Assembly: GCF_030623445.1 (NCBI RefSeq)
Contig: NZ_CP130613.1
Location: 372,001-436,000, forward strand
Reading direction: 5' to 3'
DNA length: 64,000 bases
Origin: Pseudogemmatithrix spongiicola
GTDB lineage: Bacteria; Gemmatimonadota; Gemmatimonadetes; Gemmatimonadales; Gemmatimonadaceae
Of the stretch, positions 1-64,000 are shown piece after piece. Under the pieces are notes generated by a model, which was not told the origin of the DNA, did no database searches, and was given only the letters and a program-made list of their open reading frames with translations. The position numbers and the translations under genes were made by a program. Numbering within the stretch: the stretch's first letter is position 1; every line of letters begins with the position of its first letter.

Positions 1-1258
1 CGATGCGTCCGCAGGGCAGGATGTCCGCTTCGACGCCCTTGAGCACGCGGAAGTCGGAGAACGAGGCATTGATGGCGTCGATCTCATCGTGCTGGCGCGC
101 CAGCGATTCCGCGCTCAAGCCGCCCGCGTAGAACGCGCTCTGCGAATGGTCGGAGACGCCGAGGTAGCTCCAGCCGCGCGCCCGCGCCGCCGCCGCCAAC
201 TCGGCGATCGTCGCGCCGCCGTCGGAATACTGCGAGTGGCAGTGCAGCACCCCGCGGATGTCCTCGAGGGTGACGAGGCCGGCGAAGCCCTCGGTCTCGG
301 CGTGCTCGCTCTCGCCCATGCCTTCGCGTAGCTCGGGTGCCAACCAGGGCAGCCCGATGGCGGCGTAGAGCGCGGGCTCGTCGGCGAGTTCGATGACGCG
401 GCCGCTGGCGTCGCGCAGGTCGTGGTCGCCGAGCGTGAGTCCGCGCAGCGCGGCGCGCGTGACGACCTCCTGCACGTGCGCGGCGGACCCCGTGGCGCGG
501 AACCAGGCGACGACGAACTCAGTGGCGGGCACGCAATGCAGTTGCAGGCGCACGCCGTCGTCGAAGCGGATGGCGACGTGCCGCGTGCCGCTGCCCACCG
601 AGTCGCGCACGCCCGGCGAGCGGGCGAAGGCCGCGGCGATCGCTTCCGGCTCGCGCACGCAGGCCGCGACGATCTCCACGTCCCGTACGGTCTCGCAGTG
701 GCGGCGCACGGCGCCGGCGATCTCGGCGCGCACGACGCCGCTCAGGCGACGCACCGCCGAGAGCAGGCGCTCGGCTTCGGCGCGGCCATGCGGCAGCAGG
801 ATCTGCGCGCCGCTCTCCTTCAGCCAGGCGATGCCACGCAGCACCTGCTCCGCGGTGCGCTCGCCGAAGCGTGGCAGCTTGGCCAGGCGGCCATCGCGCG
901 CGGCGTCCTCGAGTTCCTGCAGGGTGTCGATGCCGAGCCCTTCGTGGATGCGGCGGATGCGCGAGGGACCGAGGCCCGGCACGCGCATCATCTCGAAGAG
1001 GCCTTCCGGCGTGCTCTCGCGCAGGCGGTCGAGCAATTCGGAGTCGCCGTCGTCGCGGAGCTGCTCGAGGACCTCGATCACTTCCGGCGCAAAGCGGCGC
1101 TTGTCGCGCTTGAGGAGCTCCTTGAGCGGCTTGGCTTCGTCGGCCGCGAGCGAGCGGGCGGCGTCGGCGAAGGGGGCGGGCACGGCCGGATCCTCGCCCT
1201 GCAGCTCGAGCAGCGCGACGATTTCGTGCAGCAGGTGCGACGCGGCCTTCGAATCCAT
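1..1258 (-). CDS. polX: PolX-family DNA polymerase / PHP phosphoesterase, C-terminus cut by window edge
   Basis: About 419 codons are visible from the ATG at 1258; the 3' end lies outside the window. In order I see a helical N-terminal region, helix-hairpin-helix segments (PGLGPSRIRRIHEGLG and LPRFGERTAEQVLRGI), a nucleotidyltransferase-like region (GAVRRHCETVRDVEIV) and a PHP domain that starts with LHCHSQYSDG and continues through SDHSQS and KGVEADIL. This is the order of bacterial PolX, a base-excision-repair family combining gap-filling polymerase and PHP 3'-5' exonuclease. The PHP metal motifs look intact. The polymerase metal-binding positions look altered: the usual GDxD is RDVE, and the third carboxylate strand (vDLRvv in typical members) reads LQLHCV. 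The protein may therefore keep only its PHP activity. It is the last visible gene of a leftward run, 8 bp after its neighbour. Confidence 0.85.
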   Translation of the reverse strand, partial: MDSKAASHLLHEIVALLELQGEDPAVPAPFADAARSLAADEAKPLKELLKRDKRRFAPEVIEVLEQLRDDGDSELLDRLRESTPEGLFEMMRVPGLGPSRIRRIHEGLGIDTLQELEDAARDGRLAKLPRFGERTAEQVLRGIAWLKESGAQILLPHGRAEAERLLSAVRRLSGVVRAEIAGAVRRHCETVRDVEIVAACVREPEAIAAAFARSPGVRDSVGSGTRHVAIRFDDGVRLQLHCVPATEFVVAWFRATGSAAHVQEVVTRAALRGLTLGDHDLRDASGRVIELADEPALYAAIGLPWLAPELREGMGESEHAETEGFAGLVTLEDIRGVLHCHSQYSDGGATIAELAAAARARGWSYLGVSDHSQSAFYAGGLSAESLARQHDEIDAINASFSDFRVLKGVEADILPCGRI

Positions 1259-1266
1259 CCCGGCGC

Positions 1267-1722
1267 TCACTCTTCCTTGCCCGCGTGCTCCGACAGCGTG
1301 TCGATGAGCTGGTGCAACTGTCGTTCGGTGAGGTCGATCTCCTCCGCCGCGGCCTCGACATCGAGCAAGCCGGCGCGCATGGAGACCGCCACCTGATTGA
1401 GATAGCGGATCTTCGCGAGGATCTCGTCGGTGTGCTTGCGCAGCCCGAGGAAGCGGCGCTTTTCGGCCAGCGCGCGGCGGTGGCGCTTGATGAGCTCCTG
1501 CGGCGACATGCGCTTGGCGAGCGCGATCACTTCCTCGCGGGAGCGGCCGGGCAACGCGCCGCGGTCGGGCAGACCGAGATCATCCCAGGCCTCGTCGGCG
1601 AACCAGAGACGGCCCACGTACTCGATGCCGTCGTAGGTGATGCGCACCGAGACGTTGTAGCGGCGCCCGTCCATCTCGACGGTCGCCACATACGGTTGGA
1701 TGATCTCGTCGTGCGTCGCCAT
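1267..1722 (-). CDS. conserved hypothetical protein, 151 aa
   Basis: I do not recognise a named family. The first half has alternating beta-type segments (VATVEMDGRRYNVSVRITYDGIEYVGRLWF) and looks like a small beta-sheet domain. The second half is highly charged and helical, ending in KEE, and could be a coiled coil. There is no signal peptide or membrane segment, so it is probably cytoplasmic. Its ATG shares one base with the stop of the upstream hydrolase (TGATG), which points to translational coupling. PolX follows 8 bp downstream. The reading frame is intact and well spaced in the operon, so the gene is likely real. Function is unknown. Confidence 0.75.
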   Translation of the reverse strand: MATHDEIIQPYVATVEMDGRRYNVSVRITYDGIEYVGRLWFADEAWDDLGLPDRGALPGRSREEVIALAKRMSPQELIKRHRRALAEKRRFLGLRKHTDEILAKIRYLNQVAVSMRAGLLDVEAAAEEIDLTERQLHQLIDTLSEHAGKEE

Positions 1723-2615
1723 CAGGGGCCGAGTGAGGATGCCGTGCGTGCGAGGAAGTCCTCGACGGCGGCGAAGAGCCGTGCCGGTTGTTCAACATAC
1801 GGCACGTGCCCGCAGTCATCCAGCCACAGGCTCTCGGCGCCGAGCGCGGCGGCGCAGGCCTGCGCGGAGGCGAGGGGGATGGGGTCCTGCCGCCCGTGCA
1901 CCACCAGTGCGGGGATGCGGAGCGTCCGGAGCGCGTCCCGCAGGTCGAAGTCGCCCAACGATTCCCAGATGCTCTGCTGCACGCGGCCCGTCACACGGAA
2001 GGGCGTGAGGTCGTGCACGCGTGACGGATCGGCGAAGTAGCCGGCGACGGAGAGTTCGAAGCTGCGCTGCTTGTAGGCTTCGGGGTCGGACTCACGCAGG
2101 CCGCTGGCCTGGAGCTCGGCGCGCATTGCCGTGACGGCGGGGCCGGTCTGGCGTGCGCTGAAGGTCGCCTCGAACTCGGCGCGCCAGCTGCGGTTCAGGG
2201 GCGCGGGGCTGATGAGCACGAGCCGATCCGGCGCCGGGGCCACGCGGCCGGCCGCGGCTTCGATGGCGTACAGCATCGCGAGCATCGCGCCCCACGAGTA
2301 CCCGACCAGCGTGACCGGTCCGTCGTGCAGCTCGGCCAGCACCGCCGCGAGGTCCTCCACCTGCGTGTGCCAGGTGATCGGCGTGCGGTCGTCGGTCTTG
2401 GAACGGCCTCCGCCGCGCTGGTCGTACAGGAGCACGTCGTGATGGCGCGCCAGCTCGAGCATCTGCGGCAGCAGGTAGTCGAGGTGCGCGCCCGGACCTC
2501 CATGCAGGAGCACGAGCGTGCCCTTTGGCTGCGGGGCGTCGTAGCGGCACCAGTACAGCGGCAGCGCGGTGGTCGTCGTGACGCCCTCGGCGGAGGGCGG
2601 AGGAATCGGAGGCAT
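1722..2615 (-). CDS. alpha/beta hydrolase, proline-iminopeptidase-like (S33)
   Basis: The 297-aa protein has the S33 pattern: oxyanion motif HGGPG (about 38-42), DQRGGGRS (about 65-72) and nucleophile elbow GYSWGA with Ser107. A later acid is in HGRQDP and the catalytic His is in CGHVPYVEQP. Proline iminopeptidases remove N-terminal proline from peptides, but the fold also covers other esterases and amidases, so the substrate is not certain. No signal peptide is visible, so it should act in the cytoplasm. The gene lies 3 bp downstream of the HDAC-like gene and overlaps the next ATG by one base, so it sits inside a leftward operon. Confidence 0.8.
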   Translation of the reverse strand: MPPIPPPSAEGVTTTTALPLYWCRYDAPQPKGTLVLLHGGPGAHLDYLLPQMLELARHHDVLLYDQRGGGRSKTDDRTPITWHTQVEDLAAVLAELHDGPVTLVGYSWGAMLAMLYAIEAAAGRVAPAPDRLVLISPAPLNRSWRAEFEATFSARQTGPAVTAMRAELQASGLRESDPEAYKQRSFELSVAGYFADPSRVHDLTPFRVTGRVQQSIWESLGDFDLRDALRTLRIPALVVHGRQDPIPLASAQACAAALGAESLWLDDCGHVPYVEQPARLFAAVEDFLARTASSLGP

Positions 2616-2618
2616 GCC

Positions 2619-3521
2619 CTAAAGAAAGCTCGCGGCGACGCGGGCGGTATTCACGTGCACCCGGACGGTGTCGCGGATGTCGGCGCCGTAGCCGCCGGCG
2701 ATGGCGATCGCCACGGGCACGCCGACGCTGCGGGCGGCCTCGAGGACCAGCGCGTCGCGGCGCATCAAGCCGTCGAAGCTGAGTTTGAGGCGGCCGAGCG
2801 TGTCGCCCTCGTGGGGATCGGCGCCCGCCAAGTACAGCACGAGGTCCGGGCGCGCGGCGGCGAGCACCTGCGGCAGCGCCTCGGCCAGCTTCTCGAGGTA
2901 CTCGGTATCGCCCGTGCCGTCCTCGAGTTCGACGTCGAGCGTGCCCGCGACCTTGCGGAACGGATAGTTGCGCCGGCCGTGCATCGAGAAGGTGAAGGTG
3001 TCGTCGTCACCGACGAAGATCGCGTGCGTGCCGTTGCCTTGGTGCACGTCGAGGTCGATCACTGCGGCGCGGCGAATGCGGGCCTGGGCGCGCAGGGCGC
3101 ACACGGCGATGGCGACGTCGTTGAGCACGCAGAATCCCTCGCCGTGCGACGCGAAGGCGTGGTGCGTGCCGCCCGCGAGATTCATCGCGATGCCGGCGTC
3201 CAAGGCATGCAGTGCCGCCTCGAGCGTACCGCCCGACGCGCGGAAGGAGCGCTCGACCAGCCCTTCGCTCCACGGGAAGCCCAGTGCGCGCTGCTCGGCG
3301 GCGGGCATCGTGCCGCGCAGGAGCCGCGTGATGTACTCGGCATCGTGCACGCGATGCACGTCCTCGAGCGGCGCGCGTGCCGGATCATGCAGCGCGGCCG
3401 GCGCGACGACGCCCTCGGCGAGGACGGCGTCGCGCAGCAGCGCGTACTTGGCGATCGGAAAGCGATGCCCCTCGGGGAGCGCAATCACATAGTGCGCGCT
3501 CGACCAGCAGTGCAGCGGCAC
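2619..3521 (-). CDS. histone deacetylase superfamily protein (AcuC/APAH-like deacetylase)
   Basis: At 300 aa this is the usual size for a bacterial class II-like deacetylase. The catalytic set is visible: the tandem histidines in GGTHHA (about 117-122), FCVLNDVAIA, zinc ligands in DLDVHQGNGT (D158 and H160), the third zinc Asp in AGADPHEGD (D235) and the catalytic-loop Tyr in GGYG (about 278). Such enzymes remove acetyl groups from lysine, polyamines or acetoin-like compounds in the cytoplasm; the substrate cannot be read from the sequence. It lies 21 bp after the amidohydrolase gene and 3 bp before the hydrolase gene. No acetyl-CoA synthetase or acetyltransferase gene is nearby to hint at a partner. 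Confidence 0.88.
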   Translation of the reverse strand: MPLHCWSSAHYVIALPEGHRFPIAKYALLRDAVLAEGVVAPAALHDPARAPLEDVHRVHDAEYITRLLRGTMPAAEQRALGFPWSEGLVERSFRASGGTLEAALHALDAGIAMNLAGGTHHAFASHGEGFCVLNDVAIAVCALRAQARIRRAAVIDLDVHQGNGTHAIFVGDDDTFTFSMHGRRNYPFRKVAGTLDVELEDGTGDTEYLEKLAEALPQVLAAARPDLVLYLAGADPHEGDTLGRLKLSFDGLMRRDALVLEAARSVGVPVAIAIAGGYGADIRDTVRVHVNTARVAASFL

Positions 3522-3542
3522 GGCGCGATGCCCGCGGGGCGC

Positions 3543-4868
3543 TTAGCGCACCGCGCCCTCGCCGCGGAACACGACGCCGCCCTTCATCACGAAGCTCGGG
3601 CGCTCGAGCAGCGTCACGTCGCGCAGCGGGTCGCCGGGCACGGCGACGATGTCGGCGAGCAGGCCGGCGCGCAGCGTGCCGACGCGGTCCTCCCAGCCGA
3701 GCACCTTGGCGGCGCTCGCGGTCCCGGCGACGATCGATTCCATCGGCGTGAGGCCGCCCCACTGCACCATGAGCGTGAACTCATGGCCGTTCTGCCCGTG
3801 CTGACCGACGCCTGCGTCGGTCCCGAGGGCGATCGGCGTGCCGGCGGCCTTGGCGATCTTGATGGCGTTGCGCATCGCGGCGGCGGCTGCGCGGGCTTTC
3901 TCCGCGATGAACGGCGGCAGCCCTCCCGCGGCGGCGGCGCGCTCGACGGCCTCGCCGGCCATCAAGGTCGGCACCAGGTACGTGCCGCGCTCGGCCATCA
4001 GCCGTGCGCCTTCTTCGTCCAGGAACGACCCGTGCTCGATGCTCGCCACGCCCGCGCGCACCGCCCGCTTGATGCCTTCGGTGCCGTGCGCGTGCGCGGC
4101 GACCTTGCGGCCCAGGGTGCGCGCCTCGGTGACCATCGCCTCGAGTTCCTCGACGCTGTACTGCGACGCACCGATGCCCTGTGAGCCGCCCGAGAGCACG
4201 CCGGCGGTGGCGCAGGTCTTGATGACGTCGGCGCCGTACTTCACTTGGTACCGCACGGCGCGACGCACTTCATCCACGCCGTCCGCGATGCCCGTCTCCG
4301 GCGTCCCGTCGAACAGGCCGGGCCGGTAGTTGTTCTCGTCGCAGTGGCCGCCGGTGATGCCGAGGGAGTGGCCGGCCACCTGCAGGCGCGGGCCGGGCAC
4401 GTAGCCGGCGTCGATCGCGGCGCGGAGGCCGACATCCTGGAAGCCCGGTGCGCCGACCATGCGCGCGCTGGTGAAGCCGGCCATCAGCGTCTGCCGCGCG
4501 TACTCCGTCCCGAGCGCGGCAAGGAAACCGGGATAGTCACGCGTGGCCGAGGTCTGCGCGCCCGGATCCTCGACCTCGCGGCCGATGAGGTGCACGTGCA
4601 GGTCGATGAATCCCGGCAGCAGCGTGACGTCGCCGAGGTTGAGCGTGCGCGCGCCGGCGGGGATGCGGACGGCGTTGGCCGCGCCCACGGCGACGATGCG
4701 ATCGTCCGTGACGACCACGACGCCGTTCTGGATCGGTGCGGCGCCCGTGCCGTCGATGACGCGCGCGGCGCGCAGCACCACCGTGCCGCTGCCACGCGTG
4801 GGATACTCCTGGGCAGCCGCCGTGGTGGCGAGGGCGAAGAACGCGAGGGCAGGGATCAGCTGGCGCAT
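3543..4868 (-). CDS. secreted metal-dependent amidohydrolase (imidazolonepropionase/prolidase-like)
   Basis: The 441-aa protein starts with a signal peptide ending in TTAAAQE, so it is exported. Amidohydrolase-superfamily marks are present: DLHVHL (first two metal His), a candidate carboxylated Lys in DVIKTCATAGVLSGG, HAHGTEG and SIEHGS (further His ligands) and LGTDAG (catalytic Asp). This arrangement resembles the Xaa-Pro dipeptidase/imidazolonepropionase group that acts on peptides or cyclic amides. The substrate is an inference only. It is the first gene of the leftward run that ends in PolX. It is divergent from the HEAT-repeat gene across only about 27 bp, so the two promoters must overlap. 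Confidence 0.88.
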   Translation of the reverse strand: MRQLIPALAFFALATTAAAQEYPTRGSGTVVLRAARVIDGTGAAPIQNGVVVVTDDRIVAVGAANAVRIPAGARTLNLGDVTLLPGFIDLHVHLIGREVEDPGAQTSATRDYPGFLAALGTEYARQTLMAGFTSARMVGAPGFQDVGLRAAIDAGYVPGPRLQVAGHSLGITGGHCDENNYRPGLFDGTPETGIADGVDEVRRAVRYQVKYGADVIKTCATAGVLSGGSQGIGASQYSVEELEAMVTEARTLGRKVAAHAHGTEGIKRAVRAGVASIEHGSFLDEEGARLMAERGTYLVPTLMAGEAVERAAAAGGLPPFIAEKARAAAAAMRNAIKIAKAAGTPIALGTDAGVGQHGQNGHEFTLMVQWGGLTPMESIVAGTASAAKVLGWEDRVGTLRAGLLADIVAVPGDPLRDVTLLERPSFVMKGGVVFRGEGAVR

Positions 4869-4895
4869 GATGGTCTCAGCGGGGGTGGAGCGCGT

Positions 4896-6551
4896 ATGTT
4901 ACGCGGAACCCGAGATGCACACCAGCAGACCGTGAGCGACGCCGCCGCCCCCGACACGAGGATTCCCGTGCGCCTCGCGCGGGTGGTTGCGCACATCGTC
5001 GCCGCGCCGGCGGCACTCGCCGAGCACCGCGGCGAGCTGCGTGCGCTGGTGAAGGCGTTGAAGAAGGCGCAGGCCGAGCTTGGGGTCAGCGCGGACGGTG
5101 CGCTCCGTGACGGCGAGAGCGCCGTCACATCGGAGGACGCGGACACCCAGGCGGCGCTCACGCTGCTCGCGGGACGCCTGCAGTCCTACGGTGTCGAACG
5201 GCTCGTGCTGTCGGACAAGGCCACCGACGCGGACCTCTTCGATCTCGTGAAGCTGCTCGCGACGACGCCGGACCAGGCGGATCCGGTTGCCTTCTTCGCG
5301 GCGCGCGCCGCCGCCGTGGATGCGCGTGCGATCCCCCGGACGCTGCGGCAGGCGGTGGTCGCGGACGAACCTGAAGCGCCGTCGGTGAAGGAGCCCGCAT
5401 CGGTGCGCGAGCCGGCGTCGGCCCAGGCGCCGACGCCGGACGAGGCCACTGCGACCGGCGATGCGCGGTCCGACCGTCTCGTCGAAGCCCTGCCGCTGCC
5501 GGAGGGCGGCGACGACGAGCTGCAGGCGCTGTTCGGCACCTTGCTCGCCACGGAAGACGTCGAGCTGCTGCGCGATCCCCTGGACCGGCTCACGCTGCTC
5601 GCCGACCTGGCGTTCCGTACCGGGCGCTTCGACCGCATGACCCATGCGCTGGCCGGCCTCGTGGCCATCGAGCACGCGCAGCTGGAACGCGATGCGTCCG
5701 ATGAGCGCCGGCGTGAGTTCGCGCGCGCCGTGCGTCGGCTGGCCACGCCGGTGATCCTGCGGCAAGTGGCGACGCTGCGCCGCACGCGCGCCGCCGATGC
5801 GGTCGCCACGCGGCAGCTGCAGGCCATCCTGCACCGCTACGGCACGGACGGCGCCGAGGCGATGATCGACGAGTTGGTGAACGCGCCGACGCCGGACGCT
5901 CGCAAGGCCTGCCTCGAAGCGCTGCGCGCACTGCGCCGCACGCATGATGCCTTGTTCGACCTCGTCCGCCACACCGACGACCTCCGCGTGCGCCAAGGCA
6001 TCGAGCTGCTCGCCGCGCTCGGCGATGCCCGGGCCGAGCAGTTGGTGCTGGAGCAACTGCGGCATCCCGACGCGCGCACGCGTCGCGAGGTCATGGCAGC
6101 GCTGGAGCGATTCCCGTCGGCGGCGGCGCTCGATGCCATCGGCGTGGGACTCACCGATGACGAGCCCATCGTGCGCCTGCGCGCCGTGGCGGCGGTGATC
6201 CCTCGGGGTCAGATCGCCGTGAGGCTGCTCGCGCCCTTGCTGGATGCGGAGCCCGACCGCGAAGTGCTGTACGCGGCGATCGCCGGGCTGGGCACGATCG
6301 GCGGTGCGGATGCGGTGCAGGCGCTGATCAAGGCGGCGAACGGCGAGACGCAGCATCAGCGGCGACGCGGCGCCTCGTACCGTTTGCAGGCGTGTGCGGC
6401 GCTGGCGCTGATCCGCACGCCGCAGGCGATGGCCGCCGTACAGGTGCTGCGCGACGATCGCGACCGCGAAGTGCGCGAGGGCGCCATGCGCCTCGTCGCG
6501 CAGGCGGCGCGTCGGGGGACCACCGCCGTGCGCGCGCTGGCCGACGCCTGA
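4896..6551 (+). CDS. HEAT-repeat protein
   Basis: About 551 aa from the ATG at 4896, which has GGTGGAG about 5 nt upstream; a GTG at 4932 is an alternative start. The N-terminal part is helical and is followed by a low-complexity Pro/Glu/Ala linker (residues about 150-185, KEPASVREPASAQAPTPDE). The C-terminal two thirds holds HEAT-like helical pairs, recognisable as ARTRREVMAALERFPSAAAL, EPIVRLRAVAAV and DREVREGAMRLVAQAA. Such alpha-solenoids act as protein-binding scaffolds. There is no signal peptide or membrane segment. The gene stands alone on this strand between two leftward operons, so context does not reveal a partner. Confidence 0.8.
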   Translation: MLRGTRDAHQQTVSDAAAPDTRIPVRLARVVAHIVAAPAALAEHRGELRALVKALKKAQAELGVSADGALRDGESAVTSEDADTQAALTLLAGRLQSYGVERLVLSDKATDADLFDLVKLLATTPDQADPVAFFAARAAAVDARAIPRTLRQAVVADEPEAPSVKEPASVREPASAQAPTPDEATATGDARSDRLVEALPLPEGGDDELQALFGTLLATEDVELLRDPLDRLTLLADLAFRTGRFDRMTHALAGLVAIEHAQLERDASDERRREFARAVRRLATPVILRQVATLRRTRAADAVATRQLQAILHRYGTDGAEAMIDELVNAPTPDARKACLEALRALRRTHDALFDLVRHTDDLRVRQGIELLAALGDARAEQLVLEQLRHPDARTRREVMAALERFPSAAALDAIGVGLTDDEPIVRLRAVAAVIPRGQIAVRLLAPLLDAEPDREVLYAAIAGLGTIGGADAVQALIKAANGETQHQRRRGASYRLQACAALALIRTPQAMAAVQVLRDDRDREVREGAMRLVAQAARRGTTAVRALADA

Positions 6552-6575
6552 GGCGCAGCCGAGCGCGCGGCGGGC

Positions 6576-7646
6576 TCAGCGCGCGGTGAAGTCGGTGTCC
6601 GTGGTGACCGCGCGGCAGGCCGCGGCGATCAGCGCAGCGGCGTGATCGAGGTCCACAAGCGAGACCATCTCGTTCGGGGAATGCATGTAGCGGTTCGGCA
6701 CCGAGAGTAGCGCCGTCGCCACGCCCTCGCGCGCGAGGTGGATGGCGTCGGCGTCGGTGCTGGTTTCGCGGCCGGCGGCATGCAAGGTGAACGGGATGCG
6801 CGCCAACTCCGCCGTGTCCCGCAGGATGCGGAACGCGACGGGCGAGATCACCGAGCCTCGCGTGAGCACGGGGCCGGAGCCTAGCGGAGAGTGGCCCAGC
6901 TCCTTCTTCTCCACACCCGGATGGTCGGTGGCGAAGGTCACGTCGACGACGATGGCCATCGCCGGATTCACCCGCTGCGCCCCGACCAGTGCGCCGCCGC
7001 CGCGGTACGCGATCTCCTCCTGCGTCGTCGCCACCGCGACGACGCGTGCCTCGCCCGGCTCGGCGGCGTAGCGGCGCAACGCCTCGAGCACCACGAAGGC
7101 GCCGATGCGGTCGTCGATCGAGCGCGAGACGATGCGGTCGTTCGGGAAGTCCAGCGTGCGCGAGTCGATCACGCCGGCGTCGCCGATGCTCAGCACCGCC
7201 TCGGCCTGCGCGCGGGTCGTCGCGCCGATGTCGACCCAGAGGTCGGTCATCTTCGACGCCTTCTCGCGCTCGTCGGGCTTCATGAGGTGGATCGGCTTCT
7301 TGCCGACGGCCCCCAGCACCTCGCCGTCGCGCCCTTGGAAGCGGATGCGCTGCGCGACGAGCACCTGCGGGTCCCAGCCGCCGATCGGCGCGATGTACAC
7401 GAAGCCGTCATCGTCGATGTAGGTCACGATGACGCCGATCTCGTCGATGTGGCCGGCGAGCATGATGGTGGGGCCGCCCTTGGCGTTGACGACGGCCATC
7501 GAGTTCCCGTGCACGTCGGCGTGCACCTCGTCGGCGAAGGTCTTCGCTTCGTCGCGCCAGACCTTGGCGGCGGCGGACTCGTAGCCCGAGGGACCGGGCG
7601 TGTCGAGCAGCTGCTTGAGGAAGGTGACGGCGGGCGGCTTGAGCAT
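6576..7646 (-). CDS. M42-family metallopeptidase (glutamyl aminopeptidase-like)
   Basis: The 356-aa protein follows the M42 plan of dinuclear zinc aminopeptidases. It has AGHIDEIGV (first metal His and Asp), a long insert with the PDZ-like strand region, DFPNDRIVSRSIDDRIG (bridging Asp), TTQEEIAYRGGG (catalytic Glu pair), DVTFATDHPG and the late ligand His in YMHSPNEM. M42 enzymes usually form dodecameric tetrahedral particles that trim short peptides in the cytoplasm. No signal peptide is present, which fits. It is the last gene of a leftward unit, 11 bp after the BtuF-like gene. Exact residue preference cannot be predicted. Confidence 0.92.
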   Translation of the reverse strand: MLKPPAVTFLKQLLDTPGPSGYESAAAKVWRDEAKTFADEVHADVHGNSMAVVNAKGGPTIMLAGHIDEIGVIVTYIDDDGFVYIAPIGGWDPQVLVAQRIRFQGRDGEVLGAVGKKPIHLMKPDEREKASKMTDLWVDIGATTRAQAEAVLSIGDAGVIDSRTLDFPNDRIVSRSIDDRIGAFVVLEALRRYAAEPGEARVVAVATTQEEIAYRGGGALVGAQRVNPAMAIVVDVTFATDHPGVEKKELGHSPLGSGPVLTRGSVISPVAFRILRDTAELARIPFTLHAAGRETSTDADAIHLAREGVATALLSVPNRYMHSPNEMVSLVDLDHAAALIAAACRAVTTDTDFTAR

Positions 7647-7657
7647 CGGTGGGGTCC

Positions 7658-8557
7658 TCAGATGGCGCGCGCGAATGCGGGGTCGAGCGGTGTGAAGAGC
7701 TGCGGGTTGAACAAGCGTGCCATCACCTCGATGCCGTCGATCAGCCGTGGGCCGGGGCGCGAGGCAAAGGCGTTGGCGTCAAGCGCGAACACCTTCCGTC
7801 CGCGCGCAAAGGCCCAATCCGGGAGCGCGAGTAGCCGTTCCGCTTCCTCGACGGCGCGGGGCAGGTCGTAGCCGCAAGGCGCGATGAGCAAGATCTCGGC
7901 GTCCGCCGCACGCACCTGCTCCAGGGACTTCACGACCGAATGTTCACCCGCGGTGGCGAGCACGTCGATGCCGCCGGCGCGCTTGACCATCTCGGGCACC
8001 CAGTGGCCGGCGGCGTAGATGGGATCGCCCCACTCGATGACGGCGACGCGCGGGCGCGGCGCCTGCGCGGCCTTCAAGGTCTCGTGCACGCGACGCATGC
8101 GCACCCGCGCGCCAGCGACGAACTCCGTCGCCTCGTCGGCCAGGTCCATGGCGGCGCCGACCGCGACGATGTCGTCGAGCACGCCATCCAGCGACGTGGC
8201 CGAGAGTGTCAGCACCTGCGGCGTGGGCGTGAGGCGTGCGGCGACCGCGCGCACGTCCGTCTCCATCACGGCGCAGACCTCGCAGAGCGCCTGGGTGAGG
8301 ATCAGGTCGGGCTTGAGCGCGCGGATGCGCTCCTCCTCGAGCGTGTACAGCGGCGCACCGCTGGCGGTGATCTCCCGCACCTGCGCATCGACGACACCCG
8401 GTGCCGCATCGGCGTCGATCGCCGTGCGCGTGACGCGTACGCGCGAGTCCACCTGGGGCGGGTAATCGCAGCAGTGCGTCACGCCGACCAGATGCTCCAT
8501 GCCGCCGAGCGCGGCCACGATCTCCGTCGCGCTCGGCAATAGCGAGACGACGCGCAT
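7658..8557 (-). CDS. BtuF-like periplasmic-binding-fold protein (cobalamin-binding family), no signal peptide
   Basis: About 299 aa from the ATG at 8557. The start MRVVSLLPSATEIVAALG and the later segments LKPDLILTQ, VCAVMETD, VIEWGDPIYAAGHWVPEMV and ADAEILLIAPCGYDL match class III periplasmic binding proteins of the BtuF/FhuD type. The mature domain begins at the first residue and no export signal or lipobox is visible. An upstream extension in the same frame would overlap the membrane-protein gene. No BtuC or BtuD gene is next to it. Its ATG overlaps the preceding stop (TGATG), so it is translationally coupled. Cobalamin binding is inferred from family resemblance; the B12-dependent methionine synthase further along makes cobalamin need plausible. 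Confidence 0.78.
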   Translation of the reverse strand: MRVVSLLPSATEIVAALGGMEHLVGVTHCCDYPPQVDSRVRVTRTAIDADAAPGVVDAQVREITASGAPLYTLEEERIRALKPDLILTQALCEVCAVMETDVRAVAARLTPTPQVLTLSATSLDGVLDDIVAVGAAMDLADEATEFVAGARVRMRRVHETLKAAQAPRPRVAVIEWGDPIYAAGHWVPEMVKRAGGIDVLATAGEHSVVKSLEQVRAADAEILLIAPCGYDLPRAVEEAERLLALPDWAFARGRKVFALDANAFASRPGPRLIDGIEVMARLFNPQLFTPLDPAFARAI

Positions 8558-8940
8558 CAGCGCCGCGGCCTCGGGATGGGCAGCATCACCAGCGTAAACA
8601 CGAAGCCCAGGAGGCCCAGCGAGAACGGCGCGAGCCCGCCGCCCGCCATGAAGGTGACGATGCCCATCAACGCCGCGGCCTCGCCGACGGCCCAGCCGCC
8701 GATGAGGTACAGCGAGCGCCGATCGGGCGGTGCAGACTCCAGTTTCGGGCGGATGACCACCGCGACCGCGATCGCGATCGCAAACAGCGCGCGGGCCAGC
8801 CAGCGGAGGATCTCGCCCTGCTCGCCGAGTTCGAGCGTCGGGGCCATGCCGACACGCGGTCCGAAGTAGCCGATGCCGGCGAACATGAACACGCCGGTCA
8901 TCAGCGCCACGCGGATGATGAAGAGATTGCGGGTCGGCAT
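8557..8940 (-). CDS. small integral membrane protein, 127 aa
   Basis: Four hydrophobic segments are visible (around VALMTGVFMFAGIGYF, WLARALFAIAIAVAVVI, YLIGGWAVGEAAALMGIVTF and FSLGLLGFVFTLVMLP), so it is a polytopic inner-membrane protein. I do not recognise the family with confidence. It begins 3 bp after the amidohydrolase stop and its own stop overlaps the ATG of the BtuF-like gene, so it is clearly part of this operon. A role as membrane partner of the BtuF-like protein would be speculation; it is too small to be an ABC permease. Confidence 0.75.
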   Translation of the reverse strand: MPTRNLFIIRVALMTGVFMFAGIGYFGPRVGMAPTLELGEQGEILRWLARALFAIAIAVAVVIRPKLESAPPDRRSLYLIGGWAVGEAAALMGIVTFMAGGGLAPFSLGLLGFVFTLVMLPIPRPRR

Positions 8941-8943
8941 CGT

Positions 8944-10611
8944 CTAGCGCCTCTCGTAGACGTTGCGGCCGCCCACCCACGTGGACAGCACCTGCGTGCC
9001 GAGGATGTCCGACGTCGGCACGCGCATGATGTCGCGGTCGAGCACGACGAAGTCCGCATGCTTGCCCGGCGTCAACGATCCCAGCTCGGCCTCCTGGAAG
9101 CCAGCGTAGGCGGCCCACAGCGTCATCGAGAGCAGCGCCTCCTCGCGCGTCATGCGCTGCTCGGGATACCAGCCGCCGGCCGGCCAGCCGTTGGCGTCCT
9201 GGCGCGCGACCGAGGCGTTGAAGGAGATCAGCGGGTTCACGTACTCGACCGGAAAGTCCGAGCCGTTGGGGATGACGACGTTCGTGTTGAGCAGCGAGCG
9301 CCAGGCATACGCGCCGCGCAGGCGGCCTTCACCCAGCCGGTTGCCGGCCCAGTACATGTCGCTGGTCTGGTGCGAGGCCTGCATCGAGGGAATCACGCCC
9401 AGCTGCGCGAAGCGCGGGATGTCGTCGGCGTGGAGGATCTGCGCGTGCTCGACGCGGAAGCGATGGTCGGCCGTCGGGCGTTCCTTGAGCGCGGCCTCGT
9501 AGGAATCCAGCACCAGGCGGTTGCCGCGGTCACCGATGGCGTGCGTGTTCACCTGGAACCCGGCGACGAGCGCGCGGCTGGCGACGTCCTTGATGTGCGC
9601 CGCCGGCGAGACGAGCAGCCCGCTCGTCGCCGCATCGCTGTAAGGCTCGAGCAACGCGGCGCCCCGCGAGCCCAGCGCGCCGTCCTGGTAGAGCTTGATG
9701 CTGCGCACCCACAGCATGCCGTTGTGGCCGCCCACCAGCGGACCACGGCGGAACCACGCGTCGATCGTCGGCTGGTGATCGGAGATCATCGCGTAGAGCC
9801 GGATGTTGAGATTGCCTTCGCGGCCCAGCTCTTCGTAGAGCTCCAGCGTGAGGCCCGACGCCCCCGCATCATGCACGCCGGTGAGTCCCCAGCGGTGCAT
9901 CTCGGCGATCGCGTCGGTGATCATCTCCTTCACCTGCGCGCGTGATGGCGCCGGGACGGCGCGCGCCACCAGGTTCTCGGCGTTATCGATCAGCACGCCC
10001 GTGGGATTGCCCTGCGCGTCCTTGATGATCTCGCCGCCGGCCGGGCTTTGCGTCGCGCGCGTGAGGTTGGCGGCGCGCATCGCCGCGGCGTTCGCGAGCA
10101 CGGCATGGCCGTCGACGCGCGTGAGCAGCACCGGATGGTCGGGGACGGCGCGCGAGAGCGCATCGTGCGTGGGCCAATTCGTGTTGCCCCAATCGTTCTG
10201 GTCCCAGCCACGCCCGAGGATCCACTGGCCTTTCGGCGTGTCCTTGGCGCGTTCGACCACGCGGGCGATCACCTCGTCGTAGGACTTCGTCTCGACGAGA
10301 TCCACGGCCTGGAGCTTGTCGCCAAGCCCGACCACGTGCGCATGCGCGTCCGTCATGCCGGGGATGACGGTGCGCCCGGCGAGGTCGATGCTGCGGGTGT
10401 TCGGGCCCGCGAGCGCGCGGGCGCCGGCCACGTCGCCGGTGAACACGACGCGTCCGCCACGGATGGCCATCGCCTGCACGATCGGCCGCGCGGCATCGGC
10501 GGTGTAGATGCGGCCGTTGAAGACCACGACATCGGCGGCCGACTGTGCGGCGGCGGCGAGCGGAGCGGCGGCGAAGGCAAGCGTCGCGACGAAAATGCGC
10601 AAGCGTGACAT
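8944..10611 (-). CDS. secreted YtcJ-type amidohydrolase (amidohydrolase family 3)
   Basis: About 555 aa from the ATG at 10611, chosen because it begins a clear signal peptide (MSRLRIFVATLAFAAAPLAA, cleavage after AAAQ). A longer in-frame start at 10677 would bury that signal. Family-3 marks are DAHAHVVGLG (metal His pair), RGWDQNDW, HAIGDRGNRLVLDSYE (later His ligand) and SDFPVE (catalytic Asp). These enzymes hydrolyse amide or N-acyl bonds in diverse small molecules and bind zinc or iron. The signal peptide places it outside the cytoplasm. It is first in the four-gene leftward unit and is divergent from the outer-membrane-protein gene. Confidence 0.88.
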   Translation of the reverse strand: MSRLRIFVATLAFAAAPLAAAAQSAADVVVFNGRIYTADAARPIVQAMAIRGGRVVFTGDVAGARALAGPNTRSIDLAGRTVIPGMTDAHAHVVGLGDKLQAVDLVETKSYDEVIARVVERAKDTPKGQWILGRGWDQNDWGNTNWPTHDALSRAVPDHPVLLTRVDGHAVLANAAAMRAANLTRATQSPAGGEIIKDAQGNPTGVLIDNAENLVARAVPAPSRAQVKEMITDAIAEMHRWGLTGVHDAGASGLTLELYEELGREGNLNIRLYAMISDHQPTIDAWFRRGPLVGGHNGMLWVRSIKLYQDGALGSRGAALLEPYSDAATSGLLVSPAAHIKDVASRALVAGFQVNTHAIGDRGNRLVLDSYEAALKERPTADHRFRVEHAQILHADDIPRFAQLGVIPSMQASHQTSDMYWAGNRLGEGRLRGAYAWRSLLNTNVVIPNGSDFPVEYVNPLISFNASVARQDANGWPAGGWYPEQRMTREEALLSMTLWAAYAGFQEAELGSLTPGKHADFVVLDRDIMRVPTSDILGTQVLSTWVGGRNVYERR

Positions 10612-10744
10612 GAAGAAACGGTCTCGAGTGAGGTCGATCACAAGGGGGAGTTGCCGCGCATCACGGGTGGAACGCACGCGTGACCACGGCGGTATGGTAC
10701 GCAGTCTCCTTCACGGCATCCCCCAACCATTGTCGGAGCTGAAA

Positions 10745-11449
10745 ATGTACCACAGGAACGCAGTACTGCTCAGTCTTGTCCTTACCATGACGATCCCGAT
10801 CGCGGCGCACGCGCAGCGGCGGTCACAGGATAGCACGCGGAGCGCCGAGTCCACAGCAGAAGCCGAGGCGCGGCTGGCACGAAAGGCGGCAGGGCTCACG
10901 GTCGGCCCGTGGGAACTGCGTGGCATCGAGCCGCCGAGCGGCGTCGATGTATCCACGATGCCGATGTTCTACGGCTTCGTGCGCCGCGGGCTCGATGTGC
11001 GGCTCGCGCTCGAGAACGGCATCGGCGTGTGGCGGCGCGAGCAGTCCACGCCGGCGACCGGCGGCCTCGGCGGCACGCCGGGTGAGACGGTGCAGAGCTG
11101 GGTCGTCGCCCAGACCACGGCGGTCCGGTTCTACCCGGCGACGGACGCGGGCGCGCGCTTCGAGCCCTGGGTGCTCGGTGGTGCGGGCCTCACGCTCGGC
11201 ATCGACGATCGCGAGACCACCGGCGGCGGCATCCTTGGCGGCAGCACTGGTGGCTCGGGTGTCGGCATCATCCCCGGCTTCTCGCTGCAGGGCGGCGTCG
11301 GCACGGAGTGGTGGTTCAGCCGCTCGCTCGCGCTCAATGTGGGTGCGCGGTATCAGTGGACGCGCTTCTTCGAGGACTTCGGTGGCGCGCGCACGTACCA
11401 AGGCCCGGCGTACGAAGCGGGGCTGACGTACAAGTTCCGCTATCGGTAG
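10745..11449 (+). CDS. outer-membrane beta-barrel protein, unknown role
   Basis: 234 aa from the ATG at 10745, with GGAG 6 nt upstream. The first residues (MYHRNAVLLSLVLTMTIPIA, cleavage near AHAQ) are a signal peptide. The mature part has alternating hydrophobic residues typical of small barrels, glycine-rich turns (GGGILGGSTGGSG) and a last strand ending in YEAGLTYKFRYR. This resembles OmpA/OprF-like 8-stranded barrels. No peptidoglycan-binding domain is attached. The amine oxidase gene follows 10 bp downstream, but a functional link is not obvious. Confidence 0.8.
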   Translation: MYHRNAVLLSLVLTMTIPIAAHAQRRSQDSTRSAESTAEAEARLARKAAGLTVGPWELRGIEPPSGVDVSTMPMFYGFVRRGLDVRLALENGIGVWRREQSTPATGGLGGTPGETVQSWVVAQTTAVRFYPATDAGARFEPWVLGGAGLTLGIDDRETTGGGILGGSTGGSGVGIIPGFSLQGGVGTEWWFSRSLALNVGARYQWTRFFEDFGGARTYQGPAYEAGLTYKFRYR

Positions 11450-11459
11450 CTTGGGCGGC

Positions 11460-12563
11460 GTGAGCCGCCCTCGGATCATCGTCATCGGGTTGGGCGCCGT
11501 CGGCAGTGCGGCGGCGCTGCATCTGGTTCGCGCGGGCGCCACGGTCATCGGGTTTGACCGCTGGCGCCCGCCGCATCCGCATGGTTCCACCCACGGTGAA
11601 TCACGCATCACGCGGGCGACGGCGTGGGAAGGCGCGCGCTACGTGCCGCTCGTGGCGCGGGCGCAGCGGCTCTGGGCCGACTTCGCTGGCGAAACGGGCC
11701 GTCGGTACTTCACCCCGAGCGGCGGTCTGTTCGTCGGCCGGCCCGATGACTACCACCTCGCGGGTTCGCTGACGTCAGCGCGAGAGCGGCACCTGCCCCA
11801 TGAGTGGCTGACATCGCGCGAGATTGCGCGGCGCTGGCCGTGGCTTGAGGTATCCGCAGAGGCGGAAGGATTCTGGGACCCCGGCGCCGGCGTCCTCGCG
11901 CCGGAGCGCATCGTCGAGGATCAGCTCGCCATGGCGGAATCGCGCGGCGCGACGCTGCACTACGACACCGTGGTGCACGGCATCGCGCCCACAGGCAGCG
12001 GTGTGCGCGCGGAGACGTCGCGCGGCGCGCACGAGGCGGATGCCATCGTGCTCTGTGCCGGCGGCTGGACCAACGGGCTTGAGGGCTGGACCGGACCCGC
12101 GCTCCAGGTCGAGCGCGTCACGCAGCATTGGTTCACCGAGGCTGCCTCGCGGGCCGATGCGCCGGTGCTGCTGCTCGGCGACGGCCACGGTCACGCGACC
12201 GCCGTGTTTCCCGCGCAGCACGGATTCATCAAGGTCGCAGGCCACGGTTCGGGACGCATCGGTCCGCTCGACGCCCTCAATCGCCAAGTGCACACGGACG
12301 ACATCGCTGGCGCCGAGAGCATCCTGCGCACGTACTTGCCACGGCACGCCGGCGCGGTCGCCCGCAGCGTGACTTGCTTCTACACGTGCACGACCAGCGG
12401 ACACTTCATCATCGACCGCATGCCGAATGCGCCGCAGATGGTGTTCGCCAGCGCCTGCAACGGATTCGGCTTCAAGTTCTCCGTGGCGGTCGGCGAGGCC
12501 CTGGCGGCGCTTGCCCTCGGCAAGACGCCGCCCGTGGACGTCCGCTCGTGGGGTATCGGCTAG
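11460..12563 (+). CDS. FAD-dependent sarcosine / N-methyl-tryptophan oxidase-like amine oxidase
   Basis: About 367 aa from GTG at 11460; a TTG at 11451 is an alternative start. The N-terminus holds a Rossmann FAD motif (GLGAVGSAAALHL), then the family-typical segment HGSTHGESRITR. Near the C-terminus, CFYTCTTSGHFIIDRMP includes the Cys/Tyr region that carries covalent FAD in monomeric sarcosine oxidase and MTOX, and the tail CNGFGFKFSVAVGEALA matches the family. These enzymes oxidatively demethylate secondary N-methyl amino acids, giving formaldehyde and peroxide. It is cytoplasmic, with no signal. Its stop overlaps the stop of the convergent M61 gene by 4 bp through a shared CTAG. Confidence 0.87.
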   Translation: MSRPRIIVIGLGAVGSAAALHLVRAGATVIGFDRWRPPHPHGSTHGESRITRATAWEGARYVPLVARAQRLWADFAGETGRRYFTPSGGLFVGRPDDYHLAGSLTSARERHLPHEWLTSREIARRWPWLEVSAEAEGFWDPGAGVLAPERIVEDQLAMAESRGATLHYDTVVHGIAPTGSGVRAETSRGAHEADAIVLCAGGWTNGLEGWTGPALQVERVTQHWFTEAASRADAPVLLLGDGHGHATAVFPAQHGFIKVAGHGSGRIGPLDALNRQVHTDDIAGAESILRTYLPRHAGAVARSVTCFYTCTTSGHFIIDRMPNAPQMVFASACNGFGFKFSVAVGEALAALALGKTPPVDVRSWGIG

Positions 12564-14422
12564 CGCTGACGGCTGCCGAGCCAGGCGCGGCGAAACGCCA
12601 ATTGCTCGGCCGTCGGCTTGCGACCGGCATCCTCGTACGGCACGACCTCCAGGCGCGGATTTCCGCGCAGGCGCATCGTCCCCGACATCTCGCCCGCGCG
12701 TGACTGCCACGTGACGCGCAGCTGCGTGCCCGGCTGCTTTCCGGAAAGGACGCGCGCCACATCTTCGGTCGTGGCGATCGCGGTGCTATCCAGCGTGAGG
12801 ATGCGGTCGCCGGCCGCGAGGCCGACCTCGTACATCGGGGAGCCGTAGGTCGTCGGTCCGGCGACCACGACTTCGCCTTCGAAGGCCGAGAGCCGCGTGT
12901 CGCCGATCCAGGCTTCCTGCGACGCGGCCGGTCGGAGCAGGAATCCGGCACGCGCGAGCAGCGACGCGTATGGCGGGAGCTCGCTGCCGTAGATGTAGTC
13001 GCGGAAGAAGTCGCGTGCGAAGACGGAGTCGCGCGCGACCTCGGCCACGGCCATCTGCACGTCGGCGACCGTGTAGCCCCGCGCCGGCGCATAGCCCGCT
13101 GTCTGCGCCCCGAAGCGTCGCCACATCAGCTGCATCACTTCGTCGAGCGTATGCCCGCGGGCGCGCAGCGTGAGGTCCAGCGCCAGCCCGATGCCTTCGC
13201 CGTACGTGTAGTACGAGATGAACATGTTGGCGCGGTTGTTCGGGTCGATGCTCGTTGCCGCGTCCACGAAGGGCGCCTGCTGGCTCATCCCCACGGGGCC
13301 GAAGTAGCGGCGGCCGGGGTGCGTGGTGAGGGTGTTGATGGCGCCGGAGATCTGCCGCGCATACTGCGCGGTGTTCGTGATGCCGGCGCGATGGATGACC
13401 AGCGGTCCGTAGTAGTTCGTGAAGCCCTCGGCGAACCAGAGCTCGCTGCTCATGTTCGCGTCGGAGAAATCGAAGGGCTCCAGCGAGGCGGGCCGGATGC
13501 GCTCGACGTTCCACGCATGGAAGAACTCGTGCGAGACGGTGCCGAGCAGCTGCGCGCTGGACTGCGCGAGCGAGCCGGAGGATGTGAGCGACGTCGAGTT
13601 GCGGTGCTCCATGCCGTCGCCGGCGCAGTTGGGTCGGTAGCAGGCGACGAACGTGTACGTGCCGAAGTCGAAGCGCGGGAACTCACCGAACACGGCGGCC
13701 ATCTCGTTCACGACGCGCTTCGTGAGGTCGGTGAAGCGCGTGGCCTCATCCTGCGTGCCGAGGTGGTTGAGGGCGAGTCGCACCGTCTGGCGCGACTCGG
13801 CCGGGCCCACCTGCCACTCCCGGATGTCGAGCGCGCCGAGGTGCGTCGGCGAGTCCATGAAGTACTGCAGGTGCGGCGCGCGGAAGACGCGCGGGTCGTC
13901 GGTGGGCTGCAGCTGCGTGGCGATGCGCCAGGTGGAGTCCGGCGCGACGAACGTGGCGTAGACGGGGCGCTCGGCCAGGGCGGGGGCATAGGCGAACGTC
14001 GCCGGGATGTTCAGGTGCGCGCGCGTGCGGTCCACGCCGGCGTAGGTGCCGTCGGCGCGGTCGGCGAACAGCGTGTAGGCGAAGCGCACGGTGCCGCGGT
14101 GGCCGCTGACGCGCCACACGTTGGGGCGCACGCGTTCGACGGCGAGCGGACGCCCGTCGGCGTCGGAGGCGCGCACGCCGTAGACGTTCTTGGCGAAGTC
14201 GTGCGCGGCATAGCGGCCGGGTGAGCTGCGCGCCATGCGCACCTCGAGCGGACCGGTGGGCACGTCGCGGAAGGTCACGGCGACCTCCGCTTCGCGGTGC
14301 ACCGCGTTGGGGAACGCGATGTACGCGAGCGTGGCGTTGTGGGGCACGTCGAGGGGGCGCTGGGCGGCCAGCGGCGCGGCGGCGACGAGGAGGGCGAGGA
14401 CGGGCGTCGGGAGCGATCGCAT
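12560..14422 (-). CDS. secreted M61-family glycyl aminopeptidase-like protease with PDZ domain
   Basis: About 620 aa from the ATG at 14422, which starts a signal peptide (MRSLPTPVLALLVAAAPLAA). The order is M61 N-terminal beta domain, then the catalytic HEFFHAWNVERIRP with the downstream zinc Glu in ELWFAEGFTNYY, then a PDZ-like domain near the end (YEVGLAAGDRILTLDSTAI). M61 enzymes release N-terminal Gly or Ala from peptides in the periplasm or outside. A second M61 gene lies at about 15.9 kb and differs in sequence, so the two are paralogs rather than a recent duplication. The stop codon overlaps the convergent oxidase gene by 4 bp, leaving no room for a separate terminator. Confidence 0.92.
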   Translation of the reverse strand: MRSLPTPVLALLVAAAPLAAQRPLDVPHNATLAYIAFPNAVHREAEVAVTFRDVPTGPLEVRMARSSPGRYAAHDFAKNVYGVRASDADGRPLAVERVRPNVWRVSGHRGTVRFAYTLFADRADGTYAGVDRTRAHLNIPATFAYAPALAERPVYATFVAPDSTWRIATQLQPTDDPRVFRAPHLQYFMDSPTHLGALDIREWQVGPAESRQTVRLALNHLGTQDEATRFTDLTKRVVNEMAAVFGEFPRFDFGTYTFVACYRPNCAGDGMEHRNSTSLTSSGSLAQSSAQLLGTVSHEFFHAWNVERIRPASLEPFDFSDANMSSELWFAEGFTNYYGPLVIHRAGITNTAQYARQISGAINTLTTHPGRRYFGPVGMSQQAPFVDAATSIDPNNRANMFISYYTYGEGIGLALDLTLRARGHTLDEVMQLMWRRFGAQTAGYAPARGYTVADVQMAVAEVARDSVFARDFFRDYIYGSELPPYASLLARAGFLLRPAASQEAWIGDTRLSAFEGEVVVAGPTTYGSPMYEVGLAAGDRILTLDSTAIATTEDVARVLSGKQPGTQLRVTWQSRAGEMSGTMRLRGNPRLEVVPYEDAGRKPTAEQLAFRRAWLGSRQR

Positions 14423-14492
14423 CGGATTCCGGGACAAGGTCGTGACGCCTTGAAGATTGCGCGGCACGTGGCGAAATCGCGAATCTCCGCCC

Positions 14493-15329
14493 ATGCGACT
14501 GCTTCGCGCCCTGCCCCTGCTGCTCACCGGCTGCATCGCCGCCGATGTACAGGTGATCGCCCATCGTGGGGCTTCATGGGACGCCCCTGAGCACACCGCC
14601 GCCGCGTGGGACCTGGCGCTCGCGCAGGGCGCGGATTGGATCGAGCAGGACCTCCAGATGACCCGCGACGGCCAGCTCGTGGTCCTGCATGACGATTCGC
14701 TGGATCGCACCGCGCGGGGCCCCGCCGCCGACTGCACCGGCTTGGTGCGCGAGAAGACGCGCGCCCAGCTTGCCAACTGCGAGGTGGGGAGTTGGTTCAA
14801 CGCCGAGTATCCCGATCGGGCGCAGGCCTCGTACGTGGGCGCGCGCATCGCGACGCTCGACGAGGTGCTCACGCGCTACGCCGGGCGGGCGCGGTTCTAC
14901 ATCGAGACCAAGCGCCCGGAAGACGCGCCTGGCATGGAGGACTCGCTCCTCGCGGTCCTGCGGCGGCATGGCCTCGTCGGGCGTGGCGCGCAGGAGGGGC
15001 GCGTGCTCGTGCAATCGTTCAGTCCGGCGAGCCTGCGGCGCTTGCACGCCCTCGAGCCGCGGCTGCAGCTGGTGCAGCTCTGGGATGATGACATCGCGCC
15101 GGATCGTCTCGAGGCGCTGCTCGATTCGGTGCGCGCGTATGCGGTGGGGTTCGGGCCGGCGCGGCGCCTGGTCTCCCAGCGGCTCGTCGATGCCGCACAT
15201 GCACGAGGGCTCGACGTCCATCCGTATACGGTGAACGCCGAGCCCGTGATGGCTTTCCTGTTTGATCTGGGGGTGGACGGCATGTTCACCGACCGCCCCG
15301 CGGCCCTGCGCGCGATGCTTCGCCGCTGA
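14493..15329 (+). CDS. glycerophosphodiester phosphodiesterase, lipoprotein
   Basis: About 278 aa from ATG 14493. The start MRLLRALPLLLTGC gives a short lipobox (LTGC), so the enzyme is probably lipid-anchored outside the cytoplasm. GDPD motifs are clear: AHRGASWDAPEHT (catalytic His, metal Glu), DWIEQDLQMTRDGQLVVLHD (metal ligands and second catalytic His), YIETKRP and the C-terminal TVNAEPVMAFLFDLGVDGMFTDRP. GDPD enzymes split glycerophosphodiesters into sn-glycerol-3-phosphate and an alcohol, recovering carbon and phosphate from phospholipid breakdown. A longer start at 14457 would hide the lipobox. It converges with the following gene with abutting stop codons and no gap. Confidence 0.9.
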   Translation: MRLLRALPLLLTGCIAADVQVIAHRGASWDAPEHTAAAWDLALAQGADWIEQDLQMTRDGQLVVLHDDSLDRTARGPAADCTGLVREKTRAQLANCEVGSWFNAEYPDRAQASYVGARIATLDEVLTRYAGRARFYIETKRPEDAPGMEDSLLAVLRRHGLVGRGAQEGRVLVQSFSPASLRRLHALEPRLQLVQLWDDDIAPDRLEALLDSVRAYAVGFGPARRLVSQRLVDAAHARGLDVHPYTVNAEPVMAFLFDLGVDGMFTDRPAALRAMLRR

Positions 15330-15839
15330 CTATTCGCCTTGCCCGACCGGCTTGGCCTCGCGGATCATCGCGATCGCCGAGGTGTTGACCGCGATGTCGC
15401 CGATCTCGGCGTTGTCGGCCGTGAACACCGCGCGGGCGATGCCCACGAACTTGCCGCAGTGGTGCAAGTAGTCGCTCATGCGCTGCATCGGCGCGACGTA
15501 CATCACGCCGCGCAGCGACTTGCCGCCGATCAGGTACACCTCGACTTCGCGTTCGCCGGCGCCGGCACCCGCCTGGCCCACCACGATGACGTTGCCGTCG
15601 GGCGCCGAGACCATGACGACGAGATCGGTCTGGACGATGAGGTGGCCGGGGGCTTCCTGCAGCTTCGGCCGTCGGGCATCGACCATGTTCATGTAGCCGC
15701 CCTTGCGGTTCCCGAGGAACGCAACGAGGGACATGTCTTCGGCGATGTAGATCGAGCCCTCGAGCAGGGACGCATCGCGCATCACCACATGGATGCGCTT
15801 GCTCTCTTGGGTGCGGACGCGGGCGGTCGGGGCAGTCAT
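15330..15839 (-). CDS. conserved hypothetical protein, 169 aa
   Basis: No named family is recognised. The protein looks like two related small beta-sheet halves: RIHVVMRDASLLEGSIYI in the first and REVEVYLIGGKSLRGVMYV in the second share the pattern of beta strand, two polar residues, L-x-G and beta strand. Each half ends with a similar V-x-V or I-A-V-N-T-S-A-I-A-M-I strand, suggesting an internal duplication of a barrel-like domain. There is no signal peptide. Its stop abuts that of the convergent phosphodiesterase gene. Its upstream side faces the second M61 gene across about 95 bp. Function is unknown. Confidence 0.7.
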   Translation of the reverse strand: MTAPTARVRTQESKRIHVVMRDASLLEGSIYIAEDMSLVAFLGNRKGGYMNMVDARRPKLQEAPGHLIVQTDLVVMVSAPDGNVIVVGQAGAGAGEREVEVYLIGGKSLRGVMYVAPMQRMSDYLHHCGKFVGIARAVFTADNAEIGDIAVNTSAIAMIREAKPVGQGE

Positions 15840-15934
15840 GGCGGGTAAGGTGGGGTTCCATGGAGAGACGAACCACCCCCCAAAAACGGCACGGCCCCTT
15901 GCCAGCGGGGGGAGGGAGCCCCGAGCCTTCGGCG

Positions 15935-17728
15935 ATGAGAATCCTCCTGTTGGCGTTGTTCGCCGCTGCGCCGCTCGCCGCCCAGGGGCGCCCGCCGCGC
16001 TCGGTGCCGCTCCGGGACCTCGGGATCGAGATCCACGCCGGCCGGGCGCAACTCAGCGAGGCACGCGTCGACATTACGCTGCGCGTGCAGGTCGACTCCG
16101 CGGGTCCCGTGCTGCTCTCGATGGCGGCGTGGACGCCGGGCTCGTACGACATCGCGAACTACGCCCGCGCCGTCTCGGGCTTCGCGGCCAGCGACGGGCG
16201 TCAGCCGCTGCGCTGGGACAAGCTGGACCCCGACACCTGGCGCATTCACGCGACGCGTGCCAGCACCGTCGAGGTCGCGTACTCGGTGCGCACGGATGCA
16301 CTCGACGTCGCGGGCAGCTGGAGCGATCGCGACTTCGCCTTCCTGAACGGCACGAACATCCTGCTGTACCCGGAGGGACGGCTCGACACTCCCGCGAGCC
16401 TCAGCGTCCGCACGGAAGCCGAGTGGCGCGTGGCGACGGGCATGGCGCCCGGAGACTCCGCGCATCGCTTCCGCGCCAGCGACGTGCACGACTTGCTCGA
16501 CCATCCGATCTTCGTCGGTCGCTTCGATTTCGATAGCGCACGTGTCGCCGATCGCTGGATGCGGCTCGCGACGTGGCCCGTGGGCAGCGTGAGCGGCCCG
16601 CGCCGCGCGGCGCTCTGGGATGCCCTCACGCGCAGCGTCGAGCCGCTGGCCGCGGTGTTCGGCGAGGTGCCGTGGCGCAGCTACACCGTGCTGCAGGTGG
16701 CGCACCCGGACGTCGGCGGCATGGCGGCACTCGAGCACGCCGAGAGCGAGCTCGCGCTGGTCGGGACGCCGTTCCTCGACGAACCGTTCGTCGCGAGCAT
16801 CCACGCGCACGAGATCGCGCACGCCTGGAACGTGAAGCGCCTGCGCCCGGCGGACATGTGGCCCTACCGCTACGACGTCGCGCAGCCGACGCCGTGGCTC
16901 TGGATCAGCGAGGGCGTCACCGACTACTACGCCGACCTCGCGCTCGTGCGCAGCGGGCTGATCGACGAGGTGCAGTTCCTCGAGACGACGCTCGGCAAGA
17001 TCGCCAGCGTCGAGGACCGCCCAGCCACGGCGCTCGAAGACGCGTCGTTCCAGACTTGGCTCGGCATGCGCGACGGTACCGGCGATCTCTACTACGACAA
17101 AGGCTCGCTGGCCGGCCTCGCGCTCGACATCCTCATCCGCGATGCCTCGGACAACCGCAGCTCGCTCGACGCCATCATGCGCGAGCTGTATGCGCGTACC
17201 TACAAGTCCGGTCGCGGCTTCACACACGATGACGTGTGGAACGCCGTCGCCCGCGCCTCGCGTGGCAAGGCCTGGGGCGACTTCGAACGGCGCTACATCG
17301 ACGGTCGAGACGCGTATCCGTGGGCGGAATGGCTCCGCCTCGGCGGCTGGCGGCTCGTCGACGAGAAGGTGACGGAACCGCGGCTCGGCGTGTTGCTGCG
17401 CAGCCACCCCGACGGCGTGATGGTCACAGGACTCGACCCCGACGGCATGGCCGCGAAGGCCGGCGTCGAACTCGGCGATGTGCTGGTGCAGATCGGCGGC
17501 TTCGCCACGACGGATGCGGAGTTCGGCCGCAAGTGGCGCGCGGTGTGGGGCGCGCGTCCCGGCGCGGAGCTCCCGGTGGTCGCGCTGCGCGGCGAGGCGC
17601 GCGTGCCCCTCACGGCGCGCGTGGAGCTCGATACGCGCAGCGAGCGGCGTATCGAACCGGATCCGAACGCAAACTCGCGCGCGCGGCGCATCCGTACCGG
17701 GATCCTGCAGGGCATTCCGCGGCCCTGA
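15935..17728 (+). CDS. secreted M61-family glycyl aminopeptidase-like protease with PDZ domain (second copy)
   Basis: About 597 aa from ATG 15935, chosen because MRILLLALFAAAPLAAQ is a signal peptide; in-frame sequence upstream is low-complexity and unlike a protein. The catalytic zinc motif HEIAHAWNVKRLRP and the downstream Glu in WISEGVTDYYADL define M61. A PDZ-like domain sits near the C-terminus (VTGLDPDGMAAKAGVELGDVLVQIGG). The predicted role is removal of N-terminal Gly/Ala from exported peptides. The last codons and stop form one arm of a 10-bp perfect hairpin whose other arm contains the stop of the convergent M24 gene. Confidence 0.92.
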   Translation: MRILLLALFAAAPLAAQGRPPRSVPLRDLGIEIHAGRAQLSEARVDITLRVQVDSAGPVLLSMAAWTPGSYDIANYARAVSGFAASDGRQPLRWDKLDPDTWRIHATRASTVEVAYSVRTDALDVAGSWSDRDFAFLNGTNILLYPEGRLDTPASLSVRTEAEWRVATGMAPGDSAHRFRASDVHDLLDHPIFVGRFDFDSARVADRWMRLATWPVGSVSGPRRAALWDALTRSVEPLAAVFGEVPWRSYTVLQVAHPDVGGMAALEHAESELALVGTPFLDEPFVASIHAHEIAHAWNVKRLRPADMWPYRYDVAQPTPWLWISEGVTDYYADLALVRSGLIDEVQFLETTLGKIASVEDRPATALEDASFQTWLGMRDGTGDLYYDKGSLAGLALDILIRDASDNRSSLDAIMRELYARTYKSGRGFTHDDVWNAVARASRGKAWGDFERRYIDGRDAYPWAEWLRLGGWRLVDEKVTEPRLGVLLRSHPDGVMVTGLDPDGMAAKAGVELGDVLVQIGGFATTDAEFGRKWRAVWGARPGAELPVVALRGEARVPLTARVELDTRSERRIEPDPNANSRARRIRTGILQGIPRP

Positions 17729-17744
17729 GCCGTCGGCTCAGGGC
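17722..17744. terminator. 10-bp perfect hairpin spanning two convergent stop codons
   Basis: GCCCTGAGCC (17722-17731), loop GTC, GGCTCAGGGC (17735-17744). The plus-strand TGA (17726-17728) pairs with the minus-strand stop (17738-17740), so one palindrome ends both genes. There is no T-tract on either side, so factor-independent termination is uncertain. It would form identically in both transcripts. Confidence 0.6.
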
Positions 17745-19234
17745 GTGCCGCTGCGCATCCGTTGCACGCGCTGGGTGCTGGCGCTGTCCCACGGTGTCCG
17801 GGGCTCTTGCATCACACGCTCGACGTCCTCGAGTTCACGCGGAACCAGCGCACTCGGGCGCTCGACGCCGCGCGCCGTGACGAGGTAGTCGTCCTCGATG
17901 CGCACGCCGATGCCCTTGTAGCGTTCGAAGGCCTGTGCCGTCCGGCGCAGGTAGGCCTCGTTGTCCGGCGTGCGCGGCAGGATCTGCGGCAGGTTCTCAC
18001 GCACGTAGATGCCGGGCTCGATCGTGAACGCGCTGCCGACACCGATTGCCGACTGCTCGTACTGATCCGGGTCGTGGACGTCGAGGCCGATGCCGTGGCC
18101 GAGCCCGTGCATGTAGAACAGGGCGAGCTGCGGGCAGCGGCGCGGACGCTGCGCGCTGCCGCAGTCGTAGGTCGCGTTCGGGGAGTCCATGAGACCGAGC
18201 CGCGTGAGGCCCTGCGCGAGGGTGTTCGCTGCGGCGGTCGTGAGCGACTGCCAACGTGCGCCGGGTTCGATCAACCGTTCCGCGGCCTTCTGTGCGGCCA
18301 GCACCACGTCGTAGATGTCGCGCTGGGCGGGCGAGAAGCGTCCGCTCACGGGAATCGTCCGGGTGATGTCGGCGGAATAGCCGTCGAACTGCGTCGCCAT
18401 GTCCATGACGACCACGTCGCCGGCCTGCGTCACCCGCGTGTTCACGTTGTAGTGCAGCGTCGTCGCGTTGGGACCGGAGCCGACAATCGAGCCGTAGCCC
18501 GGCACGTCACCGGACTCCCGGCGCCACACCGCCTCGGCTGCCGCCTGCAACTCCCATTCGCCGACGCCAGGCTGCGCCAGCGCGAAGGCGGCGAGATGCC
18601 CACGAGCGCTGATCTCGGCGGCGATGCGCAGGCGCTCGAGCTCGGCCTCGGATTTCCTGCCGCGCAGCCGCGCCACGGCGCCCGTGCCGTCTTCGATGCG
18701 CGCCGTCGGAAACGATGCCTTGAGCGCATTCACGTACTGTTCATGCGCCGAGAGCGTGGTTGGACCGCCGAAGAAGTCGCCGACCACGTAGAGCCGGATG
18801 TCGCCGCGCAGCACCGAGTCCACGGCATTGCGCAGCTCCGCGACGTCGCGCCCTTGCATGCCGGTGGCCGGCCCGACGCCATCCACGCCAAGCCGGGCGC
18901 CGGTCCAGACTTCCTGCGCGGGGTCGCGCGGACTCACGAAGAGCGTCGCGCGGATGCTGCCGTTGACGCGGGCGAGCAGCAGCGCCGCGTCGGGTTCACG
19001 GAAGCCCGTCAGATAATAGAAGGGCCGCGACTGCGACCACGGCAGGTAGTCCTGCGCCGCCTCTGGCGCCGCGAGCACCAAGACCGCGCCGTCGTCGAGA
19101 CGCGCAACCAGCGCCTCGCGGCGCGCGGCGAACTCCGCCTGCGCAATCTGGGCGTCCAGCGGAGCCGCAAGCGGCGTCGCCGGAAGCGCTGCGGCGAGGA
19201 GCAGCGCGGAGAAGGCAAATCCAATGAGGCGCAT
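17738..19234 (-). CDS. exported M24 Xaa-Pro aminopeptidase (aminopeptidase P family)
   Basis: About 498 aa from the ATG at 19234, which starts a signal-like hydrophobic stretch (MRLIGFAFSALLLAAALPAT). An N-terminal creatinase-like domain is followed by the M24 pita-bread domain. Metal ligands are visible: VVVMDMATQFDGYSADITRT (two Asp), MHGLGHGIGLDVHD (His), FTIEPGIYV (Glu) and GVRIEDDYLVT (Glu). Aminopeptidase P removes the first residue from peptides with proline in position two. Most bacterial forms are cytoplasmic, so the export signal here is notable and fits the many other exported peptidases nearby. It is divergent from the M14 gene, with about 105 bp between the starts. Confidence 0.92.
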   Translation of the reverse strand: MRLIGFAFSALLLAAALPATPLAAPLDAQIAQAEFAARREALVARLDDGAVLVLAAPEAAQDYLPWSQSRPFYYLTGFREPDAALLLARVNGSIRATLFVSPRDPAQEVWTGARLGVDGVGPATGMQGRDVAELRNAVDSVLRGDIRLYVVGDFFGGPTTLSAHEQYVNALKASFPTARIEDGTGAVARLRGRKSEAELERLRIAAEISARGHLAAFALAQPGVGEWELQAAAEAVWRRESGDVPGYGSIVGSGPNATTLHYNVNTRVTQAGDVVVMDMATQFDGYSADITRTIPVSGRFSPAQRDIYDVVLAAQKAAERLIEPGARWQSLTTAAANTLAQGLTRLGLMDSPNATYDCGSAQRPRRCPQLALFYMHGLGHGIGLDVHDPDQYEQSAIGVGSAFTIEPGIYVRENLPQILPRTPDNEAYLRRTAQAFERYKGIGVRIEDDYLVTARGVERPSALVPRELEDVERVMQEPRTPWDSASTQRVQRMRSGTP

Positions 19235-19339
19235 CGTGTCGTGCGAAGTGTGTCGGGGAAATCTAGGCGTCCCCAACGTACCCCGCGCCGGCCGCGTAGG
19301 TTTAGGCTAGCCCTTCACTCCCACCTGGAGTCGTTCGCG

Positions 19340-22129
19340 ATGTCTTGGCGTTCCTTGGCTTTCGCCCTTCCGTTCACGGCGGTCGCCGCCCTTCCGTTGG
19401 CCGCGCAGCAGCCGCGGCTGACCTCGCCGGAGCAGTTCTTCGGCCACCAGATCGGCGCCGACTACGTGCTCCCCAACTACAGCAAGTTCCACGAGTACTG
19501 GATCCGCCTCGCCAACGAGTCGGACCGCATGGAGCTCGACACCATCGGGCTCACGGCCGAGGGTCGCCCGCAGATCATGGCGATCGTCTCCAGCCCCGAG
19601 AACCTCCGCAACAAGGAGCGCTACCGGCAGATCGCTGAGCGACTCGCGCGCGCCGAGGGCGTGACGGCGGAGCAGGCCCGGCAGCTGGCCCGCGAGGGCA
19701 AGGGCATCGTCTGGATCGACGGCGGCCTGCACGCCACCGAGGTGCTGGGTGCGCAGCAGCTGATCGAGACCAACTGGCAGCTGGTGAGCGGGCAGGACGA
19801 CGAGACGAAGCGCTTCCTCGATGACCTGATCATCGTGATGGTGCACGCCAATCCCGACGGCATGGAGCTGGTGAGCGACTGGTACATGCGCAATCCGGAT
19901 CCGCGCCGTCGGACGTACAACAACATCCCGCGCCTGTACCAGAAGTACATCGGGCACGACAACAACCGCGACTTCTACCTCGCGGCGCAGCCGGAGTCCG
20001 AGAACCTGAACCGCGTGCTGTACACCGAGTGGTATCCGCAGGTGATGTACAACCATCACCAGACGGGTCCGGCCGGCACGGTGATGTTCGCGCCACCGTT
20101 CCGCGATCCGATGAACTTCAACATCCACCCGTTGATCAAGACGGGCCTCGATGTGGTCGGCGGCGCGATGCACAACCGCTTCGTGCTCGAGGAGAAGGGC
20201 GGTGTCGTGATGCGTTCCGGCGCCGGCTATTCCACGTGGTGGAACGGCGGCCTGCGTACGACGGTGTATTTCCACAACATGATCGGCTTGCTCACCGAGA
20301 CGATCGGGACGCCGTCGGGCATGGAGATCCCGTTCATCGCCAGCCGGCAGATCGCCAGCGCCGACCTGCCGCTGCCCGTGCAGCCGGGTCCGTGGAAGTT
20401 CCGCTCGTCGGTCGAGTACTCGGTGACCGCCAACAAGGCCGTGCTGGACGTCGTCTCGCGCAACCGCGAGCACTTCCTGTTCAACATCTGGAAGATGGGC
20501 AACGACCGCATCGAGCAGGGCAACCGTGACAGCTGGACCATCTGGCCGAAGCGCAACGCGGCCGTGGCCGCGCGCATCGACGCGGAGAACCGCCAGCGCC
20601 GTTCGCAGCAGCAGGCCGACAACCCGATGGCCTTCCTCGGCGGCTTCGGCAATGCCGCGCAGCAGCGCACCGGCGAAGCGGCGCAGCAGATGATGGCCGC
20701 GATGAAGTCGCCGGAGAACCGCGATCCGCGTGCGTACATCATCCCGGCCAACCAGCGCGACTTCCCGACGGCCGTGCGCTTCATCGTGGCGCTGCAGAAG
20801 GCCGGCATCGACGTGCATCGCGCGACGGCGGCCTTCTCGCACGGCGGCAAGCAGTACCCGGCCGGCTCGTACGTGGTAAAGGTCGGCCAGGCCTTCGGTG
20901 CCCACGTGCTCGACATGTTCGAGGCGCAGGATCACCCGAACGACTTCCGCGTGCCCGGTGGCCCGCCGACGCCGCCCTACGACAACGCCGGCTGGACGCT
21001 GGCGATGCAGATGGGCGTGGTCTACGACCGCGTGCTCGACAACCTCACGGGTCCGTTCGAGAAGATCGCGCCGACCAACCGCGTGCGTCCGGCGGCCGGC
21101 ACGGTGGCGAGCGCGAACGTGTGGCATCTCTCCGGCGCGCACAACGATGCGTTCATCGTCGTGAACCGTCTGCTCAAGGCCAACCAGATGGTGCTGCGCA
21201 AGCCGGACGGCACCTGGGTGATCCCGGCCACCGCCGGCAGCCGCCCGATCGTACAGCGCGCGGCCACTGAACTTGGCCTGTCGTTCACCAGCGGCAACAA
21301 CACCGGTGCCACCGCCGTGCGTCCGATGCGCATCGGCCTGTGGGATCGCTTCGGCGGCTCGATGCCCAGCGGCTGGACGCGCTGGCTGCTCGAGCAGTAC
21401 GAGTTCCCGTTCACGGTCGTGTATCCGCAGGAACTCGACGCGGGCAATCTGAACGCCAAGTACGACGCGCTCCTCTTCGTCGACGGTGCGATCCCGGCGT
21501 ACCGCAGCGGCCCCGCCGCGGCCGGCGCGCAGGGCCAGGGTGGCCCCGGACAGCAGGGCGGTGCAGGGGCTGCGGACGCGATTCCGGCCGAGTTCCGCGG
21601 CTGGCTCGGCAACGTCACGCAGGACCGCACGGTCCCGCAGCTCAAGCAGTTCGCCGAGAACGGCGGCACGATCATCACGATCGGCAGCTCGACCAACATC
21701 GCGCAGCACTTCGGGCTGCCGATGAGCAACCATCTCGTGGAGCGCATGCCCACGGGCGAGGAGCGTGAACTCGGCAGCGAGAAGTTCTACGTGCCGGGCT
21801 CGCTGCTGGAGGTCGCGGTCGACAGCACCACGGCGGCCGGTCGCGGCATGACCTCGCGCGCGATCGTCATGTACGACAACTCGCCCGTGTTCCGCCTTGC
21901 GCCGGATGCGCAGGCCAAGGGCGTGACGCCGATCGCGTGGTTCGACACCCCGAACGCCCTGCGCAGCGGCTGGGCCTGGGGTGAGACGTATCTCGAGGGT
22001 GGCGTGGCCGCCGCGGACGCCCGCGTGGGCCGTGGTATGGTGCGCTTGATCGGCCCCGAGGCGTTGTTCCGTGCGCAGCCGCACGGGACCTTCAAGCTGG
22101 TGTTCAACGGGTTGATCGGGACGCGCTGA
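19340..22129 (+). CDS. secreted M14-family zinc carboxypeptidase with C-terminal amidotransferase-like domain
   Basis: About 929 aa from ATG 19340, preceded by TGGAG. The first residues (MSWRSLAFALPFTAVAALPL, cleavage near AAQQ) are a signal peptide. The M14 domain carries the first zinc pair in DGGLHATEV (HxxE), HANPDGMELVSDWYMRNPDP and GHDNNRDFY (substrate Asn/Arg region), and MYNHHQTG for the later His. The second half contains an alpha/beta region that begins MRIGLWDRFGGSMPSGW and resembles class I glutamine-amidotransferase/DJ-1 folds. The enzyme should trim C-terminal residues of peptides outside the cytoplasm. Length is far above the 300-400 aa of simple M14 enzymes because of this extra domain. 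Heptad repeats begin 4 bp after its stop. Confidence 0.9.
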   Translation: MSWRSLAFALPFTAVAALPLAAQQPRLTSPEQFFGHQIGADYVLPNYSKFHEYWIRLANESDRMELDTIGLTAEGRPQIMAIVSSPENLRNKERYRQIAERLARAEGVTAEQARQLAREGKGIVWIDGGLHATEVLGAQQLIETNWQLVSGQDDETKRFLDDLIIVMVHANPDGMELVSDWYMRNPDPRRRTYNNIPRLYQKYIGHDNNRDFYLAAQPESENLNRVLYTEWYPQVMYNHHQTGPAGTVMFAPPFRDPMNFNIHPLIKTGLDVVGGAMHNRFVLEEKGGVVMRSGAGYSTWWNGGLRTTVYFHNMIGLLTETIGTPSGMEIPFIASRQIASADLPLPVQPGPWKFRSSVEYSVTANKAVLDVVSRNREHFLFNIWKMGNDRIEQGNRDSWTIWPKRNAAVAARIDAENRQRRSQQQADNPMAFLGGFGNAAQQRTGEAAQQMMAAMKSPENRDPRAYIIPANQRDFPTAVRFIVALQKAGIDVHRATAAFSHGGKQYPAGSYVVKVGQAFGAHVLDMFEAQDHPNDFRVPGGPPTPPYDNAGWTLAMQMGVVYDRVLDNLTGPFEKIAPTNRVRPAAGTVASANVWHLSGAHNDAFIVVNRLLKANQMVLRKPDGTWVIPATAGSRPIVQRAATELGLSFTSGNNTGATAVRPMRIGLWDRFGGSMPSGWTRWLLEQYEFPFTVVYPQELDAGNLNAKYDALLFVDGAIPAYRSGPAAAGAQGQGGPGQQGGAGAADAIPAEFRGWLGNVTQDRTVPQLKQFAENGGTIITIGSSTNIAQHFGLPMSNHLVERMPTGEERELGSEKFYVPGSLLEVAVDSTTAAGRGMTSRAIVMYDNSPVFRLAPDAQAKGVTPIAWFDTPNALRSGWAWGETYLEGGVAAADARVGRGMVRLIGPEALFRAQPHGTFKLVFNGLIGTR

Positions 22130-22133
22130 GGCA

Positions 22134-22182
22134 GGGTGAAGGGTGAAGGGTGAAAGGTGAAGGGTGAACGGTGAACGGCGGA
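22134..22182. repeat. tandem 7-nt repeat, element A (GGGTGAA units)
   Basis: Seven consecutive 7-nt units start 4 bp after the M14 stop: GGGTGAA three times, AGGTGAA, GGGTGAA, CGGTGAA and CGGCGGA. Read in another phase this is GAAG plus three variable bases. The last two units enter the left arm of the following hairpin. It is one of four such elements in the window. Confidence 0.85.
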
Positions 22183-22208
22183 GGGAGCGAAAGCTTCCTC
22201 CGCCGTTC
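22173..22208 (+). terminator. 16-bp hairpin with GAAA tetraloop after the M14 gene
   Basis: The left arm GAACGGCGGAGGGAGC (22173-22188) pairs with GCTTCCTCCGCCGTTC (22193-22208) with one G-U pair, closing a GAAA loop of the stable GNRA type. Only scattered T residues follow (CGTTCGTTCGAT). It probably ends or protects the M14 transcript, and it separates that gene from the symporter pair. Confidence 0.7.
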
Positions 22209-22249
22209 GTTCGATGGGGGTTGGGTGGTGGCCTGCGTATCTTTGGCGG

Positions 22250-22636
22250 ATGCGTAGTTCGCTTTCCATCGCCATTCTCGCGGCAGGTGCCCTCGCGGTT
22301 GCGGCGGCGTATGCGTTGACGCTTCTCGCCGCCGTGCCGGCGATGGCGCCGTGGTTGCTCGCGACGGGGGCTGTGCTCGTGCTCACGGGACTCGGACTGC
22401 TCGGCGCGGGCCCGCGTGCGCCGCGCCTAGCGGCGGCAGTGCTCGTTGCCTGCGGCTGTACGCTGCTTGGCTTCTGTGTCGCGCTGACCATGACGCCGCA
22501 CGCGGCCAATGGTCCCTTGCTCTTCGGATTGCCGCGTGCCACGGCCTTGATGCTCCTGCTCACGGGTGGCATCCCGCTCGTGTTGCTGCCGCTGGCATAC
22601 GCGTGGGCGTTTCCGCGTGAGGTCGAGTCCAAGTGA
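22250..22636 (+). CDS. small membrane protein coupled to sodium/solute symporter, 128 aa
   Basis: From ATG 22250 the protein has four hydrophobic segments: SLSIAILAAGALAVAAAYALT, WLLATGAVLVLTGLGLL, AAAVLVACGCTLLGFCVAL and ALMLLLTGGIPLVLLPLAYAW. Its stop overlaps the GTG start of the symporter gene by 4 bp (GTGA), so they are translated together. Several SSS-family symporters are encoded beside a short membrane partner (for example DUF485- or DUF4212-type proteins). This protein could play that part, although I cannot assign it to one of those families. No signal peptide cleavage site is evident. Confidence 0.72.
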   Translation: MRSSLSIAILAAGALAVAAAYALTLLAAVPAMAPWLLATGAVLVLTGLGLLGAGPRAPRLAAAVLVACGCTLLGFCVALTMTPHAANGPLLFGLPRATALMLLLTGGIPLVLLPLAYAWAFPREVESK

Positions 22637-24081
22637 TTCTCACTGTGGGCATCGCCTACTTCGCCGCCTGCGCCCTGATCGGTTGGCTCGCTGCACGGCG
22701 TACGAAGTCCGCTGAGGATTTCTTCCTCGCCGGCCGCTCGGTGGGACTGCTGCCCTTCGCCATCGCGGCGATGGCGACGACACTCTCGGGGTTCTCGTTC
22801 ATCGGTGGACCGGGGCTGGTCTACTCGATTGGCCTCACCGCGCTGTTCATCATCTTGCCGGCGGCGCTCACGAACACCTACGGCGCGCTGGTGCTCGGTG
22901 CGCGCATGCGCGCCCTCGGCGAGCAGCATGCATTGATGACCGTGCCGGACGTTCTCGCGCTGCGCTACGGCTCGCGCGCGGTGCAGGGCTGGAGCGCGGT
23001 CGCGATCCTGGTGGGTGTCGTCGGATACCTCGGCACCAACGTGCTCGCCCTCGGGCTCGTGGTGCGCGCCCTGTTCGGCCTTGAGCTCACGGCGGCGCTG
23101 TGGATCGGCACCGCCGTGCTCATCGCCTACTCGGCGAGCGGCGGCATCCTCGCGGGTATCTGGGTGGATGTTTTCCAAGGTGCGTTGATGGCCATTGCGA
23201 GCAGCATCGTCTTTGTATTCGCACTGGATTCAGGCAACGGACTCGCCGCCATCACGCGGGCAATCGAAACGGTCAACCCTGCGCTCGTCGGCCCCTGGGG
23301 CGCGCGCGGGGCGATGGTCGCGCTGAGCTTCTTCTTCGTCTTTGCCGTCGGCTCGCTGGGCCAGCCGCATATCGCGCACAAGTATTTCATGCTCAAGGAT
23401 GCGCGGCGCCTGCGCTGGTATCCTGCGCTGATGACTGTTGCGATGATCCTCGCGCAGCTGCTCTTCGTGGGCGTCGGGCTTGCCGTGAAGGCGCTGGTCG
23501 CACGTGGCGAGATGCCCGCGCTCGCCACCGCTGACGATGCGACGCCGCAGTTCTTGCTGCGCTACGTACCGGAGTTCGTGAGTGCCCTCGTCTTCGCCGG
23601 CGTCGCCGCGGCGATCATGAGCACGGTCAACAGCTTCTTGAACATCGGTGCCGCCGCCATCACGCGCGATATCCCCAAGGCCCTCGGCCGGACACTCGAC
23701 GCCACGCAGGGACTTCGCAGCGCACGCCTGTGGACCGTCACCCTCGCTGTCATGGGAGCCGTCACCGCGCAACTCAGCGGCACGCTCGTCGCGTTCCTCG
23801 GCATCTTCGGCTACGGCCTCTTCGCGAGCACGCTGGTGCCCGCACTCGCCATCGGCCTCACCTGGGAGCACGGCACCAAGCAGGCAGCCCTCGCCAGCAT
23901 CCTCACCGGCCTCGTACTCACACTCGCCCTCGAGACCGCCGCCTACGCCAAGCTCATCAGCCTCCCCACCGGCGTAACCGTCAGCGGCCTCAGCCTCGTG
24001 ACGAGTATCCTCGTGTACGTCACGGTATCACTCGCCAGCCAACCGACGCGTGAGCGCAGAAGCTCTCAGCTTACAGCTTAG
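22633..24081 (+). CDS. sodium:solute symporter family protein (SSS, TC 2.A.21)
   Basis: The 482-aa protein has about 12-13 hydrophobic segments. It opens with the family pattern AYFAACALIGWLAARRTKSAEDFFLAGRS and continues with AMATTLSGFSFIGGPGLVYSIG and the mid-protein core FAGVAAAIMSTVNSFLNIGAAAITRDI, which contains the conserved Ser-Thr/Asn sodium-site helix. The substrate (sugar, proline, pantothenate, acetate or other) cannot be decided by eye. The GTG start overlaps the stop of the small membrane protein. The last codons run into tandem AGCTNNN heptads, so the C-terminal residues SSQLTA are encoded by that repeat. It converges with the acyl-CoA dehydrogenase gene. Confidence 0.9.
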   Translation: MILTVGIAYFAACALIGWLAARRTKSAEDFFLAGRSVGLLPFAIAAMATTLSGFSFIGGPGLVYSIGLTALFIILPAALTNTYGALVLGARMRALGEQHALMTVPDVLALRYGSRAVQGWSAVAILVGVVGYLGTNVLALGLVVRALFGLELTAALWIGTAVLIAYSASGGILAGIWVDVFQGALMAIASSIVFVFALDSGNGLAAITRAIETVNPALVGPWGARGAMVALSFFFVFAVGSLGQPHIAHKYFMLKDARRLRWYPALMTVAMILAQLLFVGVGLAVKALVARGEMPALATADDATPQFLLRYVPEFVSALVFAGVAAAIMSTVNSFLNIGAAAITRDIPKALGRTLDATQGLRSARLWTVTLAVMGAVTAQLSGTLVAFLGIFGYGLFASTLVPALAIGLTWEHGTKQAALASILTGLVLTLALETAAYAKLISLPTGVTVSGLSLVTSILVYVTVSLASQPTRERRSSQLTA

Positions 24082-24095
24082 AGCTCACAGCTGCC
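24061..24095. repeat. tandem 7-nt repeat, element B (AGCTNNN units)
   Basis: Five units: AGCTCTC, AGCTTAC, AGCTTAG, AGCTCAC, AGCTGCC. The symporter TAG stop (24079-24081) lies inside the third unit, and the element ends 7 bp before the stop of the convergent acyl-CoA dehydrogenase. AGCTCT (24061-24066) can pair with AGAGCT (24080-24085). Units AGCTTAC and AGCTTAG recur in element D at 47.7 kb on the other strand. Confidence 0.8.
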
Positions 24096-24101
24096 GTTCA
24101 G

Positions 24102-25277
24102 TTACTTCAGCAAGCCTTTCGCAATCGTCGACAACTGCATGTTCGACGTCCCCTCATAGATCGTCCCGATCTTCGCATCGCGATAGAACTTCTCCGCGGG
24201 ATAATCCTTCGTATAGCCGTACCCGCCGAAGAGTTCGAGGCTCAGCGACGTCACGCGCTCGGCGACCTGCGACGAATACAGCTTCGCCATCGCGCCAGCC
24301 TGCGCGATATCCTCGCCGGCGTCACGCAGCCGCGCCGAGTTGTAGACCATGAGTCGCGCGGCTTCGAGTTCGGTCGCGGCCTGCGCGAGCTGGAACTGGA
24401 TGCCCTGGAACTCGGCCAGCGACTTCCCGAACTGCTGCCGCTCCTTCACGTAGGCCACCGCGGCGTCGAGCGCACCCTGCGCCACGCCGATCATCTGCGC
24501 CCCGATGCCGATGCGTCCTTCGTTCAGCGTCTCGATGGCGATCTTGTAGCCCTGGCCGACGGGGCCGAGCACGTTGAAGTCGGGGACGAACACATCCTCG
24601 AGAATCAGCTCGGTCGTGCTCGAGGCACGGATGCCGAGCTTGTCTTCCTTCTTGCCGACGGCGAAGCCCGGCATGTCGCGCTCGACGATGAACGCGGTGA
24701 TGCCCTTGTAGCCCTTCGCCGGGTCAACGGTCGCGAAGAGCACGAAGATGCCCGCCTCGGCGCCGTTGGTGATCCACATCTTGCGACCGTTCAGCTTCCA
24801 GCCGCCGTCCACCTTGGTGGCGCGCGTCTGCAGGCCGAAGGCATCCGATCCGCTCGACGCCTCCGACAGCGCGTAGGCGCCAACCGTGCCCGAGCACAGC
24901 GCCGGCATCCATTTGTCGAGCTGCTCCTTCGTGCCCGCCGAGAGCAGCGGGTGCGCGACGAGCGTGTTCTGCACGTCCACCATGATCGCGCTCGAGGCGT
25001 CGGCCTTGGAGATCTCCTCCACGGCCAGCGTCACCATCATCACGGAGCCAGCGGCGCCCCCGTGTGATTCGGCGGCTTGGATGCCCATCAGGCCCATCTC
25101 GAAGTAGCCCTTGATGAGCGCCGGGTCGAGCTTGGCTTCGCGCTCCATCTGGGCGATGCGCGGACGCACTTCGCCGTTCACGAACTCGGCGACGGCGGAC
25201 TTGAAGGCCTGTTCGTCCTCGGAAAGCTGCGTGAGGGCGGGGCGGGGAGTCAGGAGATCAGACGACATGTCAGGCAC
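24102..25277 (-). CDS. acyl-CoA dehydrogenase (short/branched-chain type)
   Basis: The 391-aa protein matches the ACAD family throughout. The FAD/substrate region reads AYALSEASSGSDAFGLQTRA, then KMWITNGAEAGIFVLFA, EDVFVPDFNVLG, YVKERQQFGKSLAEFQGIQFQLA, LFGGYGYTKDYPAEKFYRD and KIGTIYEGTSNMQL. The catalytic base Glu in YEGTSN is at the position used by short- and medium-chain enzymes. It oxidises acyl-CoA to enoyl-CoA in the cytoplasm and passes electrons to ETF. The chain-length class is inferred. The start at 25277 has an in-frame ATG three codons later that would change little. No beta-oxidation partners are adjacent. The REC-EAL gene lies 33 bp upstream on the same strand. Confidence 0.92.
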   Translation of the reverse strand: MPDMSSDLLTPRPALTQLSEDEQAFKSAVAEFVNGEVRPRIAQMEREAKLDPALIKGYFEMGLMGIQAAESHGGAAGSVMMVTLAVEEISKADASSAIMVDVQNTLVAHPLLSAGTKEQLDKWMPALCSGTVGAYALSEASSGSDAFGLQTRATKVDGGWKLNGRKMWITNGAEAGIFVLFATVDPAKGYKGITAFIVERDMPGFAVGKKEDKLGIRASSTTELILEDVFVPDFNVLGPVGQGYKIAIETLNEGRIGIGAQMIGVAQGALDAAVAYVKERQQFGKSLAEFQGIQFQLAQAATELEAARLMVYNSARLRDAGEDIAQAGAMAKLYSSQVAERVTSLSLELFGGYGYTKDYPAEKFYRDAKIGTIYEGTSNMQLSTIAKGLLK

Positions 25278-25310
25278 GCGTTGGGGGGATATCGCGGCGC
25301 AGGGCGCCGG

Positions 25311-26465
25311 TCAGATCGGTGGGTCGTTGAAATGCGACGCCGGCATCCCGAACAGGTACCCCTGCAGGAGGTCGGCGCCCAGCGACACGAGCGCATCGCG
25401 CTCGCTGGCCTTCTCGATGCCCTCGGAGATCACCTGCATCTTGAGATCTTCGCAGAGCTGCAGCATCGCGCGGACGACGCGCTGCTTGGTCGGGTTCTCG
25501 TCGATGCCTTCGACGAGCGAGCGGTCGAGCTTCACGATCTCAGGGCTGAGCTGCGTGAAGCTCGAGAGCCCCGCATAGCCGGTGCCGAGGTCGTCCACGG
25601 CGAGGCGATAGCCGAGGAGGCGCAGATCGCGCACGATGTTGCTGATGTCGCCCATCTTCTCGATGCTCGCGCGCTCGGTGATCTCGAGGACGATGCGCTC
25701 CGCGAACGGCGCCAAGGGCGACCCGAGTCCGTGCAGCGAATGGTCGAGCAGGTCGGGCGGGTGCACGTTCACGAACAGCAGACGGCCGTCGGGCAGCGAC
25801 GGCGCGTGCGACGCGATCTTCGTGTAGATGGCCCGCGTGAGTTCGTCGGAGCGTCCGAGCAACGACGCCGTGCCGAGCAGCGCTTCAGGGTGCTCCAGCG
25901 TCGGCTCGGCAGAGCGTACCAGGGCCTCGAAGCCCAACGCGCGGCGCTGCCGCATCGAGACGATCGGGTGGAACACGATGGCGAGGCGGTCGAGCGCTCG
26001 CGTGAACGACGCGTTGAGCGCCTTCTCGTCGTCCACCGGCAGCCCCTGTGCGCCTCGCAGGGCGAAGGCCTCGCGCTTGAGTCGCGCGAGATCCGACAGT
26101 AGCACGGCGCGCGTGACGGCCTCGATCAGCTCTTTCGGGGCGACTGGCTTCAGCAGGTAGCGGTGCGCACCCCAGGCCATCGCATCGATCGCCGTCTGCA
26201 GCGACGGACCGCCCGTGATCAGGATGACGGGTGTGTCGAGGTCCCTCTCGCGAATGGTCCGCAGGAGGTCCAGCCCGCTCATCCCGTCCATGTTGATGTC
26301 GGAGAGGATGGCGCTGTACGTGCGCTCGGCGATCAAGCGCAGCGCGACCTCGCCGGACGGAGCCGGGTCCACCACGAAGCCGGAGCGGCTGAGTAGCATC
26401 GACGACGCCTGCAGCACGGCGGCGTCGTCGTCCACGATCAGGACTCGGCGGTGGTGTTCGGACAT
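25311..26465 (-). CDS. response regulator with EAL (c-di-GMP phosphodiesterase) domain
   Basis: About 384 aa from the ATG at 26465. A REC domain occupies residues 1-125: acidic pair in IVDDD, phosphoacceptor D56 in SDINMDG and the conserved Lys in YLLKPVAP. It is followed by an EAL domain with FEALVR, LLFVNVHP, VLEITERAS, AVDDLGTGYAGLSS, KLDRSLV and VISEGIE. All metal and catalytic Glu/Asp motifs appear present, so an active phosphodiesterase that lowers c-di-GMP upon phosphorylation is likely. No GGDEF domain and no histidine kinase are next to it, so the partner kinase is elsewhere. The protein is soluble and cytoplasmic. It is divergent from the secreted propeller gene across about 70 bp. 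Confidence 0.92.
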   Translation of the reverse strand: MSEHHRRVLIVDDDAAVLQASSMLLSRSGFVVDPAPSGEVALRLIAERTYSAILSDINMDGMSGLDLLRTIRERDLDTPVILITGGPSLQTAIDAMAWGAHRYLLKPVAPKELIEAVTRAVLLSDLARLKREAFALRGAQGLPVDDEKALNASFTRALDRLAIVFHPIVSMRQRRALGFEALVRSAEPTLEHPEALLGTASLLGRSDELTRAIYTKIASHAPSLPDGRLLFVNVHPPDLLDHSLHGLGSPLAPFAERIVLEITERASIEKMGDISNIVRDLRLLGYRLAVDDLGTGYAGLSSFTQLSPEIVKLDRSLVEGIDENPTKQRVVRAMLQLCEDLKMQVISEGIEKASERDALVSLGADLLQGYLFGMPASHFNDPPI

Positions 26466-26535
26466 AGGGCTGAAAGTTAACGCCGGAGGGCCGACTCGGG
26501 CTGGACAGGTCCGGCGCGCCGCGGCATCGTCCCGC

Positions 26536-27705
26536 ATGCGAGTGCCGTGGAGACTCCTGAGTATCGGTCGGAGGCGGCGACTGCCTGCAACGGCGCTGGC
26601 CCTGATGCTGTTCACGGCGCTGGGGGGCGTCCTGCCGACCACACGGCTGGGTGCCCAGGCGCGGCGACCGGTGCCCAAGCCGGAGACGCCGGCTGCGCGC
26701 GTGCCCTCCGTGCGACCCCAGCAGTTCCTGACGCTGCGCGGTCCGGACCTCGCAGTCGGTGAAGATGCCGACGAGGGTCCGCTGCTCTTTGCCCACATTT
26801 CGAGCGTGGCAGAGTTCGCCGATGGCACGATTGTCGTCGCGGAAAGTTCTGACAACACGCTGCGCGTCTTTGATCGCGAGGGCCGGCACGTCTCGACATT
26901 CGGCCGTCGCGGTCGCGGACCCGGCGAGTTCACCAATCCGGTGACGTTGCTCAAGCTCGACGAGCAGCGCCTCTTGGTGATGCAGGCGTTCTTCGGCGCC
27001 ACGCTGTTGCATCGCGAAGGAGGCGAACTGACGCTCGCGCGCGCCGCGACGCGTGAGTGGGACTTCATCTCGGGCTGTGTGACGCCGACTGGCGCTGTGG
27101 TCGCCGTCTGGGACGGTACGCACTCGCTGCTCCGTCTGGCGCCGGACCTCTCCAGGCTTCGGGCGTTCGGCCAAGGCTGGAGCAAGGACTCGATTCCGTC
27201 GCTCGTCGAGATGGAGAATCGAGGCGGTGGCATGCTCGCCTGCGCATCCGATGGGGCGGTTGCCTTTGCCCAGCCGAGTGGTCCGAATGTGCGGCTCTAT
27301 GGCGCGGACGATCGCCTGCGCTGGGAGATCGTGCTGCCGTCGTATCGCCACACCTTCTACTTGATGACGCGAGGGCCCGGGGGATCCCGCGGTGCAGCCA
27401 CAATCGGCTACGGCGATGACTTCACATCGGCGCTGTGGTTTCTTGATGCCAACACACTGGTGCTGCAGGTTTCGCGGCGCGATCTCGCCTCCGGCGGAAC
27501 TCGCGCGCGCAGTGGCGGCGCGTTCTATCCGACGATCGTCTCTGTGACGACGTACTTCATCGACGCGGCGAGCGGCCGCCTGCTCGGACGCAGTACCGCG
27601 CTGCCCAGCCTGATCAGCGGCGGAGGGCCCTCGACGTTCCGCACGGTCGAGGACCCGTTCCCGCAGCTGCAGCGCTACCGCGTCACGCCCACGACGCGAC
27701 GTTGA
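26536..27705 (+). CDS. secreted beta-propeller-like protein (6-bladed type)
   Basis: 389 aa from ATG 26536. A basic start is followed by a hydrophobic signal (LPATALALMLFTALGGVLPT, cleavage near LGAQA). The mature part has propeller-type blades: ADGTIVVAESSDNTLRVFDREGRHVSTFGRRGRGPGEFTNPV is a typical NHL/6-bladed repeat, and weaker repeats follow. Proteins of this type bind ligands or act as exported sensors, but I cannot give a specific function. Its TGA directly abuts the TGA of metH on the other strand (TGATCA), so the two convergent genes have no spacer. Confidence 0.75.
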   Translation: MRVPWRLLSIGRRRRLPATALALMLFTALGGVLPTTRLGAQARRPVPKPETPAARVPSVRPQQFLTLRGPDLAVGEDADEGPLLFAHISSVAEFADGTIVVAESSDNTLRVFDREGRHVSTFGRRGRGPGEFTNPVTLLKLDEQRLLVMQAFFGATLLHREGGELTLARAATREWDFISGCVTPTGAVVAVWDGTHSLLRLAPDLSRLRAFGQGWSKDSIPSLVEMENRGGGMLACASDGAVAFAQPSGPNVRLYGADDRLRWEIVLPSYRHTFYLMTRGPGGSRGAATIGYGDDFTSALWFLDANTLVLQVSRRDLASGGTRARSGGAFYPTIVSVTTYFIDAASGRLLGRSTALPSLISGGGPSTFRTVEDPFPQLQRYRVTPTTRR

Positions 27706-31406
<3,701 letters not shown>

Positions 31407-31410
<4 letters not shown>

Positions 31411-32327
31411 GATGCCGCCTCCGTGCCCCGGTCCGCCTGCACCGTGCGTGCGCGAAGGCCGAGCAGGTGGCAGATGGCGTACGTGAGGTCGGCGCGGTTG
31501 AGCGTATAGAAGTGGAACTCCTTCACGCCGGCCTGGGCGAGCTGCGTGACCTGTTCGGCGACCAGCGACGCGGCGACCAGCTTGCGGGTCTCGGGATCGT
31601 CCTCGAGCCCTTCGAAATGCTTCGCGAAGGCGCTCGGCACGCTCGCGCCGGCGACCTTCGCGAACTTCGCCGTCTGCGTGAAGTTCGTGACGGGCATGAT
31701 GCCCGGCACGATCGGCGCGGTGATGCCGGCCTTGCGGGCGCGGTCCACGAAGCGCAGGTAGGCCCAGTTGTCGAAGAAGAACTGGGTGATGGCGCGCGTC
31801 GCGCCGGCGTCGAGCTTGCGCTTGAGGTTGTCGAGGTCTTCCTGCGGCGACTTCGCCTCGGGATGCACCTCAGGATACGCAGCGACCGAGACCTCGAAGT
31901 CGCGGCGCTTGCGCAGGCCTTCCACGAGCTCCGCGGCGTAGGCGTAGCCACCCGGGGTGGGGAAGTAGGGCGCATCGCCACCGGGGATGTCACCGCGCAG
32001 CGCGACCACGTGGCGGACGCCGGCGTTCCAGTAGTCGTCGGCGACGGCGTCGATTTCCTCGCGCGTCGCGGCCACGCAGGTCAGGTGCGCGGCCGGCACC
32101 AGGGAGGTCTCCTGCAGGATGCGATGCACCGTGTGGTGCGTGCGCTCGCGCGTGGAGCCGCCGGCGCCGTAGGTCACCGACACGAAGTGCGGCGTGAGCG
32201 GCGCGAGCCGCTGGATGGACTTCCAGAGCGTGGCCTCCATCTCGTCGGTCTTCGGCGGGAAGAACTCGAAGGAGATCTGGAAGGGCGCGGGGGCGGGCGC
32301 GGCTGCGCTGGCGGAGCTGGCTGTCAC
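31407..32327 (-). CDS. metF: 5,10-methylenetetrahydrofolate reductase
   Basis: About 306 aa from GTG 32327, preferred because TGGGA lies 6 nt upstream; a GTG at 32345 gives a six-residue longer product that would begin directly after the leader hairpin. Family marks are [12 protein letters not shown] near the start, [59 protein letters not shown] and the C-terminal [15 protein letters not shown]. It reduces methylene-THF to methyl-THF with FAD and supplies the substrate of MetH, encoded in the overlapping next gene. The 5' leader holds a promoter and a SAM-II-type riboswitch, so expression should fall when SAM is plentiful. Confidence 0.95.
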
Positions 32328-32348
32328 GGTGGTTCCCAAAAGCACGAA

Positions 32349-32376
32349 GGCCCGGAGCGAGGAGGCGCACCGGGCC
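32349..32376 (-). terminator. GC hairpin between riboswitch and metF start
   Basis: On the minus strand GGCCCGG and CCGGGCC pair around a 14-nt loop, starting immediately after the last riboswitch base and followed by TTCGTGCTTTTG. It could be the expression platform, as an intrinsic terminator or translation block. The T-rich tail is weak, so the mechanism is open. Confidence 0.5.
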
Positions 32377-32429
32377 GGCGCTTTAGCTGAATGTTTAACG
32401 TGGCCGCAAGTTGCCTCGAAATCGCCACG
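32377..32429 (-). ncRNA. SAM-II-type riboswitch candidate upstream of metF-metH
   Basis: Read on the minus strand the 53-nt segment has the SAM-II layout. P1 is CGTGGC (32429-32424) pairing with GCCACG (32404-32399). The loop between starts with GATTT and contains CTTGC before the closing strand. After P1 come TTAAAC and then GCTAAAG with GCC, which can reach back to GGC in the loop to form the H-type pseudoknot. GATTT, TTGC, TAAA and GCTAAAG are the conserved blocks I associate with the metA/SAM-II motif, and the length fits its compact aptamer. It binds S-adenosylmethionine and turns down methionine genes. The promoter lies just upstream and metF-metH downstream. Assigned from memory of the motif, not by a covariance search. 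Confidence 0.7.
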
Positions 32430-32447
32430 GAATCGGTTGTGGACTAT

Positions 32448-32476
32448 ATCCTAGCATCCGGATGAACGGATGGCAA
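32448..32476 (-). promoter_or_regulatory. sigma-70-like promoter of the metF-metH operon
   Basis: On the minus strand TTGCCA (32476-32471) and TAGGAT (32453-32448) are separated by 17 bp. Transcription would begin near 32441, about 12 nt before the riboswitch P1 stem, so the full aptamer would be in the leader. Confidence 0.6.
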
Positions 32477-32490
32477 GGTGGCCGGTCTCG

Positions 32491-32506
32491 GCGCGCCATG
32501 GCGCGC
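32491..32506. repeat. 16-bp perfect GC palindrome
   Basis: GCGCGCCATGGCGCGC is its own reverse complement. It lies between the end of the propeller lipoprotein gene and the metF promoter, with further GCGCGC tracts up to 32530. It may end the leftward lipoprotein transcript before it reads into the metF promoter. Confidence 0.5.
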
Positions 32507-32517
32507 GCGGGCGCGCG

Positions 32518-33840
32518 CTACGGCGCGCGGTGATACAGCGGCGTCGTGGCCGGTGCCGGGAAGATCGCCACGTCGTCGCCGAAGCCGAGGATCGACGCGG
32601 AGGCAATCGTGCGCTGCGGCACCGTCGGCGAGGCCGGCGTGCTGTTCACGTCCAGCTGTGTCGGTGCCAGGCGCACGAACTTCGACTGCTCATGCCCGAT
32701 GAAGAGCCCGCCGGCGTTATCGAAGGCGAAGCCCTTGGGCATCGTGAACTGATTGAAGTAGAGGATGCGCGTGGGCGTCGCGGCCTGCGTGCCGGTCGCA
32801 GCGACCACCGACGGCTCGACACGGTACAAGGCCTTCTCCTCGAAGCTGCTCACCCAGAGTTCGCCGTTCGGGCGGAAGGCCAGATGGAACGCGCTCAGCG
32901 CGGTGGCCCCTGGCGTCGGCGGCGTCGGCGTGGTGAACGCCACGGAGAGATTCGCCGCCGTCGTGATCGTCGTCCCCAGGCGCGCGGCGTCATAGCGGCG
33001 CAGGTGTGTCTGGTCAGCCACCCACAGATTTCCCGCCACGTCGAAGGCGATGCCATTCGGGTTCGTGAGCCCGGTGATCTGCACCGTCGGCGACACCGTG
33101 CCCGAGGTCAGCAGTTGCGCCGGCGTCAGGCGCACGATGCGGCCTTGGCAGCCGAGGCTCATCCACAGATTGCCGTACGGATCGAAGGCCAATGCGCCCG
33201 GGCCGAGGCAGCTGAGGCTTGCGATGTTGATGCTGCGTTCCGCGACCGGGTTGCCCGTGCCGGAGAGCTGTGCGGACGCGTAGCGCATGAGCGCGGGGTC
33301 GCTGTTCGACTGGCCGCGCACCCACAGGTTGCCCTGGCGATCGAACGTGACGCCGGCACCGCCGCGGGTGCCTGCGGTCACGTTGGGCGCCAGGGTCGCG
33401 GTGGCCGCCAGCTGCGAGGTGGAGAAGCCCAGCGTGTAGTAGCCCGCACCGAACCAGAGATTGCCGCTGGTCGGGATCCGCGCGTACGTCACGTTGGTCG
33501 TCGCGCTGCGCGTGTCATACACGCAGACGCTGCGCGGCAAGGTCACATCGCCGTGTACCGCGTCGATGAGCGGGTCCGTGACGGAGACGGCGGACGCGTT
33601 CACCGTGTAGATGCCCGAGGCGATGCCCGTGAAGGTCTGCGTGGCGCTGAGCGCGAAGCTGCCGCCGGGACCGCTCACCGTCACTGCAGCCGTCTCGCCG
33701 TCGGGAACACCGGACACCGAGACGGTGAGGTTGCCGGTGCCGCCTTCGGTGCAGGGCACAGGCGGAATGGCCTCACCGCAGGCGGCGATCAACAGGGCGC
33801 CGCTCGCGGCGACGGTCGTCAGCAATGGAGAACGCGGCAT
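32518..33840 (-). CDS. secreted lipoprotein with NHL/virginiamycin-B-lyase-like beta-propeller
   Basis: The 440-aa protein begins with a lipoprotein signal (MPRSPLLTTVAASGALLIAA followed by Cys). A short Ig-like region follows (GNLTVSVSGVPDGETAAVTV). A propeller then repeats the pattern GxxFDxxGNLWV: GVTFDRQGNLWVRG, ALAFDPYGNLWMSL, GIAFDVAGNLWVAD, HLAFRPNGELWVSS and GFAFDNAGGLFIGH. At least five blades are therefore visible. Such proteins sit at the cell surface or in the periplasm; no enzyme site is evident. The stop lies in a GC-rich palindromic stretch. There is no clear operon partner. Confidence 0.82.
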   Translation of the reverse strand: MPRSPLLTTVAASGALLIAACGEAIPPVPCTEGGTGNLTVSVSGVPDGETAAVTVSGPGGSFALSATQTFTGIASGIYTVNASAVSVTDPLIDAVHGDVTLPRSVCVYDTRSATTNVTYARIPTSGNLWFGAGYYTLGFSTSQLAATATLAPNVTAGTRGGAGVTFDRQGNLWVRGQSNSDPALMRYASAQLSGTGNPVAERSINIASLSCLGPGALAFDPYGNLWMSLGCQGRIVRLTPAQLLTSGTVSPTVQITGLTNPNGIAFDVAGNLWVADQTHLRRYDAARLGTTITTAANLSVAFTTPTPPTPGATALSAFHLAFRPNGELWVSSFEEKALYRVEPSVVAATGTQAATPTRILYFNQFTMPKGFAFDNAGGLFIGHEQSKFVRLAPTQLDVNSTPASPTVPQRTIASASILGFGDDVAIFPAPATTPLYHRAP

Positions 33841-33888
33841 ACTCGGAGTCTGTGAATCGTGCAGTGGCCGCGCAATCGCGGGGCGCGG

Positions 33889-34362
33889 CTATCCAAACAA
33901 TGGACGCAGTAGCTGCGGGGCGGTCACGAGTACCCCGAAGCGCAGCAGCCGGCCGCCGAGGCAGGTCGCCACGAAGGGCAGGAATGGCAGGCGCACCAGG
34001 CCCGCGCCGATCGCCGCGAGATGAAACGGCGGCACGCTGAGCACGGCGCTCAATCCCAGCACGCCGATCCCGTAGCCCGGCCGAGCCTCGAGCATCGCCA
34101 TGGCGCGCGCGACGTACCTTGCCCCCACGCGCCCGACCGCGCGGTCTGCGTGTCGACCCAGCGCGTACCATGGCAACTTCGCGGCCACGTGGCCGAGCGT
34201 GAACGCGAGCCCCATCGCAAAGGCCAACCAGCGCGGCATCACGAGGCCGATGGCCAGTGCGGTCGCCTCGGCGAGGCCAATGGGCAGGATGCCCGTGGCG
34301 ATGCCGGCCGCCGCGGCGGACCACAGTGCCAGCGCGGGTGAGCTGAGGTCGAACTCGGGCAT
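33889..34362 (-). CDS. small DedA/VTT-like membrane protein (YqaA type)
   Basis: 157 aa with about four hydrophobic segments, including ALWSAAAAGIATGILPIGLAEATALAIG and GYGIGVLGLSAVLSVPPFHLAAIGAGLVRLPFLPFVATCLGGRLLRF. The phrase with PPFHLAAIGAG and the GGRLLRF element resemble the VTT (SNARE-associated) family, whose members flip lipids or take part in membrane homeostasis. The assignment is by resemblance only. The DUF167 gene ends 3 bp before its start, so this is the third gene of a leftward set with YggT and DUF167. Confidence 0.65.
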   Translation of the reverse strand: MPEFDLSSPALALWSAAAAGIATGILPIGLAEATALAIGLVMPRWLAFAMGLAFTLGHVAAKLPWYALGRHADRAVGRVGARYVARAMAMLEARPGYGIGVLGLSAVLSVPPFHLAAIGAGLVRLPFLPFVATCLGGRLLRFGVLVTAPQLLRPLFG

Positions 34363-34365
34363 CGC

Positions 34366-34656
34366 TCAGCCGCCGCGGGCGAGCGTCTCGGCGGCGGCGA
34401 CGCTCGCGCCGTCGATGTCCACGACTTTGCGACGCGCGCTGGCCCCGGCCACGACGCGCACGTTGCGTGCGGCGACGCCGAAGGCAGCGGCGAGTGCCTG
34501 CGTGACGGCTTCGTTCGCGGCGCCGTCCACCGGCGCGGCGCTCACGCGCACCTTGAGCGCATCGCCGTGCAGGCCGCCGACGCCGGGGGACTTCGCGCGT
34601 GGCTGCACGTGCACCGTGAGGCGAATGCCCTGCGCGGTCGCGGTCACCTGCAACAA
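34366..34656 (-). CDS. DUF167 (YggU/UPF0235) family protein
   Basis: The 96-aa protein shows the family core: LTVHVQPRAKSPGVGG, DALKVRVSAAPVDGAANEAV and NVRVVAGASARRKVVDI. It is a small cytoplasmic alpha/beta protein of unknown biochemical role, usually encoded next to a YggT-family gene, as here: the YggT stop is 13 bp upstream. That conserved pairing supports both calls. Confidence 0.88.
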   Translation of the reverse strand: MLQVTATAQGIRLTVHVQPRAKSPGVGGLHGDALKVRVSAAPVDGAANEAVTQALAAAFGVAARNVRVVAGASARRKVVDIDGASVAAAETLARGG

Positions 34657-34669
34657 GTGGATCTCGTGC

Positions 34670-35263
34670 TCAGGCGCCGATGGCGTCGAGCACGACGCTG
34701 CGCAGCAGCGACAGCAAGAACCACGCGACGATCGGCGAGATGTCGATCATGCCGATCGTCGGCAGCACACGCCGCAGCGGTCCGAGAAACCACTCGGTGA
34801 GTGCCGTCGCCGCGCGACCGACCACCGTGTAGTGGCCGCCGATCCAACTCATGATCACGCGCGCCATCACGCCGAGCTGGAGAATCGAGAAGGTCCAGCC
34901 GACGACGAGACGCAGGACGCTGTAGGGGCCTTGGTGCGTGGCGTAGTACGCGTACGACAGCGTGTCGCGCACGAAATCGATGACGCCCAGCAGGAGGGCG
35001 CCGATGAGCAGCACGGCGAGCAGGCCCCACCACGGCACGCTCGTGCGCGGGGCGCCGAAGCGCGCCGCGAGGCGGTCCAGCGGACGCAGCGGGAGGTCGA
35101 AAAGGCGGCGTGCGCTGCGGGCGGCGGCCCCGAAGGGGTTCAACCGGCGTGAGCGCTCCAGCCAGGCCCACAGCGTGAGCGGTGCCGCCACCAGCAGCGC
35201 GATGGCGATGCCGATCTGCAGCGGAATCCGGATGATGTGCAGCAGAAGGATGAAATCGGCCAT
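34670..35263 (-). CDS. YggT family membrane protein
   Basis: About 197 aa from the ATG at 35263. It has four or more membrane helices in two YggT-like halves: FILLLHIIRIPLQIGIAIALLV near the start, then a basic linker, then SVLRLVVGWTFSILQLGVMARVIMSWI and the closing FLGPLRRVLPTIGMIDISPIVAWFLLSLLR, which is the most diagnostic stretch (PLRRVLP, DISPI). YggT proteins are linked to membrane and cell-division stress and osmotic tolerance, but their mechanism is unknown. It is the first gene of the leftward YggT-DUF167-VTT set and is divergent from the sigma factor gene. Confidence 0.88.
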   Translation of the reverse strand: MADFILLLHIIRIPLQIGIAIALLVAAPLTLWAWLERSRRLNPFGAAARSARRLFDLPLRPLDRLAARFGAPRTSVPWWGLLAVLLIGALLLGVIDFVRDTLSYAYYATHQGPYSVLRLVVGWTFSILQLGVMARVIMSWIGGHYTVVGRAATALTEWFLGPLRRVLPTIGMIDISPIVAWFLLSLLRSVVLDAIGA

Positions 35264-35329
35264 TGGCGGGGCGGGAGCCTGGGCACGAAATGTGACAGCC
35301 TGGCTCGGTACGGGGTATGGCTGGACGTG

Positions 35330-35974
35330 ATGGACAACACGATGGACGAGTCGCTGGTCGGCGGCACGCCGTGGCGAGGACAGCAACGTCCGGGGTATCC
35401 TCCCCAGACCTCGCTCATGCCTCAAGCCCACGGTGCACCCTCGATCGATCCGACCCTTCCGCTGCGGGCCAAGGCGGGGGATCGGCAGGCGTTCGCCCAG
35501 CTGGTGGATGCAACCTATCCCCGCGCGTTGCGCTTCGCCCTGCACATGGTGGCGAATCGCGAAGACGCGGAGGAAGCGGTGCAGGACACCTTCGTGCGGG
35601 TCTACCACAACCTGCGGCGGTTTCGCGACGATGCGCGCTTTGAGCCTTGGCTCTTTCGCATCCTGGCCAATCGCTGCCGGACGTTGCTCGCCAAGCGTGC
35701 ACGACACGCGACGGTGATCCAGTACGGCGAACTGCCCGATCGGATCGGTGCCACGTCGGATGTCGAGCGCGATTGGACGGAAGAGGTCTACAAGGTGCTC
35801 GACACGCTGCCGGCGGAACAGAAGGAAGCCTTCCTGCTGCGGCACGTCGAGGACATGGCGTACGAGGACATTGCGGCGATCACCGGTGTGGGGATGAGTG
35901 CCCTGCGGATGCGCGTCAAGCGCGCCTGCGACACGCTGCGTGCGCGGCTTTCGGAGATGATGCGAGATGACTGA
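35330..35974 (+). CDS. ECF-type RNA polymerase sigma factor
   Basis: About 214 aa from ATG 35330; an ATG at 35418 would remove most of the unstructured N-terminal extension. Region 2 is clear (QLVDATYPRALRFALHMVANREDAEEAVQDTFVRVYHNLRRFRDDARFEPWLFRILANRCRTLL), and region 4 follows (VLDTLPAEQKEAFLLRHVEDMAYEDIAAITGVGMSALRMRVKRACDTLR). There is no region 1.1 or 3, so it is group 4. The downstream gene overlaps by 8 bp and encodes a single-pass membrane protein, the usual place for an anti-sigma factor. It likely directs this operon and others in response to an envelope signal. Confidence 0.93.
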   Translation: MDNTMDESLVGGTPWRGQQRPGYPPQTSLMPQAHGAPSIDPTLPLRAKAGDRQAFAQLVDATYPRALRFALHMVANREDAEEAVQDTFVRVYHNLRRFRDDARFEPWLFRILANRCRTLLAKRARHATVIQYGELPDRIGATSDVERDWTEEVYKVLDTLPAEQKEAFLLRHVEDMAYEDIAAITGVGMSALRMRVKRACDTLRARLSEMMRDD

Positions 35975-36581
35975 CATGGAACGAGACCCCGAGATGGACC
36001 CCGTGATCGCCCGCGTGCGCGGCACGCTGCGGTCTGACGCCCGTGCGGCGACGGATCCGCAGGCAGTTGGCCGTCTGCTGCAGGCGGTGTGGGCGGCCCC
36101 GCGGCCCTCGCTGTGGCGACGGGCGGTCGAGGCCTTCCGCTCGCCGGCACTCTCGGGGCTCAGCGCCTCGGCGCTGGCTGCCGCGGCGCTGGTGATCGGC
36201 TTCGTGTCGCGTGGGGCGGTGACGCCGCGCACGGCCACTGAGCCCACGCCGGCCGCTGGCCCGGCGACGGGCGAGTACCCGGTCACCTTGGCGGCGAACG
36301 AAGGCGGCGAGGTCCGCGTCGCGACGCAGTTCGTGTTTGAGTCGAGCACGGCGCGCAGTGTCGCCGTGGTTGGCGAGTTCAACGGCTGGGACGGCTCGGC
36401 CCTGCCCATGACCCAGGTGACACCCGGGGTCTGGGAGGCCACGCTCCCCCTGCCGCCGGGCCGCCATGTGTACGCCTACCTCATTGACGGTACATTGCTC
36501 GTGGCCGATCCGCGCGCGCCCAAGTCGGGCGACGAGGATTACGGCCGCGAGGGAAGTGTCGTGATGGTCTTCGCCCGATGA
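35967..36581 (+). CDS. probable membrane anti-sigma factor with periplasmic glycogen-binding-like (CBM48/AMPK-beta) domain
   Basis: The 204-aa protein has a soluble N-terminus (about 60 aa), one membrane helix (SGLSASALAAAALVIGFVSRG) and a periplasmic C-terminal domain. That domain reads VRVATQFVFESSTARSVAVV, GEFNGWDG, PGVWEATLPLPPGRHVYAYL and VADPRAP, the pattern of the AMPK-beta/isoamylase-N early-set fold. Overlap with the sigma gene (8 bp) and topology suggest it controls the sigma factor. No ZAS-type HxxxCxxC motif is visible in the N-terminus, so the sigma-binding part would be atypical. Whether the outer domain binds alpha-glucan or has a structural role cannot be read from the sequence. 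Confidence 0.78.
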   Translation: MTDMERDPEMDPVIARVRGTLRSDARAATDPQAVGRLLQAVWAAPRPSLWRRAVEAFRSPALSGLSASALAAAALVIGFVSRGAVTPRTATEPTPAAGPATGEYPVTLAANEGGEVRVATQFVFESSTARSVAVVGEFNGWDGSALPMTQVTPGVWEATLPLPPGRHVYAYLIDGTLLVADPRAPKSGDEDYGREGSVVMVFAR

Positions 36582-37246
36582 TGATGCCGCGATTCGCACC
36601 CACAATCGCCGCGCTGATGCTCATCAGCGCGATGGTCGCTCCGGCGGCGCTTGATGCTCAAGCGTCGCAGGGAACGCCCGTGCTCACCATCGCCGACGCG
36701 AGGACACGCCAAGTGGTGGAGCGCGAGATTGCGCGCGCCGCCCAGCGTGGGCTGCCGGTCCGGGCCCTCGTCGCGAAGGCAAATGAAGGGGTCACGAAGC
36801 AGGCCACCGGGGAGCGCATCCGGGTGGCCGTGTCGACGTTGGCCAGGCGCCTGGAGCAGGCGCGGGACCTTCTCGCTCCCTCGCCATCGGACGCGGACGT
36901 CATCGCCGGCGCAGACGCGCTCGCGGTCGGCGTGCCCGCCCCGATGCTGCGACAGATCCGCGCGGCGTATCCGGCGAACCAGTCCGTGGCCATGCCACTG
37001 GACGTGCTCACCGAACTCGTCGCGCGCGGGGTTCCCGCGTCCAACGCGCTTGAGCAGATCACGCAACTGATGCGACGCGGTGCCACCGCGTCGCATATCG
37101 CCGGACTCGGCGCGTCGGTGCAATCCGACGTGGCCGCCGGCCTGACGCCCGATGCGGCGTTAGAGGTGCGGGCGCGTGGAGTGATGTCGCTGCTCCCGTC
37201 ACCCGCCGCCGCCGCCGCGCTCGCTCCCCGCGGCACGAGGCCATAG
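36578..37246 (+). CDS. secreted hypothetical protein, 222 aa
   Basis: A signal peptide (FAPTIAALMLISAMVAPAAL, cleavage near DAQA) is followed by an alpha-helical, alanine-rich mature part with no recognised domain. Helical hairpin-like repeats such as VVEREIARAAQRGLPVRALVAKANEGV and VLTELVARGVPASNALEQITQLMRRGATASHIAG share the phrase RGxPxxA. It overlaps the anti-sigma gene by 4 bp and lies 7 bp before the barrel gene, so it belongs to the sigma operon. A periplasmic adaptor role is possible but unproven. Confidence 0.75.
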   Translation: MMMPRFAPTIAALMLISAMVAPAALDAQASQGTPVLTIADARTRQVVEREIARAAQRGLPVRALVAKANEGVTKQATGERIRVAVSTLARRLEQARDLLAPSPSDADVIAGADALAVGVPAPMLRQIRAAYPANQSVAMPLDVLTELVARGVPASNALEQITQLMRRGATASHIAGLGASVQSDVAAGLTPDAALEVRARGVMSLLPSPAAAAALAPRGTRP

Positions 37247-37253
37247 TGCCGGC

Positions 37254-38408
37254 GTGACGCCCCGCCGCCTCGCGGCGTGGGGGCTCGTCCTCCTCGCGCT
37301 CGCCGCTCCCGCGGCGGGCGCGCAGCGTTTGCCCGAACTGCGCATCGAAGGTGGCATCGCGGCGATCACGCAGCGTGGCTTCTCGCTCGAGAATGCGGCC
37401 CTGCTGGCCGTGCTCTGGCGGCCGGAATCGGAGAAGTGGGGCTTCGTCACCAGCGCGAACCTCACCTACGCGCAGGACTCACTGGCCGCGGCGCAGGGCG
37501 TCGCGGCCATCGACGTGCCCTGGGGTCCGAGTGATTGCTTCCGCACCGAGGCGGGCCTCGCCGGCGCCTCGTTCTCGCTGCGCAGCGCTGGACGTGGCGG
37601 CAACGGCAACGGCTTCGTGCGCCAGCATGTGGTCGCCTCGTCGAACTACGGCGTGTGGGTTGGGATCGGCACCGGCAATACGGATCGCGACGGCGTCTTC
37701 AGTCGCACCCTGACCGGCGACCTCGGACTCTGGCAGCGCTGGGGTCCGCTCTACGTCTCGGCCGTCGCGGCGCGCATGCAGTCGGCCGACTGGCCGCTGC
37801 TGCTCGCCTCCGGTGTCACGCGCGATCCCGACGATGACGTCTTCGATCTGCGCGACGCACAGCTCACGGCGCAGCTGCGGCTCGGGCCGCACGATCTCGC
37901 GCTCACCTACACCGCGCGCGATGGCGTCGCCGGCACGGACGCGGCATTCCAGGCGCTGATGTGGAGCGGCACGCTGCAGATTGCCGATCGTGTGGCCTTG
38001 GTCGGCGCGGCGGGCCGTCAGCTCGCCGATCCGCTGCGCGGATTGCCGCAGGCGAATGTCATCACGGGCTCGGTGCGCGTCTCGCTGGGCCCCAAGCCGC
38101 TGCCCGTGCTCGAACGCTCGTTGATCGCCCGTGCGAGCATCGAACCGATGAGCGCCGGCGGCGGCGAGTTGGTCGTGCGCGTGTTCGCCTCGGACTCGCT
38201 TGAGATCATCATCGCCGGGGACTTCAGCGACTGGCGCCCCATCCGCATGGAGCGCGAGCAGAGCACCTGGGTGGCGCGCGTGCGCCTGCCGAGCGGCAAG
38301 TATCGCGTCGCGGTGCAGGTGAACGGCGGTGAGTGGCGCGCCCCGCGCAATCTCGCGCGTGTGCGCGACGACTTTGGCGGCGAAGCGGGCTTGGTCGTGA
38401 TACCTTGA
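37254..38408 (+). CDS. outer-membrane barrel-like protein with C-terminal glycogen-binding-like domain
   Basis: 384 aa from GTG 37254 with a signal peptide (RRLAAWGLVLLALAAPAAGA). The middle 270 residues have amphipathic beta strands with alternating hydrophobics (ANLTYAQDSL, VWVGIGTGNTDRDG, LYVSAVAARMQSADW), as in barrels. The final 85 residues form an early-set domain: RVFASDSLEIIIAGDFSDWRP, STWVARVRLPSGKYRVAVQVNGG. This matches the second half of the anti-sigma-like protein in plan, so the operon places the same kind of domain at both membranes. The function is unknown; a shared ligand is an inference. The aminotransferase gene follows 37 bp downstream. Confidence 0.75.
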   Translation: MTPRRLAAWGLVLLALAAPAAGAQRLPELRIEGGIAAITQRGFSLENAALLAVLWRPESEKWGFVTSANLTYAQDSLAAAQGVAAIDVPWGPSDCFRTEAGLAGASFSLRSAGRGGNGNGFVRQHVVASSNYGVWVGIGTGNTDRDGVFSRTLTGDLGLWQRWGPLYVSAVAARMQSADWPLLLASGVTRDPDDDVFDLRDAQLTAQLRLGPHDLALTYTARDGVAGTDAAFQALMWSGTLQIADRVALVGAAGRQLADPLRGLPQANVITGSVRVSLGPKPLPVLERSLIARASIEPMSAGGGELVVRVFASDSLEIIIAGDFSDWRPIRMEREQSTWVARVRLPSGKYRVAVQVNGGEWRAPRNLARVRDDFGGEAGLVVIP

Positions 38409-38445
38409 GGGGTCGGCCCACCCCCTCTCGTCTGGAGCGACTGCG

Positions 38446-39753
38446 GTGCCCATCACTTCCCGCCGTGACTTCCTCGCTGGCCTGAGCGCCGCGTCCGCTG
38501 GCGTCGCCGCACTTCCCGCACTCAACGAGACGGCCTTCCGTCGACTCTTCGACGCCGAGCTGGTCGCCGGCGACCGCAGCGCGCAGTCGCTGTCCAACGA
38601 CGAGACGTACTGGAGCCACATCCAGCGCGCCTTCGACATGGACCGGACGATGATCAACCTCAATAACGGGGGAATCTCGCCGACGCCGACGCATGTGCTG
38701 CAGCAGATGCTGCGCGACCTGCAGTTCGTCAATGAACTGCCGGTGGAGCACAACTGGCGCGTGCTCGAGCCGCGCATAGAGAGCACGCGCCGCGAGCTGG
38801 CCCGCGAGTTCGGCTGCGACGGCGAGGAGATGGCCGTCACCCGCAACGCGTCGGAATCGATGGAGACGATGATCCTCGGCCTCGACCTGCGCCGCGGGGA
38901 CGAAGTGATCATCACGAACCAGAACTACGGGCGGATGATCACCGCGTGGCAGCAGCGCGAGCGCCGCGACGGCATCGTCGTGAAGTCCGTGAGCTTCCCC
39001 GTGCCGCTCACCGACCCGCAGTTGCTCGTGCGCCGCATCGCCGAGCAGATGACGCCACGCACGAAGGCCATCGAGCTGCCGCACATCACGAACCTCACGG
39101 GGCAGATCCTGCCCATCCGCGACATCGTGCGCCTCGCGCGCCCGCGCGGCATCCCGGTGTTCGTAGACGGCGCGCATGCCTTCGCGCACTTCCCGTTCAC
39201 GCGCGACGAGCTCGAGTGCGACTACTACGGGACCTCGCTGCACAAGTGGTTGCACGCACCGATCGGCGCCGGCTTCCTGTACGTGCGGAAGGACCGCATC
39301 CCCGGCCTGTGGCCGCTCATGGCCGCCGAGGAGAAGGACACGGCGAACATCCGCAAATACGAGCAGATCGGGACGCATCCGCAGGCGAACTTCAACGCCG
39401 TGAGCACGGCGCTCACGTTCCACCGCGGCATCGGCGTGGAGCGGAAGGCCGCGCGGCTCCGCTACCTGCGCGACCGGTGGGCGACCGCGCTGCAGCAGGC
39501 GAGCCCGCGCGTGCGTGTGCTCACCGAGCTCGGGCCGGACAAGGCCGGCGCGATCTGCATGTTCGCCGTGGACGGTCTCGACCCGTCGGCGCTGGGCAAC
39601 TGGCTGATGAGCCGCTACCGCATCGTGAACACGCCGATCGTGCACCCCGAGTTCGCGGGCATCCGCATCACGCCGAGCATCTACACGACGGTGGACGAGC
39701 TCGACACGTTCGTGGGGGCGGTGCAGACGGCGATGCGGAACGGGATCGCGTGA
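38446..39753 (+). CDS. class V aminotransferase-fold PLP enzyme with Tat signal (isopenicillin-N-epimerase-like)
   Basis: 435 aa from GTG 38446, preceded by GGAG. The start contains a twin-arginine signal (TSRRDFLAGLSAASAGVAAL), so it should be exported folded with its cofactor. The class V fold is shown by INLNNGGISPTP, RNASESMETMILGL, the PLP-contact Asp in VDGAHAF and the PLP Lys in GTSLHKWLHAPIGAG. The family includes cysteine desulfurases, epimerases and aminotransferases; the reaction is not decided. It follows the sigma-operon genes on the same strand and may be co-transcribed. A heptad repeat hairpin begins 18 bp after the stop. Confidence 0.87.
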   Translation: MPITSRRDFLAGLSAASAGVAALPALNETAFRRLFDAELVAGDRSAQSLSNDETYWSHIQRAFDMDRTMINLNNGGISPTPTHVLQQMLRDLQFVNELPVEHNWRVLEPRIESTRRELAREFGCDGEEMAVTRNASESMETMILGLDLRRGDEVIITNQNYGRMITAWQQRERRDGIVVKSVSFPVPLTDPQLLVRRIAEQMTPRTKAIELPHITNLTGQILPIRDIVRLARPRGIPVFVDGAHAFAHFPFTRDELECDYYGTSLHKWLHAPIGAGFLYVRKDRIPGLWPLMAAEEKDTANIRKYEQIGTHPQANFNAVSTALTFHRGIGVERKAARLRYLRDRWATALQQASPRVRVLTELGPDKAGAICMFAVDGLDPSALGNWLMSRYRIVNTPIVHPEFAGIRITPSIYTTVDELDTFVGAVQTAMRNGIA

Positions 39754-39771
39754 GGCGGCGTTGACGACAGA

Positions 39772-39840
39772 CTGAAGTCTGAAGACGGAAGACGGAAGGA
39801 GTGCGTCCCCGCAGTTACCTTCCGTCTTCCGTCTTCCGTC
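39772..39840. repeat. tandem 7-nt repeat, element C (GAAGACG units), forming a hairpin
   Basis: Four 7-nt units on the left (CTGAAGT, CTGAAGA, CGGAAGA, CGGAAGG, 39772-39799) and three complementary units on the right (TTCCGTC three times, 39820-39840). The two arrays are inverted, so the element folds on itself. Confidence 0.85.
39781..39836. terminator. 19-bp perfect hairpin made of the element C heptads
   Basis: GAAGACGGAAGACGGAAGG (39781-39799) pairs perfectly with 39818-39836 around an 18-nt loop. The repeated arms could also pair in slipped registers 7 nt apart. It lies 13 bp before the heptad array ends near the EVE gene start, so it may separate the aminotransferase and EVE transcripts. 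No T-tract follows. Confidence 0.65.
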
Positions 39841-39853
39841 CACCCATCAGGCA

Positions 39854-40324
39854 ATGAACTACTGGCTGATCAAATCCGAGCCCGAGATGTGCTCGTACGC
39901 CGACTTGGAGCAGTCCCCCAAGCAGACCACCTACTGGGACGGCGTCCGCAACTACCAGGCACGGAACACGCTGCGCGACCTCATGAAGAAGGGCGACCGC
40001 TGCTTCTTCTACCACTCCAACGCCGAGCCCAGCGGCATCGCGGGCATCTGCGAAGTGGTGAAGGAGGGCTATCCGGACTGGACGGCCTTCGAGAAGGGGC
40101 ACGAGCACTTCGACGAGAAGTCCGACCCCGACAATCCGACCTGGTTCATGGTCGACGTGAAGGCCGTCCGGCCGATGCCGCGGCTGATCACGCTCGCCGA
40201 GCTGAAGTCGGTGAAGGGACTCGAGAAGATGGTGCTCCTGCAGAAGGGCTCGCGCCTGAGCGTACAGCCCGTCACCGCGAAGGAATGGGCGATCGTCTGC
40301 AAGCACGCGGGCGTGGCGCCCTGA
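39854..40324 (+). CDS. EVE domain protein
   Basis: The 156-aa protein is an EVE (PUA-like) domain from end to end: NYWLIKSEPEMCSYADLEQ, TYWDGVRNYQARNTLRDLMKKGDRCFFYHS, GIAGICEVVKEGYPDWTAFE, WFMVDVKAV and ITLAELKS. EVE domains bind modified nucleobases; their bacterial neighbours vary, and the eukaryotic relative is THYN1. Nothing next to it suggests a restriction or tRNA-modification system, so it looks like a housekeeping copy. It ends 28 bp before the stop of the convergent DoxX gene, and a 6-bp inverted repeat (TGGCGC/GCGCCA) brackets its stop. Confidence 0.93.
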   Translation: MNYWLIKSEPEMCSYADLEQSPKQTTYWDGVRNYQARNTLRDLMKKGDRCFFYHSNAEPSGIAGICEVVKEGYPDWTAFEKGHEHFDEKSDPDNPTWFMVDVKAVRPMPRLITLAELKSVKGLEKMVLLQKGSRLSVQPVTAKEWAIVCKHAGVAP

Positions 40325-40352
40325 GCGCCATGCCCGCGGCTTGCCGGACGCA

Positions 40353-40754
40353 CTACTTCTTGCCGCGCATCTCCTCGACGGTGTAGGCGCCGCCGCCGGC
40401 CAGCGCGACAGTCAGCGCGGCGACGCCGAGCATCAGCTCGAACTCGATGCCGCTCGGCGCGAAGAAGCCGCCAGACATCTTGGCGAAGACGATCGCGCCC
40501 ACCATCACGCAGGCCTGCAGCGCGCCGGCCACGCGGTGGTAGAAGCCGACGATCATCAGCAGGCCGCCGACGAACTCGATCGTCGCGACGGCCGGTGCGG
40601 CCACCGCGGCGAGCGGAACGCCCATCTGCGTGAATCCCTGCGTCACGCCGGCGATGCCGTACTGGAAGAACTTCTGGTAGCCGTGCGCCGCGAAGATGAT
40701 GCCGACGCTGAGGCGCAGCAGCGCGAGGCCGAGGGCGGGACGAAGGGAGAGCAT
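40353..40754 (-). CDS. DoxX family membrane protein
   Basis: 133 aa from the ATG at 40754, with GGAG 5 nt upstream on the minus strand. Four membrane segments and the family phrases ALLRLSVGIIFAAHGYQKFF, VATIEFVGGLLMIVGFYHRVAGALQACVMVGAI and a central FEL element identify DoxX/SURF4-like proteins. They are inner-membrane proteins with proposed roles in redox or thiol stress, but their reaction is not established. It stands alone between the EVE gene and the decarboxylase gene. Confidence 0.88.
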   Translation of the reverse strand: MLSLRPALGLALLRLSVGIIFAAHGYQKFFQYGIAGVTQGFTQMGVPLAAVAAPAVATIEFVGGLLMIVGFYHRVAGALQACVMVGAIVFAKMSGGFFAPSGIEFELMLGVAALTVALAGGGAYTVEEMRGKK

Positions 40755-40832
40755 CGGATCTCCGGGTTGGGGGGACCAACGCCGCGAACATAGCACGGTT
40801 CGGGTCGGGCCGCACCTCCCCGCCACGCCCGA

Positions 40833-42305
40833 TCAGGCGCGCAGCAGCTCGCGTCCGATTCGCAGCGATTCCCGCACCAGCAGGTCGAAGTCCTCGTCGC
40901 GCGAGCGGTGGTTGGTGATTGCCACGCGGATGGCGAACTGCCCGCGGATCACCGTGCCGCTTGGTACCGCGATGCCATCCTCCTGCAGGCGCACCAGGAT
41001 GTTGCGGTTGAGCGCGTTCAACGCGTCGGTGTCGAGTCCCGGCGCACGGAAGCGATAGTTCACGAGGTTCAGCGGCACCGGCGCGAGCAGCTCGAGCTCA
41101 GCCTCCCGCGCGACGAGCCCGCCGAGGTACTGCGCCTGCGTGATGTTGCGTCCGATGTGGGCACCGAGCAGCTCGCTGCCCTGCGCGCGCAGCGTCATCC
41201 ACACCTTGAGCGCGCGGAAGCTGCGCGTGAGTTCGATGCCGCGGTCGTTGAAGTAGATGCTGCCTGAGGCGTTGATGCCGCCGGCCATCCCCGTGAGGTA
41301 GGGCGCTTGGTTCGCGAAGGTCTCCGTGAGGTGACGGTCCTCGCGGGTGATCAGCATCGCGATGTCGAAGGGCAGGTAGCCCCACTTGTGCAGGTCGAAG
41401 GCGATGGAGTCGGCGCGGTCCATTCCACGCACGGCGGCCGCCGCTTGCGGGTGTTGCGCGAGCTTGGCCATCGCGCCGAATGCGCCGTCGATGTGCAGCC
41501 AGAGTTTCTCTCGCGCGGCCAGGTCGGCGAGTGCGTTGACGTCGTCGCTGGCGCCGGTCTGCACCGTACCCACCGTGCCGACGATGCAGAAGGGATTCAG
41601 TCCCGCCGCGCGGTCCTCGGCGATCATCTGCGCCATCGCCGGCACATCCACCGCGAAGTCCGCGCCGACCGGTACGCGGCGGAAGGCGTCCTCGCCGAGT
41701 CCGAGGAAGTCACAGGACTTCTTGAGCCAGCTGTGCACTTCGGTGCTCGCGTACACGCGTAGCGGCGCGCCGCCGTAAGCGCCGAGTTTGCGGACGTCCC
41801 AGGCGGCGCGCTGCCGGCGGGCGACGGAGAGGCCGAGCACGTTGGCCATCGTGCCGCCGCTGACCAGGATGCCGCCCGCGCTGCCCGGCAGTCCCATCAA
41901 CTCGGCGTACCAGCGGACGACTTGTTGCTCGACGTAGACGGGGGCGTGATCGAGGCCGCCCATCTGCGGGTTGACGACGGAGCAGAGGAATTCGGCCATC
42001 GCGGCCTGCGGTGTGCCGGTGCCCATCACCCAGCCCCAGAAGCGGGGGTGAATGTTGCCGTTGGGGTAGGGGCGGACCAAGCGGAGGAAGTCGTCGTACG
42101 CTGCGGCGTCACCGATGCCGGCGCGCGGAACGGACTCGTCGTGGATCGCCGACATCACCGCGGCGGGCGTGGGCGTCCAGGTCGGGCGTGTGGCGACATC
42201 ACGGAGGTAGTCGAGGGAGTCGTCCACCATTTGGTGGGCGAGGCGGCGGAAGGCGTCCCAGTCGGTGGGGTCGAGGGGACGCAGCGGAGTGGAAGCGTCT
42301 GGCAT
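40833..42305 (-). CDS. PLP-dependent amino acid decarboxylase (group II, aromatic/glutamate type)
   Basis: 490 aa from the ATG at 42305. Group II features are the N-terminal HPRFWGWVMGTGTPQAAMAEFL, GGILVSGGTMANVLGLSVARR, the Asp in LWLHIDGAFGAMA and the PLP Lys in SIAFDLHKWGYLPFDIAMLI, with the later segment SFRALKVWMTLRAQG. These enzymes decarboxylate aromatic amino acids, glutamate or related substrates; the choice cannot be made from motifs alone. It is cytoplasmic and monocistronic. Its upstream region faces the TonB receptor promoter about 190 bp away. Confidence 0.9.
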   Translation of the reverse strand: MPDASTPLRPLDPTDWDAFRRLAHQMVDDSLDYLRDVATRPTWTPTPAAVMSAIHDESVPRAGIGDAAAYDDFLRLVRPYPNGNIHPRFWGWVMGTGTPQAAMAEFLCSVVNPQMGGLDHAPVYVEQQVVRWYAELMGLPGSAGGILVSGGTMANVLGLSVARRQRAAWDVRKLGAYGGAPLRVYASTEVHSWLKKSCDFLGLGEDAFRRVPVGADFAVDVPAMAQMIAEDRAAGLNPFCIVGTVGTVQTGASDDVNALADLAAREKLWLHIDGAFGAMAKLAQHPQAAAAVRGMDRADSIAFDLHKWGYLPFDIAMLITREDRHLTETFANQAPYLTGMAGGINASGSIYFNDRGIELTRSFRALKVWMTLRAQGSELLGAHIGRNITQAQYLGGLVAREAELELLAPVPLNLVNYRFRAPGLDTDALNALNRNILVRLQEDGIAVPSGTVIRGQFAIRVAITNHRSRDEDFDLLVRESLRIGRELLRA

Positions 42306-42493
42306 GCAAACAAGATGCAGCCGGGAGTGCGGCCGCACGACTCCGTCGTTCCGGGAATCTGAGCGAACGCCTCACGAGGTGGGCGGCGCGCCTCCCCTCG
42401 CCTGCTCGCCGCAGCGCGCACGAGCGCGTCCGCAGCGCCGCCTCCGACGAAATGCATCCGGGTAGTTCGACGGTCACTCGCCGCCTCCGGGGG

Positions 42494-42523
42494 TTGACAT
42501 TCTCATTTTACTCAGCGTAGAAT
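42494..42523 (+). promoter_or_regulatory. near-consensus sigma-70 promoter of the TonB receptor gene
   Basis: TTGACA (42494-42499), an AT-rich 18-bp spacer and TAGAAT (42518-42523). It is the best promoter match in the window. Transcription would start near 42530, which rules out the longer in-frame start at 42527 and supports ATG 42590. The 188 bp between the decarboxylase start and this promoter show no gene, only GC-rich sequence with CGCAGC and GAGCG motifs. Confidence 0.75.
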
Positions 42524-42589
42524 GCCGTGCGCTTGGTAGGCGCGCACGGCATTCCCACCGTTGCGCCGTCACGCGGGACTCTCGTGCTG

Positions 42590-44986
42590 ATGTTCGCGGC
42601 GAACCCTCTAGCCCCACCACAAACGTCTCGATGCGTCACGCTCTTCAATTTTCGGGCGTTAGCTGTCATCGCCTGCGCCTTGGCGCTGGGCCTCGGCCCG
42701 CGCGTGGTCCACGCGCAGCCCTCGGACGCGATTGACTCCCGCGACTTCCGGACACGCGCGGCGCGCGTCGTCGGTCGGGTGACGGACGCGCAAAGCGGTG
42801 CGCCGGTTTCCGGCGCCAACGTCAGCATCGAATCAATCGCCTCGGCGGTGACGAATGCGAACGGCGACTATGTACTCGCTTCCGTGGCCGCTGGCCGCCA
42901 CACGCTTGTGGTGCGCGCGGTGGGCTACGTTCGCCAGGCAGAGCCGATTGCCGTGCCCAACGAAGGCGAGTTGCGCGTCAACATCGCACTGGCTGCCGTG
43001 CCCCGCGGTCTCGCGCAGATCGTCGTCACGGGTACGCGGGCGGAGCAAGAAATTGGCAACATTCCCGCAGCCCTATCCGTGGTTCGCGCCAGCGATGTCC
43101 AGCTTGCGCGTCAATCGACGAACATCGACGAGTCGTTGCGGCGTGTCCCGGGACTCGCGATGCGCGTCCAGACCGGAGGCAGTTCGCGCTCGACGGTGAG
43201 CATTCGAGGCGCTGGAGCCCAGAGCAGCTTCGGCGCGCGCGGTGTGCGCATCCTCGTGGACGGCATTCCGAAGAACAACGCCGGCGGTTCGGCTCAGGAC
43301 TTCATCAACATCGACCTTGCCTCTGTGCAGCGCGTCGAAGTCGTTCGCGGTCCATCGTCCGCCCTGTACGGGAACCAAGCCGGCGGCGTCATCAATTTCA
43401 TCACGGAGGAAGGCACGGATACGCCGGTGCGCGAGGTCCGGCAGTGGGCCGGCAGCTACGGCTACTTCAAGTCGCACGTGAAGGCTGGCGGCCGAGTCGG
43501 TAACGTCAGCTATTTCACCAGTGCCTTCCGCGCACAACTCGGCGGCTGGCGGCAATTCTCCGGCTTCGAGAACACTGGATTCAACTCTAAGTTCGGGTAT
43601 CAGTTCGGCAACGGGGCGACGCTCACGACGATTTTCGCCTATGACAAGTTGTTGCAGCGGATCCCGGGCAGCCTCACGGCAGCCGAGATGGCCGCCAACC
43701 CGCAGCAGGCGAACCCTGCGCTCGTGTCCACAGGTGGCGTCCGTGGCGACATCGACGAGTTCCGCGCTGCGGTGGCGTTGCGCGCGCCAGTCGGCAGCAC
43801 CGGTCAAATCGAGCTGACCGGCTACTATGTCCCGCGGCCGATCTACTCCACATTCTCCGGGCCGATCCGGAACTCGCAGTTCTTCATCAATCGTGGGGCA
43901 ACGGCGCGGTTCCTTTCATCCGCCGCGCTCTTCGGACGGGCAAATCGGCTTACCGTCGGCTTGGACTACCAAGGCACGCCGCTCTCCAACAGCATATTCA
44001 ACCGCACGACCGGCGCCGCGTCGCAACAGTTGCAGGAGAACCTGGGCAGCGTGGGGCTCTACGTGCAAAACGAGTTCACGCTACGTCCCGGCGTGCTCGT
44101 CAACGCCGGCGGCCGGTATGACCAGATCAGCTTTGGCTTCGACAACCTGATGCGCCCGGGCGCTCCGGGGAGCAAGTTCACGCAGCGGTACACGCGCTTC
44201 ACGCCGAAAGTCGGCCTAGTTGTGAAGCCCTCGGAGAACCTGTCGCTGTACGCAAACTACAGCGAGGGATATGAAGCGCCGGTCAGCGAGCAACTCCGCA
44301 ACTCGCCGATCACGGGCGGCGAGTTCGTGCTCAATCAGGGCCTGTCCCCGCAGGTCGTCCGGAGCAGCGAATTGGGTGCCAAGGGGCAGCGCGGAGAGCG
44401 ACTGTCATTCGAGGTGGCCGCCTTCAGCCAGTCGATCAACAACTTCATCGTGACCCGCAACTTCCCCCGGGGCGATGGGACAACGTTCGCCGCCTCGCTC
44501 AACGCGGCGGAGGTCCAGCAACTCGGCCTCGAGGTGGGCGCCACGGTCGTCATCGCACGCCCACTCACGCTTGCGGCGACCTATACTTTTTCGGATTACA
44601 CCTTTGAACGGTTCCAGGCCGCGGGCGACGACTTCGGCGGCAACCGCCTCGCGGGCATTCCGCGTCAGGCAGCGTTCGTCGAACTCTCATATCGCCGCGA
44701 GAGCGGTGCATACGCCCAAGCCGATGTGAGGTCGGCCGCCAGCTTCTTCCTCAACGACGCGAATACCGTCAGCAACGCTGCATACACGGTGGTCGGGATC
44801 CGCATCGGGCACGAAAACATCCGGATGGGGTCGGTTCGCCTTGGCCCGTTCGTCGCCGTCGACAACCTGCTTGATGAGCGGTACGTGTCGATGGCAGAGA
44901 TCAACAACGGCGTGCAGCGATTCTTCAATCCGATGCCGGGTCGCAACCTGCTGGTGGGCATCAGCGTGCGACCGAATCTGCCGTGA
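42590..44986 (+). CDS. TonB-dependent outer-membrane receptor
   Basis: 798 aa from ATG 42590. A signal peptide (FRALAVIACALALGLGPRVV, cleavage near HAQP) precedes a carboxypeptidase-regulatory-like domain (VVGRVTDAQSGAPVSGANVSIE), then the plug (GNIPAALSVVRASDVQLARQ, STVSIRGAGAQSSFGARGVRILVDG, VQRVEVVRGPSSALYGNQAGGVINF) and a long 22-strand-type barrel ending GRNLLVGISVRPNLP. It imports a siderophore, vitamin or other large ligand using TonB energy; the ligand is unknown. Its base composition looks less GC-rich than its neighbours. It has its own strong promoter and a 16-bp hairpin after the stop, so it is a self-contained unit. Confidence 0.93.
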   Translation: MFAANPLAPPQTSRCVTLFNFRALAVIACALALGLGPRVVHAQPSDAIDSRDFRTRAARVVGRVTDAQSGAPVSGANVSIESIASAVTNANGDYVLASVAAGRHTLVVRAVGYVRQAEPIAVPNEGELRVNIALAAVPRGLAQIVVTGTRAEQEIGNIPAALSVVRASDVQLARQSTNIDESLRRVPGLAMRVQTGGSSRSTVSIRGAGAQSSFGARGVRILVDGIPKNNAGGSAQDFINIDLASVQRVEVVRGPSSALYGNQAGGVINFITEEGTDTPVREVRQWAGSYGYFKSHVKAGGRVGNVSYFTSAFRAQLGGWRQFSGFENTGFNSKFGYQFGNGATLTTIFAYDKLLQRIPGSLTAAEMAANPQQANPALVSTGGVRGDIDEFRAAVALRAPVGSTGQIELTGYYVPRPIYSTFSGPIRNSQFFINRGATARFLSSAALFGRANRLTVGLDYQGTPLSNSIFNRTTGAASQQLQENLGSVGLYVQNEFTLRPGVLVNAGGRYDQISFGFDNLMRPGAPGSKFTQRYTRFTPKVGLVVKPSENLSLYANYSEGYEAPVSEQLRNSPITGGEFVLNQGLSPQVVRSSELGAKGQRGERLSFEVAAFSQSINNFIVTRNFPRGDGTTFAASLNAAEVQQLGLEVGATVVIARPLTLAATYTFSDYTFERFQAAGDDFGGNRLAGIPRQAAFVELSYRRESGAYAQADVRSAASFFLNDANTVSNAAYTVVGIRIGHENIRMGSVRLGPFVAVDNLLDERYVSMAEINNGVQRFFNPMPGRNLLVGISVRPNLP

Positions 44987-45001
44987 TGTGATGACCTGAA
45001 G

Positions 45002-45054
45002 GCTGACCGTAGCGCCCCCGGGACTCACTTCGACATCCGGGCGCTACGGTCAGC
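45002..45054 (+). terminator. 16-bp perfect hairpin after the TonB receptor gene
   Basis: GCTGACCGTAGCGCCC (45002-45017) pairs with GGGCGCTACGGTCAGC (45039-45054); two further G-C pairs (45020-45021 with 45037-45038) extend it past a 2-nt bulge. The loop is about 15 nt. No T-tract follows, so it may be a transcript-end stabiliser or Rho-linked end. Confidence 0.6.
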
Positions 45055-45382
45055 GGCCGCGCCGCAGGGCTCACATCCCTTCCGCCGCCTCGTACCACAA
45101 CGGCTTCATCAGCCACGCTCGCTACTCGCAGCACACGAGCGTTCTGCGGCCGATTCCGTCGCGTCGTGCACGAGTGAGCTGGGTCGGTCGCGCTCGGGCC
45201 TCGTCGCCGTGCCTCCCCCCCGAGCCCGGCAGGCGGCTCAGGCGAGCCGCCGCCCGCGCGCCGGGAAGTGCGTGGGCGAGCCGTCGCCCGGCGGGCCTCA
45301 CACGACGGCGTGTTCATGGCCCCGGTACGGCGTCATTCGGCCGCGCATAGGTGTCTGCTCCGTCTCGCGCGCTGTGCGTCGG
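45055..45382. other. gene-free GC-rich stretch between TonB receptor and TauE-like gene
   Basis: About 330 bp without a convincing gene. It contains a 15-bp direct repeat with one mismatch (GCGAGCCGCCGCCCG at 45241-45255 and GCGAGCCGTCGCCCG at 45275-45289) and a segment (ACTCGCAGCACACGAGCG, near 45124) that resembles CTCGCCGCAGCGCGCACGAG on the other side of the receptor gene (near 42405). Confidence 0.5.
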
Positions 45383-46174
45383 TCAGATCAACCCCAGCAG
45401 CAGCGAGAGTCCGCTGGCCAGGCCAATCGCGACGACTGACCGCCGCACCCAGACCTGCCCCACCCGCTGCGCCAGGAGCGACCCTCCGATCCCCCCAATG
45501 CCCGCGCCGAGTGCCATCGCGAGCGCGACCGGCCAGATTACCACGCCCGAGAGTGCGAAGATGATCACGGCGACGAGGTTCATCACCCCGCCGCCCCAGT
45601 TCTTGAGCCCGTTCATCTGGTGAATGTTCGTGAGCCCCATCAGCCCAAGTGCCGCGAGCATCAGGATGCCCGCGCCGGCTCCGAAGTAACCGCCGTACAC
45701 CGCCACGCCGAACTGGTAGAGCAGGAACGCCGCGCTCGGAGGCAAAAGGTGTCCGTCCGCCCCGGCGATCTCGCGGCGCACGCCGCCGCGCTCGGCGAGG
45801 GCCATCATCAGCGGCTTCTGCGCAATGAAGAGGGCCGTGGCGCCGAGGATGAGCCAGGGCACGATGGCCGCGAAGCGCTTTTCGGGCGTCTGCAGGAGGA
45901 GCAGTGCCCCCACCACGCCGCCGGCGAACGAGGGCACCGCGAACGCAGTGGCCCAGCGGCGGCCGCCCGAGAGCTCGGCGCGGTAGCCCCACATCGACGC
46001 CATGGTGCCCGGCCAGAGGGCCACGGTGGATGTGGCGTTCGCCGTGATCGGCGGAACGCCGAGGGCCACGAGGGCGGGGAAGGTGACGAGGGTGCCGCCG
46101 CCGGCGACGGCGTTCATCATCGCCCCGAGGGCCGCGGCGAGTCCCACGAGGGGGAGGAAGTACGGGGCGTCCAT
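45383..46174 (-). CDS. TauE/SafE family sulfite-exporter-like permease
   Basis: 263 aa from the ATG at 46174. About eight membrane segments with the family pattern: FLPLVGLAAALGAMMNAVAGGGTLVTFPALVALGVPPITANATSTVAL in the first half, and the related YGGYFGAGAGILMLAALGLMGLTNIHQMNGLKN and NLVAVIIFALSGVVIWPVALAMALGAGIGGIGGSLLA in the second. The family moves sulfite, sulfoacetate or other organic anions across the inner membrane; the substrate here is unknown. It is divergent from gltA across about 150 bp, which hold a 7-bp hairpin (CCCACCC-TTTT-GGGTGGG at 46207-46224). Confidence 0.9.
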   Translation of the reverse strand: MDAPYFLPLVGLAAALGAMMNAVAGGGTLVTFPALVALGVPPITANATSTVALWPGTMASMWGYRAELSGGRRWATAFAVPSFAGGVVGALLLLQTPEKRFAAIVPWLILGATALFIAQKPLMMALAERGGVRREIAGADGHLLPPSAAFLLYQFGVAVYGGYFGAGAGILMLAALGLMGLTNIHQMNGLKNWGGGVMNLVAVIIFALSGVVIWPVALAMALGAGIGGIGGSLLAQRVGQVWVRRSVVAIGLASGLSLLLGLI

Positions 46175-46322
46175 GCTACTGGAACAATAGCGGGCGCGCG
46201 AATCCCCCCACCCTTTTGGGTGGGTGCACCCGTTAGATTTCTGCAGCGCGTCACAGCAGGCGGCGCTCGAGCCCGAGCGATGCGAGGGCTCGGAGGTGAT
46301 TACCCCAGCCGGAACCTTAGCG

Positions 46323-47666
46323 ATGGCAGGAACTCCGAATACCGCGGCCGCCCCTGCCGGCGACCATCTTGAGATCAAGGACTCGCGTACCGGGAAGATC
46401 TATTACGTCCCGATCACCGACGAGACGATCCGCACCGCCGACCTGAAGCAGATCAAGGTCAAGCCCGACGACTTCGGCATCATGGGCTACGACCCGGCCT
46501 TCATGAACACGGCCTCCTGCCGATCGGCCATCACGTTCATCGACGGCGACAAGGGCATCCTGCGCTACCGCGGATTCCCGATCGAGCAGCTGGCCGAGCA
46601 CTCGAACTTCCTCGAGGTCGCCTGGCTGCTGCGCAAGGGCGAGCTGCCGACGCAGAAGGAGTACGACGAGTTCCAGCATCACGTGACGTACCACACGTAC
46701 GTGCACGAGAACATCAAGCGCTTCATGGAAGGCTTCCGCTACGATGCGCATCCGATGGCGATGCTGACGGCGGGCGTGGCGGCGCTGTCGTCGTTCTATC
46801 CGACGTCGAAGGAGATCTACGACGAGCGGGAGCGCGACATCGCGTTCATCCGGCTCATCGCCAAGATGCCGACGCTGGCGGCGTTCGCGTACCGCCACGT
46901 GAAGGGCCTGCCGTACGTGTACCCCGACAACGCGCTGTCGTACGCCGAGAACTTCCTCTCGATGATCGCGCGCATGTCGGAGCCCAAGTACGAGGCGCAT
47001 CCGGTGTACGCCCGTGCGATCGACATCCTGTTCATCCTGCACGCGGACCACGAGCAGAACTGTTCGACGAACGCGGTGCGCGCGGTGGGCAGCTCGCACG
47101 TGGATCCGTACTCGGCCGTGGCGGCCGGCGTCGCCGCGCTCTACGGTCCGCTGCACGGCGGTGCCAACGAAGCCGTGCTGCGCATGCTCGAGGAGATCGG
47201 GGACGTCAAGAACATCCCCGCGTTCATCGAGAGCGTGAAGAGCGGGAAGGGCGGCAGCCGCCTGATGGGCTTCGGCCACCGCGTGTACAAGAGCTACGAT
47301 CCGCGCGCGAAGATCGTGAAGAAGCTCTGCGACGAGGTGCTCAAGGTCGCGGGCATGACGAAGGACATGGAAATCGCGCTGGAGCTGGAGCGTATCGCGC
47401 TCAGCGACGAGTACTTCATCTCGCGCAAGCTCTACCCGAACGTGGACTTCTACACGGGCCTGATCTACCGCGCGATGCACTTCCCCACCGACTACTTCAC
47501 CGTGCTGTTCGCCATCGCGCGCACGGCCGGCTGGATGTCGCAGTGGGAGGAGATGCTGCTCGACAAGGAGCAGAAGATCGCCCGTCCGCGGCAGATCTAC
47601 ACGGGGATCGAGACCCGCGACTATGCGGCGAACCGCATCAACCTGTCGCATAAGGTGACGAAGTAG
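46323..47666 (+). CDS. gltA: citrate synthase (type II, GltA)
   Basis: 447 aa from ATG 46323, the expected size of hexameric GltA-type enzymes. The N-terminal part is the beta-rich domain of type II forms (LEIKDSRTGKIYYVPITD). Active-site motifs are FILHADHEQNCSTNAVR, GPLHGGANEAVLRML, GFGHRVYKSYDPRA and PNVDFYTGLIYRAM. It condenses acetyl-CoA with oxaloacetate to start the TCA cycle. An in-frame extension to 46224 has no family similarity, which argues against a longer start. An inverted repeat CGAGCCC/GGGCTCG lies in the leader just upstream (about 46268-46292). Heptad repeat element D begins one base after the stop. Confidence 0.97.
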   Translation: MAGTPNTAAAPAGDHLEIKDSRTGKIYYVPITDETIRTADLKQIKVKPDDFGIMGYDPAFMNTASCRSAITFIDGDKGILRYRGFPIEQLAEHSNFLEVAWLLRKGELPTQKEYDEFQHHVTYHTYVHENIKRFMEGFRYDAHPMAMLTAGVAALSSFYPTSKEIYDERERDIAFIRLIAKMPTLAAFAYRHVKGLPYVYPDNALSYAENFLSMIARMSEPKYEAHPVYARAIDILFILHADHEQNCSTNAVRAVGSSHVDPYSAVAAGVAALYGPLHGGANEAVLRMLEEIGDVKNIPAFIESVKSGKGGSRLMGFGHRVYKSYDPRAKIVKKLCDEVLKVAGMTKDMEIALELERIALSDEYFISRKLYPNVDFYTGLIYRAMHFPTDYFTVLFAIARTAGWMSQWEEMLLDKEQKIARPRQIYTGIETRDYAANRINLSHKVTK

Positions 47667-47667
47667 C

Positions 47668-47695
47668 AGCTGTAAGCTGTAAGCTCTAAGCTGAA
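47668..47695. repeat. tandem 7-nt repeat, element D (AGCTGTA units)
   Basis: Four units: AGCTGTA, AGCTGTA, AGCTCTA, AGCTGAA. On the opposite strand they read AGCTTAG, AGCTTAC, AGCTTAC, matching units of element B at 24.1 kb. It starts one base after the gltA stop and leads straight into a strong hairpin. Confidence 0.85.
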
Positions 47696-47696
47696 C

Positions 47697-47732
47697 GAGA
47701 GGGGGCGCCGAGATTGCTCGGTGCCCCCTCTC
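47697..47732 (+). terminator. 16-bp hairpin after gltA
   Basis: GAGAGGGGGCGCCGAG (47697-47712) pairs with CTCGGTGCCCCCTCTC (47717-47732) with one G-U pair and a 4-nt loop (ATTG). A pyrimidine-rich tail follows (TAGCCTTCCGTCTCATCCCATC). It is a likely gltA terminator and separates it from the kinase gene. Confidence 0.75.
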
Positions 47733-47772
47733 TAGCCTTCCGTCTCATCCCATCTCTCCCCACTTTGTAGAC

Positions 47773-49239
47773 GTGTCCGATCCCATCCGCCGCGCCCTCG
47801 AGTCCGCCGTCGCCGGTGCGTATCGCATCGAGCGCGAGCTCGGCCGCGGTGGGATGGGCGCGGTCTTCCTGGCGCGCGACCTGGCGCTGGACCGCGAGGT
47901 GGCGATCAAGGTCCTGCCGCCGGACCTCGCGACGAATGCCACGTTGCGGGAGCGCTTCGTCCGGGAAGCGCGGCTGGCGGCCTCGCTCTCGCACCCCAAC
48001 ATCGTGCACGTGCACGCGGTGCTCGAGCATGGTGAGCTGTTGGCGATCGTGATGCAGTACGTGGACGGCGAAACGCTGACCGAACGCGTGGCGCGGTCCG
48101 GACCCTACGACGCCGCCGACACGGCGCGCCTGCTGCAGGACACCGCTTGGGCCCTCGGCTACGCCCACGCCCGTGGCATCGTGCACCGCGACGTGAAGCC
48201 GGACAACCTCCTCATCGAGCGCGGTACCGGCCGCCCGATGATCCTGGACTTCGGCATCGCCCGCACCGAGCAGGCGAAGGGACTCACCGAGGTCGGTCAG
48301 TCCATCGGCACCCCCCACTACATGAGCCCCGAGCAGGCCGCCGCCGAGGAGGTGGACGGCCGCAGCGACCTCTATTCACTCGGCTGCGTCGGCTTCTTCG
48401 CCGCGACGGGTCGCACGGTATTCCAGGCGGAGGCCGCGCATCGGCTGCTCATGCTGCATCTCACGCAGGCGGCGCAGGACGTGACCGAACTGCGCCCCGA
48501 GTTTCCGAAGCCGCTCTCCGATGTCATCGCGCGAGCCCTGCGCAAGGATCGCGGCGAACGCTTCGAGACCGGCGAAGAGATGGCCGAGGCCATTGCGGCC
48601 CTTCACCTGCGCGCGCGCGAGGTCGCGCCGCTGCTGCGCCTGCTGCACCAACAGACGGCGCAGTCGCTGCAGGCCGTGCTGACAATGGGCGTGCTGTTCG
48701 TCGTGCTATGGAGTCTCTCGCCGCGGCAGGATGACGTGATGCGGGCGTTCATCCTCGTGTTGTTCCTGACGATGCTCATCACCATCCTCGGGCAATCCTT
48801 CGATCGCGTGCGATTCGCCGTCCGCCAAGGCTTCACGGCGCCTGACGTGCGTACGGCTGTCGAGGCCATCACCGATGAGACGGCGCGGGCCCGTGAGCAA
48901 CTGCTCTCCGATCCGCTGGAGTTTGCGCGCCTCCAGCGCCGGAAGCGCATCGCGTTCTTCGGCGGCCTGCTCGGTGGCCTCAGTCAGCCCGTCGCGATCT
49001 CGATGTTCGTGTCGGCTCGCATCGATGGCGTGCGGCAGGTGCAAACGCTGGGCATCGTGATCGTGCTGATCGGGGCGATGGCAATCGGGGCGTCGGTGGC
49101 ACTCTGGGCCATGCGGCCGGTGCGCATCACGCTGGCGCAGCGGCTCGCGGGCCGCTTCTGGCTCAGCGCGGCCGGGCGGTGGATGTTCGCACGCGCCGAG
49201 CGCCGCTACGCGGCAGAGCTCGCGCGCGCGAAGACTTAG
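47773..49239 (+). CDS. membrane-anchored Hanks-type Ser/Thr protein kinase
   Basis: 488 aa from GTG 47773. The kinase domain fills residues about 15-275: glycine loop GRGGMGAVFLARD, VAIKVLPP (ATP Lys), HRDVKPDNLLI (catalytic loop), DFGIARTEQAK (DFG) and GTPHYMSPEQ (P+1). The rest has no PASTA or other sensor domain. It has membrane segments (AVLTMGVLFVVLWSLS, AFILVLFLTMLITILG, then FFGGLLGGLSQPVAISMF and LGIVIVLIGAMAIGASVALWA) around a soluble charged loop. All kinase residues seem intact, so it should be active at the cytoplasmic membrane face. The stop overlaps the mutY stop by 4 bp on the other strand. Confidence 0.93.
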   Translation: MSDPIRRALESAVAGAYRIERELGRGGMGAVFLARDLALDREVAIKVLPPDLATNATLRERFVREARLAASLSHPNIVHVHAVLEHGELLAIVMQYVDGETLTERVARSGPYDAADTARLLQDTAWALGYAHARGIVHRDVKPDNLLIERGTGRPMILDFGIARTEQAKGLTEVGQSIGTPHYMSPEQAAAEEVDGRSDLYSLGCVGFFAATGRTVFQAEAAHRLLMLHLTQAAQDVTELRPEFPKPLSDVIARALRKDRGERFETGEEMAEAIAALHLRAREVAPLLRLLHQQTAQSLQAVLTMGVLFVVLWSLSPRQDDVMRAFILVLFLTMLITILGQSFDRVRFAVRQGFTAPDVRTAVEAITDETARAREQLLSDPLEFARLQRRKRIAFFGGLLGGLSQPVAISMFVSARIDGVRQVQTLGIVIVLIGAMAIGASVALWAMRPVRITLAQRLAGRFWLSAAGRWMFARAERRYAAELARAKT

Positions 49240-50033
49240 CGACGACGCGCGCGGCCCCGCGAATCGGCGTCCGCGCGTGCCGTCTCGGCGCTGCGGCACA
49301 CGCTCGTCACGGGACAAGCGCCGCAACGCTTCACGCGCGCCGTACACACGAGCGCGCCCAGTTCCATAAGCGCCTGGTTATGCGTCCAGGTCGCCTTGCC
49401 CGTGCGCGGCAGGGTGGCCTCGCTGATCTGCCAGAGCAGAGTGAGGTCGCGCGGTCGCTTGGGGTTCAGCTTGGGTGCGAACACGCGCGCGAGCACGCGG
49501 GCGACGTTCGTGTCCACGAGCGCGGCACGGCGCTCGAAGGCGAAGGTGCTGACGGCGCCGGCGGTGTACGCGCCGATGCCCGGCAGACGTCGAAGCTTCT
49601 CGGCCTCGGCCGGCAGCGGCGACGGCCGACCATCCGCCGCGACGGCGGTCGCTGCGTCGGCGTCTCCCCATGCCGCGGCACCTTCGCGCACGACGGCGCG
49701 CGAAAGTTTGTGCAGGTTTCGCGCCCTGGCGTAGTAGCCGAGTCCCTGCCACTGCTCCAGCACATGGCGCTCGTCGGCCTTGGCGAGTTGCTGCAGGGTA
49801 GGGAAGCGTCGCAGGAATCGCTGCCAGTACTCCAGCACGCGGCTCACCTGCGTCTGCTGCAGCATCAGTTCGCTGACGAGGATCGCGTAGGGATCCCGCG
49901 TCTTGCGCCACGGGAGATCGCGGGCGTTGCGGCGATACCAGGCGCGGAGCTTCGTGCCGAAGGCGCGCAGTTCCGCCTTGTCGAGCCGCGGACCGGCGGA
50001 CCGGCGACGCGCTGGCGTCAGTGCGGCTCCCAA
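49236..50033 (-). CDS. mutY: A/G-specific adenine glycosylase, short form
   Basis: 265 aa. The HhH-GPD fold is clear: DLPWRKTRDPYAILVSELMLQQTQV (catalytic Glu in SELMLQQT), LGYYARARNLHKL, LRRLPGIGAYTAGAVSTFAF (the position used by Lys in endonuclease III is Tyr, as in MutY), ALVDTNVARVLAR (catalytic Asp) and an iron-sulfur motif C-x6-C-x2-C-x5-C (CTARVKRCGACPVTSVC). It removes adenine opposite 8-oxoguanine. MutY proteins usually have about 350 aa with a C-terminal NUDIX-like domain that reads 8-oxoG; here the protein ends about 20 residues after the cluster. Stops of mutY and the kinase overlap by 4 bp, so the end is genuine. The start overlaps the NicO-like gene by 16 bp. Confidence 0.88.
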   Translation of the reverse strand: MGAALTPARRRSAGPRLDKAELRAFGTKLRAWYRRNARDLPWRKTRDPYAILVSELMLQQTQVSRVLEYWQRFLRRFPTLQQLAKADERHVLEQWQGLGYYARARNLHKLSRAVVREGAAAWGDADAATAVAADGRPSPLPAEAEKLRRLPGIGAYTAGAVSTFAFERRAALVDTNVARVLARVFAPKLNPKRPRDLTLLWQISEATLPRTGKATWTHNQALMELGALVCTARVKRCGACPVTSVCRSAETARADADSRGRARRR

Positions 50034-50656
50034 GTCGGCACCGCGGAGAACAGCCCGCCGTCGACGATCAGTTCGCGCGCGAGCAGCACACCGAACACGA
50101 TGCTCAGCGCGCCCGCCGCGACGCGCACCCCCACGCGCATGCGATGCACGCGGTTGCCGGCATACAGCGCCGGCACGGCGAGGATCGCCGTGACCAGCAT
50201 CATGCCGAGGATCGTGCCGAGGCCGAACATGAGGAGATACGCCGCCGCGGCGAGCGGCTCGCGGATCGTGGCCAGCACGAGCAGCGCGACCGCTGCCGAG
50301 CCGGCGAGTCCATGGACCACGCCCACCAGCAGCGGACGCGAGAGCTTGGGGGCCGCGTCGTCATTGCTGCGACGGATGTTCGAATAGCCGAGCCCGATGA
50401 GCATGATCGCCACGCCGAACTCGAGTCCGAGACCGATACGGGGCGGGATCACGATGCGAAAGGCGATGATCGCTCCGCCCAGCAGGACCAGCGTCAGCGT
50501 ATGCCCGACGCCCCAGACCGCGCCCACCCAAGCCGCGCGCGCCAGAGAGCGCTCGCGCGCGACGATCGTCGTCACCGCGACGACATGGTCGGCGTCGGTG
50601 GCGTGGCGGAGTCCGAGCAGGACGCCGAGCAGGATGGGCGTGAGGGCGTCGAACAT
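50018..50656 (-). CDS. NicO/UreH-like nickel-cobalt transporter family membrane protein
   Basis: 212 aa with about six membrane segments. Diagnostic motifs are LLGLRHATDADHVVAVTTIV (the HxxxxDH metal motif) and VGAVWGVGHTLTLVLLGG, which define the NiCoT/UreH-like group that moves or senses nickel or cobalt. No urease or hydrogenase gene is near, so the metal and physiological role stay open; cobalt for cobalamin is conceivable given MetH. The 3' end overlaps the mutY start by 16 bp and the TetR gene ends 12 bp upstream, so TetR, NicO-like and mutY may be one leftward transcript. Confidence 0.85.
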   Translation of the reverse strand: MFDALTPILLGVLLGLRHATDADHVVAVTTIVARERSLARAAWVGAVWGVGHTLTLVLLGGAIIAFRIVIPPRIGLGLEFGVAIMLIGLGYSNIRRSNDDAAPKLSRPLLVGVVHGLAGSAAVALLVLATIREPLAAAAYLLMFGLGTILGMMLVTAILAVPALYAGNRVHRMRVGVRVAAGALSIVFGVLLARELIVDGGLFSAVPTWEPH

Positions 50657-50668
50657 GTCGCGCGGAAT

Positions 50669-51355
50669 CTATATGGATGCGGCCCCGGGGCCGTAGCGCT
50701 GGTCGTACTGCGAGTAGTGCGCCACCAGCATGCGATGCGCCTCGTTGATGACCTGCATCCGGTGTCCCTGCGGCAGCTGGCTGGCCAGCTCGACGACCGC
50801 GTGGACCATCTTCACCGAGACCATCGCCGACGCGACGCGCTCCTCGGCAGGCAGCTTCGGATAGCGCAGGGCGAGGAATTGCCCCACGTGTCCGACCAGC
50901 GCCTGGTTGAGGGCGTCGTTGATGGCCGGACAGTTCCGCTGCACCGCCTCATGCACCGCATCGAAGGCGGGCGTGCGCTCGATCAGCTTCACCTGCGCCT
51001 GCAGGATGCGCTGGAACAGCTGCTCCGCGGGCAGGTGCACGTGCTCGAGTGGCATCGCCTTCTGGTTCGTGTCGCGCACGGCATCGGCGTAGCGCGCCCC
51101 GAGTGCCTCGACCACGGCGTCTTTGTTCGGGAAGAAATGATAGAGCGAGCCCATCGAGGCTCCGGCTCGATCGGCGATCATCTGCATGGTCGCGGCGCCT
51201 ACACCCTGCTCCACGAACACCTGCTCGGCCGCGTCGAGGATCTGCTCCACGCGCCGCTGCCCGCGCTCCTGCTGGGGCGCGCGGGGTGCGCGCTCCCGCG
51301 CTTCAGGCTCTGGGGCGGGGGCTGGGGCCGGGGCTGGCGGGGTGGTCTTTGGCAT
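50669..51355 (-). CDS. TetR-family repressor of the adjacent efflux operon
   Basis: 228 aa. A proline/alanine-rich N-terminal tail (about 25 aa) is followed by the TetR helix-turn-helix (RVEQILDAAEQVFVEQGVGAATMQMIADRAGASMGSLYHFFPNKDAVVEAL) and a helical ligand domain with no recognisable specificity. It is divergent from the TolC-MFP-RND operon. The 115 bp between them hold three 16-bp palindromes that look like its binding sites and overlap both promoters. It likely represses itself and the pump, with release by a pump substrate. The NicO-like gene follows 12 bp downstream. Confidence 0.92.
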   Translation of the reverse strand: MPKTTPPAPAPAPAPEPEARERAPRAPQQERGQRRVEQILDAAEQVFVEQGVGAATMQMIADRAGASMGSLYHFFPNKDAVVEALGARYADAVRDTNQKAMPLEHVHLPAEQLFQRILQAQVKLIERTPAFDAVHEAVQRNCPAINDALNQALVGHVGQFLALRYPKLPAEERVASAMVSVKMVHAVVELASQLPQGHRMQVINEAHRMLVAHYSQYDQRYGPGAASI

Positions 51356-51366
51356 CTGTTACAAAA

Positions 51367-51382
51367 TAGAGGATACCCTCCA
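51367..51382. promoter_or_regulatory. TetR operator candidate 1
   Basis: TAGAGGATACCCTCCA: half-sites TAGAGG and CCTCCA around a 4-bp centre, one mismatch from a perfect palindrome. It overlaps the predicted -10 region of the leftward tetR promoter. Confidence 0.7.
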
Positions 51383-51385
51383 CTA

Positions 51386-51413
51386 TTGACAAGTAGTGGA
51401 AACCCTCTAATAC
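51386..51413 (+). promoter_or_regulatory. promoter of the efflux operon, sharing its -35 with the tetR promoter
   Basis: TTGACA (51386-51391), 16-bp spacer, TAATAC (51408-51413). On the other strand TTGTCA (51392-51387) with an 18-bp spacer and TATTTT forms the tetR promoter, so the two -35 boxes overlap back to back. Operator 2 lies in the spacer. Confidence 0.65.
51394..51409. promoter_or_regulatory. TetR operator candidate 2
   Basis: TAGTGGAAACCCTCTA: same 6-4-6 plan with one mismatch (TAGTGG for TAGAGG). It covers the spacer of the rightward promoter, a position that would block RNA polymerase. Confidence 0.7.
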
Positions 51414-51425
51414 TTGTGCCGTAAG

Positions 51426-51441
51426 TAGAGGCAAACCTCTA
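51426..51441. promoter_or_regulatory. TetR operator candidate 3
   Basis: TAGAGGCAAACCTCTA: perfect 6-bp half-sites around a 4-bp centre. It is located just after the expected transcription start of the efflux operon, 30 bp before the first ATG. Confidence 0.75.
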
Positions 51442-51470
51442 GAAACGTCCACGTCCAATCCAGCTCGCCG

Positions 51471-52895
51471 ATGGATCGCCTCCGATTAGAAGAGGGCGCA
51501 GTGCCGGGTCGCCTCGCGACTCTCGTACTGGCCGCCGACCTCCTCGCAGGGCTCGCCTTGGTTGCCCTTGCACTCGCCGCAGTCGCGCTGCTGCCGCCTG
51601 CGCTCCAAGCGCAGACCGCGCTCGACGGCTATGTCCGCGACGGACTCCGCCAGAACCTCGGCATCCGCCAGCAGGCGCTGCAGGTCCAGCGCGCCGATGC
51701 GGCGCTGCGTGAGGCTCGCGGCAACTTCCTGCCCACCGCGACGATCAACGCCCGCTACACCAATGTGAGCGGTCAGGTCGTGAACCTCGGCGAACTCATC
51801 AATCCGGCCTTCGCGGCACTCAATCAATTGATCGGGGCGCCGCAGTTCCCGACGGACATCGACCTGCGCCTGCCGCTCAAGCAGGAGACGGCAGTGCGCG
51901 TCGCGCAGCCGATCTTCCAGGCCGAGATCTACTCGGGCTATCGCGCCGCCAGCGCCGCGCGGCAGGTACAGGAGGCGACGTTCGGCGTCGCCGAGCGAGA
52001 ACTGGCCGCGCAGATCCGTGCGGGCTACCTGAACTACGGCAAGGCCCTGCGCTTGCACGAGCTTCGCGTCGCGACGCGCACGCTGCTCGAGGAACAGGTA
52101 CGCGTGATGTCGCGCCTCGTCGAAGCCGGGCGCGCGACGCCTGATGCGCTGTCCCGCGCCCGCGCCGAACTCAGCGAGGCCCAACAGCGCGAGTCCGAGG
52201 CGCAGCAGTTGGTCGACGCCTCGCGCCAGAGCTTCAACCTCATTGTCGGCCGCCAGATCACCGAAGAGGTCGAAGTGATTCCCGCGGAGGCACTCGCGCT
52301 CGATGCGCTGCCGACCCTCGACGATGCGCTGCAGAGCGCCCTCGGTACCCGCGAGGAACTCCGTGCGCTGGATGCAGGCAAGCGCGCGGCCGATGCCCAG
52401 GCGTCGGTGGCACGGGGCAGCTACCTGCCAAACCTCGCCGTCGCGCTCGACTACGGCGTGCAGGGCAACGAATACCGGTTCCGCAGCGATGCGGACTTCG
52501 CCTTGGTCAGCGTCGTTGCGTCCTGGAACGTCTTCAACGGCAGCCGCGACGCCGCCCGCGTGCAGCAGGCCAAGCTCGACGCCGAGCGCATCTCGCTGCA
52601 GGGCCAGGACGCCCGCCGCGGCATCGAACTGCAAGTACGGCTCGCCTGGCAGGCCGCAGCGGTCGCCAAGCAGGCCATCGAGACGGCCGCCGCCCAGGAG
52701 TCCGCCGCCGACCGTACCTACCAGTTAGTGAATCGCCGCTACGAGGAAGGTCTCACGTCGCCGCTCGAACTCAGCGAAGCGCGCGTGCAGCGCACGGCGG
52801 CGCAGCTCAACGCGGTGTTCACGACCTACGACTACTACCTGCGCCGCGTCGAACTCGATCGCGCGGCTGCGCTCTATCCGAGGACCGCCCCGTGA
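51471..52895 (+). CDS. TolC-family outer-membrane efflux protein
   Basis: 474 aa from ATG 51471. A long hydrophobic export signal (LAGLALVALALAAVALLPPA, cleavage near LQAQ) is followed by two TolC repeats of coiled-coil helices with beta strands: QALQVQRADAALREARGNFLPTATI in the first and AQASVARGSYLPNLAVALDYG in the second, and the typical SPLELSEARVQRTAAQLNAVFTTYDYYL near the end. It forms the trimeric exit duct of the tripartite pump. The stop overlaps the GTG of the adaptor gene by 4 bp (GTGA). Confidence 0.93.
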   Translation: MDRLRLEEGAVPGRLATLVLAADLLAGLALVALALAAVALLPPALQAQTALDGYVRDGLRQNLGIRQQALQVQRADAALREARGNFLPTATINARYTNVSGQVVNLGELINPAFAALNQLIGAPQFPTDIDLRLPLKQETAVRVAQPIFQAEIYSGYRAASAARQVQEATFGVAERELAAQIRAGYLNYGKALRLHELRVATRTLLEEQVRVMSRLVEAGRATPDALSRARAELSEAQQRESEAQQLVDASRQSFNLIVGRQITEEVEVIPAEALALDALPTLDDALQSALGTREELRALDAGKRAADAQASVARGSYLPNLAVALDYGVQGNEYRFRSDADFALVSVVASWNVFNGSRDAARVQQAKLDAERISLQGQDARRGIELQVRLAWQAAAVAKQAIETAAAQESAADRTYQLVNRRYEEGLTSPLELSEARVQRTAAQLNAVFTTYDYYLRRVELDRAAALYPRTAP

Positions 52896-53938
52896 CCGCT
52901 CGCCTTTCGCTTCTCCTCGTCCTCATCGCGCTCACCGCGTGCGGAAGGGACGCCGAGCTCGGGTCCGAATCCGCGGCGCCCATCCCCGTGCGCGTCGTCC
53001 AGCCCCAGCCGCGCAGCGCGGAGCCAGACATCCAGCTCACCGGCATGCTTGGGGCCAAGGAAGAGATTCCGCTCGGCTTCAAGATCGGCGGCGTTGTCGC
53101 CAGCGTCGGCGTCGAGGCCGGTGACCGCGTCACCGAAGGCCAACTGCTCGCGGCGCTCTCGCCGGTGGAGATCGAGTCCTCGGTGTCTGCCGCGCGCGAA
53201 GGGCGCGACAAGGCGCGTCGCGATCTCGCGCGCGTCGAGCGCCTGCAGCGCGACAGCGTGACTACGCTGGCCCAACTCGAAGACGCGCGCACGGGACTCG
53301 AAGTCGCCGAGGCGCAACTGCGTGCGGCGGAATTCAACCGGCAGTACGCCGAGGTGCGCGCACCCGCGGCGGGCGTGATCCTGCGCAAGCAGCTTGAGCG
53401 CGGGCAGCTGGTGGCGCCGGGCGCCCCGGTGTTCCTGTTGCGCGCCGAGCGCACCGGGCTCGTGCTGCGCGCCGGAGCTGCAGATCGCGACGCCGTGCGG
53501 CTCTCCACCGGCATGCGCGCGCGCGTGGAGTTCGATGCGTACCCCGGCGTCGTCTTCGACGGCCGCATCGAGCAGGTGGGCGTCGCAGCGGCGCCGATGA
53601 CGGGCACGTACGAAGTGGAGATCGCCGTCGAACCCGCCGGACGCCGGCTGGCCTCGGGGCTCATCGGCCGCGCGCGCGTGACGCCGCAGAGCGCGGCACC
53701 CGTCCTGACGCTTCCGGCGGAAGCGCTGCTCGAGGTCGAGGGACGCGAGGCCACGGTGTTTGTGCTCGATGCGGCGGAAAGCGCCGCGCAGCGCAAGCGC
53801 GTCACCGTGCTCTGGCTCGACGGGCCCTTCGCGGCCGTCAGCGGAGAGATTGCGGCTGACGCGCGCGTCGTGATCGCTGGCGCGAGCCGACTCGCCGACG
53901 GAACGCGGGTGCATGTCGTGACCGAGCGTACCCCGTGA
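52892..53938 (+). CDS. RND efflux periplasmic adaptor (membrane fusion protein), lipoprotein
   Basis: 348 aa from GTG 52892. The start MTARLSLLLVLIALTAC ends in a lipobox (LTAC), so the adaptor is lipid-anchored. The order is lipoyl/barrel-sandwich (LGFKIGGVVASVGVEAGDRVTEGQLLAALS), an alpha-hairpin of about 60 residues (REGRDKARRDLARVERLQRDSVTTLAQLEDARTGLEVAEAQL), the second lipoyl half (YAEVRAPAAGVILRKQLERGQLV) and beta-barrel and membrane-proximal domains. It bridges the RND pump and TolC. Both ends overlap neighbouring genes by 4 bp, so the three proteins are made in step. Confidence 0.93.
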   Translation: MTARLSLLLVLIALTACGRDAELGSESAAPIPVRVVQPQPRSAEPDIQLTGMLGAKEEIPLGFKIGGVVASVGVEAGDRVTEGQLLAALSPVEIESSVSAAREGRDKARRDLARVERLQRDSVTTLAQLEDARTGLEVAEAQLRAAEFNRQYAEVRAPAAGVILRKQLERGQLVAPGAPVFLLRAERTGLVLRAGAADRDAVRLSTGMRARVEFDAYPGVVFDGRIEQVGVAAAPMTGTYEVEIAVEPAGRRLASGLIGRARVTPQSAAPVLTLPAEALLEVEGREATVFVLDAAESAAQRKRVTVLWLDGPFAAVSGEIAADARVVIAGASRLADGTRVHVVTERTP

Positions 53939-56900
53939 GCATCGTCGGCTTCAGTGTCCGCAACCGGCAGTTCATGCTGGTGGCCTTCGTCGCGCTGCTC
54001 GCGACGGGCGCCTTCTCGATGCTCACCATCCCGCGCGCCGAGGACCCGACGTTCCCGATCCCGGTGTTCCCGGTCGTCGCGGTCTACCCGGGGGCGAGCC
54101 CGACGGACATCGAGCAGCTCGTGGTCGATCCCATCGAGGATCGCATCCGCGCCCTCGAAGACCTCAAGGACGTCAAGACGAGCATCGAAGACGGTCTCGC
54201 GGTCATCGTCCCGGAGTTCGACGTCTCGGTGGATGCCGACCGCAAGTACGATGAGATCCTGCGCGAGGTGAACGCCCTGCGCGGCGACCTGCCCAGTGAC
54301 CTCGCCGTTCTCGAAGTGCAGCGCATCAACGCCGCCGACGTGAACATCGCGCAGTTCGCGCTGGTCTCCGTGACCGCGCCGTACCACGAGCTGGATAAAG
54401 CCGCTCGCGCCCTGCGCGACGACCTCGCCCGGCTGCCGGGTGTGAAGAAAGCTGAGACCTGGGGCTACCCGCGGCGCGAGGTGCGCGTCGCGCTGGACGT
54501 CGGTCGGCTCGCCGAGCTGGGCATCCCGCTCACCCGCGTGCTCCAGGCGGTCGGCGGGGAGAGCCTCAACATCCCCGGTGGCTCGGTGGACGCCGGCAAC
54601 CGTCGCTTCAACGTGAAGACCAGTGGCGGCTACCGCTCGCTGGAGCAGATTCGCGCCACGGTGATCGCCGGTGCGCCGGGTTCGACGCTGCGCCTCGGCG
54701 ATGTCGCCGAGGTGGAATGGGACTACGAAACCGTGAAGTACACGGCGCGGTCGAACGGCAAGCGCGCGGTCTGGATCACGGTCGCCATGCAGGAGAACCA
54801 GAACATCATGGCCGTCCGCGACCGCGTGTGGGCAGCGGCGGATGCGTTCGAGGCGTCGCTGCCGGCGTCGATGACCTTCGAGCGCCCGTTCGACCAGTCG
54901 AAGAACGTCCAGGCGCGCCTGTCGCGGCTCACCGCCGACTTCATGATCGCCATCGCGCTGGTGGTGCTCACGCTGCTGCCGCTGGGTTTCCGCGCCTCGG
55001 CCATCGTGATGGTGTCCATCCCGCTCTCGCTGGCCATCGGCGTGACGCTGCTCAAGGTCTTCGGATTCAGCATCAACCAGCTGAGCATCGTCGGCTTCGT
55101 CATCGCGCTCGGCTTGCTGGTCGATGACTCGATCGTCGTCGTCGAGAACATCGCACGCTGGCTGCGCGAGGGCAGCAGCCGCGTCAGCGCCGCGATCAAG
55201 GGCACGAACCAGATCCTCGTCGCCGTCATCGGCACGACGGCGACCCTCGTGTTCGCCTTCCTCCCGGTGATGATGCTGCCGGGTACGGCGGGCAAGTTCA
55301 TCCGTTCGCTGCCCGCGGCGGTCGTCCTGACGATTGCGGCATCGCTGCTGGTCTCGATCACGATCATCCCGTTCCTCGCGGCGATGTTCCTCAAGGAAGA
55401 GGGCGATGAGCACGGCAACGTGTTCATGCGGGCGCTGAATCGCGGCATCGACGCCACCTACGGCAGGGTGCTGCACCGGGCGCTGGCGCGACCCGTGCAG
55501 ACGCTTGCCGTCGCGGCTGTGCTGTTCGCCGGTACGCTGGCGCTGATTCCCTCCATTGGCTTCTCGCTGTTCCCGAAGGCCGGGACGCCGCAGTTCCTCG
55601 TCACCGTCAACGCGCCGGAGGGGTCTTCGCTCACCGTCGTCGACTCGGCCGTCGCATTCGCCGAGCGCGCGTTGGTCAAGCGCGAGTCAGTGCGCCAGGT
55701 GTACGCCAACATCGGGCGCGGCAATCCCAATATCTACTACAACATCCAATCGCTGGCCGAGCGCTCGACGCGCGGCGAGCTGTTCGTGCTGACGCGGGAG
55801 TACGATCCTGCGTCCACGCCGGCGCTGCTGGACTCACTCCGCGTGGAGTTTGACGCCTACCCGGACGCGCGCATCCAGGTCACCGAGTTCGAGAACGGTC
55901 CGCCGATCGATGCGCCCGTTGCCATGCGCATCACGGGTGACGATCTGGATTCGTTGCGCGCGATCGCGGCGCGCGTGGAGCGCGTGCTGGACGCCACCGA
56001 GGGTACGCGCGACGTACTGAACCCCCTCCGTGTCTCGCGCACCGACCTGCGGCTCCGCGCCGACCGCGCGAAGGCGGGCCTGTACGGCGTACCGACGGCC
56101 GAGGTGGACCGCGCCGTGCGACTCGGCCTCGAGGGCCTTGTCGCGGGGCGCGTCCGGGACCGTGACGGCGAGGAGTATGATGTGACGCTCCGCCTGCCTG
56201 GTCCGGCGCGAAAGGGCCCGGAGGTCCTCGATCGGCTCTACGCCGGCTCGGTCACCGGCGCGCAGGTGCCGGTGCGCCAACTCGCGTCACTCGAGTTCGA
56301 GACCTCGCCGCCGGTCATCCAACACTACGACGGCGAGCGCGCCGTGACGGTGACGTCGCAGGTGCGCACCGGCTACAACACCGACCGCGTCACGCGTGCC
56401 GTGCTCTCGGTGGTGGACACGCTCAGCCTGCCCGAGGGCTACGCCATCACGGCCGCGGGCGAGATCGAGAGCCGGCAGGAGAGCTTCGGCGGACTCGGGG
56501 CCGCGATCCTCATCGCGACCTTCGGCATCCTCGCGATCCTCATCCTCGAGTTCAAGACCTTCCGCGGTATGCTCATCGTGAGCTCCGTGATTCCGCTCGG
56601 CGTGATCGGCGGTCTCGTCGGTCTCTGGGTGACAGGCTACACGCTGAGCTTCAGCTCGGTGATCGGCTTCGTTGCCTTGATCGGCATCGAGATCAAGAGT
56701 TCGATCCTGCTAGTGGACTTCACGAACCAGCTGCGCGCCGAAGGTGTGGGACTCGACGACGCCATCGAGCGGGCCGGCAAGATCCGCTTCGTACCCATCG
56801 TGCTCACGTCGATGACGGCCATCGGCGGCCTCATTCCGCTGGCCATCCAGGGCAGCTCGCTGTACTCGCCGCTGGCCATCGTGATCATCGGCGGCCTGGT

Positions 56901-57009
56901 GAGCTCGACGCTGCTCTCCCGCCTGGTGACGCCGGTGCTCTACAAGCTGCTGCCGCCCACGCAGGAGGAAGTCACGCAGACCGGCGAGTTCGCGGTGGTG
57001 GCGGGCTAA
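53935..57009 (+). CDS. RND-family efflux permease (AcrB/MexB-like superfamily)
   Basis: 1024 aa from GTG 53935, the full RND length. Twelve membrane helices and two periplasmic loops are visible. The first loop begins with PGASPTDIEQLVVDPIEDRI, and TM4 has the proton-relay acids in ALGLLVDDSIVVVENIARWL. The second-half homologue reads VIGFVALIGIEIKSSILLVDF. It exports drugs or other hydrophobic compounds using the proton gradient. TolC and the adaptor precede it with overlapping starts. The stop TAA (57007-57009) lies inside the 6-bp target site of the adjoining IS481 element, which restored it. Confidence 0.95.
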   Translation: MSIVGFSVRNRQFMLVAFVALLATGAFSMLTIPRAEDPTFPIPVFPVVAVYPGASPTDIEQLVVDPIEDRIRALEDLKDVKTSIEDGLAVIVPEFDVSVDADRKYDEILREVNALRGDLPSDLAVLEVQRINAADVNIAQFALVSVTAPYHELDKAARALRDDLARLPGVKKAETWGYPRREVRVALDVGRLAELGIPLTRVLQAVGGESLNIPGGSVDAGNRRFNVKTSGGYRSLEQIRATVIAGAPGSTLRLGDVAEVEWDYETVKYTARSNGKRAVWITVAMQENQNIMAVRDRVWAAADAFEASLPASMTFERPFDQSKNVQARLSRLTADFMIAIALVVLTLLPLGFRASAIVMVSIPLSLAIGVTLLKVFGFSINQLSIVGFVIALGLLVDDSIVVVENIARWLREGSSRVSAAIKGTNQILVAVIGTTATLVFAFLPVMMLPGTAGKFIRSLPAAVVLTIAASLLVSITIIPFLAAMFLKEEGDEHGNVFMRALNRGIDATYGRVLHRALARPVQTLAVAAVLFAGTLALIPSIGFSLFPKAGTPQFLVTVNAPEGSSLTVVDSAVAFAERALVKRESVRQVYANIGRGNPNIYYNIQSLAERSTRGELFVLTREYDPASTPALLDSLRVEFDAYPDARIQVTEFENGPPIDAPVAMRITGDDLDSLRAIAARVERVLDATEGTRDVLNPLRVSRTDLRLRADRAKAGLYGVPTAEVDRAVRLGLEGLVAGRVRDRDGEEYDVTLRLPGPARKGPEVLDRLYAGSVTGAQVPVRQLASLEFETSPPVIQHYDGERAVTVTSQVRTGYNTDRVTRAVLSVVDTLSLPEGYAITAAGEIESRQESFGGLGAAILIATFGILAILILEFKTFRGMLIVSSVIPLGVIGGLVGLWVTGYTLSFSSVIGFVALIGIEIKSSILLVDFTNQLRAEGVGLDDAIERAGKIRFVPIVLTSMTAIGGLIPLAIQGSSLYSPLAIVIIGGLVSSTLLSRLVTPVLYKLLPPTQEEVTQTGEFAVVAG

Positions 57010-57010
57010 G
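57005..57010. repeat. target-site duplication, left copy (GCTAAG)
   Basis: GCTAAG directly precedes the IS inverted repeat and is identical to 58045-58050. It contains the TAA stop of the RND gene. Confidence 0.9.
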
Positions 57011-57035
57011 TGTCGGTTCTAAGGACGTTGTTCAC
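57011..57035 (+). repeat. IS481 terminal inverted repeat, left
   Basis: Begins TGTCGGTTCTAAGGACG and ends GTTGTTCAC. The transposase TAG stop (57019-57021) lies within it, an economical layout typical of small IS elements. Confidence 0.9.
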
Positions 57036-57960
57036 GCTGCATGAGGAAGTGGAGCAGCGGCGGGACGCGGCCGAGCGACCGGTGCGGCCGTTCGACGTTG
57101 TAGCAATCTAGGAAGTCGGGCAGCGCCGCGTTGCGGTGCGCCGAGGTCCGGTATGGCTTCTTGTAGGCCCAGCGGCGGAGCGCGGTCTGGATGAAGCGCT
57201 CCGCCTTGCCGTTCGTCTGCGGGCGGTAGGGCTTGGTGCGCAGGTGCCGGATCCCGTGCGCGGCCAGCGCGGCCTGCACCGCGTGGCTCGTGTACGCCTT
57301 GGCGTTGTCGGTCATCACACCGGTGACGGCGATGCCCAGCTGCGCAAACCAGCGGCGCGCCGCCTCGAGGAAGCGGGTGCACGCCGCCGCGTCCTGTGTC
57401 GGCAGCAGCGCCGCGTACGCGAGCCGCGTCGCGTCGTCGACCGCGACGTGGAGATGGTCCTGCCCGAGCCCCCGACGGCGGCCGACCTTCGAGCGGTTGC
57501 CGTGCGCGCGATGGCCCGCCGTGACGAAGCGATCGAGGGCCTTCGTGTCGACATGCACGAGCTCGCCGGGCGTCTCGCGCTGGCAGCGCGGCCCGCCCGT
57601 CGCCCCCGGGCCCTTCAGCCGGCCCTGGCCCGCGCGCGTGAGGACCCGGCCCACGGTCGAGACCGCGAGCCCGAGCCGCTCCGCGATCTCCGGCCCGGTG
57701 AGCCGCGTCGCGCGCAGGCGGAGAATCCGCTCGATGAGCGCCGGCCGCGTGGCGGTCGGCGAGCGATGCGGGCGCGAGGAGCGGTCGGCCAGCGCCGCCC
57801 AGCCCCCGGCCGCGAAGCGGCGCAGCCACTTGTAAGCCGTGCTCGGGCTGATGTGGAGGGCCGCGGCGACGGCGCGCACCGGCTCGCCGTCGAGGACCAC
57901 CCGGCGGACGAGCTCGGCTCGCCCCCAGGCGGTCAATCGCGCATTGTTGTGGATGTTCAC
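57019..57960 (-). CDS. IS481-family transposase
   Basis: 313 aa from the ATG at 57960. An N-terminal helix-turn-helix of the IS481 type (RVVLDGEPVRAVAAALHISPSTAYKWLRRFAAGGWAAL) is followed by a second HTH (RLTGPEIAERLGLAVSTVGRVLTRAG) and the rve integrase core. The DDE triad is visible: Asp in ELVHVDTKAL, Asp in VTGVMTDNAKAYTS and Glu in RPQTNGKAERFIQTALRRW. The length is usual for the family and no frameshift is seen, so it should be functional. It catalyses cut or copy movement of its own element. Confidence 0.96.
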   Translation of the reverse strand: MNIHNNARLTAWGRAELVRRVVLDGEPVRAVAAALHISPSTAYKWLRRFAAGGWAALADRSSRPHRSPTATRPALIERILRLRATRLTGPEIAERLGLAVSTVGRVLTRAGQGRLKGPGATGGPRCQRETPGELVHVDTKALDRFVTAGHRAHGNRSKVGRRRGLGQDHLHVAVDDATRLAYAALLPTQDAAACTRFLEAARRWFAQLGIAVTGVMTDNAKAYTSHAVQAALAAHGIRHLRTKPYRPQTNGKAERFIQTALRRWAYKKPYRTSAHRNAALPDFLDCYNVERPHRSLGRVPPLLHFLMQREQRP

Positions 57961-58019
57961 TGAGGCCTCTGGCTGAAGGTTGGGTGGCTCGCACCTCCAG
58001 CTTCCTCAGTTATGCCTCA

Positions 58020-58044
58020 GTGAACAACCTCTTTAGAACCGACA
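58020..58044 (-). repeat. IS481 terminal inverted repeat, right
   Basis: On the minus strand begins TGTCGGTTCTAAAGAGG and ends GTTGTTCAC, differing from the left end at two positions. The transposase start is 60 bp inside. Confidence 0.9.
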
Positions 58045-58050
58045 GCTAAG
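58045..58050. repeat. target-site duplication, right copy (GCTAAG)
   Basis: Identical to 57005-57010. It contains the TAG stop (minus strand, 58048-58046) of the dipeptidase gene. Confidence 0.9.
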
Positions 58051-59251
58051 CGGGGTCGGGCACCCAGCTGGCGCTGACGGCGCGCACGAAGCTGCCGCCG
58101 ATCACGAGGCGGATGGTGTCGTCGGAGTGCCGCCGACGCACCATCGTCTCGACCACGTCGAAGATCCGCTTGGGATGCTTCATGCCGTCCACGTGCACGC
58201 CGCCGTCCTCGGCGTAGTGCGGCTTGTAGCGATCGAAGTTCACTTGGTTCGCGATCTCCGGCGTGGCGCCGGCCCTCGGAATCGGCATGCCAAGGCCTGC
58301 CATGTCGAGGTCCGAGCCGATGCCTACGTGCTCGGCGCCCACGAGCTTGATGACGTAGTCGATGTGATCCACGAAATGCTCGACCGTCACCGGTCCCTCG
58401 GGCTTGATCATGAAGCGAATGGCGGCGATGCCCATGACGCCGCCGTTGCGGGCGAGCGCGCGAATCGCGTCATCAGACTTGCAGCGCGCGTAGCCGGGCA
58501 TGAGGCCCCGCGCAGCCGCGTGCGTGAACACCACGGGCTTCTTGGCGGCGGCGATGGCGTCCATCGTCGTCTTGTCGGCACAATGCGAGAGGTCCACCGT
58601 CATGCCCACGCGCTGCATCGCGGCCACGATCTCGTGCCCGAAGATGCTCAAGCCCCCGTCGTTGTGCTCGAGGAACCCCGCGCCGATGCGATTCTGGACG
58701 TTGTAGGTCAGCTGTGAGAGCCGCTGACCGAGCCGATGGAACGTCGTGACGTCGCCGACGGCGCGGAAATGGTCCGAGTTCTGCGTGGTGATCATGATGC
58801 CGACGCGGCCATCGCCGCGCGCGCTGGCGAGGTCCGCAGCGTCATCCACGCGGATGAACCATTCCGGGTGCGAGGCAACGAATCCGTTCCACTGCGCCAT
58901 GAACTGCAGCATGGCTTCGTAGCTTGGACCGCCGCGTCCCAACGCGAGGGTCTTTACGCCGGAGCCGCGGAACGCGGCGAAGTCCTCGGCGGTGAACGTG
59001 CCCGGATCCTGCAGCCAGCGGTCGGCTCTGGGCGTACCCTGCTCGCGCATATCGGCAAAGGCGAACTGGCAGAGCATGTCGACGACGGGCGATTCCTGCA
59101 TCAGCCGGATCGTGCGCGCGGAGTATTCGTCGCCGAGCGGGCCGAGAGCGTAGCGGCGCGTGAGGATGGCCGGCGCGGCGAAGGCGTTGCGCGGCAGGAG
59201 GCTCGCGGCCGACGCGCCGGCGAGGAGGCGAAGGAGGGAGCGACGTTGCAT
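58046..59251 (-). CDS. Tat-exported membrane dipeptidase (M19, renal dipeptidase family)
   Basis: 401 aa from the ATG at 59251. The start QRRSLLRLLAGASAASLLP is a twin-arginine signal. M19 signs are the metal region SPVVDMLCQFAF (the usual DGHND is reduced to VDMLC), HNDGGLSIFGHEIVAAMQRVGMTVDLSHCADKTTMDAI, VVFTHAAARGLMPGYARCKSDDAIRALARNGGVMGI and HVGIGSDLDMAG. These enzymes hydrolyse dipeptides with zinc; the first metal site looks altered, which may affect activity. The gene ends within the IS481 target duplication, and its stop was restored there. It is divergent from the plug-protein gene. Confidence 0.87.
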   Translation of the reverse strand: MQRRSLLRLLAGASAASLLPRNAFAAPAILTRRYALGPLGDEYSARTIRLMQESPVVDMLCQFAFADMREQGTPRADRWLQDPGTFTAEDFAAFRGSGVKTLALGRGGPSYEAMLQFMAQWNGFVASHPEWFIRVDDAADLASARGDGRVGIMITTQNSDHFRAVGDVTTFHRLGQRLSQLTYNVQNRIGAGFLEHNDGGLSIFGHEIVAAMQRVGMTVDLSHCADKTTMDAIAAAKKPVVFTHAAARGLMPGYARCKSDDAIRALARNGGVMGIAAIRFMIKPEGPVTVEHFVDHIDYVIKLVGAEHVGIGSDLDMAGLGMPIPRAGATPEIANQVNFDRYKPHYAEDGGVHVDGMKHPKRIFDVVETMVRRRHSDDTIRLVIGGSFVRAVSASWVPDPA

Positions 59252-59301
59252 CGCGCGAATGTGCGCGTGGCGGTCATCGCTCACAAGGGGTAACGTAGAC
59301 C

Positions 59302-60135
59302 ATGCCGAAGCCACCTCGTTTTCTCGTGCGCGCGCCGGCGATGCTCCTTGGTGCGATGGTCGCAGCGAGCGCGCTAGGAGCACAGCGCACGACGGTGGTC
59401 GTCCGTGACGGCACGGGCGCATCGGTGTCCTTCGCGTACGTCGCGCCGGTCTCGGGTACGTCTGCGACGGCCGACTCCGCCGGTCGGGCGCTGGTCACGC
59501 TGCGCGGGCGTGATTCGGTGTTCGTACGTGTACGCCGCATCGGGTACACGCCGCTCGATCGCTGGGTGCGGCTGCCCGCCCCGGACAGCATCGAGTTCAC
59601 GCTGGGACGCGTGGTGCTGCAACTCGAGTCGGTGGAGGTCGTCGGCGCGCGGGACACACCGCTGGCCACGCGCGGGTTCTATGACCGGATGGAGCGCGTG
59701 CGGCGCGGCGCGACGGTCGGGCACTTCATCACGCCCGAGGAGCTCGAGCTGCAGCTTCCGATGAATCTCTCGCAGGCGCTGCGCAGCGCACGCTATGTGA
59801 ACATCAATCGCGTGGGACCGGGCCGCGACGTGCTGCTCGGCCGCGGTGGCTGCCCGATGAACATCGTCGTCGACGGAATGCTGGTGCAGGGTACCGCGCA
59901 GGACGAGGTGGTGGAACAGGTGCCGACGTCCATCAACCGCTCCGGCACGTACCGGCCGCCGACCATGGGACGGGGCGGCAACCTCGACATCAATGGGTTG
60001 GTCGGCGGCAACGAGATGGCGGCCATCGAGATCTATCCGAGCGTTGCGAACGCACCGGCGGAGCTGCAGGCCGCCGTAAGCTCAGGCCGCGGGACCTGCG
60101 GCATCGTCGCCATCTGGACGGGCGGTCGGCGTTAG
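59302..60135 (+). CDS. secreted TonB-plug-like protein without barrel
   Basis: 277 aa. A signal peptide (APAMLLGAMVAASALGAQ) is followed by a carboxypeptidase-regulatory-like domain (VVVRDGTGASVSFAYVAPVSGTSATADSAGRALVTL) and then a plug-type region (VEVVGARDTPL, GHFITPEELELQLPMNLSQALRSARYVNI, CPMNIVVDGMLV). No beta-barrel follows: the protein ends after AAIEIYPSVANAPAEL and a short Cys-containing tail. Receptors of this type import ligands, but without a barrel this is more likely a binding or accessory protein at the outer membrane. Its stop overlaps the VWA gene stop by 4 bp. Confidence 0.75.
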   Translation: MPKPPRFLVRAPAMLLGAMVAASALGAQRTTVVVRDGTGASVSFAYVAPVSGTSATADSAGRALVTLRGRDSVFVRVRRIGYTPLDRWVRLPAPDSIEFTLGRVVLQLESVEVVGARDTPLATRGFYDRMERVRRGATVGHFITPEELELQLPMNLSQALRSARYVNINRVGPGRDVLLGRGGCPMNIVVDGMLVQGTAQDEVVEQVPTSINRSGTYRPPTMGRGGNLDINGLVGGNEMAAIEIYPSVANAPAELQAAVSSGRGTCGIVAIWTGGRR

Positions 60136-61415
60136 CTGACCCGACTGGTCTTCCGCTTCAGGAAGTCCATGAGGATGAACTGCCCCAGCGACATCGTGTT
60201 CGTGAAGTACGCCCGCCCGCGCGTGATCGCGCTCACCATCTTCACGAACTCGACCAGCGCGCGGTCCCGCGCCAGCATGAACGTGTTCACGGGAATCCCG
60301 CTCTTTCGGCAGGCCGCCACTTCCTGCAGCGTCTCCTGCAACACGTAGGCGTCCAACCCCATCGAATTCTTGTAGATGCGGCCGTCCGGCATCGTCAGCG
60401 CGCTGGGCTTGCCGTCGGTGATCATGATGATCTGGCGCATGTCCTTCTTCTGCGCCATCAGGATGCGCCGCGCGAGCTTGAGACCTTCCGCCGTGTTCGT
60501 GTGATACGGCCCCACCTGCGCCTTGGCCAGCGCGCCGATGGGAATCTCTTCCGCCGAGTCGTGGAACAGGATCGTCTTGATGGAATCACCCGGGAACTGC
60601 GTCGCGATCAGGTGCGTCAGCGCCAGCGCCACCTTCTTGGCCGGCGTGAAGCGGTCTTCGCCGTAGAGGATCATCGAGTGCGAGCAGTCGAGCATCAGCA
60701 CGGTCGCGCAGCTCGAGCGGTACTCGCTCTGCCGCACCATCAGGTCCGAATAGTCGAGGTCCATCGGCACGTCGAGCGAGCCGGTGCGGAGCATCGCGGC
60801 CTTGAGCGTCTCGTTGACGTCGAGGTTCAGCACGTCGCCGAACTCATAGGGCTTGCTGCCCGCATCGGCCTCGATGCCCGTCGCCAAATACGGCGTGTCG
60901 TGCGAGCCGAAGTTGCTCTTGCCGATGCCACCCAGGATGCCGCGCAGCGCCTTGTAGCCTAGGAAATCGATGCCCTTCGAGGTAAGATCGAACTGCACGT
61001 CCTGCGCTGCGGCCTTCGCCAAGCCTCCGGGCCCGAACACGCTTTGGTGCCCCGCGGGCGCCTGGGGCGGCTGCTCGGCCTTCAGGAAGCCCTCGGCCAT
61101 CAAACGCTGCACGATGTCGTCGAGCAGCTTGGCGAGCTTGTCCTCGGAGATGTCGTCGCCATCGCCGCGCAGCGCCTCGAGCATCTCCGGCGTGAACTGG
61201 CCGCTTTGGATCAGCGCGTCGAGGATGGCTTGCTTGAGCGCGTCGAGGGAGCGGTCGCCACCCGGTTCCTCGTCTTCGAAGCCCCAAGGGTTGGCTGGTC
61301 CGCCGCCGGCGAATCCCGATTGGAGGAGGAAGTCCGCGAGCTTGTCCAGCAATGCCTGCAGGTCCACGGCATCCGCGGACTCGGGGCTGAACTTCTTGTA
61401 GGTATGGAAACGCAC
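60132..61415 (-). CDS. VWA-domain protein (partner of the MoxR/chelatase-like ATPase)
   Basis: 427 aa. The N-terminal half is acidic and helical with glycine-rich stretches ([19 protein letters not shown]). The C-terminal half is a von Willebrand A domain with the MIDAS motif DCSHS in [19 protein letters not shown], and later [17 protein letters not shown] and [15 protein letters not shown]. Such proteins work with AAA+ ATPases of the MoxR or magnesium-chelatase class as a chaperone for metal insertion or complex assembly. The likely ATPase partner is at the end of the window, with the MFS gene between them. There is no signal peptide. Confidence 0.85.
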
Positions 61416-61557
61416 GCGAACCTCTCCAGCCGGGGCTACTGCATCAACACGAGAAGCGCGAGATAGGTGCCAGACGCGGCTCGTGGCAGCCGATGGAAGC
61501 TCGCTTCACGGCGGTGACCTGTTACGGGGGGCCGCATCCGGCGAGATTACGTCAGCA

Positions 61558-62787
61558 ATGTCCGCCGCCACGTCCCTGAATCCGTTCCGGACCCTCGTCC
61601 GTTACCGGAACTTCCGCATCTTCTGGATCGGGCAGAGCGTCTCGCTCATTGGCAGCTGGATGCAGCAGATCGCGGTAGGCTGGCTGGCGCTCGAACTCTC
61701 GAACGATGCCTTCCTGGTCGGTGTCGTCGCCGCGGCGGGAACCTTCCCCATCCTCATCTTCTCGATGCCCGGCGGCCTCCTCGCCGACCGCGCCGACAAG
61801 CTGAAGATCATCCGCACGGCCCAGGCGCTGATGCTGCTCGAGGCCACGGCGCTGTGGTGGCTCGCGTGGACGGGGCACCTCACCATCGGTTGGCTCATCG
61901 CGCTGACCAGCATCGGTGGCCTGCTGGCCGCCTTCGAGATTCCCGCGCGCCAGGCCCTCTGGGTGCATCTGGTGGACCGGCACGACCTCCCCAAGGCCAT
62001 CGGTCTCAACTCGATGGGCTTCAACCTCGCGCGGGTGCTGGGCCCGACGATCGCCGCCGTCGTGATCGCGAAGTTCGGCATCGCGTGGACCTTCGGCCTC
62101 AACGCGCTGAGTTTCCTCGCCGTGCTGCTGAGCCTCGCGCTCATCGCCATCCCGGTCGAGGCGCGCGAGCTCGAGGGCGCACGCAAGGGCGCGCTCGACG
62201 GCATGCTCGAGGCCCTGCGCTACGTCCGCAGCACCAAGCCCCTGCCGGCGCTGATGCTCGTCGCCATGGTGTTCTCGATCCTCGGCATTCCGGTCATCAC
62301 CCTGTTGCCTGTCGTCGCGCGCGACCTGCTGGGCTTGGGGCCCGAGGGCTACGGTGCGCTGATGGCGTCGCTGGGCATCGGCGCGATGGCCGGCGCATTG
62401 GCCATCGCCGCCACGGGCGGCGGTGGGCGCAAGGGTCGCACGCTCTGGATCGCCTCGCACGCATTCCCGCTGTTGCTCGTGATCTTCGCCCTCGTGCGCC
62501 TGCCGCAGCTCAACGCGCTGCTGCTCTTCGCCACGGGCATCACGATGATCGTCAACAACGCGCTGGTGAACTCGCGCCTGCAGGAGATCGTCCCCGACGC
62601 GATGCGCGGCCGCGTGATGTCGCTGTACATCATGGTGTACATCGGGGGCTCGCCGATCGGCAGCTTCGTGGCCGGCGCGCTCGCGAAAGCCGTCGGTACC
62701 GCCTGGGCGATCGGCGGCACCGCGGCGCTCATGCTACTCTTCGCGCTCTGGGTGTTCCGACGGGAACCCGCGCTCACGGCGCACTGA
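61558..62787 (+). CDS. MFS transporter (EntS/MFS_3 type)
   Basis: 409 aa from ATG 61558. About 12 membrane segments. The N-terminal pattern FRTLVRYRNFRIFWIGQSVSLIGSWMQQIAVGWLALELSND, with the loop GGLLADRADKLKIIRTAQAL and later RLQEIVPDAMRGRVMSLYIMVYIGGSPIGSFVAGALA, is characteristic of the MFS_3 group (EntS-like exporters). The substrate is unknown; export of a small molecule is likely. It lies between the VWA and ATPase genes on the opposite strand, and its 3' end overlaps the end of the ATPase gene by 54 bp. Confidence 0.9.
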   Translation: MSAATSLNPFRTLVRYRNFRIFWIGQSVSLIGSWMQQIAVGWLALELSNDAFLVGVVAAAGTFPILIFSMPGGLLADRADKLKIIRTAQALMLLEATALWWLAWTGHLTIGWLIALTSIGGLLAAFEIPARQALWVHLVDRHDLPKAIGLNSMGFNLARVLGPTIAAVVIAKFGIAWTFGLNALSFLAVLLSLALIAIPVEARELEGARKGALDGMLEALRYVRSTKPLPALMLVAMVFSILGIPVITLLPVVARDLLGLGPEGYGALMASLGIGAMAGALAIAATGGGGRKGRTLWIASHAFPLLLVIFALVRLPQLNALLLFATGITMIVNNALVNSRLQEIVPDAMRGRVMSLYIMVYIGGSPIGSFVAGALAKAVGTAWAIGGTAALMLLFALWVFRREPALTAH

Positions 62788-64000
62788 GCGGCCGTACTGC
62801 CCGCCCTCGGACCGCGAGAGCTTCCGTCGCGCCACCAGCGCCTCGAGGACAAGCTCGCAGCTCGACACCAGCGCATCGTCATCGCCGTGCGGCAACGATG
62901 ACTCGCGCACGATGCCCATGAGTCCCGGCACCGCGCCAAACCCGGCTTTCGCCGCCGCGGCCGTCGCGTCGTCGCTCACCTGCAGTGCCTGGCCTTCGTC
63001 GAACCAGATGATGATCTCGTCCAGCGGCAGCGACGGCTCCCGTTCCTTGAGCGTGGCATCCGCCGCGCGGCGGATGAGTTCGCGCGCGATCACCGCGCCG
63101 CCGATGAGCTCACCCTCGTACTCCAACTCGATCTTGCCCGTGATGGCCGGCAGCGCCGCGTAGAGGTCTGCGAGCCGCGGCACCACCGCCGGCTCATTCA
63201 ACCGCACCGCCCGCCGCTCGGCGTTCGAGACGATGTTCTCCATCAACGTGATGCTGAGCCGCTGCGACACGCCCGAGCGCTGGTCGATGCGCTTCTCCTT
63301 GCGCGCCTCGAAGGCCACGCGCTCGGCCACCTCGGCCACCAACTCCGGCACGCGGACCGGCAGGCCGTCGCGCTGCGTCCACGCTTCCTGCGACGTGATC
63401 TCCAGCGCGAGGTCGACCGTGCTCGGGTAGTGCGTTTGGATCTCCGAGCCGATGCGGTCCTTGAGCGGCGTGATGATCTTGCCGCGCGCCGTGAAGTCCT
63501 CGGGGTTCGCGGTGAAGGCGAGGACCACGTCCAGCGCGAGACGGACGGGGTAGCCCTTGATCTGCACGTCGCCTTCCTGCATCACGTTGAACAGGCCCAC
63601 CTGCACCTTGCCGGCGAGGTCGGGCAGTTCATTCAGGGCGAAGATGCCGCGGTGCGCGCGCGGCAGCATGCCGTAGTGGATGCTCAGTTCATCGGCGAGC
63701 AGGTGTCCGCCGCGCGCCGCCTTGATCGGATCCAAGTCGCCGATGAGGTCGGCCACCGTCACGTCCGGCGTCGCGAGCTTCTCGACGTAGCGCTGGTCCG
63801 ACGTCAGCCAGGCGATCGGCGTGTCGTCGCCGGCTTCCTTCACGCGCTCACGGCCGAACTTCGAGATCGGCGCGAACGGATCGTCGTTCACCTCGCTGCC
63901 CGCGATGACGGGAATCGCCGGATCGAGCAGCGTCGTCAGCGCGCGCAGGATGCGCGACTTTGCCTGGCCGCGGGTGCCGAGCAGGATGAAGTTGTGCCGC
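62734..64000 (-). CDS. AAA+ ATPase of the magnesium-chelatase/MoxR type, N-terminus cut by window edge
   Basis: 422 codons are visible and the 5' end lies outside the window. Near the start FILLGTRGQAKSRILRALTTLL is a Walker A-like loop. DLDPIKAARGGHLLADELSIHYGMLPRAHRGIFALNELPDL gives the chelatase-type Walker B region, GDVQIKGYPVRLALDVVLAFTANPEDFTARGKIITPLKDRIGSEI the sensor 1 and arginine finger region, and a C-terminal helical lid follows. It resembles BchI/ChlI and RavA/MoxR ATPases, which work with VWA proteins. The downstream VWA gene (60.1 kb) is the natural partner. The 3' end overlaps the MFS gene by 54 bp. Confidence 0.88.
   Translation of the reverse strand, partial: RHNFILLGTRGQAKSRILRALTTLLDPAIPVIAGSEVNDDPFAPISKFGRERVKEAGDDTPIAWLTSDQRYVEKLATPDVTVADLIGDLDPIKAARGGHLLADELSIHYGMLPRAHRGIFALNELPDLAGKVQVGLFNVMQEGDVQIKGYPVRLALDVVLAFTANPEDFTARGKIITPLKDRIGSEIQTHYPSTVDLALEITSQEAWTQRDGLPVRVPELVAEVAERVAFEARKEKRIDQRSGVSQRLSITLMENIVSNAERRAVRLNEPAVVPRLADLYAALPAITGKIELEYEGELIGGAVIARELIRRAADATLKEREPSLPLDEIIIWFDEGQALQVSDDATAAAAKAGFGAVPGLMGIVRESSLPHGDDDALVSSCELVLEALVARRKLSRSEGGQYGRSVRRERGFPSEHPEREE

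Follow-up and report, generated by a model that had tools for sequence, protein, structure and literature searches.

SAM-II riboswitches (Rfam RF00521, SAM_alpha) have been assigned to proteobacterial regulons that comprise metY, hom, metA, metX, metC and metW, with metF and metH not among their published members (PMC4239095). Control of termination by such elements was proposed earlier for many alphaproteobacterial copies and for Sinorhizobium meliloti metZ (PMC9373788), in which a Rho-independent terminator lies directly behind the aptamer and is predicted to form on SAM binding, so this mode of action is not in itself new. Proteobacteria also contain a protein sensor, the SAH-responsive repressor SahR, whose core targets are sahR, ahcY, metH, metF and metK and whose relatives recognize sites with the consensus core ATC-10nt-GAT (PMC4239095). 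One proteobacterial precedent for the presence of both SAM_alpha and SahR control on an operon has been published, hom-metXC of Oceanicaulis alexandrii (PMC4239095).

The locus described here resembles that precedent in carrying both elements on one operon, and differs in that the O. alexandrii case is a single genome with other genes, while the double arrangement is kept across a family on metF-metH. What is new, judged from sequence comparison, is the taxon and the target of the SAM-II element and its place in a leader that also holds a SahR-type operator.

A SAM-II aptamer before metF-metH in Gemmatimonadota

Leader and operon lie on the minus strand of the window, the 64-kb stretch of NZ_CP130613.1 that was analyzed and whose numbering supplies the coordinates below. 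Reading of the minus strand gives, in order, TTGCCA, a 17-nt spacer, TAGGAT, the aptamer, a GC hairpin, metF and metH, with the following features.

32471..32476 (-), promoter -35 element TTGCCA, from sequence; TTGACA in many relatives, its distance kept in most metF leaders
32456..32471 (-), predicted SahR-type operator ATCCGTTCATCCGGAT, a 16-bp palindrome ATC-N10-GAT in the -35/-10 spacer, from leader comparison and the SahR-family consensus (PMC4239095)
32448..32453 (-), promoter -10 element TAGGAT, 17 nt after the -35 element, from sequence compared with metF leaders of relatives
32363..32438 (-), SAM-II aptamer according to the Rfam model (1-79), 44.9 bits against a gathering score of 36 bits
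32424..32429 (-), P1 5' arm CGTGGC, from sequence and Rfam alignment
32413..32417 (-), GAGGC, part of the P2 pseudoknot 5' strand and proposed antiterminator 5' strand
32399..32404 (-), P1 3' arm GCCACG, from sequence and Rfam alignment
32377..32387 (-), P2 pseudoknot 3' strand GCTAAAGCGCC, aligned to the Rfam consensus around GCUAAAg
32370..32376 (-), 5' arm of the terminator-like hairpin, GGCCCGG, the stem being kept in relatives
32362..32366 (-), GCCTC in the hairpin loop, complement of 32413-32417 and proposed antiterminator 3' strand
32349..32355 (-), 3' arm of the terminator-like hairpin, CCGGGCC
32338..32348 (-), T-rich tail TTCGTGCTTTT, weak in this genus and TTTTTCGTTT-like in other genera
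31407..32327 (-), metF, methylenetetrahydrofolate reductase, GTG start (TIGR00676, NF006950, PF02219)
27706..31410 (-), metH, B12-dependent methionine synthase (TIGR02082, NF007024)

A first-pass annotation had read from the letters the promoter, an aptamer-like segment with the CGTGGC/GCCACG stem and GATTT, CTTGC, TTAAA and GCTAAAG blocks, and a GC hairpin before metF (32376-32349), and each of these was found at its place. Its assignment of the segment to the SAM-II type also stood: when the whole window was searched with cmscan (Rfam 15), RF00521 matched at 32438-32363 (-) with an E-value of 7e-7 and was the sole family above gathering in the 64 kb. The alignment runs over the full length of the model, which extends into the terminator hairpin, and the GAUUU, CUUGC, UUAAA and GCUAAAG blocks and P1 are all kept. 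Relatives retain the blocks and the stem in front of metF, a point on which the first-pass annotation had made its reading depend, and in one relative (leader L118) P1 carries a double change to CGAGGC/GCCTCG. Both P2 strands are present; a permutation test of their distal pairing, own against swapped, gave only a weak signal (z -1.9, P 0.03). The SAM-V model gave no match in the window even at an E-value of 5, and this alternative riboswitch class was ruled out. By these sequence criteria the element before metF is a true SAM-II riboswitch, and SAM is inferred to be its ligand. It shares with described SAM-II elements the full-length match over gathering, the blocks, P1, the pseudoknot strands and a methionine gene downstream; it differs in its occurrence in Gemmatimonadota and in its metF-metH target, as the published regulons are proteobacterial and contain other met genes (PMC4239095).

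The gene assignments rest on NCBIfam equivalogs, MetF scoring over the cut-offs of NF006950 and TIGR00676 and MetH over that of TIGR02082; the metF stop and metH start share 4 nt (ATGA). The likely metF start is the GTG at 32327, ~21 nt past the hairpin and ~35 nt past the Rfam match. All 22 of the best metF relatives in named genomes come from Gemmatimonadaceae or Gemmatimonadota, and the host is a Gemmatimonadaceae bacterium, which bears out the earlier suggestion that the use of SAM-II extends to a metF-metH operon if the host belongs to Gemmatimonadota.

This occurrence is not an isolated one. SAM-II matches were found in 262 of 395 Gemmatimonadota genomes (over the cut-off in 221) and in none of 14 control genomes, and the host genome has a second copy before metX (C1:919863-919936). 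The genes that follow ~120 of these leaders include metF (then metH), metH and a bifunctional homocysteine methyltransferase/MTHFR gene, as well as metX, the O-acetylhomoserine sulfhydrylase gene metY, the homoserine dehydrogenase gene hom and, in four genomes, panB; nearly all function in methionine synthesis. The frequency of SAM-II in the phylum and its position before many methionine genes therefore make it a normal methionine-control element of Gemmatimonadota. The 14 loci around proteobacterial metF relatives contained no Rfam element at gathering, so the link between SAM-II and metF does not appear to be proteobacterial, and capture of a single alphaproteobacterial copy is disfavored both by these empty loci and by the distribution across the phylum. 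We found no report of SAM-II in Gemmatimonadota or Gemmatimonadetes in the open-licence literature, although Rfam full alignments or GenBank annotations may already list matches. Thus the first-pass view that this element lies outside the usual proteobacterial setting holds as far as the literature found goes, but the locus is one of many in its phylum.

The panB (ketopantoate hydroxymethyltransferase) genes behind SAM-II (L030/L230 in G127, L122/L231 in G036, L026/L232 in G190 and L023/L233 in G300) form a separate observation, as panB is not among the targets listed in the SAM-II literature examined. The genes behind panB resemble those for threonine synthase and homoserine kinase in G127, and those for DAHP synthase and prephenate dehydratase in G190 and G300 (all named by eye).

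A SahR-type operator in the promoter spacer

The palindrome ATCCGTTCATCCGGAT is found in 28 of 29 metF leaders (25 exact, 3 with two mismatches) and is missing from all 90 SAM-II leaders that precede other genes; the promoter bases that flank it vary among metF leaders. At two or fewer mismatches the host genome contains five such sites: the exact one at metF, two that overlap at C1:970484-970507, and two (2159177 and 2893644) that are inside coding sequence and were taken as chance. The double operator just reaches the beginning of a gene (C1:970506-971441) whose product combines an ArsR-type HTH (PF01022) with a methyltransferase domain (PF08241; L166 3007-3942), and the next gene on the same strand is ahcY, which encodes SAH hydrolase. 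Across the family, ahcY adjoins this gene on the same strand in 30 of 30 genomes and the operator (at three or fewer mismatches) lies upstream of it in 29 of 30, with only one other site beyond these loci in the 113 kb searched. The host metK, at 1478797, is away from all operator sites.

We call this gene SahR-like on the basis of its domain layout, its ahcY neighbor and the operator. The system has in common with the described SahR regulon (PMC4239095 and work cited there) an ArsR HTH and methyltransferase-like regulator beside ahcY, an operator that accompanies both the regulator gene and metF/metH, and the ATC-N10-GAT core; the proteobacterial motif is a 20-bp palindrome (PMC4239095), whereas 16 bp are fixed in Gemmatimonadota. 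It is therefore predicted that metF-metH is probably a SahR target at its promoter, with SAH as the expected effector. The presence of ATCCGTTCATCCGGAT both at metF and at sahR-ahcY, together with the SAM-II aptamer, suggests that metF-metH is probably under double control, while metX has SAM-II only and sahR-ahcY the operator only. The region had been called a complete control region in the first-pass annotation, and this is accurate for the SAM-II elements, all of which are there, but the SahR-type operator occupying the spacer between -35 and -10 had been missed.

A terminator-like hairpin and its partner strands

The GC hairpin (32376-32349) stands directly behind the aptamer, and together with its T-rich tail it outscores shuffled versions of the 70-nt stretch (1000 dinucleotide shuffles, P ~0.002); over 119 leaders the terminator score against shuffles has a median z of 3.0. 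Among the 29 distinct metF leaders, a hairpin directly follows the aptamer in every case and a T-rich tail in most, and the five outer stem pairs are standard in all 29 with several pair types, although these changes were not counted as covariation events because the stem registers are unaligned. The start codon in this class is often 50-110 nt away. The hairpin is, as read from its sequence, Rho-independent-terminator-like, its tail being weak in this genus.

Within the terminator loop, 24 of the 29 metF leaders carry GCCTC, which is complementary to the GAGGC of the P2 5' strand. The complementarity extends to 6-8 bp in 14 leaders, in part through matched changes (TCGAGGC with GCCTCGA, TGGAGGC with GCCTCCA), and the longest antiterminator block is 5.8 compared with 4.0 for shuffled hairpins. 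The P2 5' strand pairs better with its own hairpin than with hairpins swapped within the same class, for metF leaders with z -3.7 and for metX/hom/metY leaders with z -3.8, and metH-like leaders use the P2 3' strand instead, where GCUAAAACGC pairs with GCGUUUUGGC in the terminator loop (z -4.1), all three values being uncorrected for relatedness. The same swap test gave no signal for the P2 3' strand in the metF class (z 0.2), and this strand was rejected as the antiterminator there. Exceptions include L035 and L037, close relatives of which one is a Gemmatimonas phototrophica MAG, which have GCGCTC instead of GCCTC in the loop and keep the aptamer, operator and terminator, so their antiterminator, if any, must differ; in L049, L057 and L118 the pairing is shorter or of another kind. 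It is plausible from these patterns that the GAGGC/GCCTC pairing acts as a SAM-controlled antiterminator, and the earlier idea that the adjoining hairpin hints at how the element acts is supported, since the hairpin is terminator-like and an aptamer strand could serve as its antiterminator partner.

When the growing window transcript was folded, P1 formed first, the antiterminator had the lowest energy at lengths of 88-96 nt, and from 100 nt on the fold consisted of P1 and the terminator. Over the full leader the terminator fold is favored over the antiterminator by 8.7 kcal/mol (pseudoknot not counted), so release must be kinetic, or termination leaky.

A different pairing is also available, as AAAGCGC in the aptamer tail (32384-32378) can pair with GTGCTTT in the terminator tail (32345-32339), giving a longer hairpin in which the U-tract is hidden. 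SAM-bound P2 would block this pairing, a second possible way of tuning termination.

Not all copies in the phylum carry a terminator. In five leaders (L008, L012, L015, L017 and L124) SAM-II lacks one, the start codon follows GCTAA by ~9 nt, and the target is the bifunctional homocysteine methyltransferase/MTHFR gene; of these, L008, L012 and L124 probably block ribosomes directly, so both expression platforms would coexist in Gemmatimonadota. Relative to S. meliloti metZ (PMC9373788), the metF leader belongs to another phylum and gene, no SahR-type operator is described for metZ, and here the competing strand is traced across ~100 leaders. What is added here, as far as sequence comparison goes, is the tracing, across a phylum, of two candidate competing strands that are used as alternatives.

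Rickettsiella and Coxiellaceae MAGs (L079 2366-2440, L078 1778-1850) also contain a SAM-II-like block set; it falls below the Rfam gathering score, and a gene that by eye resembles metE follows 220-290 nt downstream. Their terminator loop GCTTTAGC is the exact complement of GCTAAAGC, and they are possibly a divergent SAM-II group with the same strand competition.

Two predicted sensors in series on metF-metH

We propose, with a probability of about 0.78, that the metF-metH leader combines a SahR-type operator with a SAM-II attenuator that includes an antiterminator, placing two sensors in series. Its starting points, all seen in the sequence, are the match to the aptamer model, the hairpin with its terminator character, the complementarity kept between aptamer and loop, the operator and the sahR-ahcY link; to these it adds SAM and SAH as presumed ligands and a presumed direction of repression, termination and release. 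A SahR-like repressor, made from sahR-ahcY elsewhere in the genome, would bind the palindrome between the -35 and -10 elements and keep the promoter blocked until displaced by its effector, which is expected to be SAH. In the nascent leader, bound SAM would let P1 and the pseudoknot keep both P2 strands occupied, so that the terminator forms and transcription ends before metF. At low SAM, the P2 5' strand (GAGGC) and its neighbors would pair with the first half and loop (GCCTC) of the terminator once these are made, and this antiterminator would delay the terminator and let polymerase into metF-metH. The switch would be kinetic, requiring that the antiterminator form in time without SAM.

The aptamer might instead control translation, with the SAM-bound pseudoknot or hairpin hiding the metF ribosome site and the hairpin serving as a spacer or stability element. 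The best-studied SAM-II, that of metX from a marine metagenome, conceals the Shine-Dalgarno sequence in P2, the metF GTG is close to the hairpin, the U-tract is weak in the window, and the copies L008, L012 and L124 probably work in this way. We regard this as unlikely for metF, whose leaders all have the terminator-like hairpin, mostly with a T-rich tail, and often a distant start codon, and because the loop block complementary to the aptamer would have no role in occluding a ribosome site. A chance likeness or a decayed, non-functional copy is far less probable still; the weak U-tract is all that speaks for it, against a score well over gathering, a single family in 64 kb, the retention of every block and conservation through the family.

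The protein sensor invites a similar question, as the spacer palindrome could be the site of another regulator or a promoter feature, in which case metF-metH would not be a SahR target. Because the palindrome overlaps the promoter, part of its conservation could reflect promoter constraint. We judge this reading improbable, slightly more so than translational control, given that the palindrome is absent from the promoters of the other SAM-II leaders and recurs upstream of the sahR-like gene and almost nowhere else.

If two sensors do act in series, high SAH would free the promoter, so that SAH is hydrolyzed and homocysteine remethylated. We lean, with some reserve, towards a gate on methylation balance in which metF-metH of Gemmatimonadaceae would be fully on only at high SAH and low SAM, while metX would read SAM only and sahR-ahcY SAH only.

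These comparisons turn SAM-II from a mainly alphaproteobacterial element into one that is also standard in the methionine control of a second phylum, where metF and metH are among its targets. They also supply an extensive set of natural sequences bearing on the way in which SAM-II could control termination, a question that is described in the literature as experimentally open, in that one of the two pseudoknot strands has a candidate rival partner inside the terminator, and which strand this is differs by gene class. In addition, the stacking of a predicted SAH protein sensor and a SAM RNA sensor on one operon across a whole family would provide a testable case of ratio sensing.
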